Position numbers and translations under genes: made by a program. From Zeus faber (taxonomy: Eukaryota; Chordata; Actinopteri; Zeiformes; Zeidae), in the NCBI GenBank assembly GCA_960531495.1, contig OY482854.1:27768426-27832425 (forward strand): a stretch of DNA of 64,000 nucleotides, read 5' to 3'. This document shows, piece by piece, positions 1 through 64,000 of the stretch. The notes under the pieces are model-generated. The model was not told where the DNA came from. It did not search any database and saw only the letters and a list, made by a program, of their open reading frames with translations. The number at the start of each line of letters is the position of its first letter. The first letter of the stretch is position 1.

Positions 1-752
<752 letters not shown>

Positions 753-1138
753 ATCATCAGAATAATAGGCGATAAAAATGAAGTAATATAAATGACAAAT
801 TGCAAAAATTGGTAATGTACAATAAACCAAAAACAAATATTTAGAATTTGTAATTTAGAAATGATCAATTAACAAAAAAGTTTCAACTGCAATTGTGTAT
901 CAACAATTCACATTTTGAGAAAAGTAGGAAAATTTAAAAAATATATATAAAATCTGTACATATAGTGTATACTGTGTTTAACAAGGATACAAATAAAGAA
1001 TAAATAATTTGATTGTGGGTACAAGGTGTACAATTCATTCTTCACATATTTTATTGATTATTTTACGAGCATTTACATTCTGAGCAGAGATGGAGTGTGG
1101 AAGATATTTAGATTCCCCCCTCCTGCCATCAGCTCCAA
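753..1138. other. AT-rich flank of GATA array
   Basis: The first 90 bases resemble the flanks of the GATA arrays at 5.3 and 19.5 kb. The remainder is AT-rich non-coding sequence with nothing recognisable. Confidence 0.45.
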
Positions 1139-1278
1139 GTGTGTGTGCGTGCATGCGTGCGTGTGTGTGTGTGTGTGTGTGCGCGTGTGTGTGGGTGCGT
1201 GCGTGTGTGTGGGTGTGTGTGTGCGCGTGTGTGTGGGTGCGTGTGTGTGTGTGTGTGTGTGTGTGCGTGCGTGCGTGT
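1139..1278. repeat. (GT)n with GTGC and GTGG interruptions
   Basis: This is a dinucleotide tract with alternating purine-pyrimidine GTGC blocks. Open frames over it are repeat translations, not genes. Confidence 0.95.
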
Positions 1279-1499
1279 CACCTGTGGACCTACAACAGAT
1301 CATTGTCTGGCTGGTGTAGCTACATGTGCCGGACAGAGACGGACTGCAGGGTGAAACTGGATCCTGGAAGTAAAAGAATGTGTAAAACACTAAACACATG
1401 GCCTGTTAATGCCAGCTCGCTGTGCAGGATGTGAGGGTCAGAGGAACCAACACAACAGGACCCGCAGCACACTGGCCAGAGGTCCAACTGTGTCCGTAC
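1279..1499. other. non-coding spacer
   Basis: Ordinary unique sequence between two repeats. No coding or RNA signal was seen. Confidence 0.5.
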
Positions 1500-1826
1500 A
1501 CATTATATTATAATGTATGTATATGTATAATGTATATTATATGATATTATATGATATTATATGATATTATATGATATTATATGATATTATATTATATTAT
1601 ATTATATTATATTATATTATATTATATTAAATTATATTACATTATATTATATTATATTATATTGCATGATATGATATGATATTATTTGATACTATATGAT
1701 ATGATATTTTATTATATTAAATTATATTAAATTACATTATATTATATCATATTGTATTATATTATATTATATTATATTATATCAAATTATATTGTATTAT
1801 ACAATATTATTATACCATATTATAAT
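1500..1826. repeat. AT-rich minisatellite (ATTAT/ATGAT units)
   Basis: About 330 bases consist almost only of ATATT, ATTAT and ATGAT words. It begins with near-identical 10-mers (tgatattata) and degenerates rightwards through ATTAA, ATTAC and ATCAT variants. It is almost GC-free. Confidence 0.93.
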
Positions 1827-2261
1827 CAGTGAAAACATTTTGTTATTTAAATGAGCGACATTTCATCAATAATTAATCCCTATTGTTATGGCTGGGATTA
1901 TTCTAATTTACAATCTTCTCTGCATTTTTCGGGCGAAAAGTATTTTAGCACAGACATGGTTGAGGTCTCGTTAGGACCAGGACGTTTCAGGCGTCTTGTT
2001 GTTTGAGTTAGATTCGTTTCGGGGTTAGTTTCATTTGATTCGTTTCGGGAGCGGGCCCCTTTGTGACATCGTCATCCAAAGTCCGAGCTTCATCTTTCGG
2101 AACTCATTCGCATTGGGAGGGTTGCTCTGTGTAGACGGCGTAGTGGTTGCTCCGTGAGACGAACAGACCGAGGGAGCCAATGAGGTGTTCAATGCCAACT
2201 CTAATACATACCTAACACGACTAAACTGGACCCTGTGTATTGCTGCTATATTTATTATGAC

Positions 2262-2264
<3 letters not shown>
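1827..2264. other. degenerate dispersed-repeat sequence
   Basis: The phrase gacatggttgaggtctcgtt near 1,955 and the phrase tttgtgacatcgtcatccaa near 2,060 resemble parts of the repeat copy at 34.6-34.9 kb. The phrase ctggaccctgtgtattgctg near 2,230 recurs at 4.05, 34.3 and 35.7 kb. This stretch is probably an old third copy of that composite repeat. Confidence 0.4.
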
Positions 2265-2300
<36 letters not shown>

Positions 2301-2345
2301 AATTATTAGTAGAGGTAGTAGTAGTAGTAGGAGTAGTAATAGAAG
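2265..2345. repeat. (ATT)n then (AGT)n trinucleotide repeat
   Basis: An ATT array grades into AGT and AGA units. It directly follows the ctggaccctgtgtattgctg phrase, the same arrangement seen at 35.7 kb. Confidence 0.9.
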
Positions 2346-4812
2346 AAGGATTTACATTTCTAGAAGAAGAACAAGAAGTACAGAATATTCTTTAGGTTAA
2401 TCAAAATACACTATTTATAAAATGTTAATTAAAATTGGTCATAGACAATCGGGACCTTCCCAAGATGGCGGCACGCACAGAGCAGTGCCGATGGTTCGAT
2501 ATTAGGCCTGGCATTTGTAAATACCCCAGATATTGAATCTGTCCATCGGATTAATGGACTTTAACTAAAGACACAAACTCTGACAGACTGTGTATACGCA
2601 GAAACACAAAAGCGCAGAGATAATCGCTGTTAAATGTAAGTTAGGCATTTTGTTTGTATCGTGGATATTGTGACAAAATATTTTTACTTTATTCATTTCC
2701 TTCTCATGCGACATGCACCAGGGTGAGTTATAAAAACACAAAAAACAAAACAAAAAAAAAAAATCACCTTCAGAATTTATGGAAATTCCAGAGATCTATA
2801 TTTCTACATTATTCCGTAATTACACAGTGGCAAGTATAACTTCATTACTATTAACCTTTATTATGTTTGAAAATAATTTTAGTATTATTACCAGAAGACA
2901 ATTGGATTAAACAAAGCGCAGCGTATTAGCATCATAAACACATAAGTTCCGAAAAATGAAAACCCAATAACATCACTGTCAGAATTGACTGACATTCCCG
3001 AGATATCAGTTTATACAATTTTCCTGAATTATAGTTAGTTGTAACAATAACCCTAAGAAACACAGTGCAAGGAGTATGTATTTATTTATTGTGTCTGTGT
3101 TATGAATTAATTTAATTATTTTTGTGTTCTGGGGTTCCAGATGCCTCAAAAAAAGCCAAAATTCCAAGGCAGCAACGAAGCGATGGGCAGAACGTGCTGC
3201 TTTACAGGTCAGCCACTCTCCTCTTTAAAAAAAAAGGACTAACATCCTGAAACCAAACAAAACCCTGAAAACTCTGGAAAACCCGAAAACAAGGACTGCA
3301 AAAAAGATCGGAAAGAACAACAAAAGTTCTCTGACAACATTTAATACGGACGAAGTTCCTTCAAATGTACCTGTTGATTCTTCACACATGTCGGTGTAAA
3401 GAGGCTCATTTCATCGGGGTGATTCAGGGTTTGGAGACTCCAGGAACCAGCGGGAGTGACCTACACCTAGACCAAAATGCTCACTCACATTGTCAACCTC
3501 AATGAAACAGCGACAGCAACCACACCGGATAATTCCAAAAAAATTAATGATTAATTCACGTTTTCAGCCGACGTTTAAACACGTTGATACATTTCGGCCT
3601 TTTGTTGTTCTGTCCAACTATTTTGACCAGCCGCTGAATAAAACGTTTGTCTTTCACTAGTGTCATGCTTTTTCCTCCGTTTGGACCTCTCTCCGACCCT
3701 CTTACCATCGCCCCTCCTCTGCGCCGCACACAGCGTGGTCGCGGTCGTGGTCGCGGTCGTGGCCCGGAGCGCGTTGCGACAAACTCGGGCCCCCCGCTCG
3801 GAAACTTCACAGAAAACACAGCCCTCGAAATCAGGCTGGAGAAAGGGAGGGTGGCCAACAATGTCAGATTTGTTACACGTGCAACAAAAATGTGTATTCC
3901 ATTACGGACAATTTATTTGGCTATATGTCGCCTTAAATTGTAGTTATTTATAACATTAACCTCAAATAAAATGCACAGCCTTCCAAACAGGCCTTCAGCG
4001 TCATCACGTCACAGACATCACCCTGTCACGCACGTCACCCCAACTAACCTGGACCCCGTGGATCGCTGCCCGCAGCCATATTTATATTTATATTAATGCT
4101 ATGATATACTGCAAAGATTTACTGTACTATCATTGACATTAACTTTTCAAATGTTCTCTCGCCTGACAGTAACCGGGAGCCCAGACGGGACAAACTGGAG
4201 GGTGAGACGCCTGCAGTGTAAGCTGTGGGTGCCTCCATAAGAGGGCACTCCATCTCTGGCTTAGGGCCTCTCGTCTCCACGGAGCGCCTCGTTCTCAGCT
4301 TCACCCACAGGATCCCTCAGTGTGACAAGTTTACACAGACCATCTGCGGACCCTAAAAACACTAATCGCAAGGTCGTAAAAGGTGACTCCATAAAAATGC
4401 TGGGCTACGTTTAAACGGCTGAAGATGTTTTGCTGACTCGATCCGGCACACACCGGCGGGACCTCTTCGGGACGCCGCTTGGAATTCTCCCTCAATATAT
4501 CACTCTTCAGATGCATATGAGGGGGAGGGCTGGGTGCAGGGCATCTATCAGGCGATGATTGGTGCGGACCAGTTTGCATTATTTACTGGAATTTGAATCC
4601 GACCGGATCCTTAATTTATGAACTGAATAGAACAATTTTTGGGGAGATGTGTGAGTGGAGGTGACAAGACGACTGGACTGCTGACTCAGTCTCCCCCGCT
4701 TTTAAAAGCGCAGCCGCGGGAGGAAGGTTTGATGGACAACCATAAGCAACGCGTTTTCCACAACAAGCTGACACATGATGAGATGGAGAGAGAGGGAGAG
4801 AGAGTGTTGAAA

Positions 4813-4814
<2 letters not shown>
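2346..4814. other. non-coding DNA with one diverged local duplication
   Basis: There is no gene. Segments starting at 2,770 and 2,979 share a pattern beginning tcagaatt and continuing attcc-gagat over about 70 bases, suggesting an old local duplication. A phrase aacctggaccccgtg at 4,045 belongs to the dispersed unit also seen at 2.2, 34.3 and 35.7 kb. Proline/arginine-rich frames near 3,700 reflect a short cgtggtcgcggt repeat, not a gene. Confidence 0.45.

Positions 4815-4853
<39 letters not shown>
4815..4853. repeat. (GT)n microsatellite
   Basis: A perfect dinucleotide tract of about 19 copies. Confidence 0.97.
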
Positions 4854-4855
<2 letters not shown>

Positions 4856-5250
4856 TTTTTTATTATCTTTATTATCTTCTATTTTATTATCTCAGAGCAT
4901 GGTCGTTGTTCTGTTTCTTTTCCTTTTGGGCCATTTCTTTGTTTTTGTTATTTTATTTCTTCAGAAGGGATAAAGGACGTAGCAGACAGATACAGAAACG
5001 CTATGATGTTGTACGACTGCTTCAGTGGTGCTATGATTCGGAGAGAAATTTGGGGATCTATTTATATATTTTTTCTCTTTCAGCTGTCAGACATTGGAGG
5101 ACATTTTGCGATTGACGCTCTGCCTCTTTTAGTCCCTGCAGTATCCTCGTCCTCTGAGAAGCTAGAACTGCGCTCATTAGAGCAAATGGGGGATGGCTAC
5201 TGTAGTGGAAAGGGCCACGCACGCGCGTCTGTGCTTGTGTGTGGTGAGAT
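4854..5250. other. non-coding spacer
   Basis: Pyrimidine-rich then mixed unique sequence. No coding signal was seen. Confidence 0.45.
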
Positions 5251-5407
<157 letters not shown>

Positions 5408-5679
5408 GAAACCTATGTGTTACAGAAACACACAATAAGTGAAAAATAGAACAAAAAATGTGCAATACACAAAAAATAAAAAAACAACTGGTAACAAACA
5501 ATAAACCCTAAAATAAATTATAATTATTAATAAATAAAAACAATAAATGAACCTGAAATGAACTGATACAAATTGTGTGTGTTTGAGAGAGATATACAAT
5601 GGTGAAAAGCGAGTGTGTGACAAGGATAGGGACAAAGGAAGAGGGACCAAGAAGAAGAGTAAGAAATAGAGGAATAAAT

Positions 5680-5776
5680 AGGGAAAAAGAGAAAGAAAGA
5701 AAGAAAGAAAGAAAGACAGAAAGAAATAAAGAAATAAAGAAAGAAAGACAGAGAGAAAGAAAGAAATAAAGAAAGT
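5680..5776. repeat. (GAAA)n purine-rich tract
   Basis: A pure-purine stretch of GAAA, GACA and AATA units, potentially triplex-forming. Confidence 0.9.
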
Positions 5777-5864
5777 AGAGCAGGCAGAGAGAGACTTGTT
5801 AGGGACCCTAGGGCCCCTCCAGGCCCCGGACTGGTCATGCTGCTCACACGCAGCACTTGTCCAG

Positions 5865-5946
5865 TGGGTGGAGGCGGGTGGAGGTGGATGCAGGATACAG
5901 GCAGGTGGAGGCAGGTGCAGGCGGGTGGAGGCGGGTGGAGGCGGGT
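5865..5946. repeat. GC-rich minisatellite, unit about ggtggaggcg
   Basis: About eight degenerate copies of a 10-mer (ggtggaggcg and variants with gtgcag or caggta). A tandem minisatellite, distinct from the surrounding di- and tetranucleotide arrays. Confidence 0.85.
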
Positions 5947-6073
5947 CACCTCTGAGACAGCGTGAGGTGAAGTGGTGTCCATGGTGAGGTCCAGCTGTTA
6001 AAACCCTAATTCTACACAGATGTGTCTGGGGCACTTTGCTGCTCACACATGACCAGACAGGGAGAGCAGAGTG

Positions 6074-6207
<134 letters not shown>

Positions 6208-6334
6208 GTATATACATGTTGTGCAAAAATCCTAAATTTCTTATACATGCTTTTTTTCTTTCTTTTCTAAATTGTCTTTGTCTTGTTCCCTTCCCTCTCA
6301 CACCCTCACTTTTCTCTATTTTAATTCTCCATTC

Positions 6335-6351
6335 CTGTCTCTCTCTCTCTT

Positions 6352-6391
<40 letters not shown>

Positions 6392-6411
6392 AGTATCTAT
6401 CTATCTATCTG
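6335..6411. repeat. (CT)n-(CA)n-(TATC)n compound repeat
   Basis: Pyrimidine CT tract, then a CA tract, then about four TATC units. Confidence 0.93.
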
Positions 6412-7032
6412 TATGTCTATCTATTCACACATACAGTCTCTGCATAATAAATCACAGTCTGTTATTGTCTTACTGATATGATGAATGTGAATATGATTCA
6501 TATTCTGTAAATGAATTCATGTGTGAACTGCAGGCTGTTATCTTTTCATGTAATACGTAGATATTGTTCCTCAGCAAAGAAAAAAAAGAAGTAGAAGAGT
6601 TGTTTTTTTTCCATTCAGACAATGTAGCTCATCTTTTCTTACTCCGTTTTAATTAATCTCACTGATGGATCATATTATAATCTCCCAAACAATCTGTCGT
6701 CACAGGAGTAGAAAATATATTTCCATGAAAATGAATCATCACACTGTATGGGTCACCACCCCCCCACCCCAACTTTTTTTTGGGGGGGGGGGGTGGTGGG
6801 CCTTTTTCAGAACGTACGCAAACGCTTATAAAAAAACAAAAAGTTATATATATTTATCACACTTTGCCCTGTTCAACATCCTAAAAAATATTGTTTCAGT
6901 CTTATTGACATCATACCAGCTTCCCGGGGCGAAACGCTGCGCTTTCAAATATGCAAAACGAAAAAATGGAGTTAAATAAAAAGCAGCACTGTTCAAGCAC
7001 ATAATCCATGCAAAGGCTATCATTTGAGGGCG
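6412..7032. other. non-coding DNA with a C-run/G-run inverted pair
   Basis: There is no gene. At 6,753-6,770 a caccaccccccc-type block is followed by a T-run and then a G-run plus ggtggg at 6,782-6,800. Together they form a hairpin-capable, quadruplex-capable site. Confidence 0.5.
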
Positions 7033-7057
7033 AAAAAAAAAAAAAAAAAAAAAAAAA
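7033..7057. repeat. poly(A) run of 25
   Basis: A perfect homopolymer. No adjacent target-site duplication was found that would mark a retrocopy. Confidence 0.95.
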
Positions 7058-7159
7058 GCGCGTGTGTGGAGCTGCTTTGCTCCGAGTGGTCACCAGAGGG
7101 TTGAGCGTTTGGGTTCAGGCTCACGCAGGCCGCTTACTTTGGAGAGTGCTTGAGGGAAG

Positions 7160-7280
7160 GCAACATTAGATATAATGAAACATTCAGTGACCTCCACTCT
7201 TTCCAATCTCCCCATTTGGCCTCCGCGTAGAATGCTCTGACTGAGGCCTTTCTAGAGCTGGTCATAATATCTAATGTTGC
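7160..7280. repeat. 121-bp inverted repeat (19-bp arms, 83-bp loop)
   Basis: The left arm 7,160-7,178 and right arm 7,262-7,280 pair at 18 of 19 positions (left arm begins gcaacattagatat). The loop is unique sequence with ggcctcc and gaggcc half-sites. No target-site duplication flanks it, so a MITE origin is not shown. Function unknown. Confidence 0.8.
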
Positions 7281-10025
7281 GCCGTGCCAAACTGTCATGG
7301 TGAGATTAGACAAACTTTAGAGACTTTATTTATTTATTTATTTTTTAATGTCTGGGATGTGGATGGCTTGCTTTAAGCAAGTGTCTTCCGCAGAGTTCCC
7401 TTATCTTGTGAAATCACTCCTGCGCGGAACAATCATTTATAATTTCATCTTTTTTTTTTTTTTTTTTCTCTCCAAGTCCATCCAGTCAATCAGTGTTATG
7501 TATCGTGGTCACAATGCTGCCTTTTATATGCAACAGACACAGTAATAATTTCACTTTAACTACCCGTGCTGCAGTGGGGAGGGGATATTCCTCCAGGGGC
7601 ATCGGGACTCCTTCTTCGGGGTTTAAGTGTTCCACGGTTGTCATGGAGACCAAAACAAACACAAGTGATGTCACACGTAGGCTCCTAACAATGCGACAGG
7701 AGAGAATTATTATGGATAATATCACTTTAAGGTCATAACGAATCAATGGGTGGAATGAGAGGACAACTTTTCGTGCCCCGTAACATTTGCTTTCCTTTAT
7801 GTTTTAATGCGGCACTGTGGTGTAGAACAATGGGGTTCAAACTCTGGCTTGGGACCCTCTGGTGGGTTGCGGTGTTGGGCCGGTTGAGTCACAGTAATAT
7901 ATTCTTGGTGGCTCTCAAGCTGAACTGTAACATGAGTGTATACACACGGGTGCGGGCATGAAAAGGTTTGACTTTGGTTTTTCCTGTACATACAAAATAC
8001 ATAGACTAGAACATTTAATACACTTGATCCCAAACATAGGAAGAAAATCAACACTTGAATGTTCCTTAAGACCCAAAAAGCCACATGGTTGCCTTTACAA
8101 ACAATTTTGGTTTAACCCCATTCAACCCTAAAAACTAAAATCGAAACTTAATTCAAATATTAAATCGATTTGAAAGGAACGCCTCATTCTGCCCAATAGG
8201 AGCTTCTTTAATTTTGGCAAATCGAGCAGAAATTGAATTCCAAATACTGGACCTCAATAAGGAGCAGGTGGTAATTATGACTGGAGCTGGAGCTGTCTTG
8301 GACAAATACAAATACCCTGTGTTCCCAAGCCTGCTGACAGCGCAGGTAAAATCATTTAAATAATCATAAAAAAAAAAGATATATGACTGGAGCTTGATGT
8401 GCTGAAATACTTCCTTAAAGCTTTGGTATAGAGTTTCACGGTGTTGAATTAGTGCAGTGGAAGGGGTTTGCGTGCCGCGCTCTTTTTTTTTTTTTTGTAA
8501 TTAATAAAGTTTCCCGGACATCCATGGGTTTCCGTCCCGGTCGCCCACTGTGTCTCGTTCGCGTTTGGCCTCTGTGCTCGTCGTGGAGACACTCCCAAGT
8601 ATATAAATTTACAAAGCCTGCACTGAGACATGTTGATTCTTACCCAAATATCCAGTCAACTGTGAAACAGATAGACTCCACAAATCAAACCCAGCTCATA
8701 ACGAGCATTTCTTGCCATCTAAAGAATATATTCACGATTTGGGGACCTTTTATGAGGAAGGCGATGGCAGATTGACACCAGAAGTGTCATAAATTATCAG
8801 CGGAGGGACGCCAAGCTAAACAGCGCGGCATAAATACACACTCCGAATACACCGGTCGCTTCAATATCACACGCCACTGGTGTATGAAAATCTTTTTTAA
8901 ACATGTACAAATCTATGAACATCCTTTGGGAAGCACAGAATATTTTACCAGATGAAGATCCTTACGTCACATTTCAATTTGCCATTTAAAAGCACTGAAA
9001 TGATTCTGAAAACAGATATCAGAAAAAAAAAATGTTTATTTTGTTTTTTGTAATACACAGTGTATTAGTGCCATTAATAATACTGTATAAAAGGACACTA
9101 TAACACTTTCACACTATACTTAAAATTTTATTTCACTGGATGTATCCTGTATTTTTTTTTTTATATTACACAGATAAAGTACATCGTTTTTGGCTGCATG
9201 ATAGATAGAATTTATTACAACCCAGTGAAAAGCTCATCATACCAAATTTAGAATTTGCATTTTACCTCCATGTTAATACAGAATGACTAACAATGAGTTC
9301 AGCAGCAGAAAATAAGCCTGCATATTATTAGAAATAAGAAAGCCATAAATTTAAGAGGGTCCCTGAGAGTAAAAGTCGATGATGTCATTCAGTGTAGAGT
9401 TTTCACGAGCTGCCGCTGAAAGAAGAGAGTCAGTAGCAGCTCTGTCAGTAACTTCTACTTTAAGATATTTTCTTTTCCATATAAATTTAAATTCACCCAA
9501 TGAAATATGTGGTCAGGAAAGAATAATCAATCCTTTTTTTATTTATTTAATTTTTTTTAAATATAAAATAGTAATAAAAAAAAAATTATAAATCAAGTCA
9601 CGGTAGCATCTTGATGAGCAACGTTTGCAGTATGAAACCAAAATTAATTTTGGTTAATTAATAATTGAATCAACACTTGAAGGAGTTCAAGAGCGGACGT
9701 TTTTAGTTTCGGAGTAAAGCTTGTAAAAATAAAAATAAAATAAAACAAATAAAGTGTTTTAAAATCCTGAATGAGGCAATGACCTAAATATGTTTTTTTA
9801 TGTATTTATTTATTTTTTCCCCGAGAACACGAGTAAACCGAGCAAAGCGGCTTCAAACCAGGGGTGTTGCGGGTGTCGTTCGAACAACGCCGGCCTATGA
9901 TCTCACCTTTATTCCATCGCCTGGTCATTCAATTTGAATAATCCCTCTGACTGACCCCGCGGGGCTCAGAACACACGTTGTGCTTGCCGCGGCGGCACCA
10001 TGACGTCTCCCAGTAAGAACGCACG
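7281..10025. other. gene-free DNA, mostly unique
   Basis: Apart from short T- and A-runs (7,449, 8,483, 9,152) I see no gene, RNA or intact transposon. The words ggggttcaaactctgg at 7,831 and the following ggttgcgg are reminiscent of a fish interspersed repeat but too short to call. Confidence 0.45.
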
Positions 10026-10100
10026 CCCCCCCCCCCCCACCCCCACTGAAACACCCGCAAACCCCCACGCCCCCCCTCCCTCCCTCCCCCAGGGCCGGGT
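10026..10100. repeat. C-rich tract
   Basis: A 13-base C-run followed by CCCAC, CCCT and CCCTCC units. The opposite strand is G-rich and could form a quadruplex. Confidence 0.8.
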
Positions 10101-10480
10101 TGCCAGACGCTGGCCAGTGTAAGTGAGTGTGAATGTAAATAAGCCCCATTATGGCTGCCATCTCCACGGCTCCTGTCACACGGCGGAGGTAAACACGGCG
10201 CTTCCTGCTGAAACACTTCTGCGGCGCTCGCAATTAGAGCGGCCACAACAGCACTAAATCACCGCGTCTGTGGAAAGCAAGCGGCGGCGAAAACAAAGAC
10301 GTCCAGCGGTATAACCTGCAGTGAAAAGGTCAATTAATGAAGCTTGTCCCTAATATTTGTCTAAATGCCCGCCGGAGCCGCGCCGGGAATACGACGTAAT
10401 CCGCGCACGCACTAATGAAATGTGACAAACTGTTTCCACACAAACAGCGAGGTGTTCCCACACGGCTCCGTGTCGCCACC

Positions 10481-10481
<1 letters not shown>
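10101..10481. other. low-repeat island, candidate regulatory sequence
   Basis: This is repeat-free sequence with mixed GC blocks and homeodomain-type words (caattagagc, caattaatga). It is uninterrupted by junk runs although it lies between two repeats. The look is that of developmental non-coding elements; conservation was not testable. Confidence 0.25.

Positions 10482-10571
<90 letters not shown>
10482..10571. repeat. (CA)n microsatellite
   Basis: About 45 perfect copies. Confidence 0.97.
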
Positions 10572-10575
<4 letters not shown>

Positions 10576-10865
10576 TATTGACGCGACCAATCGGGGTCAA
10601 TCGACACACACCAGTAGGATTCCAGTATGACGGCTTGGTGTGTTTTGAGAGCAAAGCCCGCGTTTTCACACGTAATATTCTAAAAATAACCCTCAGATCG
10701 CTATCTCCAAGCCGTCTCCCACACGACTCCATTACAGAGCTGCAACGAGCGCTGGCGGCGCATCGACCATTTAAGTGTCTGAAATAAAATCCCAATTAGC
10801 GGCCGTTTGTGTGGGTGACACTTGCAGCAAAACAATTTAAGGGGCTCTGATGATCTGGCCCGCTG

Positions 10866-10892
10866 TGGGTGTGCGTGTGTGTGCGTGTGTGT

Positions 10893-10923
<31 letters not shown>

Positions 10924-10953
10924 CGTGTGTGTGCCCGTGTGTGCGTGCGTGTC
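10866..10953. repeat. (GT)n with GTGC interruptions
   Basis: A dinucleotide tract with CG-containing variants. Confidence 0.94.
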
Positions 10954-11374
10954 ACACCGGGCGTACGTGCTGCAGCCGGATCTCCGTGGAGGAGATTCCT
11001 GTGGTAGCTGGTTATTCTATGAGGACGGCCGCTCTGACAGGACCACCTACGCCCCGTGTTTATTGTTTGAGAAGGTGTTTTGGTGGACGGAGGCCGGGCG
11101 CTCGCCGCTGCCCTTAAAGACAGGGCGAGGGGCCGGCCCGAGGAAGCGCGGCGATGAGCGGAGGAGAATTCCGGCTCGTCCGCGTGAATGTGTGTCAAGG
11201 GAAAAGCGCGACACATTTACAGAATTTCATATCTATCATATGTCATTGAAGTGTAATCCTTGGATGTCATTTTCGTTATTTATTACTTTACTTGTAATTT
11301 TGTTATTTATGCCTATTCTAATTATTTAGATATATTAACATAATGATCATGTATGCATTGTTATCTGTGTGCAT
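10954..11374. other. non-coding spacer
   Basis: GC-rich unique sequence turns AT-rich. No coding signal was seen on either strand. Confidence 0.45.
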
Positions 11375-11464
11375 ACATATATATATATATATATATATAT
11401 AGTATATACAGTATATATATATGTATGTATATATATATATATATATATACTGTATATATATATA
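11375..11464. repeat. (AT)n with GTATAC/TGTATA interruptions
   Basis: A self-complementary AT array interrupted by agtatatacagtat-type words that keep it palindromic. Cruciform-capable. Confidence 0.94.
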
Positions 11465-11928
11465 AACACTATATTCATCCATTGTATTTCTTTTAACAGT
11501 ATATACAAAGTACAACATAAAAAAATGCACTGGACAGGATGCCATTTCAAGAAAACAATATTTATATTCATGCCTTCTGTGCTATATAACAGTATCATTT
11601 ATTTATGACAGTTCTATATTCATACCTACACTCAGTACTCACAACCATATTCATAGCTTTTTCATTCAACCTCTGCCTACGCACATTCAGTTTTTTTTCT
11701 GTATTTTTGGGGGGGGTTTTGTATTATTTTTCTTTTTTTATGATCTTTGTGAACAACAATGCAGCAATTCAATCAAATCCATCGATAGGTGGCCAAAATG
11801 AATCAATTCTGATTGTGATTCTGATCATAGATCGTCTTGAGCAAAACCAATTTAAGAGTCTATGTCAGTTTGTATACCAAAATGTCTACATGCGCAGATA
11901 CGTGTTCGTGTCCGTCTGTGTTTGTATG

Positions 11929-11929
11929 C

Positions 11930-11974
<45 letters not shown>

Positions 11975-12062
11975 GGAAAGACGGAGAGAGAGAGAGAGAG
12001 AGAAAAATGGGTTTTCAAGGTTCCGAGGTTTGGGGGTGTGTGCGTGTGTGTGGGGGGGGGGG
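11929..12062. repeat. (GT)n-(GA)n compound repeat, then GT/G-run
   Basis: A GT tract (11,930-11,959), then GA-rich purine tracts to about 12,003, then unique bases and a short GT block ending in a G-run at 12,051-12,062. Confidence 0.9.
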
Positions 12063-12860
12063 GTCCTTTAGGGCCAAGAGGGCACCAAGGGGGGGTTGGA
12101 TGTAAGAGGGGGCGTGGCCTGAAGATAGTTTTGGGACGGCTCCCAGCCGACCCCCTCCGAGGTGTCGGTGTTATGACATGTGTAGCGCTCCGCTGTTTTC
12201 TCTCACAACAAGAGCACTTCATCTTCCAGGGTGGCCGGCCTCATAAAAGACGCTTGATTTACACGCCGGGGATCGGAGCGTCCACCTTAACCCTCTTCCT
12301 GTTGCACTTACGCCTCATTTCCTGTGGGCCGGGACCGACCGTCACGGGTGATAAATATCCACGGAGACGACGGGGTGCGTTGGGGGGGCGGGGCGGGGGT
12401 CCGATTCCCGTCCCAATATACGCCCTGAAGATGAATGTTTTCTGCACGCTCCACATCGCGAATGCTGCTCCGCTGCACGGAGCGTTGACGTGATAGGCTG
12501 TTGTGTCTTCCCTAGGAAAATGCATTCGGAAAAAAAAAAATATATATATATATTCCCCCCCCCCTAAAATCTCGGTCATGCTTTGTGACATTAAGCGTGA
12601 CTGTTCCTCCGATATTTAAACAGGAAGACCAGATTGTTTGCTGTAATAGCGGATCCGCTTTAATGACAGGATTTCTCCCCTCCGCGCTTGATGTGAAATC
12701 CCGGCGCGATTCCCAAAACAAATACAACATGTTGGGGCTTTTGGATGTCGGTTCTTCTCGTCGCACGCAGCGGAATCTCGAATGTGGAAAACATGATGTT
12801 GGTTAGCGAATGTCAAACAGTGTCTTCGGTGAGCGGAGGAGATTGAGGACAACCGCGGTC
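12063..12860. other. gene-free DNA
   Basis: Mixed unique sequence with a short A/TA/C run at 12,530-12,565. Open frames on both strands look like chance in GC-rich DNA. Confidence 0.45.
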
Positions 12861-13220
12861 GGACCGCAGAGGATTCTGGGAAGGGGGTTAGGACCTGACA
12901 ACCATCGTTAGTGGGATCCAGTCGCACTGAGCTCCCCAGCGCCACCGTCGCTATGGGGGTCTCAGAGAGCCCCCCCGCCCTTGCCCCGAGCCCGGTCACG
13001 ACTCCCGCCGTTCCGCTTCCAGCCCGGCGCCGGCGGGTGGATCGCAGCATCCATCTCCACCGCAGATCGAAGAACCGTCTCTTCGGATCGCGCCTGGAGC
13101 CCCCGCCCGGACCCCCTCCACCTCCTCAGGACCCTCCCCTCGTTGACAGCAGGAAACAAAGCAGGCTCTTGGAGCGTCGCCACTCGCGTCTCGGGCCCTG
13201 CTGACGGCGACGGCGACGTT
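12861..13220. other. CpG-rich stretch without a gene
   Basis: This is markedly CpG-dense compared with its surroundings (blocks such as cggcgccgg-type words near 13,025 and cgacggcgacgttc near 13,205). Overlapping arginine/proline-rich frames in all readings are a composition effect. It could be an orphan CpG island. Confidence 0.4.
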
Positions 13221-15840
13221 CAGTTGGTTGGGCCACGAATGACAAATGTACTTATTGTACAAAAGTGTCCTGGCTCAATGATGTAATGCCACTTTAACGT
13301 GATGTGACATCCATTGTTATTGCCGTGTGACCTCGCCAACATAACATCCATCCCATTGCTTGACTCGCTGTGGTGCACTTTAAAAAAAAAAAAAAATTAA
13401 ATTAAATAAAAATCCCTCCGCCGCACTTTGAACGGGGTTAATATCGTGGCCGGCGGGGTTCCTGGGGTGACTTTGTTATTTAGCAGTCAAACGATTCAGA
13501 GATTAAACTCTCGATCGCTAAGAACTGGCAAAACGTCACCCCCCACCCCCACAAAGAAAACCCCAAAAGCGCGCACCCCAAACCAAACACGCGTCCCATC
13601 CTTATGTGCCGTCGCAATTACAGCTGCTATCGTAGCGTCTCGGTGGCACTGTCACAGGAACAAGGAGCCATTATACAACTATGGCCACTGTCAGCAGGAA
13701 CATGAGACTGGCCATGCCATCGGCCCCGGGCTTCAGAGGGCCTCCGGCGCCAGCGAGAAAAGAGCCTCTCATCTCGTGGCACAAATAGGGAAACCCTTAT
13801 GCCCTGTTGCCATCACCAATATATTCAAGCCATGATGATGTTCCCACACAAATATTTCACGTTATAGCCGGCGTCCAAAACTCACAGTGTATGAATGGGA
13901 GAGGAAACCTGCGTTCTATCACTCTTAAAAGGCAGCCAGCTCGGAGTATACCGAAAAAAAAAAAAAAAACCCTCCTGCCCCCCTCTGCCCCCCTCCGCCC
14001 CCCTTCACCAAGGGCAACACTCTTAACACCCTTTCATGTTGTTTAAGTATTTTTTCACCGAGGTGTCTCGCTGTTTTTTGGGTTTGTTTTTTTTTTGTTT
14101 TTTTTTAATAGCGAGGACCCCCCCCCCCCAAAGCGGTCGAACTCAGCCCACATGGGGTGGCCACTGTTTCCAAAGATAATTGAAGTGTTCGTTTTAATGG
14201 TCATTTCCATTCCATTAATTAAAGCAAACATTCCCTCAAGTGCCTCTCGAACCGGTCCCACAACTTTGAAAAGTGTTTCTTAAATATGCCTAATATATGC
14301 AGCGAAGCGTGTTATAAATGAGGTTTTCTTTGCTAAGTGTCTCGGTCTATTTTTGTATGTCAAAGCGCATGATTGACTGCGCAGAAAAAGAAAACATTTT
14401 AATGTGGTTGATGGTCAAGAATTTCGGTATGTATTCCAAATTGCCAATTGCAAAAAAGGTCTTTCAATGTGACTACTGTCTCGCTCGCCGACTCTCTTCG
14501 TGCAAACACAAAAAATGAGTAAGTGCATAATTAGAATTCAAGAAAAACACAATTAATTATGAAGTACATTACTTCAAATGAGGTACTTGTACACATCATA
14601 AAGTCATTACTTAATAAGCGTTAAGTAGTGGGTGGTTGTTTTTTCCAAAGGTCATTAGTGTTATACAAAACTGCAACAGCTAACATAGTGATCATCATTT
14701 CTAATACGCTTTAAAGTAGATGATGATTCATTAAAACGTTTTTTTTTTTTTTTCATTTTAGAATAAAAGGTTAAAGTTCATCTGCCATTAGAAACAGCGA
14801 TGATCACTTGCACTCAGACTTGCCAAGAGATGCCAAGCCAAAAATAATTAAGCTATTTCAGCTCTGTCATTTATTATTATCATAGGGTCTGATATCTCAA
14901 TATCTGTGGAAATTCTAATATCTGATAAAATCTCCAGTTTAACCGTGCGTCTGTTAAAAAACCTGGCCTCAGATGCAAGTTTATTTATATATCACATGTG
15001 TCCGGGTCCAGCTCCCAGCTGGGTGCATTTCATTCCATCAAAAGCTCCCTTTTCAGCCTCCCGTTTTCTTTTTTTGAAAGCCTTAAGTTCATTTTACATC
15101 GACAGTATGTACACTCAGCAATGACCGTTAGAAGAAAACATTACTGTAAATGACCATCTCCCCATGTTTTCATTTCACCAAAAACAGAACTACTCAATGA
15201 GGCTCACATTTGTCTTGTCCAAATATATGATTGGCCAATATTTCAAAACATAACTTTAAATGTCAATATGTGCTGTAACACAAACCTTGAAGTGACTACA
15301 TGTAGGCCCTGGACAACAGCCCACTTTGAAAAGTTGTCGGAGTGGACGAGGAGCCATTCCAACTTTTTTATTTAAAGTTCAACATCAAGACCTTCCACAT
15401 CGGGACGCCTCGCAGTGATAATGTGATAACTTATGGCTCGCGTATTAGCACCGGCGTCCCAAAATGCACAAGGAAAACACCCCTAAACTCCTAATTTCAT
15501 GCCTTTCTGGTGTCAGAGATCAGCGCTGCTGAACAGCATTTCCATTCCCCGCCTGCGCAGATTAAGCCGCATTATTCAAACCAATCACACTGAAAAATGC
15601 CGACTGGCGAGCGTTTCAAATTGACCTCGGCGCAGCGCGGGCCTGCACTGTGGAGAATCGTGATTTCCCTCCGTGTTTTGACAGGGAGAGTTATTCCCTC
15701 GCAGGCTCCAGATTTGGCAGCGAGGCCCGTGAGCCCGCGGAAAGCAGCTCGGACGCGGCGGGAGGCTCTTGACCCGGGAGGAAGTTATACGTATAAAAAG
15801 TGACAAATCGCTTTGTAGCCAAACAAAGACACGTACGGAC
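13221..15840. other. gene-free DNA with possible regulatory islands
   Basis: A- and T-runs occur near 13,382, 13,956, 14,090 and 14,738. The part 15,380-15,640 is repeat-free with cttatggctc and ctaatttcatg words and reads like a candidate non-coding element. No gene was found. Confidence 0.35.
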
Positions 15841-15903
15841 CCCCACCCCCACACACCACCGTGCACGCACGCACGCGCACACACACTCACACACACACAC
15901 AGA
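15841..15903. repeat. (CA)n with CGCA interruptions
   Basis: A degenerate CA tract including ACGC units. Confidence 0.9.
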
Positions 15904-17625
15904 CCACATGCACGTGTAGCGAAGATGGACGACGTGTGGCGATTATGAAAAGGGAACAATTGAGGAAAAAGTAAAAGGAACACAGCACAGATTAATTATT
16001 CGCCATTCCTTATTATATTTACGTTTGGATCTCTGCCACTGCAAGTACAGGAAATATAGAGCAGCCAATGATGAATGGAGCACTATGTGGGGGGAAAACC
16101 GGCCTGGCCATTTAGAGATGCAAAAACATGACCAAGTATTTTTATAAGGCAATAAATGAGAGGGGGATGTACTCAGTCGCATGGCTTTTTTTTTTTTTTT
16201 TTTTTTTTTGGTTCTAGGCCACGAGAAGGCCTTGATTATGCGATGAGTCAGAGCAGTTGCGATTGGTGGGCAGCGAGATGCAAACAGCACTGTGTGGTTG
16301 GCGAAGGTGCCACTTCTGGTCCATCCCGAGACCCTTCACCACACTAATCAATTCATGAGGCCGGCGCTGTGAGAGCCCCCCCTGGGGAGGAATAAGCATG
16401 TACCTCCCGTCTTGTAATTAGACGTTTCCCCCCCGGGCCATATACCCGCTCCTCTATCATCCATCATGGAGGTTCTTTCCCCCGCTCCTACAAGCGCCGT
16501 ACTCAAAACGCAGTTTTCCCTGCGCTGTATTTAACAAGCATCCTTTTATAGACCCTCACGCTCTCACACTCGCCCGGGCTCCCCTCCGTGCGCACACTGG
16601 GCATATTGGATGTAAATTGTGGGGCGCATGAAGATGTTTCTGCACACCTTCCCGCAGACGTGCTGTACGCACTCCAAAATAAAGTGAAACACACCACCGA
16701 CCCTCCGTCATCCCCACCTCGCCCGCCGCCCGAGGGGAGCGGCGATAAGAATGCGGTCTGTCATTCCATCCACCTATCGCCTTGGTGGTCCCTGGCAGGG
16801 CCGCCGCCGGGGAGCCCCGCCGGGCCGCTGACCTCTTCCCCGTGTCTCTCCACTCATCTGCCCCGAGTGAGACAAGCCATGCTGCCTCCATTAGCCCCAG
16901 CAGCTGATGAAACCCGAGCCGGCTGCTAACGTTCATCTGCGGCCGGGCTGGACGGAGCTCGGCGGCAGGTATGGTAAAGTCATTACCGCGCGAGCGCAGC
17001 CTCGTTGCGCGGCCTCGGCTCTTCTGAGAGAATTTACGGCTCCAAATGAAAACCCATTCATTGGAATAAATCCCACCGCGGTGCCTCATTAACTTATACT
17101 CTCAGTGTGTGTGTGTGTTTTTTTTGTTTTTTTTTTAACCATCCAATTGCGAAGCCGACTTTAAAATACTGTGTTTGTGAACATCATATACTCACAGTGC
17201 AGATATTTCAACACATAGCGGTTAATACGTAATAATATGGTCCGAGAGGACGGCATGGTTGAATTTGTGATGCCCACTTTGGCGACAATAAAACACAGAG
17301 ACTTGAAAAGAAAAATGGATGTTCATTTTGAATTGCGCACATACATGTACTACACTAGACAGCCCATCATGAGGCAAAAACGTTTGGCTTTAAAGATCAA
17401 GAAGATTTTATCGAATTCAAAAAGTGTTTATTAATTGATTGATTGATTTATATATTGATTATTTCTTTGTTTATTTATTTGTTTATTTATTTATTCATCA
17501 TTCAGTCCAATTAACTATTTACATACTTTATCTTGAAACACACAGTGTGTCCACACAGTATGTCTATATACTGTACATATTTGCATATGTGTGTGCATGC
17601 AGGTTTGTGCGTGTGAATGCACACG

Positions 17626-17629
<4 letters not shown>
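15904..17629. other. gene-free DNA
   Basis: A T-run of 28 lies at 16,183-16,210. The 16,550-17,090 part is GC-rich unique sequence. No gene or RNA recognised. Confidence 0.45.
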
Positions 17630-17696
<67 letters not shown>

Positions 17697-17697
17697 C
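17630..17697. repeat. (GT)n microsatellite
   Basis: About 33 nearly perfect copies. Confidence 0.97.
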
Positions 17698-17927
17698 ACA
17701 CAGTGGGACACAGGAGGACAGAGAGCAGAGAGAGAGCGAGTGTGAGAAAGAGCGGGTAGCAGAGAGTGAGAGGCGGGGGCAGCGAGGCTAAGGGTCTGGC
17801 AGGTCATAAAGGCAGCTTTGTAAAGGACGTTAATGAGTGTTTTGTGAACGTCCCTTGATGCTCCGCAGCTCTGCAACACCTCCAAAGCGCATCAACCGCG
17901 CGTGTGTGCGTGCATGCGTGTGGACGC

Positions 17928-17929
17928 TT

Positions 17930-17969
<40 letters not shown>

Positions 17970-17970
17970 T
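17928..17970. repeat. (GT)n microsatellite
   Basis: About 19 copies with one terminal acgtgc variant. Confidence 0.94.
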
Positions 17971-18386
17971 GCATGTGTTTGTGTAGCGGTGTTTGTGTGT
18001 ATGCACAACTATTTATATCTTCTTTTAAGCCATGATTTATAATGTTTGTCCGCTGTTTAAGTTCTCGTGGTTTGGGGTCGCCATGCCGCTTGTGGGTGGT
18101 AGATTTTCAAGCTTTTTTTTTTTTTTTTTTTTTAATATTATTTTAATATACGCAAAGGTTAAAACTCTATGGAAAGTTTAACAACACAGCTTTGCCCAAA
18201 GTGCACACAGTTTCTTTCATGCTGCACATCTCCTCTACGCCTGTGGTCAAGTACCTTACAGTTATTACAGCTTATTTGTTCAAGTGGTGAGGAAATATTA
18301 AATATCACAAGCCCTCTGCTGAGACTGGGCAATAATTACCAACAGATGCCTGCCAGTTGGGCAAAGTGTGTCTGAGTGTGTTCACG

Positions 18387-19270
<884 letters not shown>

Positions 19271-19321
19271 GCTCCCTCTCCATCTCTCTCTCTCTCCATC
19301 TCTCTCTCTCTCTCTCTCTCA
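19271..19321. repeat. (CT)n microsatellite
   Basis: Homopyrimidine CT tract with CCAT interruptions. Confidence 0.93.
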
Positions 19322-19474
19322 CCCTTTTATCTCTTTGAGACTCGTGTTGGGAATGTTTCTCATGCTAAGCCTCAGTAACTCGATTACAGGTTCAAAGCAG
19401 GGTGGACATACTTGCACCGGAGACCCTCACTCTCTTGTGCAAAAAATTGATACAGATACAGGTGTGACATCATC

Positions 19475-19475
19475 A

Positions 19476-19573
<98 letters not shown>

Positions 19574-19582
19574 GGATAGATA
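19475..19582. repeat. (GATA)n microsatellite with SINE/LINE-like right flank
   Basis: About 26 copies. The right flank (cagatactttcgcgatgtta followed by cagcagcc, then short A-rich words ending in caataaaccc near 19,711) looks like the common teleost element tail that carries GATA repeats and a ttacagcagcc motif. Compare the arrays at 579 and 5,251. Confidence 0.93.
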
Positions 19583-20109
19583 AACAGATACTTTCGCGAT
19601 GTTACAGCAGCCTACATCAGAAGAATTAGGCAATAAAAAAGGAAAGTAAAAAATAATAATAATAATAATTGCCAATATACAAAAATAAAAAATGGCTGTA
19701 TTCAATAAACCCAGAAGGAAACATTTGTATCAACATTTCAGAGAGTGAAAGCGTGAACTTGTGCATGTATGCTTGAATATCTACAGTATTCTGCATGAAT
19801 CCTGTATGTACACAGGATGTACACGTGTTGTTTTATACGTATTAAACATATAAAGCAGCATGTATAAGTAACCAGACAGAATAACAGGTTGCACAGAGGC
19901 CACTTTGTACGGCCGGAGTTCACGGGATGGACACAAATTCCTGACAGGTGAACTGGGAGCAGATTTTATTTTGTAACGATTCCGTCATGAGCTCATCAGA
20001 AATACTGTACGTGCGATTTCCGTCTATGACATCACCGGAATGCAACTGAATTCCCCCCCGTCCCGGACCGATAATGATTTTAACTTCATGTCCGCCCCCG
20101 GTGCACATC

Positions 20110-20120
20110 ACCTCTCTCTC

Positions 20121-20172
<52 letters not shown>

Positions 20173-20176
20173 TCCC

Positions 20177-20226
<50 letters not shown>

Positions 20227-20241
20227 TCCCTCTCTCTCTCC
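20110..20241. repeat. (CT)n homopyrimidine tract, about 130 bp
   Basis: A pure pyrimidine stretch of CT with periodic CCCT units. A mirror-repeat, triplex-capable sequence. Confidence 0.95.
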
Positions 20242-21680
20242 CGTGCCATCTTGTCTTTTACAGACGCAACACAAAGGATGCTATGTTGAACCCGCTGCTT
20301 GCTGACTTGCTTTCTTAGCTGGAGAACATAAGTGTTGACCCCGGGACGGAGCCCTCTCTCTCCCCCGCTGTGAGTGACAGGCCGGCGTGATATGTAGACG
20401 CGGGACCTTGTTGCCCCCGCGGGGAGGTGGAGGGCACGCTCACAACAGAGCTGTCTGGGTGGGCCCCACCACGGAGGGACATCCTCCACCTAGCGCACGC
20501 AGACATCTCCCGTCCCGAATCGGAGTATTATCTTTACGGCGAGCCACCCGCACTGTACGAGTGGAAGTACCGTCCGCCCGTGAAATAATAAAAAATAAAA
20601 AATAAAGACGAAGACGAAACTATAGGGCTTTAAAATTAACCGAGGGCGATTGAATTTCTTGTTTCTTTGCTCTGCGGATTAAGGGCTGGTTTGTAAAACA
20701 CGAACATTAAATAATCAACCGTGGAGCTCGGCCCACTGAAGAGGAGCTCCCGCACATGACCCCGCCAATCCATAACATCTCATGAAACTCAAACTGACTG
20801 GCCGAACGGCCGCCTCGCACCCAGGCCAAAATCATTAGTAAAGCAATCCGTCAGGCTCCCCGAACCACAACGTCGGCTCATACGGACCAGAGCTGTGAGG
20901 AAGCAGGACGGATATTATCTGTAGAGATCTGCTCGAGGTATCAGGTCTTCCTCGGCGATAGGAGAGGAGGGTGAGCCGCGATAAATTGAGTCCATCCCCA
21001 GACATTTTGACGGAGTCGCGGATACTTTCCAGGCAATTGGATCCGATTCACACACGTGAAGATAAGCGACGTGTTGGAATGACAACATCTAGGGCTGCGT
21101 CTGCCCCATTCTCGACGTTTGGTTACTGTAGGAAACGGTGGTTACACTAAACCGGGTTTTCTTTGGCCGGACAGAAAAGGGCCCCGCTGCACACCAACCT
21201 CTTATTGCCCCAGATGCCAGTCATGGGCCACTGGTGTTTTTGTTGAAAAGTTCTGGTAAAAATGTCAGTCTTCTTTATTCCCCCTTCGGAGTGCAAGCCT
21301 CAGAACGGGCTGGATTCAGTGTATTTCACTCTTTGATGAGTCAAGCGGCATTTTATGCAAAAACGTAGCAAGGAAACCTAAGCTTAAGTATATGAAGGAA
21401 CACCCTTAACGTAGACATTGGTGCGACCGCTGTTGGTTAAACGACTGAAAACAATGACTTAGCCTTGGAACGGCAGCATTCTAATCAGTATAAATAAGCT
21501 GTCCCTTCAACAACTTGCTTACTGTAGGTGTTTAAACTCAGGGAGGGGGAAAAAAAAAAAACCCGCCCGGCTCGGTCGCCAGGCATGAAGCTGTGTGGTG
21601 GACAAACAAATAGGGCCAAACAAGTCCAAATAAAGCAAAGTGCCTTGGCTCCGTTTATATGACTGGGCCTCTTACAGCCG
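20242..21680. other. gene-free DNA, candidate regulatory island at 20.7-21.1 kb
   Basis: The part 20,690-21,100 is free of simple repeats and contains AT-rich binding-site-like words (attaaataatcaa, aaatcattagtaa) among GC blocks. No gene found. Confidence 0.3.
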
Positions 21681-22160
21681 GCCTGACCTCCCCTCTCCGC
21701 CGGGCTTTGATGCGGCGCCGTCAGATCCCGTCTCCGCGACGGACAGAATGTAGATACTGAGCGGCTCCGCCTCTGAGGCCGGGGCAGATGAACCGCCGGG
21801 CGGGGGTAAAAGTGTGTGGCTCCATTTCAAAAGCCCTCAGAATGGCTGAGAGGGTGTCCTTGTAATCCCATTTGACTTATTTACCCTCCGGCCCCCCGAA
21901 AACGTCCACCGGGGCCAGGGCACGTCCCCCTCTTCAAACAAGACCTCTCCTGGAAGGGAATCAAACGCTTTCGGCCTCGATTAGGAGAAGAATGAAGGGG
22001 GGGTCGACCCTCGGCGATCGACGTCGGCCATACGGCCCCGGACGCCGTCTAGGTCGGACGGACCCCCGTGCCGCGCCGCCCCCCCGAGCCGCTCTTCAAA
22101 TCAGGGCGAATCACTTTGTCTGCACCAGGCGTCCCGCCTCCGTGACCACGCGGTCCAGCC
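21681..22160. other. CpG-rich stretch without a gene
   Basis: CpG-dense sequence (for example cgatcgacgtcggccatacg near 22,014) with overlapping composition-driven frames. No exon with splice sites and a recognisable protein was found. Confidence 0.4.
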
Positions 22161-22200
22161 AGCCAGCCAGGCAGGCAGGCAGGCAGGCGGGCAGCCTGTC
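22161..22200. repeat. (CCAG)n/(CAGG)n tetranucleotide repeat
   Basis: A short array of ccag then gcag/gcgg units. Confidence 0.88.
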
Positions 22201-22618
22201 AGCCAGTCAGACTCTTAAAGAGGTATTTAAATGTGCGCCTGCAGCAATGCACTCACTCAATGACCTCTTTATTTGTTAAAATAGATTATTTTAAATAAAT
22301 TACAGAGCACTTTCACTGAATAAACAGAGACTTTGGGGCTGCGGCCTGCGTTGCATACTTACCGCGGCCGCAGAAATCCTAAATGACTAGTGAGCTGTGT
22401 AATCGCCTTTGATTTCACTGATAGGACTGCGATTCTTTTCGAGGGGGCCGAAAGAGACGGAGCCATTGAGGAATCTGAAAAGCTACACCGCGGATGGAAG
22501 GGGGTCGAGTCTCATGTGGGGAAATATGAACTTATGATGTTTCTCTCCTCGCCGTGTCGACGGAGGAGTCCATTAGAAGAACAGAGGGGAGCTTGAGGGA
22601 GTCCTGTCATCCGCCCCA

Positions 22619-22620
<2 letters not shown>

Positions 22621-22662
<42 letters not shown>
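22621..22662. repeat. (CA)n microsatellite
   Basis: About 19 copies preceded by CGCG. Confidence 0.95.
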
Positions 22663-23797
22663 CCTGAGAGGTTTAACACTCGCTGTCGCTGGGACGGTGC
22701 CATGCCAGAGACGCCACCCTGAGTGCGAGCAAAGAAAACCAAGAGGAAAAGAACTAGACTCCACTTCTTTTCTTAACCTCTGTATTCCTTTTGTTCTGAC
22801 CAGCAAATTAATTACATTAGAGGACAGAGTTACACCAGATGAACAGAATTTCTCTGCTCTGCCACACCGGCCGCAGAAGTACAGCATAAGCAGAAAAGTA
22901 TTTTTTTGTGTAATTCAAGGCGCTTCTCCAAATCTACCCCCCCCCCCCCCCCTTTTTCTCTTCTTTTTAATTAGTTTATTTCTCCCGCAAACGGCTGGAA
23001 TCCGCTCCGAGAGAAAATGCAAACGCGGAAAGGTGAGAAAAACATACATTCACACTGTTCTGCGTCAGTTTCCTGCTAATTCGATGTGGCAGGGCCTAGT
23101 TATGGCTGGATTACTGTTGCCCAGAAGAAAGCTAGAATAATAACATGACAGGGAAAATGTTGGCGAAAGCGAAGCGGAGAAAAGCATGAAGAAATTAGGT
23201 TTGATTAACCTTATGGGTGCTTGTTTCAATTCTCACAGGCCTATTTATTTTTGAACATGTGGTTGACATTCTTTCTGCTGCACGTTTCCCGGCATGTCCA
23301 TTACATCTAATCTGTAAGTGTTTCCGGAAAAAAAAATAAAAAAATAAAAAAATAGTGTGTGTACGTCATATAGGCAATTTTGAAAATTGACATTCAAAAT
23401 GGTAATATGGCCCGGAATAATATTCCTCTGAGATGTACTATGAAATAAGATTAACTCATTGAGTACTATTTCATATGACAGGGACTATTTTTTATTTTAT
23501 TTTTTGGCAATGAGTTATCAAATGTATTAAAAACTTTAAACTTTAATATTTAAATGATGGAAAAAAGATCGATTTTATGAATTATATTATGATTATATAA
23601 GCGCTTGAATTCCACTTTCACCAAAAATATTTTAATATACGTATTTAACAATGATAACAGATCACGATTCAGAGATCAATGTAAGCAAGATAATTTGATT
23701 GTATGATATAATCCTGATTTAAATAGTATCAGATTTAACCCAAAAGCAAATATGTCATGGCTTCAACGTGTGTTTTTCAGTGGGCATGCGCGATGGT
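22663..23797. other. gene-free DNA, candidate regulatory island at 23.05-23.32 kb
   Basis: A C-run of about 16 lies near 22,938. From about 23,050 to 23,320 the sequence is repeat-free with dense AT-core words (ctgctaattcgatg, ggtttgattaacctta), characteristic in appearance of deeply conserved enhancers. The right end is AT-rich. Confidence 0.3.
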
Positions 23798-23829
<32 letters not shown>

Positions 23830-23895
23830 TGTGTGTGCGTGTGTGCGTGTGTGTGTGTTTGTGTGTTTGTGTGTGTGCCTGTTTGCGTGCATGCA

Positions 23896-23934
<39 letters not shown>

Positions 23935-23937
23935 GCG
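23798..23937. repeat. (GT)n with GTGC, GTTT and ATGC interruptions
   Basis: A 140-bp imperfect dinucleotide tract. Confidence 0.95.
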
Positions 23938-24326
23938 ATTATGAATAATTAGAAGGAAAAGTTAATTCATAAGCCATTAAGTGTTATGAATGGCAATTTG
24001 TGTGTCTCTCTCAGTGGCTCTTTAAGGCCACTCTGAGCGCCGTGCACAGAGCCAGCACAGTTCTCCCGCTCGCTGGCAGCTATAATTGAGCCTAATAGCC
24101 GCAGCGCAGACACAGGGAAACTCTTTGACACCTAGACCAAATTCTCTAATGAAACGATCAAATAAGCATCATCCAGCCGCGGCGTATCAAAGCCGCCGGC
24201 AGCTGGCGGCCTGCGCTCCTCTGACATTTGGGCTTTTTAAGCGCTGCCAGGCCTGTTTCCCCCCATTGACTCCGGCCTTGTGTTACCACTAATAATGAGA
24301 GCAGGTCGAGGGCCCTTTTGGCCAGG
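23938..24326. other. low-repeat island, candidate regulatory sequence
   Basis: Nearly 390 bases of simple-repeat-free sequence wedged between two long GT tracts. It includes words such as taattcataagccattaagt, ctataattgagcctaatag and cactaataatgag. This is the clearest enhancer-like block in the left part by appearance; it has no coding potential that I recognise. Confidence 0.3.
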
Positions 24327-24772
<446 letters not shown>

Positions 24773-25998
24773 GATAGGCCTCACTAAACATATAAAAATG
24801 GAATATTAAATGGAATTAATTACCACATTATTATTATATATAAGTGCAGTTATACATTCTATATATTGTATCTATTTAATATACTTTAATTCCCACGGAC
24901 CTGGTCGGATTTGCACCGAGCCCAGAGCAGCCCAGAGGTTTCTCTCCGGCTTGGAAGGGCCGGTGGGGTCTGGCAGAGAAAGCCCAGCGGAGCAGGATGT
25001 CGTCAGCTTGGCTGCTGCTTATTTTTCGAGCTCCTACTGGGACCCAGCACGCGCGGAGCCGTGCCCGCTCCTCTCCCCCTGCACTTGTTTGGTTACATTT
25101 CAGCGTTCATGCGAGATAAGAACCAGATTTTTTCGGGGCGGCCCTACGGCGGTCGGCTCGGCCCGAGAGGGAGCCCGCTCCGCAGAGCGCCTCGCGTCTG
25201 CAGTATCTCTGCAAACACGCCCCTATTGCGTTACATCTCAAGTGCTTTGTTGCGGCTCGGGGTCGCCGCGCCTGTGGGCCCGGGCCGGCGGCGTCACTGT
25301 TGTTTTAAGGACCCAATTTAACGGGTGTGCACGCGGAATGTTTCCAGTTAGACACGCCGTGTTTATTTACGGAATATTTTTTGACACCTACTTATGCCAT
25401 TATCGTCCCTGTTTCTGTTAGGGCCCCCAAGTGCTGTCTTCAGAGGTGCCAGTTTTACAAAGACCATGCCACCTCGGGCCGATGCGACGCAGAAACATGT
25501 AGAAAGAAAACAAAAAAAAAACAAAAAAACCCCAAATAAAAAAAATTAATGTGCGAGAACAAAAGGCTCTTCATAATCCTGTAAATATGTGGCCGGTAAG
25601 ACGAAACAATACACTAAACAACCTTCATTTCACGTTTCAAGTGGAGTTGCATGCAATTTTACTGATACAAATGATGATTTTAAGTAACTTGCATGACTTG
25701 ACTTTGGTCGTAGCTCGGGATTGAATCGTTATCTGTTGGGGGACGAGGAGGTGTGTGTTTTTGCGTGTCCCAAAGGAATGAACAGGCCCTTTCTCTCGCT
25801 TTTCGTCGCTCTCTTTATCTCTCTGTTTGCTTCCAGAGCGGCTGAAGATGGCCGCTCCTTCTGCTGTGTTTGGACAAGGCCTCCTCCCTCACACTCCCCG
25901 ATTTGCCAAGGGCTCTGCACAATTAGGAGTTCAAACGACTTTTTAACAGGTAGCCATTTTTTCAGTCACTCCTCCGTCCCCCCCGCCCCCGACACTGA
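24773..25998. other. gene-free DNA, CpG-rich at 25.1-25.3 kb
   Basis: The AT-rich left part gives way to a GC/CpG-rich patch (25,120-25,310) and an A-rich run near 25,505. Longer frames here have no recognisable protein features. Confidence 0.4.
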
Positions 25999-26054
25999 CA
26001 CGCACACGCACACACTCACGCACATGCATAGACACACACACACACACACACACA
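25999..26054. repeat. (CA)n with CACG interruptions
   Basis: A degenerate CA tract. Confidence 0.93.
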
Positions 26055-26151
26055 AGCCCTAAGGGTATGGACTGTGCAGACGACAGGAGTACGTCCATCT
26101 CAAAAGGCTGGAAAATAACCTCACTTCTCCGACTGACATTGATGGAGGTCC

Positions 26152-26290
26152 ACTCTCTCTCTTTCTCTCTCTCTCTCTCTTTTTCTCTCTCTCTCTCTCT
26201 CTCTCTCTGCCTCCCTCTCTCTCTCTCTCGTCTCGTCTCCGTCTTTCACTTTCTTTCCCTCTCTCTTCCCTCTCGCTCCCTCTCTCCGCC
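26152..26290. repeat. (CT)n homopyrimidine tract
   Basis: CT-rich pyrimidine sequence with TTT, CGT and CCCT breaks; triplex-capable in part. Confidence 0.92.
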
Positions 26291-26474
26291 ATCTGGCGCA
26301 GCTGCCAAGCGAGGGCTCGGCTCTGACCCCGTTGTCAAGGACACAGATGGGAATTAGGAAAAGTGGACTTGTTTCAAACAATTACAGAAATTACTTTAAT
26401 ATCTTAAAACAAAAAAAGACAGAGAAATATATTTATTTGAAATGTTGACTGTCAGCTTGAATTTCCACGCCGCC

Positions 26475-26504
26475 GTGTGTGTATGTGTGTGTGTGTGTGT
26501 GATT

Positions 26505-26539
<35 letters not shown>

Positions 26540-26606
26540 TGTGTGTGTGTGTGTGTGTGCGTGTGTGATTGAGTGTGTGTGTATGTGTGTGTGTGTGTGT
26601 GTGTGG
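26475..26606. repeat. (GT)n with two gtgattgagtg interruptions
   Basis: The phrase gtgattgagtgtg occurs twice (near 26,499 and 26,565), implying a duplication of about 66 bp within the array. Confidence 0.94.
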
Positions 26607-26973
26607 TAGGCGAAGTCCAGTAGAGGATGATTTGGGGTCCGCCAGGTGTGTTTTGTATCGGACTTAATCTTTCTGTTTGGTTGTACTTTTCGAATCATGT
26701 CTAACAAGCACCTGTCAGAGGAATACAGAGCGAGGGGTCGCGACCTCTTGCTTCCAACCATGAAATGGACACCGGCTAATAGAGCCCGCTCTGTTAAATT
26801 GCAATTGAATGCTACGTGGTGCTCTGAACTCACGCCGATTCTTTTTCCCCCGACTCAACGTGGAGGATTTGGGCAGACGCACCAATGACAACTTAATAAC
26901 GTCACTGAGGAGCAGTCAGGAGTGTTTTGCTTCTTAAGCCTCTCCCCCTAAAGGCGACTATTAATGATAATTG

Positions 26974-26975
<2 letters not shown>

Positions 26976-27004
<29 letters not shown>
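26976..27004. repeat. poly(A) run of 29
   Basis: A perfect homopolymer followed by a G-run. No retrocopy recognised to its left. Confidence 0.95.
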
Positions 27005-27007
<3 letters not shown>

Positions 27008-27684
27008 GTGACACATGTCTGCGTTTCATGTTTATCTTGCATTTAAGTTAATTCGACGCATACGCTTTTCACAAGGACAAATTAAGATTGGAATAACTTG
27101 CGCACTGTCGTTTTGCGCGCAAAAGAAATGACCTGTTTGATTAAACATGCAGTGCTGGCATGAGGCTGCTTTTTGGTCAACATATAAAATATATTTTCTT
27201 AAAAATTTACAAGAATAAAATTCTATCCATCTAGAAATTAATAGATAAATAAATGAATCTATAAATTATTACACATTTGGGATGCATTTAATTTAATTAT
27301 TTAAAATTACATAAACATGGAAAAACAAATTCACCTCAACAATTTTTATTTAATATAAGAAAGAAAAATGACAAATCCTACAGTGTATGATTAATTTATG
27401 AATTTCATATTTTTCTCAATATGCATTTATCATTATACATTAATATGTTTTAAAATGGATTGAACATATATCATTTCAAATTGATCGGCCAGATTAAAAA
27501 AATAAAAATGTATTCAGCCTTCATTCAACAGTTCCTTTCGCCACGGAAAGTGAACCAACTCAAATGGAACTTTGTTTGCTTGTTTGCACACTTTGTTTTC
27601 GATTATTCAAGTAAGTTCAAGACTCGTCTTCACGTGAACACGGCTGTGTGGTGAGCAGCAGCCAGGGGGCGCTGTGGTGACAGT
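27005..27684. other. non-coding DNA, candidate regulatory island at 27.0-27.2 kb
   Basis: The first 180 bases are repeat-free with tttaagttaattcgac and tttgattaaacatg words. The remainder is strongly AT-rich. No gene. Confidence 0.3.
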
Positions 27685-27720
27685 GAAGAAGAGGAGGAGG
27701 AGGAGGAGGAGGAGGAGGAG
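27685..27720. repeat. (GAG)n trinucleotide repeat
   Basis: About 12 copies of a purine-only triplet. Confidence 0.92.
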
Positions 27721-29735
27721 TATGGCAATCTGAGCATTCGTTTCATTATTCTTCTGCAGCCACAGTCACATCTCCTGGTGCAAAACCTAACCTTGGTCTG
27801 TGGTGAATTTCTACATCCCCCTGCATGCATCTCCACTGGATTAAAGTGCTAAAGTAGGTTGCAAAAATGCAAACTCAAAAATGAAAAACTTTTGACCGAA
27901 GCGCGTCGATGGGCGCAACCGAATCGAGGGCGGCCATTCAGATGCCCGTGCCGATACGGATTCCGAGGCCCCCGCGGGAAGACGCAACAACGGATGGGAG
28001 GGAGGAGTTGGGATGGAGCTTGTCCGTTTTCCAAAATGGCAAGACTGTGAAAGGCCCCGTAATTGATCGGCGGCAGCACAGAGGGCACGACTCCTGTCAG
28101 ACCACAGTGGAAACCGCAGCCAGGACCTGCCAGAGCCATGCACTGCAGGGAATAGCGGCTAATTAGGCCCGTTTAAACACTTCCTGCTGGGAAGAACTTT
28201 AAAGAGCCGGGGCCACAATCACACCAACAATGGCCGCTCACTTAGCCCCGCCGGCTGATTGAGGATCAGACGCTTGGTAACGTTTAGCGAGAAAGGAGCA
28301 TCGGATGAAAATGGAACCATATGAGGCGCGGGCCGGGATCAGCTGGACGCCAGCACACGCTTGTCCCCGAAAGAAAAGAGAGAAAAAAAAAAAAAAAGGC
28401 AATTTGCAAAGCAATCCGGGGTTTGTTTGAATCCGTATCGGGGCTTAACCGCATCAGTGGGGTCAGGCTGTGTTTTCAGAGGATCTGTCACTCACACAAG
28501 TTAATTACATTAAATTTACTTTTTTTTTTGTTGTTGTTTTTTTCTGGAATCGCAAATTTTTTCGATATGTATGGGAATAGGGATTCTCTAAGGTAAGTTC
28601 AAAACGGGATTTGCAAACACCACGGTTGGTCTAAAAGCAACACTGTTTACACAACAGATGGATTTATCTGTTCAAAAAACATCCTGTGGAATGATGGTAA
28701 ATTCAAGGTTGGATAACAAAGAGATGTGGAAATAATCCCTCTGTGTTTTTATTGGTATGTATAGTGGTAATGATAAAATGACTGTGCTCGTAATGTCGCA
28801 CAGTAAAAAGTGTAGATATCTGCCTGGAAATGTAGCGGAGTAAAGATGAGAGTCTCCAAAACTGAATAGATTGAAGTAAGTACATTACTCACCACCACTG
28901 AGCATATAAAAAATTTATCATATTTTTTCGATGCTGCTATAAAGTGTTGGTGATTTTGTGCTTCTTTCACTTCTTTACACTTCCAGCTCTAGTTTCACAC
29001 GGCCCAAGTGCGACTTTAAAGGAGTTTTTTTTTGTTGTTTTTTTTAAATTTCATTTTATTTCATCAGCGTGATGGGACGGCTGCACCGGCCCGCGGTGCC
29101 AGTCGTGCCGTGAAGCGTTCCCTTCTCACTTCAGCGGCGCAGAAGTGTCACCTTCTGCTCGCCGGGCTGCTTCCACGGGACAATAGATATTGTGATGGGT
29201 TATCAATAAATAATAGACCCCTGCCACGTCCGCACAAAGCCTACAACGGGATACTCGTCGCCGAAGAGGAACCCCCGCCCCCCCGTTCCCCATGGCGGAC
29301 CCCGCCACAGATCCCCATTAGCTTTGTCTGGCCTTGTCCCGTGGCTTAGAGAAACACACACATTACCGGGGAAATAATCCTCTCCGTTATCGCTCCGTAT
29401 CGTTTTGTTATCGGGCCGTGGTCACCCGCGTCCCGACCTGCATCCTAATTAAATTGGATCCAGATTTGCTTACGCGGGCGATCACATGTCGCCGGCGCCG
29501 CAGATCAGCGCTTCGATGCCTCGTTTAACCTTTAAATGTGATTCCCTTTGTGAGTTAAACTCGCGGCGGCCGGGGCACATTGTGTGGAGGGAGGATGAAA
29601 CTGGAGAGCGAAGGCAGCGCGGCCGTCCCAAATGACCCTGGAAGTACAGGTCAACGGTTTCGACCGCACAGGTAATGCACAGAGTTAAGCAACGTGTATG
29701 CTACAGTAAAGTGTGTGTGCGTGCATGCGTGCGTG
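27721..29735. other. gene-free DNA
   Basis: GC-rich unique blocks (27,900-28,350; 29,080-29,640) alternate with AT-rich ones. Short A- and T-runs occur at 28,383 and 29,027. Frames are not recognisable as proteins. Some blocks may be regulatory. Confidence 0.4.
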
Positions 29736-29739
29736 TTTA

Positions 29740-29995
29740 TATATGGCTGGGCGATCTATCGATTTCAATCTCGCGACCTGATATCGATGTGTCACGATGT
29801 GGGACCAGATATCGTCTGGGAATGGTCGTAACATCGTGATACAGCTAAAAGTTGTCTAAAAGGGCTGATTTATGGGAAATAAATGCAATTTTTGGAGCTT
29901 CTAGCTTATGAAATGATCCAATAGTCTGCCCTAAAATATAGACAAATGATCGGTATCGAGGTATTTCATTTGGCCGATATCACCAGGTCCAGATG
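29740..29995. mobile_element. teleost interspersed repeat (ggctgggcgat family)
   Basis: It begins with ggctgggcgatctatcgat and contains multiple atatcg words. It ends with cggtatcgaggtatttcatt and ggccgatatcaccaggtcc. I recognise this pattern as a common non-coding dispersed repeat of teleost genomes with gctgggcgatat termini. A related copy lies at 60.26 kb. It has no coding capacity. Confidence 0.65.
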
Positions 29996-30794
29996 TATTT
30001 CACTTACACACGTCTATTGAAAGTCTATTATTTTATGTCCTACTTGAGCTCATAGGGAAACTTGAGAATCAACCCCACAGCGGCTTTAAAGTCGATTCAT
30101 ATCCATCTTCGGATTTGTTTGTCCGTCCCCAAATCTCTCCCCGTGTGATAGGAAAACAGCTCCTTTCATTTCGGGCGTGTTTCCTCTGTTTTGAGCCGCA
30201 GTAAAGCCCCGCTGCTTTGTCCTCCCACCTGGCTGCAGGTGAGAGCGTCCCCAGCTCTCAGCGTTAGCCCGGCCCTCCACGCTCCTGTCTGCTCCACTTA
30301 ACACCTGACATGCCCTCTCCGTGCCGACCTCTGACCCCCGACCCCCCGACTGACAGGCCGGGAGACGGGTCTTGGATACTTTCTTTTCTCCTGCTTTTCT
30401 TCTTGTCCTCGCTGAGTGCTGCCGAGTGAGTCAGGTTGAAAGGTATCCAGGCGTTTTTCGGAGTCGGGCGGTGGGGGCGGGTGGGGTGGGTGGGGGGTGG
30501 GGGTTGCACAGGTGTTCATGCCTCTACACTTCTCAAGTTCAAAAGCCACCAGGTCCTTAGCAACCAGGTAACCGTCAAACAATGTGTCCCCTCCCCCACC
30601 CACACACCCACCCCGAGCCTGAGGGGACAACGTCTTCTGTTTTACTGTCAGCAGAACATTAAAGCACTGAGTAGCTTTAATGTTCCTAATCCCAAACACC
30701 TCTTCTTTCATACCCATAATACCCATGTTAACCTCACCGTCAAAAAAAATATATAACAAATACATAAATAAACAAATTAATAAATAAAATACTG
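29996..30794. other. gene-free DNA
   Basis: Unique sequence with a G-rich patch (30,472-30,505) and its C-rich counterpart at 30,590-30,615. No gene. Confidence 0.45.
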
Positions 30795-30915
30795 ATAATA
30801 ATAATAACTTTTATTTTTATAGCACCTTTCCTACTCTCTCGCTTAACTCAAAGGGCTTTACTTCAGTAAAAGACAATGAAATTGTCAATCAAATAAAAAA
30901 GCAAAAATAAAAACA
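30795..30915. repeat. teleost dispersed repeat tail (tttttatagcacctttc)
   Basis: An AAT microsatellite is followed by acttttatttttatagcacc and then a ctcaaagggctttac phrase. This is a widely dispersed fish repeat motif, usually an element 3' end. The family name is not certain. Confidence 0.55.
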
Positions 30916-31533
30916 AAGGGCATTTCAAATAAAAAAAATCCCGATCCCGGGTCCCGATGATTCATCAGCAAAAAGTTTTCAATCATTAGCCCTTTTCTAA
31001 TTATTGGTCTCAAACTATTAGTCTTAGGGCTCTTTTCGACTGGTTTAACCAGAGCGAGACACCGCAAATGATTTCTCTTGAATGAATAACAATACTGAGC
31101 GGAAAAAAAGCACAAACATGGATAACTCCCACTTGTCCCGAGCCGGAATGCATCTTTCTCCTCTTCCGTGGAACGTCCCAGAATATCACGGTTTCGGCAG
31201 GTTTGCAGGTTCAAAAACTCTGGAGCTCCTCCAAACATTACCAGTAACATTAGTGTCAGTAATTTAATGCGCAGGTGTGAATGGATTCTCAAACACGGCT
31301 GGAGGCCCCCGACGAGGCCCGCGTCGCGCCGGTAGAGCCAGCAGCAGGTTTAAATAAATATGCCGCTGAGCGGACATGTCGGCAGCTGGGGCCCGATACG
31401 GCCGTCGCTGTTTGTGTTGTGGCTTTTTTTTTTTTTTTTTCCCTCTTTCGGGCGCCGAGGAGAAAGCTGCGGCTCTCTCCCCCCTCTTCTCACCGAGCGA
31501 CACTTCCGGGGCGAGAAAAAAAAAGAGGAAGGC
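30916..31533. other. non-coding spacer with T-run
   Basis: A poly(T) run lies at about 31,422-31,440. Otherwise unique sequence with no recognisable gene. Confidence 0.45.
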
Positions 31534-31556
31534 GGGGGGGGGGGGGGGGGGGGGGG
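31534..31556. repeat. poly(G) run of 23
   Basis: An uninterrupted G-run followed by gtggtggtgggtgggg. A strong quadruplex-capable site. Confidence 0.95.
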
Positions 31557-31787
31557 AGTGGTGGTGGGTGGGGGAGAAATACTCGACGAGAGAAATAAAA
31601 TAAGTGGCGACCTGGAAAGCGGTGTGTGCCGCCGCGTGTGTGGGCCGCCCGTGAAACATGAGGGTTCCTGTGTCAATGTTATCACTTTTCGGTGGAGCCC
31701 TCGTGAATTCCCTTCCCTGAAACTGACCCGTGATAACAGTTACTTTTATATGTTTTATAACCTAACATGATCTCCCTCAAAAACATT

Positions 31788-32270
31788 TAGAGGGGACCTA
31801 TGATGCTCTTTTTCGCACATGGTTGGTATAGGTCACTGAGGTCCCAAAACATGTTTTTGACGTTTTTGGTTTTTTTTGCTGAAGATAACGCTCAGATGAT
31901 GCGTTCCAGCCATTGTGACATGCCTCTATACCATTGTGTTCCAAAAGCTATAATTGTAGCTTCAATTATAAATGAGCAGCCAAGCTCCCAGGGGGCCCCG
32001 AAGGAAAGTCAAATAAATACAGTAAACAAATACATCTGCAATCATAACACACTAGTTTAATTGGTTTTGTTTGGAGGAACACGCAGCGGATCGGACGGAG
32101 CAGAGGACCGTCCGTGACCAGCTGACGTCAGCTAAAAACCGCGATTTCTTTGCCACTCGTTTACCTCATTATTTGACACTTTGGCCAATGACCATCAATA
32201 ATATGAACAACCCACATCCTAACATCATATATATAACAGAAAATAAGGAAAAGCATAATTGGTCCCCTTT
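31788..32270. mobile_element. non-autonomous DNA transposon (MITE), AGGGGACC termini
   Basis: Terminal inverted repeats are at 31,791-31,807 (aggggacctatgatgct) and 32,252-32,268 (reverse complement aggggaccaattatgct), matching at 15 of 17. Flanks are TTTAG on the left and TTAAT on the right, loosely like a TTA/TTAA target. The interior of about 450 bp is non-coding. This matches a familiar teleost MITE type whose ends read aggggacctattatgct. The superfamily is not settled from sequence alone. Confidence 0.75.
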
Positions 32271-32523
32271 AATAACCGAACGTCCAGTATATATCAAGTA
32301 GGCCATCGTAAACTACAAGCGTATTTTACCGTAAGGAAATTCCAAAAACACGTAGAACTAACACATCCTTTGGAATATTCCTTCGGATATGAGGAAGGAG
32401 AGGAACTTGACGTCTCCTGGGACAGAATGCCACTCGGCCTCTCACCCCGATACAGACAGCTCTCCAAGTCAAAAAAAAAGGACGACGCAGCAACCCTTTT
32501 TCAGTTTACGGCAGAGAAGTAAG

Positions 32524-32527
32524 GTGT

Positions 32528-32582
<55 letters not shown>

Positions 32583-32625
32583 TTTGTGTGTGCGTGTGCG
32601 AGCGTGCGTGTGTGTGTGTGAGCAG
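32524..32625. repeat. (GT)n with GAGT and GCGT interruptions
   Basis: A 100-bp imperfect dinucleotide tract. A separate poly(A)-poly(G) junction lies at 32,679-32,701. Confidence 0.94.
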
Positions 32626-32701
32626 ATGCCAGATGGGCCTGGTTAGGGATGGTTTATGGATTAAGAGACGAGGAGGAAAAAAAAAAAGGGGGGGGGGGGG
32701 G

Positions 32702-33515
32702 AGGAGGATCGGTTTCAATGTTTCTTTCCAAGCTGCCAAAGAAGCCTTCATAAACGGCCTGACAGTCATTTAAAAACAGAAAGCCGGAGCTGTTGATTCT
32801 TTTGGGCACGACGCCAGAGATGGTATAGAGGAAGTGCACCTCTAAGCCCCGCGCTAAAGCCCGCGGATTCCTGGTGAGCCGGGGAGAGACACCTGCAGGA
32901 TACGTGATACGATATATTTCATCGCCATCCCAGGGGTCAGGTGAATTACTATCAGCGTGCATTAGTGCCGCGGTAGCGCTCATCATCACCATGCGATGTA
33001 TCGCTCCTCCCACGTGAGGACTCAGAGGTAAGACCCCGACAAAATAACACGTAACAGGGATTGGGGATCAGAGGAGTCGTTCTTTATTCAGCCTTGACCC
33101 TTTTGCATTACATTGCATTTTTGTTTCGTACCGTGTGACGTTGCATTTTGGGAAAAGCTCCAATGACAGCCAAGGAGTATTGCAAGTTTGAAAAGAATTT
33201 AAAATGGGCACGAAATATCACAGTACTCAGGGAGGGAGGCCCCAAAACCTTGACGTGACGGAGCTTCCCCACAGACTGGCTTCCCTCCACAGGACCGAGG
33301 AAAAGGGGAAGTGCCAACAAATCCCTTGTCAGCTGAAAATTTAGAATCTCACATGACAATTTACACAAAATAATGTTGTGAATTTAACTTTTGGTTGAGA
33401 GTGTCTGCAACCGTTCCAGAGATGGGTAGTAACTAGTTACATTCATCTAGTTACATAGATACTTTATTCGACCATTAGAGGGTAAGGTTTGTAGGGGATG
33501 GACTAAAATATTATT
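32702..33515. other. gene-free DNA
   Basis: Unique sequence with no recognisable gene or transposon. Confidence 0.45.
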
Positions 33516-33519
33516 ACTA

Positions 33520-33835
33520 TTATTATTTTTTTATTAGGTTTCCAGCCCACATGGCTTTTGTTCTGATTCGTATTAATATTTTTCTCCTTGGCAGTTTTCC
33601 AGCTGAAAGTGTCTGGCACACAGCAACCGCCGAACCCACGGACATGAACAAAGTGTCGGGGCAGTTCAGACATTTTGTGGTCCAAGTTTGACCCACATCG
33701 ATCTATATTTGGAGCAGGAATTAGTGAAAAAACGTCGCCAATCTACCAGAAGTAGATTGGTGCAGTCGGCTGTGGTGGTGAGTGGGACGCTTCGTGAGAT
33801 CATCATCCAATTTGTTATATACTAGTACATGCCGC
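33520..33835. repeat. dispersed repeat, copy 1 (ctccttggca ... aaagtgtctggc)
   Basis: It shares ordered blocks with 34,333-34,885: ctccttggca, aaagtgtctggc, acccacggacatg, then ggagcaggaa-tagtgaaaaa and atcatccaatttgttat. It is diverged and non-coding. Downstream (33,970-34,130), the segment around gtccttgggtcgccagcgat is another common fish-repeat phrase. Confidence 0.65.
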
Positions 33836-34300
33836 TTCAGAATTCAAGACTTTCTAAAACATGTTAATGGCACAGTTAAAGTCATACACCGGGGAAACAC
33901 ACTCTTTGCGACTCAGTTGCAGAGCCCTGAAGCCCCGCCCCCCCCCCCCCCTCTGGCTCACAGTTTACTGTTTATTTAAAGTTTTTTAACGTCGCGTGTC
34001 CAAATTGCAAATTCGACACTGCACGTCCTTGGGTCGCCAGCGATACACCCGCCAGGTAGATCGGACGCACAGTTGTCGAGATAATCGAAGGACATACGGA
34101 CGGACAGAGAGACAGCGATTCCTGCCTTCGTGGCTGGATTAGATGTGCAGGCTGTGGCTCAGGGGGGGGCTCCCGGGGCGCCGCCGGGTCGAGACGGGAG
34201 GGGGCCGATGCTGCATTCCAGGGGAACTCAGAAAATTATAATTTGGTTCGACAGGAAGCGCTGTTGCGTCTCATGGAAACTCTGAGAACTGTAGTTCGTG
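33836..34300. other. degenerate repeat-derived sequence
   Basis: The phrases gtccttgggtcgccagcgat and gaaggacatacggacggaca are typical of old teleost dispersed repeats. A C-run lies at 33,939-33,950. No coding potential. Confidence 0.45.
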
Positions 34301-34332
34301 ACTAACCTGGACCCGTGCTTTGCTGCCTGCAC

Positions 34333-34885
34333 CTATTATTATTCGGGGTCCAGCCCTATTATTATTCTCCTTGGCATTTTTACATTTACATTTAGTCATT
34401 TAGCAGACGCTTTTATCCAAAGCGACTTACAATTATTCAAACACCGACGGACGCAGCCATCAGGAGCAATTAGGGGTTAAGTGTCTTGCTCAAGGACACT
34501 ACAGCATGCTAGCAGGAGGAGCCTGGGATCCAACCAGCAACCCTTAGATTACTTACTATGACCAGCTCTACCTCCTGAGCTACCATTCCCCATTTTTAGG
34601 GCTAAAAGTGTCTGGCCTACGACAACCGCTGGACCCACGGACATGGTTGACGTCTCGTTAGAGTCGGGACATCTTGGAAATGTCGTGGTTAAAGTTTGAT
34701 CCATGTCGATCCATAGTTGGAGCAGGAAGTAGTGAAAAACCGACTACATTTTACTGAAGGCAGCGGAACGTTCCTGCATCGCCGATACGCCAAGGTTCTA
34801 AAGCTTCCGGTCGAGCGGCGACGGGAGACGAGTTTGTCGAGTAGGCGCTTTGTGACATCATCATCCAATTTGTTATTTATGTGCA
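34333..34885. repeat. dispersed repeat, copy 2, split by a younger insertion
   Basis: It is collinear with copy 1 at 33.5 kb, but interrupted between ctccttgg and aaagtgtctggc by the element at 34,383-34,590. After removing the insert and one target duplicate, the order of blocks matches copy 1. Confidence 0.65.
34383..34590. mobile_element. SINE/LINE-tail-like insertion with 8-bp target duplication
   Basis: The 208-bp insert contains the well-known teleost phrase tagcagacgcttttatccaa followed by agcgacttac, and near its right end ctcctgagctacc. It is flanked by direct repeats CATTTTTA at 34,375-34,382 and 34,591-34,598. The phrase is common to fish SINE/LINE-derived repeats; the exact family is uncertain. 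The direct repeats show that it integrated into the older repeat around it. Confidence 0.75.
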
Positions 34886-35732
34886 GGTGCATCTCTTCTG
34901 CGTGGTTTGGACTTCATCGCTCTCGTGGGGCTTTTCCTTTGACACTTGATCTATTTTGCCCATTTTGCAAATGGCCATCTCTGTTCGTTGTGTCCCTCCT
35001 TCGTTTGCGGGATTCCGGGAAGTCATGACACACAAGCTGTAGGAGTTCCATGTTGCGTTTCATGGACTCGCCGAACGCACCGGAAAACTATAGCTAATCA
35101 CAGAAAGTCGGGTGCAGGTTATGGGTCAAAATGTCCATTCAAGTGGCGTCTAGCGCGCACTGTGGTCTCTGACGCTCTGTAGCCGGGCGTGTGTCTGTCG
35201 ATTTATGTGTGTATTTATGTATCTTCTTACCTGGTAGACGTCTGTGGATCTGTCGATTGATATTTTATCTCTTTGGTCCCCATTACTTTGCCGGATTCGT
35301 GAAAAATACAACAAACAAAAAAAAAAAAAGCAGTCCTTCAGTATTTCATGGAAGCACAACTTGGCGCGACCGAAAATGTAAACCAAGGAGCGAAGTCACC
35401 ACTAAAGTGACATAAGTTTGACGACCTTTCGTAAATCCCCGTAAAATACGTAAGCCTACTTAAAATAAATCATAAATCAATCGACGTCACCTCCCGCCAC
35501 TGAGGCCACGCAGTGCACACACAACAAGTTAGAACAGTGACAAGGTTTGGTTAAAAGTGAAAAAACAAACAGGTTTTTAAAGAAACATCCTGTACAAACA
35601 GTTTCCAACAGCTAAACATGGAAGATTTAAATGAAAAGTTAAAAAGTATTGACAAGTTCTTCCACAATAACTGTAACACTTACCTAAAACAAATAAACCA
35701 GACACTGTGTAATGCTGCCTGCAGCTATATTT
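34886..35732. other. gene-free DNA with repeat traces
   Basis: Mostly degenerate sequence. The phrase cactgtgtaatgctgcctgc with agctatattt (35,703-35,732) is a copy of the unit seen at 2.2, 4.05 and 34.3 kb. Confidence 0.4.
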
Positions 35733-35749
35733 ATTATTATTATTATTAT

Positions 35750-35783
<34 letters not shown>

Positions 35784-35785
35784 TT

Positions 35786-35819
<34 letters not shown>

Positions 35820-35850
35820 GGTGGTGGTGCTGCTAGTAGTAGTAGTAGTA
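35733..35850. repeat. (ATT)n-(AGT)n-(GGT)n trinucleotide array
   Basis: About 118 bp of TTA, AGT, GGT and again AGT units. It begins right after a dispersed-repeat phrase, as at 2,265. Confidence 0.93.
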
Positions 35851-36478
35851 AGACAGTAGGAAGGAAAATACAAAACTGTGCTAAAAGGAATACACAGAAC
35901 AGTTGAGAACACAGTGTGTGGCTAGAGTTCCCCCACTCGAGTTAATATCTTCTAGAGTAATGGTACTTTCCCTTGAGTATCAACCCACTTCACAAGCTGT
36001 TATAATATTTCTGTTATGAAACAAGTTTATTTAGTCAGATAGAGTCACTGAGACAAGGACCTCTTTCGCCAGAGAAACCCGAGAACAAAATAATGTAAAA
36101 AAAATAAAATAAAAGTTGTTCCTGCCGTAAAAAGCGAAACAGACTTTGTATTCACCACGAATCAAATCAGAACTTAGGGGGATCATTTGAATGAATGTGA
36201 TGCTCTAAAGTTGATGATTCACTTCGACACTTCCTCTGGAATTGACCTCCTTTGTCTTCCGCATGCCACACGTTCAATCACAGCGTGTCCCAGCCCATAA
36301 CAGCTCTATTCAAAAGAGGTGAATTGTGTTGCCATTGAGTGACACACCTGATGGTTTGTGTTGCTGCTTCCCTAAATGTGAGGTGGAGGGAGGGTGATGG
36401 ATGGTTTGTTTATTTACTTCAGCTTTATTTAATCAGGGAGGACCATTTGAGCGCAAGCTACAGTATCTTACAAATGGT
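35851..36478. other. non-coding spacer
   Basis: Unique, AT-rich sequence without recognisable features. Confidence 0.45.
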
Positions 36479-36536
36479 GCATATATATATATATATATAT
36501 ATACACTGTATATATACTGTATATATACTGTATATA
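36479..36536. repeat. (AT)n with ctgtatata interruptions
   Basis: AT repeat with TACTGTA units. It ends at the TA preceding the Tc1 terminal repeat. Confidence 0.9.
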
Positions 36537-36799
36537 CACCGATCAGCCACAACATTAAAACCAGTGACAGGTGAAGTGAATAACATTGCTCAATTCGTTC
36601 CAATGGCACCTGTCAAGTTGTGGGATATATCAGGCAGTAAGTGAACAGTCAGTTCTTGAGGTTGAGGTGTTGAAAGCAGGAAAAATGGTCAAGCGTAAGG
36701 ACCTGAGCCACTTTGACAAGGGCCAAATTGTGATGGCTGGACGACTGGGTCAGAGCATCTTCAAAATGTCAGTGGTTTTAATGTTGTGGCTGATCGGTG
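36537..36799 (+). mobile_element. Tc1-like deletion derivative (MITE), 263 bp
   Basis: The left end is CACCGATCAGCCACAACATT after TA. The right end, TAATGTTGTGGCTGATCGGTG, is its reverse complement. Between them lies about 235 bp of the 5' part of a teleost Tc1 family (the non-coding lead and the first residues of the transposase frame), joined directly to the 3' terminus, so it is an internally deleted copy. The TA expected after the right end reads TG, probably by mutation. Confidence 0.85.
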
Positions 36800-36807
36800 T
36801 GTGCACT

Positions 36808-36850
<43 letters not shown>

Positions 36851-36883
36851 TACACATTCACATTCACATACACATACATATAC

Positions 36884-36925
<42 letters not shown>
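36800..36925. repeat. (CA)n-(CATACA)n-(TA)n compound repeat
   Basis: A CA tract (36,809-36,847), then ACATTC/ACATAC units, then a TA tract to about 36,917. It replaces the missing end of the adjacent Tc1 copy. Confidence 0.92.
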
Positions 36926-37793
36926 ATTGGTAAGTACCTACCAGAGCAGTGCCTCTGCTGGCTTGCCTTCTCCCCATAGTGCATCCTGGTGCCAGGTAAA
37001 CGACGCACACACACCCGGTCATCCACATGATGTAGAAGTAAACGTGATTCATCAGACCAGGCCACCCTCTTCCATTGCTCCATGGTCCAGTTCTGAAGCT
37101 CACGTGCCCATCGTAGGCGCTTGTAGGACGGTGGACAGGGGTCAGCATGGGACTCTGACTGGTCTGCAGCTACACAGACTCATACGCAGCGAGCTGTGGT
37201 GCACTGTGTATTCTGACACCTTTCTATCACAGCAGCATTAACTTTTTCAGCAATTTGTGCCACAGTAGCTCTTCTGTGGGATCGGACCAGACGGGCTGGA
37301 CTTCGCTACCCAGGCACATCAATGAGCCCATGGGCGCCCATGACCCTGTCACCGGTTGTACTTGGACCACTTTTGGTAGGTATTAACCACTGCATACTGG
37401 GAACACCCCACAAGACCTGTCGGTTTGGAGATGCTCTGACCCAGTTGTCCAGCCATCACAATTTGGCCCTTGTCAAAGTGGCTCAGATCCTTACGCTTTT
37501 TCCTGCTTTCAGCACATCAACTTCAAAAATGTAATGTTCACTTGCTGCCTCATATATCTGCACAAGCAGGAGCAACACAAGCAGAGAGAAAAAAAAACTG
37601 CCTGGACTCTGAAACACGTGTTCCCATACCTTAAATCAACAAAAGTGTCAAACAAAACAGTTCCCTTTCTAGGAGACCTGGAACAGCACGGTCCATGGGC
37701 GACCCTCCCCCAGGGCGACGAAGCAGACTACCTGAGATGAGCAATGTTATTCACTTAGCTTGTCAGTGGTTTTAATGTAGTGGCTGATCGGTG
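36926..37793 (-). pseudogene. truncated, degenerate Tc1-like transposase copy
   Basis: On the minus strand the intact terminal repeat ends at 37,793 (ggctgatcggtg on plus). Inward are recognisable Tc1 transposase segments: the N-terminal DNA-binding part (about 37,530-37,250) and the start of the catalytic domain, where a frame on 37,083-36,930 reads EQWKRVAWSDESRLLLHHVD. WSDES carries the first catalytic Asp of the DDE triad. The second Asp and Glu regions and the other terminal repeat are absent because the copy stops at the TA/CA repeat near 36,925. Frames shift several times, and about 180 bp of unrelated sequence (37,556-37,733) interrupts the 5' leader. It is non-functional. Confidence 0.85.
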
Positions 37794-37830
37794 TGTGTGT
37801 GTGTGTGTATATATAATATAATATAATATA

Positions 37831-37873
<43 letters not shown>
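37794..37873. repeat. (GT)n-(TATAA)n-(TA)n compound repeat
   Basis: GT tract, then about five TATAA units, then a TA tract, abutting the Tc1 terminal repeat. Confidence 0.93.
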
Positions 37874-37878
<5 letters not shown>

Positions 37879-37954
37879 GATAATGTGGATAGATATAAGA
37901 CCAATCAGATCATATAGAAATCCTGAGAGTAGCTGCACACTCCACCCCAAAACA

Positions 37955-37991
37955 TGTAGTCATCAATGTCACTGTGGCATTGATGACTACA
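37955..37991. repeat. perfect 14-bp hairpin, 9-base loop
   Basis: The left arm tgtagtcatcaatg (37,955-37,968) and right arm cattgatgactaca (37,978-37,991) are exact reverse complements. Neither pairing extends further out. No T-run or promoter nearby suggests a function. Confidence 0.85.
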
Positions 37992-37999
37992 ATAAACAT

Positions 38000-40896
38000 T
38001 GATATTCAAAACATGCTGGATATATTTTTTTTGCAACAGGCAAAAATTGCTATTGTTGCAAAACCTCAAAAGATTTTCTCTGCATGTCTAAGCTGTCCAC
38101 CACAGCGAGGAGGTGTTGGGGTGATGGAGGGTCTCCCGGTGACACTGTGTTTGGCTCTCGATCAAAGCTCTGTGAGAGGGAGCGCAGAACCCAATCCCCG
38201 GAGTCTATGAATAGCATGGTACGGGGGGGGGGGGGGGGTGTAGGTAACAATAGCGGAGGGTTTTGGGTGTTCCCCCGCTACAGACACTGTGACGGACCGT
38301 CCTGCTGTTCCAAGTCCCTCATCAGACATTCAGCTTCCTGTCTCTGGGCCGTGACATCGCCGGCGGGAGGCCTGGGCGGGACGGCCCGCCGCCAGATGCA
38401 CCCGGGGGACGGCGGACGTTGCGGCCGCCGTCCTCGTCGAGAAGTCTCCCATCATGTGTCGCGTCAGAGCACGCAGGGGCGAGCGATGTCACTGTATCCA
38501 TCACCGTGGAGTGATGCAGGTGCAGGGGGGTGGTAACCAGGCGTACGTGCCTGCTTTTGAAGAAATGCTGTTTTCTGCTGACATTTGGATTTTACAAACT
38601 ACGCTTTATTATTTCACTCAAGTATATGTCGAAAGGAAATGATGTCTGCTTTACCGTCACGTCACCCTTTCCCCTGAATTAAAAAATATGCTTTGTTTCA
38701 TAATTTTTATTGCCTTCTTCCTCATTGCTGTCGCCATGGTTTTAACCTCTCCAAATTACCGCTGTTCAGTTGTGGTGCATTTATTTTTATTTTTTTTAAC
38801 AGATTTGACGTAAAGCAACAAGTGCTTTTACTCAAGTTTTTATTTGGATAACCACGGCTAACGTCCACTTGAGTTCATGTCTTTTTTAAGTAACAGCAGA
38901 AATAAGTTGCATGAATGTATTAATTTATACATTTACACTTGCATAAGGTTCACACTGCCATAAGTTGCGTAAATATATAATTCCGAAAAAGAAATTGATT
39001 CCATACTTTCTGAAGCATTTTAGTACCTATAGTATACCTCCAAAAGCAATCGAATTTGGAATTGGAAATTTTCGAAAACAAATACCCTGTCCTCCTTCAG
39101 CCAATCAGAACGTGTCACAAAACACGAGACACGGCCAACATTTGAAAGAACTATCTTCTATAGGCGTCACCAAATGTCCGGCAAACTGGAGAAGAGGTGG
39201 ATTCTGTGAATCAGTGGTGAAAGGAGGAAGATGAGGCGCTGATATGGACCCGCCAGACACATCTCCCTCTCTCACCCCAGCGCATTGTGCCAGTTATGGG
39301 ATTAGTTACCAGACACTATGGATATTAATGACTGTTGTTAAAATGAATATTACGTGTAATCAAATCCCCTGTCGCATGATTTATTTTCCACACGTCCCCG
39401 ACATAATGGCCGGAAAAATAATTCCAGTCGCCGTGAACAAGCCTGTGAGTGGTGGGTAAGTCCTGTCAAGCGAAACAAAAGATGGAGAAAATATTTTTTT
39501 TTTGCGGGGTCCATCGCGGCGATAATGTTTCAGCTGACATTCTCCGTCCATACACCTGAGACCGGTGACTTTTAGCGCCGAGAGGATTATCCGCCGCCGA
39601 GGACGGAGAGGCTCCCATTGTCCCCGCCCCGCAATATCAATAACCAGGGACGCGGCCGTGGCTGTCCGGGGGCCCCGGCGCCGGCGTCCGGCTCTGGCCC
39701 GTCGCAAACCGGATGAATTAGTAAACAAGCAAAGCAACAGTTCAAGGGTGTGTCCGCCCGGTTTTCCCCCTCCCACTATGAAACACAACCATCTTAGAGG
39801 TTATGAATAAGTGATCGGGTTTTCAAATTTTTCTCTCAATAATTCAGGAGATAATTGGCCGAGCTTAATTGGTTGTGGCGCATCAAAGATTCAGGCCGCC
39901 CCTTAAGTGCGGCACATCAGACCCCACTTATAATGATGACAGATGGCTGTTTGTCGGCCGGGGTGTCGGGTGGGAGGGCTTTGTCATATTCACACTTACC
40001 CTTGTCCGGGGACGGATCGGGTTCTCCTTCCCGGAGCGTGACACAGTTTCTCTTTTTTAGGGCCCGACATCGGTGAGTTATGGAGACGCCGAGGCACCGC
40101 CGGTCGAGTGCCAAACGCAGAGTCGGGGGTCGGCGCAGGGCAAGCATTTAGTCGGGTATTGAGTGTGAAATTCCAAATATTAGGTTGCTGTAAACGGTGC
40201 TTCCTTTAGAGATTTCTGTCGGTTTCCCGGGTTTGGAATGAAACACTCAAGTGCTCGGCAGACACATTTGTCGTTTATTTTAATCTTTTCCACGGGAGAA
40301 AAAAAACGCAAGTCATTTTTTTTTTTTGGGAGATTTTAGAGCAAGTGAGATGAAACTCATAGAATTGGAAATCCAGAGAAACGGCCACATTACGCACCAT
40401 TACGAGGAAAACCTGCAGTTGAAATGTTTCCGTTTGCGGGAATAAGTGTTCTTTATATTGGACACGCGGGACATACATCTTCCTGGTGCAACAATAACTC
40501 TGTCTTGGCCTCAGACTCCCAAGAAAAGAGGATCAGGACATTACCCCAAGACAAACAGCACAATTAAGTGGACCACAAATGTGTTTATTTTTCTCCAATT
40601 TGTGCCAAATGTGCAAAGGTCTCATGCCGCGCAGCAGCCAAAAGCCAACGTCGACTCATTAGCACCACATTAATAAAGAGGTTAATTACATGATTGGAGT
40701 CTGGGCCAATTCTCTTCACGCAGGGAAAACATCGTTATTTTCAAATTTGCCATTTTTCGAGCACTTTCATCGCTAATGATATGAGCAGGGCTTCAAATAT
40801 ACACAAGATATTGAAAAAAAACGCAGAAGGAACTCACTGATCCTCCGAAGAATATGCACACGAACCCTCCTCCGCACCGCAGGAGCTAGTCGCGCA

Positions 40897-40900
<4 letters not shown>
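38000..40900. other. gene-free DNA with candidate regulatory islands
   Basis: A G-run lies at 38,222-38,238. Repeat-free blocks at 39,240-39,440 (gggattagttaccag, ggatattaatgactg), 39,500-40,150 (GC-rich) and 40,590-40,800 (attaataaagaggttaatta, atcgctaatgatatg) have the look of developmental non-coding elements. No exon was recognised. Confidence 0.3.

Positions 40901-40951
<51 letters not shown>
40901..40951. repeat. (CA)n microsatellite
   Basis: About 25 perfect copies. Confidence 0.97.
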
Positions 40952-40953
<2 letters not shown>

Positions 40954-41147
40954 TTGTGTGTTCAGTATTTTGGTACATTTCCCCTTCCTAATGGCCTAAT
41001 AATTTAAACTCACTTAAGTTGGCTCATTAGCTGTGTCTGAAGACTTAAGGGGGGGGAAACACCTGTTCATTTATTTAATGAACTCCAAAAAAACACCTCA
41101 CTTCATTCCAGGGCAAGAAAATAAACGGTGACGCGGAGCACTCCCCC

Positions 41148-41213
41148 CCCACACACACACATACAGGCGCGCGCACACACGCACGCACGCACGCACACGC
41201 ACACACACACACA
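41148..41213. repeat. (CA)n with CGCA units
   Basis: A CA tract with ACGC and GCGC patches after a C-run. Confidence 0.92.
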
Positions 41214-41535
41214 CAGCTTTAATGGAGCTGATACTGAAAGGTAAACAAAAGCATTTCTATTTTAGTTAATGTTCTTGCACAGACAGGTAGGACCGGCTTT
41301 GGGAGCTTGTAAATCAAATGTTCCCTGTTCAGTCCTCCACTATGAAAACAATGGAGATATTTGAACGGCCCGAGGCAGAGTTGAGGTTTTAAAAATTTGG
41401 AACAAGCTAAATAACCATTTCGGAGTCGACGAGGTTTATTATGGTATAAGGCTCTTATTTATCCGGGACAGATGTGTGCGTGTGTGGAGCCGAGGAGGAG
41501 AGTAAGAGAGGGGAAATTACAAACTCGTGCTAATG
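41214..41535. other. non-coding spacer
   Basis: Unique sequence leading into the CpG-rich block. No gene seen. Confidence 0.45.
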
Positions 41536-41990
41536 TCGGAAAAAGACCCCGAAGGTCATCTGCGTCGGGGTACCCGCGCGCCGGCAGCGAGAGCGATGGC
41601 GCGAACGCGGCCCGTGATCGTCGGGGTGATCGAGTCCCGGGACGAGTCCCGGGACGGACTCGTCCCTCGCGGCCCCGACCCTCACGCCTTCGCATCGCCG
41701 CCGCCGCCCTTTTACCCCTCGCGCCTCCCCTGCGCCGGAAACCCAAGACCGCCGGCCACAAAAGGGCCTTGTAAGGCATCCCGGTGCAGTAATTAACCCG
41801 CCTCTCACCTCGCTGTCGGGCGGCGTCCCTCACAACAGCCTGGCAATCAGCAGCCACTTCGCACAACAGCTTGCACACGGGAACACGAACCCGACCCCCG
41901 GCCCCCGCCGCCCTTTCATGACACTCCGGCCGTACCTTCGACGCAGCCACTGGCATCGGGTCCCGCAACGGCTCCGTTTCTCGGGTGGAA
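41536..41990. other. CpG-rich block without a recognisable gene
   Basis: One of the densest CpG stretches in the window (gtacccgcgcgccggcagcg near 41,571). It includes two direct copies of gagtcccgggac at 41,632-41,656. Long arginine/proline-rich frames appear on both strands, as expected of GC composition. It could be an orphan CpG island or an unannotated promoter. Confidence 0.45.
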
Positions 41991-44900
41991 GCGGTTTGAT
42001 CGATCGCCGTGCGTTACCAGCCGCTTCTAAGTGATCTCACATGTCGTAGGCAGAAAAAAAACAAAGATATAAAATAAAACTCCTCGTGCCGTACTGTACA
42101 ACTCAAGTGGCCGGAGTCGGTAAATGAGGGGCGGCGCACACTTGAGACGCGGACTATTAGGCTATTTTTATACGCAAGAAAACATTAAGGAGTTATTAAT
42201 TTTTTAGTGGACTTCCAATGCGGGTCAAGAAAAGGAACTAAACAGCCAATAAAAGCAAGAGCACTTAGCTGGCCCTGTGTCACGACAAAGGCAGCCCCTA
42301 AATCAGACGCATACAGCTTGGCCTTGTTCGCCAGGCGGTCGCAGGCGGTCGCAGGCGGCCCCGCACACTCCAAACCTGCCGGCCCCCGTTGACACTGGAC
42401 TTCCCGGGCGGCTCCAGCACCTTCATTTCCATCAATAATTTCCCCTATATGCTTGCTGATGACCTCACCACCACCAGAAAGGGCTGCTTTTGATTAGCCC
42501 CGCTATGCGCTGGATGGGAGACCTGCAGCGCTTTGCGGAGCCGTGATGGATACTGTGAAAAGGAGAAGAAGAAGAAGAAAAAAAAAAAAAAAAAAAAATC
42601 CAAATCGGGTTTTCCACACTGGCCACATTGAGTTGGACAGGGCACGGGATTCTAATGTCACCTCGCATCATGTCAGTGCCTCCGTGGCGCCCTGTAGGAG
42701 GCACAGACATGCTTTCCAGAAATGCAATGTTTATTACTTACAACCCGGGCTCCGGTGCACTATTACTGTATATTGTCTACTATCACCAAGAATCGACCCC
42801 GCGCTGCTGCATCAAAACACATGTTTAAGGAACTCAAATCCTATTGCTCAATTGACTAATTTAACCCGCTTTCATCATTCCACGCAAGATTTTATGCCAA
42901 TATTTTTGCGTCAATTCATTCAATGTAACTTTTAATGACGTGCTGAATGAATCAATACCGAAGGGAAATTTCTACCTTTCCTTAGAAGTCCTCTAGCAAG
43001 GACTTGAATGCAGGGGCTGTGTTCTACAATGTCAAAACTCCATAAAATCAAATTCCTCCTTCTGGGATGGAGAGACAATAAAAGAAGAAAAGGCAGCTCT
43101 TTTTTTTTTCCAATAAATATTGCATTCTCAATAAATCATTTCTAAAAACACCTGTTGGCAAAATTTATATCCCTATCCTTTATCCTCCCTCCCACCGGTA
43201 TAGGAGAGGCGGGATGGACATCTTTACACAATTTTGAGGCATTTCGAGTTAAAAGAAAATAGAAAAAAAGGTTTGTCTCCAGAGGGAAATGAACACCCGA
43301 AGCTGCCAGTCATTGATATCAATAAATATAGACTTGTCTAACGTGTCATTCTTCTAGTCCATTGTTTCCCTCAGACTGGTTTCTTTGAGGTTTGGCTGGA
43401 CGTCTGGATTTTCCAGTCAAATATGAAGTGAAAGTTTCACTCTGTCACAGAATGGAGAGGAACACAATTGCAACGTGGAATTAATATTTTTCCCCAAATC
43501 CGGGAGGGATATATACCCTTTGTAAAAAAATTAAATAAAAATGAAATAAAAAAGCTGTACGGGGCAATTAATTGCGCTGTGGTCATGTTCCCAACATAGT
43601 CATTGAGTTCGTCCGCCGAAGCAGACTTTCCAATGACAAAAAGTCAAACTCCCCGGTACGATCGCCATCTCCTCCCTCGTTTTCACACTTTTCAGCGTCT
43701 CAAACACCACGGCATCATCTAAGTAGTCTTTTCAGAAGCCACAATGCGTCATCTTGGGATAAACGCTATTTTCAGTGGGCGGTAATGAATAGCACTTTAA
43801 GGAGTGAATGGCTCCCGGGATCAGGTTCTGGATCCGACGTATCTGGACGAACAATGGCCGAAGCATCACAAAGCGGGGGAAAGACAAGAGACGGGCAGTT
43901 TTGAGTAATGGCCTTGTAATCTTTCCCCACTCCTGATATCCTCATCCCACACATGAGGCCTTTTTGAGAGTAGTTATCTTCCCGCTGTTTAAGTGGTGGT
44001 GAGTGGTGGCGCCCAACTCGGGTCCCACCCAGGAGCGTCTCTTTGTTGAGGCGTGGCACAGGCAGGATCCAGGGGGCTGGGAAGTGGATAAGTGCCCAGG
44101 TGTTAGATTAATACCCTCATTTTATACGGCGATGACACGGCGGTGCCATCGAACGCAAAATCTTATCTTATCGGGTACATGGACGACACGCACCCGCGGA
44201 GTAATCAGAGATCTCAATTATTGCCGCACAAAAGGCCGCGCGTAGATGTCTTGCTCCTGAGGGAAGGGACTTGTTCCGAGCGGTCTCTGGAACGCGCACA
44301 TCTGCACTCGTGCATTTCCTCCTTCCGATCCCTCGATCTCATCCTCATACATACACACTTATCAGCCTGCAAACACACAAAGCAGACACGAAACTAGCGA
44401 AAAAAAAAGAAAAGAAAAGAAAATCGGATTAATACTGAATAGTGTTTGCTGTGTAATAAACTGTTTATAGCAACATACATTGCAACACAGCTGGACATTT
44501 GAATCGTGTTGTGTTAGATTGTGGAAGCTTTCAATTCCCGCGCCCTTCAGAGAGGCTTTTGCAACGTTATTCCTCTTTCATTGTTCTCTCCCAGCAGTGA
44601 GAATGCAAAGATCTGATCCTGGAGCTGTTCGTTTGCTGTGTGTGTTCTTTTTTTTAAGTGCTATTCATTATAAAGTGGAGGAAAACGGCATTCATCCGTG
44701 CCATCAGGCTGGAGGAGGACTTGGAGGAGGACTGTTTTTGTCCCTCTGGCTCTTTTTTTTTTTTTTTTTTTTTCGGAGACTCTGCTTATACTGGCAGGCC
44801 TCCTCCACAGACCAACTGACTCTAAATATGACCCTTCTGATTGCCCACATCCTCGCCCCGAAAATACACCACGTCCTTCTCAGCCGGAGCAGAAACCTGG

Positions 44901-45005
44901 CACCTCTGAGGACGGCACTGTCCGTCTGAACAAGCTCAATATCCAGCGTGAGACAAGCTGTGTTCTCAGCTCACAATCGCCTGACACACATCCCGTGTGT
45001 ACAAC
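41991..45005. other. gene-free DNA
   Basis: A-runs lie at 42,575-42,598 and near 44,400, and a T-run at 44,752-44,773. A small gcggtcgcag tandem lies at 42,335-42,360. The blocks 42,180-42,560 and 43,780-44,300 are repeat-free but have no recognisable coding content. Confidence 0.4.

Positions 45006-45099
<94 letters not shown>
45006..45099. repeat. (CA)n microsatellite
   Basis: About 46 nearly perfect copies. Confidence 0.97.
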
Positions 45100-45102
<3 letters not shown>

Positions 45103-48100
45103 AAAATGTTCACTCACAACAAACAAGGGCGATCCTCTGAAGTCGCATTTGGGAACTTGAAACTTGCCAGAGGGTTTCTGGATGAACTGGATGCCAGTAG
45201 TGTCTCTGCTTTGGCCCTCGCCTGTCACTCGTCTTCCTGTTGGCTGCACCGAGGTGTTCTGTAATAAGAGAATAGGAGCCAGAGAGGGGCCCGGGGCCTG
45301 GAGCCTGGAGCCCATCACTGGACTGACTCAGTTCTCCCTACAAGAGTCGACGCTGTGGGTCTGGCACTCGGCACAGGTGGAAAACGGAAGAGGGTGAGTG
45401 GGTAATCTGAAGGGTGTTGGCCCGGTTCTGCCCATTACCAAAAAGAAAAAAATAAATAAAATCCCCACAACCACGGAGCTCTTACTGTCGATGGTTTTGA
45501 GACTGTCATCGCAGATCCAACCCACCCCCACCCCCAACCCCACCCCCACCAATGGGATACAGACAGAGGAATAATTATAATTATACAAAGTAAAAAGAGG
45601 GGCAGTAGATGTAAATAGAGTATACAGTACATATGCATGCGGAGTATGTGTGAAGGTAAATAATTATGGAGGAAGAAAAGGTTGGGGCTTGGTGAGGTAC
45701 AAGGGCTTTATTCTTCTACGTCTCTGTGGTCGGCTCCAAATTAATGAGTACATCGCAGTTTGTCTGCGTGCTTTTTTCCTCCTCGGGGCGTGTGTACCCA
45801 ACCGCTGAGTGAGCAAACACAGCATCGGCGAACATACAAAACCATTGACTGGGTAACAGGTACCGAGGAAGCAGGTAGACAAATTCACTTAGACGCGAGT
45901 CAACCCGGCCCCGCCCCCGCCCCCCCAAAAGACGCCTGCCAATCTGCCGAAGCCTCGTCCCTTCGTGAGCCTTGTCCCCGCGATGATGTTCTTACCTGGT
46001 GCCTTTGGAGGAACATCGGCGTTGCGAGCGTCTAAGCTGGAAACGGGCTGCGGTTGTTTTCTTTGCAAAAACACCTGTCTAAACAGCGGCAAAGCCAAGG
46101 GCAAGCCTCGCCTGTCAGCGCCGGTGACAGCTCTCGACAAAAAAAATTCGGCAGAGACAATTCCAAAGACATCCACTCAAGCGAAACAATGCGTGCGTGT
46201 TGGAATGACACCAGCTGTGTTGCCTCTCTCGCCCTCCGTTTTGGGAATGTGTTGTTTGTGAGCGGTTGTTGCCGCCGGCGGCCGGAGGGGGACACTGAAC
46301 ACCTCCGCTGAGAAGGTTAAAACACATTTCGGCTCGTCCTGTAAAGGCAACGTCGTTGTTGTTCGGCTGTCTCGGCGCCTCCGTCCGCGCGTTGTCCCTC
46401 TGACCATCCAAGCGTGGTTTGGGTAACGCTGACTGGGCGAAAAAAAAGAAAAAAAAAAGGCTCGACTGGAAACTCAACCCCCTCTTACGGTTTTGTGGGG
46501 ACACAATGCGCCGGGCCGTTTAAGTGATTAATTAATACAGCTTACAACCATTAAAAAAGGTATTTGTATCATCTGTCCAGGGTGGATTTAGGTCTCATTG
46601 GGATGGAGATTTAGGGAACAAAGGCCAGGTGCCTCATTAGCTCGAAGGACTTACCTGGGCCCGGGTGGACGGGGGATCTCGCGGGTGGTCAAGTTTCAGT
46701 TCTGATGCTTGGATTTCAACACGCGGATCCTTAATCTGCGATGCCCCCATAGGTTATGGACCGGGCTCCATCATCCCCCCTGCGACCGGGAACCTCGAGG
46801 GCCCGTGCCATCGCTCCGCATTATCAGGCCGCGGTGAAAAATGGCAATGAAATCCAGGCCCGAGCACATTATACTTCCAGCTTGGGCGAGCGCCACAGCC
46901 AACAAAGGGTGAGTAATGAGAGGGTCCACACGCATTCACAGATCCAATATTTTTGGTAAAACAATACTATTCAAACCGAATACATGAGCACGAGGTGGCC
47001 GCTAACGCAGTAGCCCGTTCGTTGAAATGAAAAACCACAGTTGCCGCACTTGATCATCTTCCTTTTTTTTTTTTTTTTTTATTTACAAAGATCTGTGTGT
47101 TGAGTAATGCAAACCGAAAAGCCTTTTTTGAACTTTACATTTGAAATGTTGTAATAGAAGATGAACTCTGAGGCTTCCCAGCTCTGACGTCTCATTAAAA
47201 GAGCTTAAAGATCCTCCACTAAACAACACTGACTACAATGTGCTGCAGAAACACAACGTTTACACGTAAGGCGGACAACCGGGTCAATTCACCGTTAATC
47301 ATTTCGTTTTCTTGGACAACATACTAATTTTAGCATTCCTTCAAAAATATATATACTGTTGACAAATTTGGTTTAATATATGATAGAGCACTTAAATGTC
47401 TATCTATGATTATCCATTTAATAAATATACTGTAAAAATAAGTCGTAGTCACTCAATGCAAACTTCTGTTCTATAACGGACAGTTGAATAAGCTACAACA
47501 AAGCCTTCTAATAAATGGTTGTACATTATAGCTGCTCAATTTGACACTCAAGTTTCCCTTAAAGTGGTATCTGTCCAGAATTTTAGTTTTACACGTCGTC
47601 TGCATTGTTCCCTGACATAGAGCTCTCAACCAGCAGAACACAATCACATTTTAGGTTTTAAATGCAGATACAACGCAAGACACATTCTGAAACAATATGG
47701 ACATAAAACATTACTTGAGGGATTACATTTTCTGGAACGTTGGGCATAAACTTAAGTTGTAAAACAAAAAAATGCAATGACTTTGCAATTAAAGTGAAAC
47801 AAATGAAATGATTTCTCTCGTGAATAACAGCTAACATCCAACACTGCTAATGCAAGCCGCTAATTGGCAAATGGAAAAACAAATTACTTTCAGCCATCGA
47901 CCATCTAGAACTTTCTCTTCTTCCCACTCAGAAGCACCATAGATGTAAAGGCCACTACATGATAACTCACTAGTGCTACAACAAAGCCTGTGGTCTTATG
48001 TCCTGCCCAGAATACCACTTACTTACGTCAGTTATTACATAATCGTCTGATCGTAGTTATTCGATTGCACCATAATTTGTTTCCATCCAAATGTTGAGGG

Positions 48101-48639
48101 AGTTTTAACCCAGTGTTTGAAACGTCGCAATAAAATGGAATGAGAATTTGGTGCGTTTCCATCCATCGCCGGGGTGCAGCAAATTATTTCGACTCGGACC
48201 ATTCTGCAATGAGTAGAGATGGATTTTTACACTACTCGGCGATTACTCTATGACAGTGGCATGATGTGAAAAAAAAAAAAAATCAATTGTTAACTACGAT
48301 CATTACTATAACAATTAATCACAAACTAAAATGTCATGATCGCGACAGCCCGACCATTTAACACATACAGAAATAGTGACGTGCGTGGTGTCAGTTACAC
48401 CTGTCTATCACACCTTTATCAATACATTGGAGTATTTGCAGTGAAGAGAAAATTACAATGGAGCAAACATACATTTATCAAATATGTTGAAATAACAGGG
48501 AAGGACTTCCTGCAAGAGAAACCAGCTTCTTCACGGCCACATACAATCAAACGGTCTCTTAAAGATACAAAAGAGGGAGGGAGGTGGTCAAACATTGAAC
48601 TCATTTCCACTTTTAATGTTGTTGGCCGAGATGCAAGGT
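45100..48639. other. gene-free DNA downstream of rab28
   Basis: CCCCCA-type repeats lie at 45,520-45,552, a CpG-rich patch at 46,000-46,420 and a T-run at 47,063-47,080. Near 48,080-48,170, paired gtttccatcca phrases suggest a small old dispersed repeat. No gene recognised. Confidence 0.4.
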
Positions 48640-48663
48640 TAAAATATATTCTTACTTAAGGCT

Positions 48664-48669
48664 TTTATT
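48664..48669 (-). terminator. rab28: candidate rab28 poly(A) signal AATAAA
   Basis: This is a canonical hexamer on the minus strand, about 440 bases past the CAVQ stop codon. It is the first AATAAA met after the last coding exon. No transcript evidence is available from sequence alone. Confidence 0.35.
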
Positions 48670-48861
48670 TCACACCACTGAAGAAATAATAGCTGCTAAA
48701 TTTCCAACCTACAGATCTGCAGTGGAGCATTTTCTCAGTCCTCGTTTCTAAAGCAGCATAAATACAAATACATGTCACACAAAAAGCTGAATTTGGTCCT
48801 CCCAAAAGAGAATACTGACTAGCCTTGTATCATCTCAACAGAAAGTGACTGTGTGTGCTTG

Positions 48862-49051
<190 letters not shown>

Positions 49052-49105
49052 ATAAATGGTCTTCAGGGGTGTTAAGTATAATGTTTAGTGGGCTGGAAGA
49101 TGGAA

Positions 49106-49198
49106 TCACTGCACCGCACACATGGAGCTGCGCGGGGGGTTGACCGCCCTGGCCACCGTGTCCTGAGTGTAGTTCACAATATCTGCCTTCACCACACG
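49106..49198 (-). CDS. rab28: rab28 alternative C-terminal exon 2 (ends CAVQ)
   Basis: The sequence encodes 30 residues, [19 protein letters not shown] then [11 protein letters not shown], followed by TGA. It also ends in a CAAX box (C-A-V-Q). It starts after a strong acceptor (a pyrimidine-rich stretch then GTGATTCCAG at 49,200-49,199). It is in phase with the donor at 51,598, so it can directly follow ...AEIEQSQ. It is homologous to the upstream alternative exon (RIVKAELV versus RVVKADIV), consistent with an ancient exon duplication. Vertebrate Rab28 has isoforms with these two tails (family knowledge, from memory). This exon presumably also carries the terminal 3' UTR, which runs into a large CA/GT tract about 55 bases past the stop. 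Confidence 0.93.
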
Positions 49199-49685
49199 CT
49201 GGAATCACACACAAAACAACAAGAGCAAATTAGAGGAAGTCGGGCAGTACACATTGAGAACAAATGGACTAATCTATAAGGGGGTTTGTTTTTTACTGTT
49301 GAGAACCAAGTTCCCCAACAATTTAGTTCAAAACAAGCCATGCATAATACTGCCTGGTTGGGAGACTCATGGGCAAGATTTTACCAGTTGGCCAAATTCC
49401 TAGACGTGGCGCTGAAGATACTGGTGGCACATCTGGTACCCTCACAATAGGACCAGGTTGGATCCACATAGACCACACTCAAACAGGAAGCATTTACTAA
49501 CAGGGTTGAACATAACTCATAAACCATGATTCAGGCACCCACCATATGAGGCTGTATTAACATGACAAAAAACTCTACTTCAGTCAACTCTAAGCCACAT
49601 TACAACTACCACAGTTACTATTGGGATCTACCATGGCTACTACACTTAAGGGCAGGAGACTGACTGTTTTCAAACGTACTTCCAA

Positions 49686-49781
49686 CTATTGAACAGAACA
49701 AATTTTGCTTTGCTGAGTGCTCTCTTGTCTAATGGGACCTTCATCCTGGGGGTAGTCCACCAGCTCTGCCTTCACAATCCT
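49686..49781 (-). CDS. rab28: rab28 alternative C-terminal exon 1 (ends CSVQ)
   Basis: The sequence encodes 31 residues, RIVKAELVDYPQDEG through SKICSVQ, then TAG. It replaces the hypervariable tail of Rab28 and ends in a CAAX box (C-S-V-Q). A Gln at position X fits farnesylation, and Rab28 is known to be farnesylated. The acceptor is GATGCGCAG with a poor pyrimidine tract, weaker than that of the downstream alternative exon. Six bases after the stop is a plausible donor (GAA|GTACGT at 49,679-49,678), so this may be a 102-bp cassette (49,781-49,680) that carries its own stop and splices on to the downstream exon as 3' UTR. I see no minus-strand AATAAA or ATTAAA between this stop and the next exon, which supports a cassette over a terminal exon (inference). 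Confidence 0.92.
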   Translation of the reverse strand, partial: RIVKAELVDYPQDEGPIRQESTQQSKICSVQ

Positions 49782-50454
49782 CTGCGCATCGGTCAACATA
49801 TGACACCATTGGAGACATGGAGGAGAAGGTGTTTGTAAAAGGATAAGAAAGATGGATAGATGGGTGAAGGACAAGAATGGAGGACAGGGTCATAGAACAA
49901 AAGGGATGGAAAAAAACAAATGTGAGAATCGGAATGAAAATTGAATAAAACACGGCCATTTTGGATCAGTGAACCAACCCTTCCCCCCGCCCCCATGAAG
50001 CCCTGGGTCTGTAGAGCGGGATGTTTAGTGTAGAAGAGACAACCTCGGTGGAAAAACAGGGCTTGGTTGGGCTGCCTGATTAATGAGCTGCCGAAGCCTG
50101 GTGTCAGAGCCAGTGAGTGATCAGCGGCCCCACTATCTGATCTACCAGACAGAGAACCATGATGGAGAAGGCTTCCAGGCAGATATGATCTTGTCAGAGG
50201 TCACGACCCCCATGTTTAAGCCCTCTAAACCTGACAATTGATAATGAGGCTTTCACTGGTGCACATCTAGACGCAGAGCCATGACCCCCTCCTTATCTTT
50301 ATATTCAGAAAACTATGACAGGTTGTCACTCATACTAAGGCTTCAGTTGGGGAAAAAGAGTGGGTGAGCGGACAATCTCCTGTAAAAGACAGATATGTGT
50401 CATGGTGTAATGGTTTATGCAATGAAGAAAAAATAATAATTCCTAATATCTGCC

Positions 50455-50530
50455 ATTCAAGATTCAAGAGGTTTATTCGTCACATACATATACATACTTC
50501 CAAACATATATGCAGTGAAATGACAAATGT
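50455..50530. repeat. possible fish dispersed-repeat fragment in rab28 intron
   Basis: The words attcaagaggtttattcgtc and tatgcagtgaaatgac resemble a frequent teleost repeat with an attcaagagttttattgtca-like motif. Short and diverged. Confidence 0.35.
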
Positions 50531-51598
50531 CAACTATCTGTGTCATATTTGAATTGCATTGGATAAAAAACAATCGCAGGTATTGATGTTTTTTAGGTTT
50601 TTTTTGTCTGTCCCTCTGAACTTGTTTTGACCTTTCCTCAGACTGGCACTTGGGGTCTGCCAATCCAGCCTGATTAGCCTGGATTTAAGCACTTGGCTTT
50701 ATTGAGCCAGCTATCAAGGGAGGTGATGAAGAGGAAAGGAGATTGCCGCCTTCACCAACCAGCGGTGGTTCTCAGTTTTGTTGACAGCATTGGGATCTGT
50801 GACTGGATAGGAGAGGGAGGGGCTTGAGATTGTGTCCAGTCCTTTCCTATAAAGCGCTCTCCTTTCCCTGGGGGTCCTGACCTCTGCCCTAGACTTGGGC
50901 TCATCAGCCGGTGCCCAGCCAGGGTGGCTCCAGCCGCTCATATCAGAGCCAGGATTAATGCTTCCGTGGGAGGTGACTGTGTAAATCCCACAGCTGCCAC
51001 CATGGGACAACATGGCCTGGCAGGGCAAGCGGAGACCTCATTTCAGCCTATGTCGGCGGGAGATAAACCCAATAAATCAGTGGGCAAATCCTAACCTCCT
51101 CACCCTTAAAACTGCCTACCTTTGACCCCTGGCTTCACGCACTAACGTGGTCAACGTGGCTCTATTTACAGATGGGCAGTGTCAGTGGCAGGTAGACCAT
51201 CACAGGAGTCAGACATAACAAGCTGGTGTTTACTGAACGAAAGGCTCTTTACTGAGTGTGGTGACCTCCACTGACCTCAAGAACACACTCCCTTTGACTC
51301 CCCTTTAGCGTCACTGGGTATGTTACATATTCTTTTATGGCTAGCGCTGCAGGAAACTACTGGCCTCAATTGATGATGGATTCCACAAGCATTATTATCA
51401 TTACCCCCTCCACGCCACTGGTAAAGTTAGAAAACAAAATCACCAGCAACAACAACTAATGAACCAGTGTTAAACTGACACTCGGTGATGATTTCCCCCC
51501 AAGGTTTGAGAAGACTGATAAGTTTTGTTATGGCTAGACGGAATCCAGAATTGAAGCACGTTCTGAGAAGAGACAGATTGCTAGATACGTTGGCTCAC

Positions 51599-51676
51599 CT
51601 GGGACTGCTCAATCTCAGCCTTGTTGAGCTTCACACCCAGAATCTCAGCAGCCACTCTCTGGAAACAAAGGAAAAC
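51599..51676 (-). CDS. rab28: rab28 internal exon ([14 protein letters not shown] to AEIEQSQ)
   Basis: This 78-bp, phase-0 exon encodes 26 residues: VFLCFQ, then [20 protein letters not shown]. It is helix alpha5, the last element of the G domain. I chose the acceptor CCTCAG at 51,678-51,677. A second AG, TTTGTTTCCAG, lies 18 bases into the exon, but using it would delete VFLCFQ, which is conserved in Rab28. The donor is GTGAGC. From this donor the transcript goes to one of two alternative C-terminal exons. The exon is too short and lacks an ATG, so it does not appear as an obvious open frame by itself. Confidence 0.94.
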
Positions 51677-51839
51677 CTGAGGGGACGATAAGAAGGGAGG
51701 GGGGAGGGAGTTGGACGGTGGGAAGTCAAAGCAAAATGATCAGATTGTTATTGAAGTCATTTTTACTCCACACGGTTGTATTTTTGGTCTTTTCGTTCCA
51801 CCACCTGTACGGTGGCTTATTGTGACAGGCAGTACTCAC

Positions 51840-51943
51840 AGAGTCCCCCGTCTTGGCCGAAACAAACTGACTGAGGAGGTTGTTCTCTTGGCAGAAGCGC
51901 TGGTGTTTGTCAGCCTTCACCGTCCTCAAATGTTCAAGGTCGA
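51840..51943 (-). CDS. rab28: rab28 internal exon (DLEHLR to SAKTGDS, G5 box)
   Basis: This 104-bp exon supplies the last two bases (TC) of the split isoleucine codon, then 34 residues from [13 protein letters not shown] to FVSAKTGDS. The acceptor is TGTTGACAG and the donor is GTGAGT. It contains the Asp of the NKxD G4 motif and the SAK G5 motif, both of which bind the guanine base. The sequence [20 protein letters not shown] is diagnostic for Rab28. The following 163-bp intron is the shortest in the gene. The open frame continues past the donor but loses all Rab similarity there (STACHN and onward), confirming the exon end. Confidence 0.96.
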
Positions 51944-52891
51944 CTGTCAACAAAACACAGCAACGCACATCAGAACGCAAGCACAGGCAGGACAGAGCTC
52001 AGCACACTGATAGGGGCACAGTCACATAGCTGGGAGTTGGCCTTTGGTATAAATCACTCAATTTATACTATGGAGGACATGAAATCAATCCTACATGTCC
52101 TCAAACCATTGCTGGGCTGGTTTTCAAAATACACAGTTGTGTCGACAGAGCAAGTTTTATCCCACCCCCAAAGGACGTCCTCTCCTGAAGTTTGTGATTT
52201 GAGGGGATGAACTCACTGGCCGAAGGCCTCATTCTCTGCTGGTATTAAACCTTTTGATGCATTCCACAGCACAAGCCTCAGCGTAGTACAGTTGCACCCT
52301 ACAGCCATGAACTTTACCTCTCCTTGACCTGCAGCAGACAAACCGGCCCTGCTGCGGTGAGACAGTTGATCCACAATACATGAATGACCAAAGACTCCAG
52401 GCTACACTCAGTGGGAGAGCGAAGCCACAGAAAGCTACCTGACATATGAGTGTGATGGCATATTGACGCAGGCCTTGAAGGTGAACGCAGGAGCCCAAGA
52501 AATGGCCCCATCACCGCTCCGCTGATTTACTGCGAGCGCACAATGACTCCGCCTTCCTTTCTACCCATTGTGACCGCGTCCCCGACGCACTCGACTCCTG
52601 CGCAGATACCAGGCACTTTGCAGCTCTCCTTCCTTAGGAAACGGGTCAGGCTGGGGTCGCTTGGGAAGGTCACCCAGGGGTCTGACTGCTGAAAGCAATA
52701 GCTTCCCTCTTTTATTTGTGTCTTTGTGAGACACCACAGCCACGCCCGGTATCTAGTGCATAGGTGTCCATGGGAGCTTGAGGAGGTCGGCTACTGTACG
52801 GTGTTGGGTTTCTCCCCCCACCTCCTAGTTCTGCTCTTTGTGTGAGCATTCATTCAAGCAGTCACGGCTCTACCCAGTTCTCATGCCCCTT

Positions 52892-53001
<110 letters not shown>

Positions 53002-53679
53002 GAGGGAGGTTGCAGAAGGAAAAAAAAAATAGAGGTTTAGAGAGATGGGGCTCAGAAATATGTTATACTGCCCTACTGCAGCATTATCAATGTCTATATT
53101 AACAGGTATTAATAAATCTAATCTAATCTAAATTATATGACCCAAAGATGTGAGACACCAATCAAGAAATATAAAACAAGAAATGGTGAGACATCTTACA
53201 TGAGGAAATTATTTTTTGACCATCAACGTAACTGACTTATAAACACTCTTTTACATCTACACAGTGTCCAGAGCGGACTGTCGCGTTTCTGCCTGTACAT
53301 AAACAGAGCTGTCTCATAGGCATCAGTTGGTTATTAATTCCAGTCATTAAGAGCGGAGGTACCCTGCATGCTACTATAAGTAAACACTGCTAATCCTTTG
53401 GATCCTGCACACTTGGGAGGGGTTATCAATCATGTGTCACAGTCAGATTAGCCAACATTAACACACCGCCTCAGGGGCAAAGAGTGGCGGGTTACTGTAG
53501 GTAAAATTCATGAGTTGGACGAGTGATGACGATGCACTCCCAAGACAAATATGTAAGCAAAGGCGAATTTGATCATTGTCTGTGTATGAGCATCATGCTT
53601 AGAATAAAGCCAAATCTATGTGCCCCAGAGAAAGCACAAGGTTTAAGTCCAAATACGGGCTAAATATTATCATTAACTA

Positions 53680-53862
<183 letters not shown>

Positions 53863-55575
53863 CGTTAGGTGAAAAAAGGATTTGCTGTTTCATGATTTGT
53901 TTAAGAGAAGGGGCTGCCAACATAAAAAATACTGTAAATTGCAATTATAATTTTCAAATGGGTCACCACAGGCTACTTAGCTTTCTTTAGGCCTAACATT
54001 CAAAATAAGACCACTCTCTCACGCAACAGAGCAGCATGTGGCATCTGTCTGTGTAAACTGAATATAACAGTTAATCCCACAGTTTTAGTGTTTTGCTCCA
54101 TTTTTCTCCCTAATGTACCCATTTCTACTTATCAGGTTGAAACAATCTTCCTCCGATGATCTGGTTTCCCTCCGTTTCTGTCAAACTCTACATCAGCCTA
54201 ACTGCCCCTAGGAAGTGACTGCAAACACGAAATAAACTGTTTGGGCCACCGAGTGCATTGAGATAGTGGAGAGGATAATCACTCGTCAAGAGCGATGGTC
54301 CTCCCTCGCTGGGTCACTACGAGTGTTTACATAAAGGGTCGACCTGTCATTGTGGTAAATTTCAAGACAACATGGATTAATATCTGTTGTAATAATTAGG
54401 ATTTCACCTCAAAAAATGTTTTTATCTTCAACTGCGTTAGATGAATGAGGTAAAATCAAGGAGGAAACCTTGGAACCTTGGTGGAACGTTGCCTCTCAGT
54501 TGTAGAGAAAAAACAAAACTGGTCTGTGGTAATTTTACATCACTGATTTTACAAATAATCAACGTTGATAAAGTTAAACTCAGTTGTAAACTCAGATCAT
54601 TCACATACCACTTTGAGCCCATCAAATCTTAACCAAAACAAAATCTCGAATCTCAAGATAAGGTTCAAGCAAAGCATAATCTGGTTTCTGTAATTCCTCA
54701 ATGCTTTTGTTTTTGTTTGTTTTTTAAACAGTACCATGACAACGGCACCGAACCACTGATTCATTGGGTCGACTGCTGGGTGAAGCCTGTAACCGTTTGT
54801 TAATCACAAAGAGAATGCCACGCTGGCTGGGCAGAGGTCAGAAGGTGCCAGTGTCATTCATCCAAGCGGCAGTCGGTGCACTGGTGGGCGCACAGGAGTT
54901 TTAAAGGCGGCGTGTGTGAGTTTCCTGTGTCCTGCATGTGAGGTGAACCCGGGGTCTCGTAGAGGTCGTATCCTGCCAGTGAAAGTTACAGGGGATTGGA
55001 CTAATCAGACCCAGGGGGAGAAAACCATCATTTCCACCAGTGCCTCAGACTGTGCCTTTCTGTTGCTAAACACAAAACACAGGACGACATATAAGAACTA
55101 AATCAAAAGGCAGATGGGGCAAAGGATTATCAAACTGTAATTTGCATTCCAGGGTTTACCTCTCAAAAACCGCTGTGTGATTGTAATTGTTTAGTTTGAC
55201 TGGCCCCAATTGATTAAATTTCACTGGCACCAATTGATTCTGAATATTCGATTCGCTGTTAAAAAATACCCTATAATTCCACGTTTTATAACTTCCGACA
55301 TTTCAAAAGAGATTATGGTGAGAATAAATCCTTTAGCTTAACTGCAGGGGAAATTTTATTTGTTTATTATGAAGCTATGACATTTTTAAAACCCCACAAA
55401 ATCAAAAATTTTATTATTTATTCTAATTGGTGATTTTGAACCACTTAGACATTGATGGAACTTTCTAAGCACAAGTGGGCCAATAAAACAAAATAACAAG
55501 TTAAATTCATCTGAGAGATTTTAACAGTCAGTATCCAGCTGTTTTACATGAAGTGGAAAGAGCTCGTAAAAGCTG

Positions 55576-55605
55576 GTTATGTTATGTTATGTTATGTTAT
55601 GTTAA
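55576..55605. repeat. (GTTAT)n pentanucleotide repeat
   Basis: About six copies, the only pentamer array seen within the rab28 introns. Confidence 0.9.
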
Positions 55606-56486
55606 TCACTTTTGATCGTGCTCTGTACAATTGTACTATTTTAAAAGCAAGCAACACAACACACCGATTGCAAACAAATAAAAGCTGGTTGTTTTAAAAT
55701 AAGGAAGGCATTCCTTCTTTGAAATTAAGACATGATGCACAGCTCTGTGTGTGTCTGTACAGAGGACAGGACAATGGAACTGCAAACAACAGCTTTTACC
55801 CTTCACGAGGCCACGGCCTGCTTCAATTTACCTTTTGACCAGAATTACCGCCGATATTAAAGAGTGAGCCGTTTGTGCAAGACACTGTGCAGCCATTCAG
55901 AAGTTATGAAGAGACCAGGGAATGGAAAGGCTCCTCCAGTACATTTTATTAGACCTTCACAGTGTAGCTATTGTTTACAGTGAGCAATGTTTATTTTCTG
56001 AGGACTGGAACATCTAAATTTGATGCAGTAACTCACCTGACCCTGAACATTTTATATCACTCTTTTAATGGTTAGTAAAATAATGACATTCTATGAAAAA
56101 AAATTGGATTCATAGTATTTCAGCAATGTTTCGAAAATCTGAAAGACTTTTAAGTAAGAAAAGTCTGGATCCATCTGAGCACATTTGCTCGGGATAGATA
56201 AATAATTTAATTATTTTATTATTGCTTTTCTACCTTTGAGGGAAGACATGGGAGTGTGGACATAGATGTGGTGTTGTGGAGGTGCACGGGGCCCATGCAG
56301 GCGTCCTCCGGGGCGTCCCGACAGAGACAGAGCACTCTTTGTGCTGCGGAGCCCCTGCCTCGGTGGCCGAAAACGCACCGGGACTGTCATGGGACCAGGT
56401 TTCCACTAGGTCAGAAGTGTTCTGTCGACAGCTCATTGATCACAGCTCATCTTGTCACCTGACCGTGCTCAGTGGAACACCACACA

Positions 56487-56517
56487 CGCGTGCACACACA
56501 CACACACACACACACAG
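56487..56517. repeat. (CA)n microsatellite
   Basis: About 14 copies. Confidence 0.93.
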
Positions 56518-59500
56518 ACCCTTTAAAATATAATCAGATACTCTGCAGCGGCCCATTAAGCAACATTAAGCATGGTGTTGCTCACCAGTGAGGGAATGTA
56601 AAACAGCGAGAGTCCAGCGGTAGCCCTGTTGGCGGTGGGGGTTGGGGTTGCTGGGCTGTGACTGCCGTGCTTAAACATAGGGGCCACAGAACCTGCCGGC
56701 GGGGTTAACGGACTCCCAGGACTTGTGAAAATTTAACAAAAGGCCCAGTTCTGAGCTGACCGCACAAGACGTTGCCTGGGGTTTCACTGGCCGTGTCCTC
56801 TGAGCTCTCCTGTCGCTGTTAAACTAAGTGGACTTTTATGAGGGAGCAGTATTACACGCCACTGTGAGCCAGCGGTGCAGCTACGAGCTCAGGGTAGACT
56901 TCTTAATTATATGTATTGCATAATGACGAGTTGATTCTATATTACAGAGTCTCCCTATGAGAGAAATGCAAAGTTCTAAACCATAATAAAAAACGGTTTC
57001 TGATCCAATCAAACAAATTTAACTCTGTTTTGACTTTGCGAGCATCTTTATAAAAGAAACTCTATGGATCCAGATCAATTGGTGCTTTATCCATCCCTGT
57101 GTCAGCGAGAGGCCTTCCCAGGAGGAATTCCTCCATATCAATGTTGTGGAGCACTAAAGGAATAAAGCATAGCTTGAGTGTGATGAGGGTTCCAGGCGGT
57201 AGTCAGGTCAGGTGGCTAAGCTGCGCTGTGCAGCTCAAATGGCCCATGACTTACCACACAAGAAGGCATCCAAAGACTGATCATCTCCTGCATGTGCAAC
57301 AATATTTGCTTTATGGATGGCTAAAATGAATGAGGACTTTCCATGTTTCTACAGGCGCGGCAGTCGAGAGAGATGAGTATAAGGACAAGGCCGGGTCAAG
57401 GGGTGGTTACAGATAAATCTAGTTTAATCTGCATGGAGTACCAGATGGAGGGGATTTTTGATACTGAGACATTTTGAAAATATCAAAGTAGGTTTGAGCC
57501 ACAGATGATATTTTTTTTTTTTCCCAAGATTTATTTTTATATTTTTTTCTTTAATTCGAGCGCCTTGCATTTATGAAAGTGGCAAACCTCACCAATTCTC
57601 CTTTGAAGTCTGCTTACCCAGAACACCAGAGAAACTATTTCCCTAAGGTATAGATAGATACGGCAACCCTATTTTTCCACAGTCTTATCATCCACAATTT
57701 GGAGAATACAGCTGAAAATGTTCCTTCATCTCCTAAAAAGAACCATGAAAGCCTCCTTGCTTTCTCCTTTAGCCCGATGGAAACACCACCGCCACTACAG
57801 TCAATGCGGTTTCTCAACAAATTTGATACACTCATCCATTCTGGCCCCCGTTTCCTTTTAATAAAACGTGAATAAAACAGGAAACACTGGCTTGTATACC
57901 ATAAACATTCCAAATCCTTACCCAACCATGCACCGTGCCTTACTAGGCCTATATTCTGTATATATAATGTTTTACGGTGTTTAACCTGTGGTCGCCTTCC
58001 CCACAGCGCAACACAGACACTGCTGACGTGTGCATCCCTTCTATCTCCAGAGGGGTGGGGGCAGCCAGGGTATGAGTACTGGGCTTTTGTCCCACCACAT
58101 GTCTATTGTGGCTAAACCTTTCCCCTGGGGGCAATTAGGACCTTTTAGTTTGTTGTAAGAGGACCTAAGTACGAGTGGGTTGAGCCAGGAAAAACATTTT
58201 TGAGCTAAACCAAAAACAGAAGCGCATTGAGCTCCTCCGTGCTCCTGGACTTCTGAGCATCTCTCTATTAAGAAATGTGCGGGCCTACACTGAACAGACA
58301 GAAATTGTGGCAGCTTTACAGGGACGGGAGGGGTGACAGGGGGTGGACGTAGGTGGGGTGGGGGGGGCGGTTCAACTCCACCCTGGAGCTTGACAAAAGG
58401 GACAAACAACTCAAAACCAGCAATCTTGGTGGCGAGAGCGCGGCTTGAGCGAAGCAGGAGTTTAAAAGACATCCACATTGCGTTTTCACATTCCAGGGGC
58501 GGATGGAAGAGTGGGGAAAGAGAGAGAGGTACCGGCATGCAGTAAGATCTGTTGTAGCCTGCAAGAGCAAACACAAGCAAGTTGTTTGACACAACAGGGG
58601 TCATAAGGCAATGAAAAGAAACGACTGTACGCGAGGGCAGCTACAGAAAAAGTGTTAAACCCAAGTATGTGAGAGATGAGCGCAAGAGGAGGTCTGAATG
58701 CAAGTCATAGCGCCAGTGTTTGCACAGGGATGAAAAAACAAATGTCCGAGTGGGTTTGAAAGATGGAGAGCGATAGAGAGACGCAGAGGGTAAAGAAAAC
58801 AGAATACAGAGAAAAAAACACAGGAGAAAGACACAGGAGAGACAGCAATCTGCGCAAACTCTTTTTCGTGCGCAGAGCCTCTCCCCCGGCGGAGGGGAAG
58901 GTTTCCCATGGCGGCTGGAGCGGATCGGCAGAGGCAGAAAGCCTCGGAACCTCCGCGCAGAGAGCCGTGAGTGATGAGGAGGGGTTAAGAGAACTGAACC
59001 TATTTAAGTCACCCAAATAAGGGCTGTGAGAGTCCATGATGGATGATCGGGAGTTCCTGAGGGAGACGGAGGAGCGAGGAGAGGGAAGATGGGCTGGGAG
59101 CGAGCCGGGGTCCTGCGATTCCCTACGCATAAAACAAATTGGTTTCATAAACTGCAATATAAAGGCCCAGTGCATAGGTCCGTGGTGTACACTTTGTGGT
59201 TCCAATATTAAATAATATTATCAATTACATTGAATTAGATTTCATGAATAAAAAAAATGTTTTGTCCGAAAGCAACGCTTTTATTTGTCTTTATTTATAT
59301 ATTTTATGTATTTTTAATTAAAAGATGACTTTGGCAACTTCTTCAAAAGGTATATTCAAAATAGAAGTAATAAAAAATAAATAAAAGTAGTGACAGCCAA
59401 AGTGTATGTGATGTCAACTTTTACATATCTCAAAACTAAAGTAAAAGCCATAATAATAAGATTACAAGTAATAATCTAGTTGTTAATAATGTATTTTAAC

Positions 59501-59740
59501 CTTGAAAACGTTTTTTAGAACAGACTGTAGTTTCATGCAGAAAACAAAACAATACAGCAAGGAGTACACAGCAAGAGAGGATTTTGCTGGACTACACTGG
59601 GCTGCATTATAATAAATAGTTATAGCATGTTTAGACAGACCAAGAGCTTAGCATTCTTCCATTACCCGTGTGTTCCCAGAAAATCCCGACCTCCGCGAGA
59701 GCGTCCCACCATCTGACATCTGTGCGCATGCACATGGTAA

Positions 59741-59859
<119 letters not shown>

Positions 59860-60258
59860 TGCCATCAATAAAATATTTCATTGGTTTCCTCTCTGAATTG
59901 TTACAAGTGGTGCCATTATTAGGCACAGGGCTCGGGTCAGTGTGTGAAGGGCAGAGGGGCGCAGAGCGCCAGGGCTTAACAAGCGCACTTAACCTCCGCC
60001 GGCCACCGAGCTGAAGAATGGAGCGGCTGTTTCCTACCAGCGACATGGCACAGGAGGGCAGCCACAGCAGTGTAGGCAGAGGAAAGCCCAGAATCATTAA
60101 TGAATCATCCAGGCTCACTAGCTGCACACTGGAGAGTGAAGACAGTGTTCAAAGTAGTAACAAGTCAAGGGGTTTTTCAGGAGATCCCAACTGGACGGTA
60201 TCCTCTGGCTGGACGAACACACTATGTTAATTTGTAGACTTGCACACATGTGTTTGTG

Positions 60259-60562
60259 ATAGGGCTGGGATACATTGCCAAAAATTGTATATTCCAAAGT
60301 TTTTAACTCAATATCGATCATCTGACGAAATTTGGGGGATGGCTATTGGTGCTTTCAAAAGATATCTACGCACAAGGAACAATGATTAGTAGTGTGGATA
60401 CTATGACCAAGCAGGTAGAGGCGATGATTCACTAGAACAATCTATGAAGTTCAGAAAATTGCATTACTTCACTGCAATGCAGCCTTCTTTAAGACAGAAT
60501 TTAACCATATCACAATATCCAAATTCCTAGGTGATATCTAGTCTCACAATATTGGTATAATA
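60259..60562. mobile_element. teleost interspersed repeat (agggctggga family)
   Basis: It starts atagggctgggatacattgc and includes ttggtgctttcaaaagatat and ggaacaatgattagtagtgt. It ends near aaccatatcacaatatccaa with gtgatatctagtctca. I recognise this order from a frequent non-coding teleost repeat related to the copy at 29.74 kb. It has no coding capacity and lies within the rab28 intron. Confidence 0.65.
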
Positions 60563-61248
60563 ATTATATTAACTGTAATTGTGTCTTTTGTGTTGTACAT
60601 TTTTTTATTTTTTAAAGCAGAGAACTGTATCAAAGTTCTGCTCTTGAAAGTCATTGTGCATGGGTGCGTGCAGCCAGCTATGGACACCTACAGCGTACGG
60701 TGCAGATACGTAAATCGAAGTGTGGAAATGGGAACACTTAAATTTGTGACTGGTCAAGAGCAAAAATCTCCCCAAAGACGAGCCCTCAGACCCACATAAA
60801 TCTGCAGGGACCGGAGAGTGTTTTTCTAAGCTCTGGGTTATGCCTGAAGTGCTATTTCAGTGGCCACTGACATGGCCGACGGGGTTGCCTCACACGGTCC
60901 AACTTCATGGGAACATTTTAAGAAAGAAATTTCAACACCGTCGGTAAAAACTAATGTAGTGCATTTTTAATGTGCAGTGCACTGTAATTGGGTACCACCA
61001 AGGTACAAGGTTTCCAGCCTTGTGACACATTAGAACACAAAGAGATTAACCAGAGTGAGGCGGGGGGAAAAGGGAAGGAGAGTAAAATACTGATTTCTAC
61101 GCGGGTAATTCCCACCAGATAGCAAGACTAACTCTCTCTTCATGCCCCCTGAAAAACGGACCCCGTGAGAGGGTTCAGGGATTCATAAAGTCTCACAAAG
61201 TAATTGATTGCTCCTGGTGGGGCAATCTGTGTGGGATTCTGTTTTTTC

Positions 61249-61371
61249 TTTTTTTTGGGGGGGCCTGTAGGAGCAGAGAAAACACACGCAGGCGATTCTC
61301 AGCGATACAGCCGCTGAAGTGGGGGGGGGGGGGGCGGCGGCAGTGGGGGTCAAGAAGGGGGGGGGGGGGGT
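61249..61371. repeat. cluster of G-runs
   Basis: G-runs at about 61,257, 61,321-61,334 and 61,357-61,370 are separated by GC-rich bases. Quadruplex-capable on the plus strand, which is the non-transcript strand of rab28. Confidence 0.85.
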
Positions 61372-62167
61372 TCTCTGTCAGCGGGATGTACACCACTTAA
61401 ATATTACAGTACACACACTCACCCACACACCCCAGAGCCAGCCTAAATACGGAGGCGCCCACTGTTAAAGCCGAGGCATTAGGGCGATGCGACGGATGCG
61501 AAGACAGGGGAATCCGCTCTCGACAGGCGAATTAAGCCGCGACCTCTGGCCCTTGTTGAGTCACATTAGCGAGCGCTTCCTGTGCGCAGGCACCACTCTG
61601 CTGACCGTCCATCACCGGCGCGATGGTGGACAGCCGTCATTACACACACACACAGCCCGACGCCTCGCTTTACAATAACACCGCTGCTGCCGCGACTCCA
61701 CATCTGTCAAGAAGATGTTTAAAAGGAGTCATCATTATTAGTCTTTATTTTGGAGATGGGTGGAGGGAGTTTAGTGGGAGAAAGGAGATGTGGGGGGGGG
61801 TGGAAAAGGTTGGTCCGGAGAGCTGTCTGGTTATCATCCAGTTTCTCTTCCATTCTTACCCATTGCGATGGGGCAGGGGCCTGGGCTGGGAGGGGTGCGG
61901 GGGTGGGTACTCTATACAGGAGGCAGGCGAGCAGACAGACGAGTTGGGAGGTGGGGGCACGCAGATAAGGAGTGGCCCCGAGCAGGTCGGCCCCGGGTTT
62001 TTAAATCATCGCCAGTCACTCCCCGGAGCACGCAAACATCAAGGTTCCCATCGCTCTTGAGACCTCACTCCGTCCCTTATCAGCTTATCACACAGATCAA
62101 TTACCTTGAGCTCCAACGAGCATGTCTGCAGCCATCCAACACACACTCCTCCACACACAAGTCAAAT

Positions 62168-62262
62168 ACATTCAGTATATAGCAATGCCCACCAGAACAT
62201 TATTCAAAATTATTGAATCATTTTGAAAATATTCTGGTGGGCATTACGATATACTGAATATT
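62168..62262. repeat. 95-bp imperfect palindrome in rab28 intron
   Basis: The left arm begins ttcagtatatagcaatgccc at 62,171. The right arm, read backwards, begins ttcagtatatcgtaatgccc. Arms of about 39 bases pair with about three mismatches and one bulge around an 11-base loop (ttattgaatca). This long hairpin resembles a palindromic MITE and, on either strand, a pre-miRNA-sized foldback. I do not recognise a known microRNA. Confidence 0.8.
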
Positions 62263-62280
62263 CATATTCTTATTCTTATA

Positions 62281-62281
<1 letters not shown>

Positions 62282-62325
<44 letters not shown>
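62282..62325. repeat. (AAT)n microsatellite
   Basis: About 14 trinucleotide copies, 20 bases from the palindrome. Confidence 0.95.
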
Positions 62326-62326
<1 letters not shown>

Positions 62327-62462
62327 GTTAAATAATAATAATGCTCTCAAAGTACAAAATTAAATACATTGGTCTACATTACGAAGAGTAAATTATGAAA
62401 GAAACCTGGTTACGGTAGAGAACTATGCAGCTAAAGAATATAGTCCTACTATATAACCACAG

Positions 62463-62479
62463 AGTGTGTGTGTGTGTGT

Positions 62480-62552
<73 letters not shown>
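62463..62552. repeat. (GT)n microsatellite next to a rab28 donor site
   Basis: About 45 copies with one ATGT interruption. It starts 27 bases inside the intron after the 62,580 donor; on the transcript strand it is (AC)n. Confidence 0.97.
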
Positions 62553-62553
<1 letters not shown>

Positions 62554-62579
62554 ACGTGCGTGAGTGGAAAAAGCCTTAC

Positions 62580-62709
62580 TTTTGTTTCCAACCAGCGAGA
62601 CGACAGGCTGAATGTTTGACTCCTCGTTGGCCTTCTTGACCATGCTGAACCAGTCCTCCAGATTTTCAAAGCTCTGGTAGTTGCTGATGTCGTAGACAAG
62701 CAGCACACC
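62580..62709 (-). CDS. rab28: rab28 internal exon (GVLLVYDI to NK of the G4 box)
   Basis: This 130-bp exon encodes 43 residues beginning [20 protein letters not shown] and ending SLVGNK, plus the first base (A) of the next codon. The acceptor is CCGACACAG and the donor is GTAAGG. It covers the beta4 strand and helix alpha3 of the G domain and the beta5 strand leading into the G4 guanine-specificity motif NKxD. That motif is cut by the intron: N and K lie here, while the split Ile codon (A|TC) is completed and the Asp supplied by the next exon at 51,943. The mature reading NKID is intact. The segment matches vertebrate Rab28 almost residue for residue. Immediately downstream of the donor, the intron opens into a roughly 90-bp CA/GT tract at 62,463-62,552. 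Confidence 0.96.
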
Positions 62710-62927
62710 CTGTGTCGGAGGGAAACAAAGACAGATTAAGGGAGCCAACTGGGGTTTAGTACCTACTCATTGACATTTGAACACTGGTACATGAGAAAAC
62801 AAGGGTGCATTTCCTACATGGACGTGTGCAACAAAACTAAAACGGAGCTATTGAACATGGAAGCAAGCAGCAGGTGGCACTGCTCCTCTTCTTAGGAGCA
62901 GTAACATGGGAAGGGAAATCCACTTAA

Positions 62928-62930
<3 letters not shown>

Positions 62931-62967
<37 letters not shown>

Positions 62968-63003
62968 GCACGCACGCACGCACACACGCACGCACACACA
63001 CGC
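62931..63003. repeat. (CA)n-(CGCA)n microsatellite
   Basis: A CA tract followed by several GCAC units. Confidence 0.95.
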
Positions 63004-63739
63004 GGTCTTGTCGAGGCCGGATGCAAAAATTGGGCAGAGTGGAGGTTATCTACAATCTAGGCTAATACAACACAGGACTACCGGTTAGACGCCACGCCGC
63101 TACTCCTTAAGTATTCTCAAACACTGTAAGTGGAAGCAGCCAGAACCGTGACTCCTGAGAGCAAACAGCACAAGAGTCTGTGTGGAGAGGAGAGATACAA
63201 CAGCAAACAGCCCCCGGGGTCCAGACAAACTATCACACCGCACAGCTGTCTTCGGCTCGCAATAATAATCGAAGAGGTACTATCTCTATGTCACAAGCTT
63301 TAACGATGGCTGTGGCTGCTCTTCTTTTTTTTTTTTTTTTTTTCTGTAGACACGCGACGTCACGACACGTGGCGTTTGCCGACAGCTCCGGTCTCTATTG
63401 GTAGGCCGCTTCACTCTACGGCGCCGTGATTGATTACAGCAGTTAAGGTTCCACGAAGGCCCGGCCTGAAATCCCCAATGTTGTAATGTAGCGTTGATGT
63501 TCCGCATCCTGGCGTGCGCGAGACATGACTGTGTGTGTGTGTGTGTACAAACACACACGGGCGCACACACACGCACACTGATTCAAAATGACGTTTGCTG
63601 ACATGTTGACGGGCATTAAACAGAAATTACCAGCACACTACTAGCAAGAATTTCATACTTTGCAAAAAAGTACATTGTTGTTTGTATAGTTCTTTCATGA
63701 AATATAATGCTGTTGTCTTCAACCGGACTGGATTTTAAC

Positions 63740-63905
63740 CTTGGAATATTATAGGAGTATATCTAAGAATTATATTTTAGTCTGAGTCTTTCAACCTGGG
63801 ATTTGACTTCATGCGCAGATATTGTGAAAAATATTGATATTATTTGAATTCCCTGATAATTATTGTGATAATAAATTCTTCTATTTCAGCCAGGCCCACT
63901 TCCGC
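63740..63905. repeat. possible degenerate interspersed repeat
   Basis: AT-rich sequence with gatattgtgaaaaatattga and a terminal cagccaggcccact phrase. This recalls the ends of the ggctgggcgat repeat family, but is too diverged to be sure. Confidence 0.3.
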
Positions 63906-64000
63906 CCTAAATAAATGTTGCTTCGAAAGCTTCTAGCGGTGGCAGGGAGCCATCTAAGGATGTTGCCTAGCTATCAAGTACAAACACCACACAAAGTGCT

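Follow-up and report, generated by a model that had tools for sequence, protein, structure and literature searches.

The question raised by this locus is whether the 3′ end of the Zeus faber rab28 gene encodes two alternative C-terminal tails and, if so, how old the pair is, how one tail would be chosen over the other and whether the two would carry different addresses. Rab28 bears a CaaX box in place of the usual Rab geranylgeranylation motif (PMC12089063), and its loss leads to human cone-rod dystrophy (PMC11254824). Throughout, the window is the whole 64,000-nucleotide stretch of contig OY482854.1 that was analysed, positions are those of the window, and L and S denote the tails ending in CSVQ and CAVQ, respectively.

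The window holds the 3′ end of a fish rab28 gene

The gene is rab28, read from the minus strand; it has eight coding exons and is ordinary for a fish, the locus covering its 3′ end. Exons 4–6 and two tail exons (7 and 8) lie within the window, with exons 1–3 located on the same contig at C10:27,833,159-27,841,141, just outside it. Joining the exons gave open frames of 222 aa for the CSVQ form and 221 aa for the CAVQ form. The features delineated are as follows.

62580..62709, minus strand: rab28 exon 4 (HGVLLVYD...VGNK), from tblastn with a provisional human RAB28 sequence, borders read by eye; its final base belongs to the opening codon of exon 5
51840..51943, minus strand: rab28 exon 5 (ends ...KTGDS), from tblastn with splice borders read by eye
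51599..51676, minus strand: rab28 exon 6 (ends ...EQSQ, phase 0), from tblastn with splice borders read by eye
49782..49979, minus strand: a pyrimidine-rich run (about 70%) of 196 nt lacking AG, followed by the acceptor AG; a candidate distant-branch-point region
49680..49781, minus strand: L-type tail exon (exon 7), 31 codons, CSVQ; stop at 49688-49686 plus 6 nt, the exon end being inferred from the donor GAA/GTACGT at 49679
49106..49198, minus strand: S-type tail (coding part of exon 8), 30 codons plus stop, CAVQ; from tblastn, splice borders read by eye and homology to exon 7
48669..49105, minus strand: presumed shared 3′UTR (last exon), containing a CA array at 48850-49050 and an AATAAA whose first base is 48669; transcript end presumed from sequence

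Several results identify the gene. Among the best 60 of 520 PDB matches, a query consisting of the exon 4–8 protein only, with small errors, matched human Rab28 (2hxs, 3e5h) at E 1.4e-48 and the next sequence at 6e-15. A search of the genome with the provisional human RAB28 sequence gave at least 52 matches, of which the six covering the rab28 gene had 51-83% identity and the others, at least 46, had at most 46%. Among solved Rab proteins the best match is to Rab28, the complete coding gene lies at one place, and the protein has a C-terminal CaaX box. The Pfam Ras family aligned over residues 1-91 of the exon 4–8 protein, and the tail exons come after the aligned part.

Two further observations concern exon 6 and the remainder of the window. 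Exon 6 opens (window 51659-51676, minus strand) with 18 nt that encode VFLCFQ and resemble a pyrimidine tract closed by CAG. The AG inside the exon outscores 99.2% of AG sites by provisional weights; use of a second acceptor at 51,658, which is possible, would delete six codons of exon 6 in frame. A UnaL2 LINE 3′ element (window 34390-34443, minus strand, 71.3 bits) is the only Rfam match at the gathering threshold in the window. No obvious coding gene was seen in window 1-48600, the approximately 48 kb beyond the rab28 3′ end, where 2 of the 44 stop-to-stop frames of at least 130 aa were run against Pfam and gave no match. This would fit the region beside human RAB28, which we take to be gene-poor.

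Two tail exons in one phase follow a single donor

Exon 6 ends in CAG at 51,599 and is followed by gtgagc from 51,598, a donor scoring above 99.9% of 7,916 GT sites (provisional weights). The L exon is opened by AG/AGG at 49,781 and reads RIVKAELVDYPQDEGPIRQESTQQSKICSVQ up to a stop whose last base is 49,686, and the S exon is opened by CAG/CGT at 49,198, with its stop ending at 49,106. Both tails join exon 6 in phase 0. The initial annotation of this DNA had proposed two C-terminal coding exons, each with its own CaaX box (CSVQ and CAVQ), in the same phase behind the donor at 51,598; its coordinates proved right to the base and, with the borders read, both the 222- and the 221-aa frames are open. 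In the 803-Mb genome each tail has at least one match at E <= 0.001, with one listed per tail.

The window was also searched for further tails. Among 7,295 AG sites there were 60 AG-led frames of 20-40 codons ending in C-x-x-x-stop, and the result rests on the 11 that passed a loose CaaX filter. Of these 11, the frames lying between 51,598 and 49,199 are the L exon itself, a pair that open inside it, and a frame starting at 49,685, immediately past the L stop.

Both tails keep the residues of high-affinity PDE6-delta cargo

The residues before the CaaX cysteine are S-K-I-C in the L tail and S-S-M-C in the S tail, and the human tails are the same at −3 and −1. The human tails used throughout are provisional: print supports only their CaaX boxes, a size of 95 bp and a length of 30 residues (PMC3188499), and two human tail ends had no printed match in the open-licence literature. 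In PMC5512577, affinity for PDE6-delta depends on the residues one and three places before the farnesylated cysteine. INPP5E with Ile(−1)/Ser(−3) is in the low nanomolar range and GRK1 with Met/Ser at 7.2 nM, while low-affinity Rheb has Ser (−1) and Lys (−3). The Rab28 L tail is like INPP5E in its Ile(−1)/Ser(−3) pair and the S tail like GRK1 in its Met(−1)/Ser(−3) pair, so that each has the Ser at −3 and hydrophobic residue at −1 of high-affinity cargo. Serine at −3 has also been linked with ciliary cargo, although changing it to lysine did not abolish ciliary entry of two proteins (PMC9857354). PDE6D exons were found in the fish genome with a provisional human query, residues 47-150 lying in the stretch fetched, and the contact residues given in PMC5512577 (V80, E88, W90, M118, L123 and I128) are all conserved (6/6), with Glu88, which falls at a splice border, checked there.

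It had been suggested from the sequence that the two tails may differ in affinity for a prenyl-binding partner or in localisation. The tails are indeed unlike at −2 and in the spacer (SKI-C versus SSM-C; net charge −1 for L, +2 for S). At the measured determinants, however, each tail has residues of the high-affinity class, Ser(−3) with Ile or Met(−1), and a difference in affinity that would send them to different places is unlikely. Equal and high PDE6-delta affinity of both tails would be the better prediction, because both keep the high-affinity −3/−1 pair. Both Rab28 proteins should acquire a farnesyl group and travel with PDE6-delta towards cilia. A second cysteine is absent from each tail, and therefore neither has a KRAS4A-like palmitoylation site; no polybasic run was seen by eye. 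Any functional difference probably lies in the spacer, the L tail being more acidic and the S tail having a PPRSS motif kept between fish and the provisional human sequence.

The CSVQ exon: probably a cassette carrying its own stop

We infer the splicing pattern of exon 7 from the arrangement of its signals. Since a donor (GAA/GTACGT) lies 6 nt after its stop, the upstream L exon is most likely a cassette with a donor of its own, instead of a second terminal exon. When skipped, exon 6 would join exon 8 and give the 221-residue CAVQ protein; when included, exon 7 would supply its own stop and give the 222-residue CSVQ protein, and would then join exon 8, which would serve as 3′UTR. Nonsense-mediated decay is governed by a 50-55 nt rule, and it is not expected for the L mRNA because the stop lies 6 nt before the junction. 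The L donor scores 0.91, near the 1.14 of the exon 5 donor, which speaks for the cassette model; what speaks against it is that this donor is only moderate, at the 93.9th percentile of 7,916 GT sites (provisional weights).

Were the CSVQ exon instead a genuine alternative last exon, polyadenylated at a site of its own, the choice of tail would be made by competing 3′ ends. Such an exon would have its own stop, as this one does, and two AGTAAA variant poly(A) hexamers occur downstream of that stop, at 49,498 and 49,297, within the 481-nt L-S intron. This reading is nevertheless quite improbable, given the plausible donor just past the stop. Neither AATAAA nor ATTAAA occurs in the interval from the L stop to the S exon, an AATAAA being present at 48,669. 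It also sits poorly with the human forms, Rab28L with CSVQ and Rab28S with CAVQ, which are reported to differ by a 95-bp insertion (PMC3188499), a difference that fits a cassette exon carrying its own stop.

A relic that is spliced no longer in Zeus faber is very improbable. The L acceptor is the weakest of the four scored, identity to the provisional human orthologue is lower for L (16/29) than for S (24/30), and in 2020 only one isoform was known in zebrafish, that closest to RAB28S (PMC7092623). Against this, the frame, the box, Ser(−3), the acceptor AG and the donor GT of the L exon are all intact, despite a middle that has diverged widely from that of its sister exon. With the L exon intact in this fish, zebrafish work on the S-like isoform may cover one of two possible proteins.

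Two sequence elements near the tail exons were also considered. A CA array of 201 bp (48850-49050, minus strand) lies in the presumed 3′UTR, 55 nt past the CAVQ stop. CA repeats can bind splicing factors, and the array might affect the choice between the neighbouring tail exons. A single TGCATG found 335 nt after the L exon was discounted, the 16 copies on the minus strand of the window being about the number expected by chance.

A weak acceptor and a long AG-free tract precede the CSVQ exon

Acceptors were compared for exon 5, exon 6, L and S using provisional splice-site weights, which gave scores of 4.09, 7.61, −1.91 and 2.99, respectively. The AG-free zone before the L exon extends over 196 nt and is 70% pyrimidine. 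Across the window, 7,298 AG sites include just 14 preceded by a zone of this length. The two most frequent dinucleotides account for 31% of the zone before the L exon, as against 38-88% in 12 of the remaining 13. The weak acceptor and the long AG-free tract together suggest regulated inclusion, perhaps via a distant branch point, for which candidates were found from −55 to −189. Human exons preceded by zones of at least 100 nt are more often cassettes (68 of 235 versus 47 expected; PMC1431707). The L exon resembles the distant-branch-point exons described there in having a pyrimidine-rich zone longer than 100 nt upstream of a candidate alternative exon, and differs from them in that its branch point is a candidate from the sequence. 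Length of the zone is not a specific mark, as exon 4B of kras in the same genome has one of 135 nt; there the pattern is reversed, exon 4A having a zone of 16 nt. A branch-like TTGAC also lies at −12 of the L exon, so that an ordinary near branch point 12 nt from the exon stands beside the distant one, which we put forward as a suggestion.

The tail exons are probable duplicates that would predate the human–teleost split

The L and S proteins align over their full length with 13/30 identities and a global score of 58. This score was reached by none of 20,000 residue shuffles (highest 35), nor by any of 20,000 shuffles in which the CaaX box was held fixed (highest 49). When both strands of the window were scanned by ungapped score against the first 13 residues of the L exon, a RIVKAELVDYPQD-like start after AG was found only at the L exon itself (66) and the S exon (47) among 7,295 AG sites, the next best scoring 16. 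The similarity extends to the DNA, where 28 of the first 39 bases of the two exons are identical, shared codons included. The middles are unlike, the paralogue pairs over columns 14-27 summing to −4 and the orthologue pairs to 65 (fish and provisional human tails). An earlier claim that the exons are alike at their start and different in the middle is borne out by these figures.

The simplest account is that exon 7 (L) and exon 8 (S) arose by tandem duplication of one tail exon. That the tails instead became alike by convergence on shared functional needs (tail start and CaaX box), without exon duplication, is extremely improbable, for although it is mainly the two ends that match and not the middle columns, the starting bases share codons, phase and position, and no shuffle with the box fixed reaches the observed score.

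Within a species the two tails share 13/30 residues in the fish and 12/29 in the provisional human sequences, and all 10,000 column bootstraps put orthologous tails nearer to each other than paralogous tails, with the alignment made by hand. Orthologues being closer than paralogues, the tail-exon duplication would predate the human–teleost split, an age that rests on the provisional human tails. The duplication that had been proposed as old is accordingly shared with at least human, the CSVQ and CAVQ boxes being the same in human L and S. Searches of the collections genome_contigs and viral_contigs confirmed no Rab28 relatives among 81 and 8 pattern matches, respectively, as expected for an animal gene.

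Taken jointly, the best explanation, which we consider highly probable, is an eight-exon rab28 gene with a tail duplication older than the split, exon 7 as a cassette and both tails as PDE6-delta cargo. A more specific reading, possible and held tentatively, is that the pre-split duplicates have been held to one cilium-delivery code (INPP5E-type S-x-I-C and GRK1-type S-x-M-C) with their middles free to diverge, inclusion of the CSVQ exon being set by a distant branch point. If this were true, Rab28 splicing would swap the spacer, leaving the address label unchanged. With the −3/−1 signal common to both tails, the broad proposal of different localisation comes down to a straightforward assay of peptide binding.

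Comparison with known systems

The names Rab28S and Rab28L are seldom used in the open-licence literature, where RAB28 appears together with 'homologous exons' only in the preprint PMC9882654; in the main text of Abascal 2015 (PMC4465641) RAB28 does not occur. In the preprint, of 2023, Rab28 is placed among nine other genes with C-terminal alternative splicing, of which only CDC42 is said to behave like KRAS (PMC9882654). CDC42 is comparable to Rab28 as a prenylated GTPase with alternative C-terminal forms (PMC9882654 and PMC10883850), and differs in that its two forms are reported to differ in localisation. In mouse striatum, long reads gave two Rab28 isoforms (PMC11188239), which were left out of account because their tails are unspecified.

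A structural parallel was found within the same genome. The fish kras gene (C6:16,978,600-16,988,500) has tandem exons 4A (CVLM) and 4B (CTLM) whose starts are approximately 1.7 kb apart. The two KRAS exon tails carry different membrane anchors, polybasic versus cysteine. Like KRAS 4A/4B, the rab28 exons are homologous coding exons lying in tandem at the 3′ end of a small-GTPase gene, each with a CaaX box (order 4A then 4B in KRAS; PMC9882654), and they follow one donor in the same phase. The KRAS exons encode part of the G domain, whereas the Rab28 tails come after the Pfam Ras part; the zone before fish kras 4A is 16 nt, as against 196 nt before the Rab28 L exon. In contrast to KRAS, no different membrane-targeting signals were found in the Rab28 tails, which have no extra upstream cysteine, share one −3/−1 class and have no polybasic run.

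The two-tail arrangement is already known in humans and is old and real, not new; two human RAB28 isoforms have been in the literature since 1996, from Brauers et al. The present analysis makes modest additions, namely the fish copy, the cassette reading and the shared PDE6-delta signal. Fish and human share the gene itself, alternative endings of approximately 30 residues (L with CSVQ, S with CAVQ) and an exon-sized insertion, and in the fish the CSVQ exon lies upstream of the CAVQ exon. They differ in the size of the inserted segment, which is 95 bp in human and a predicted 102 bp, with 31 codons, in the fish exon.
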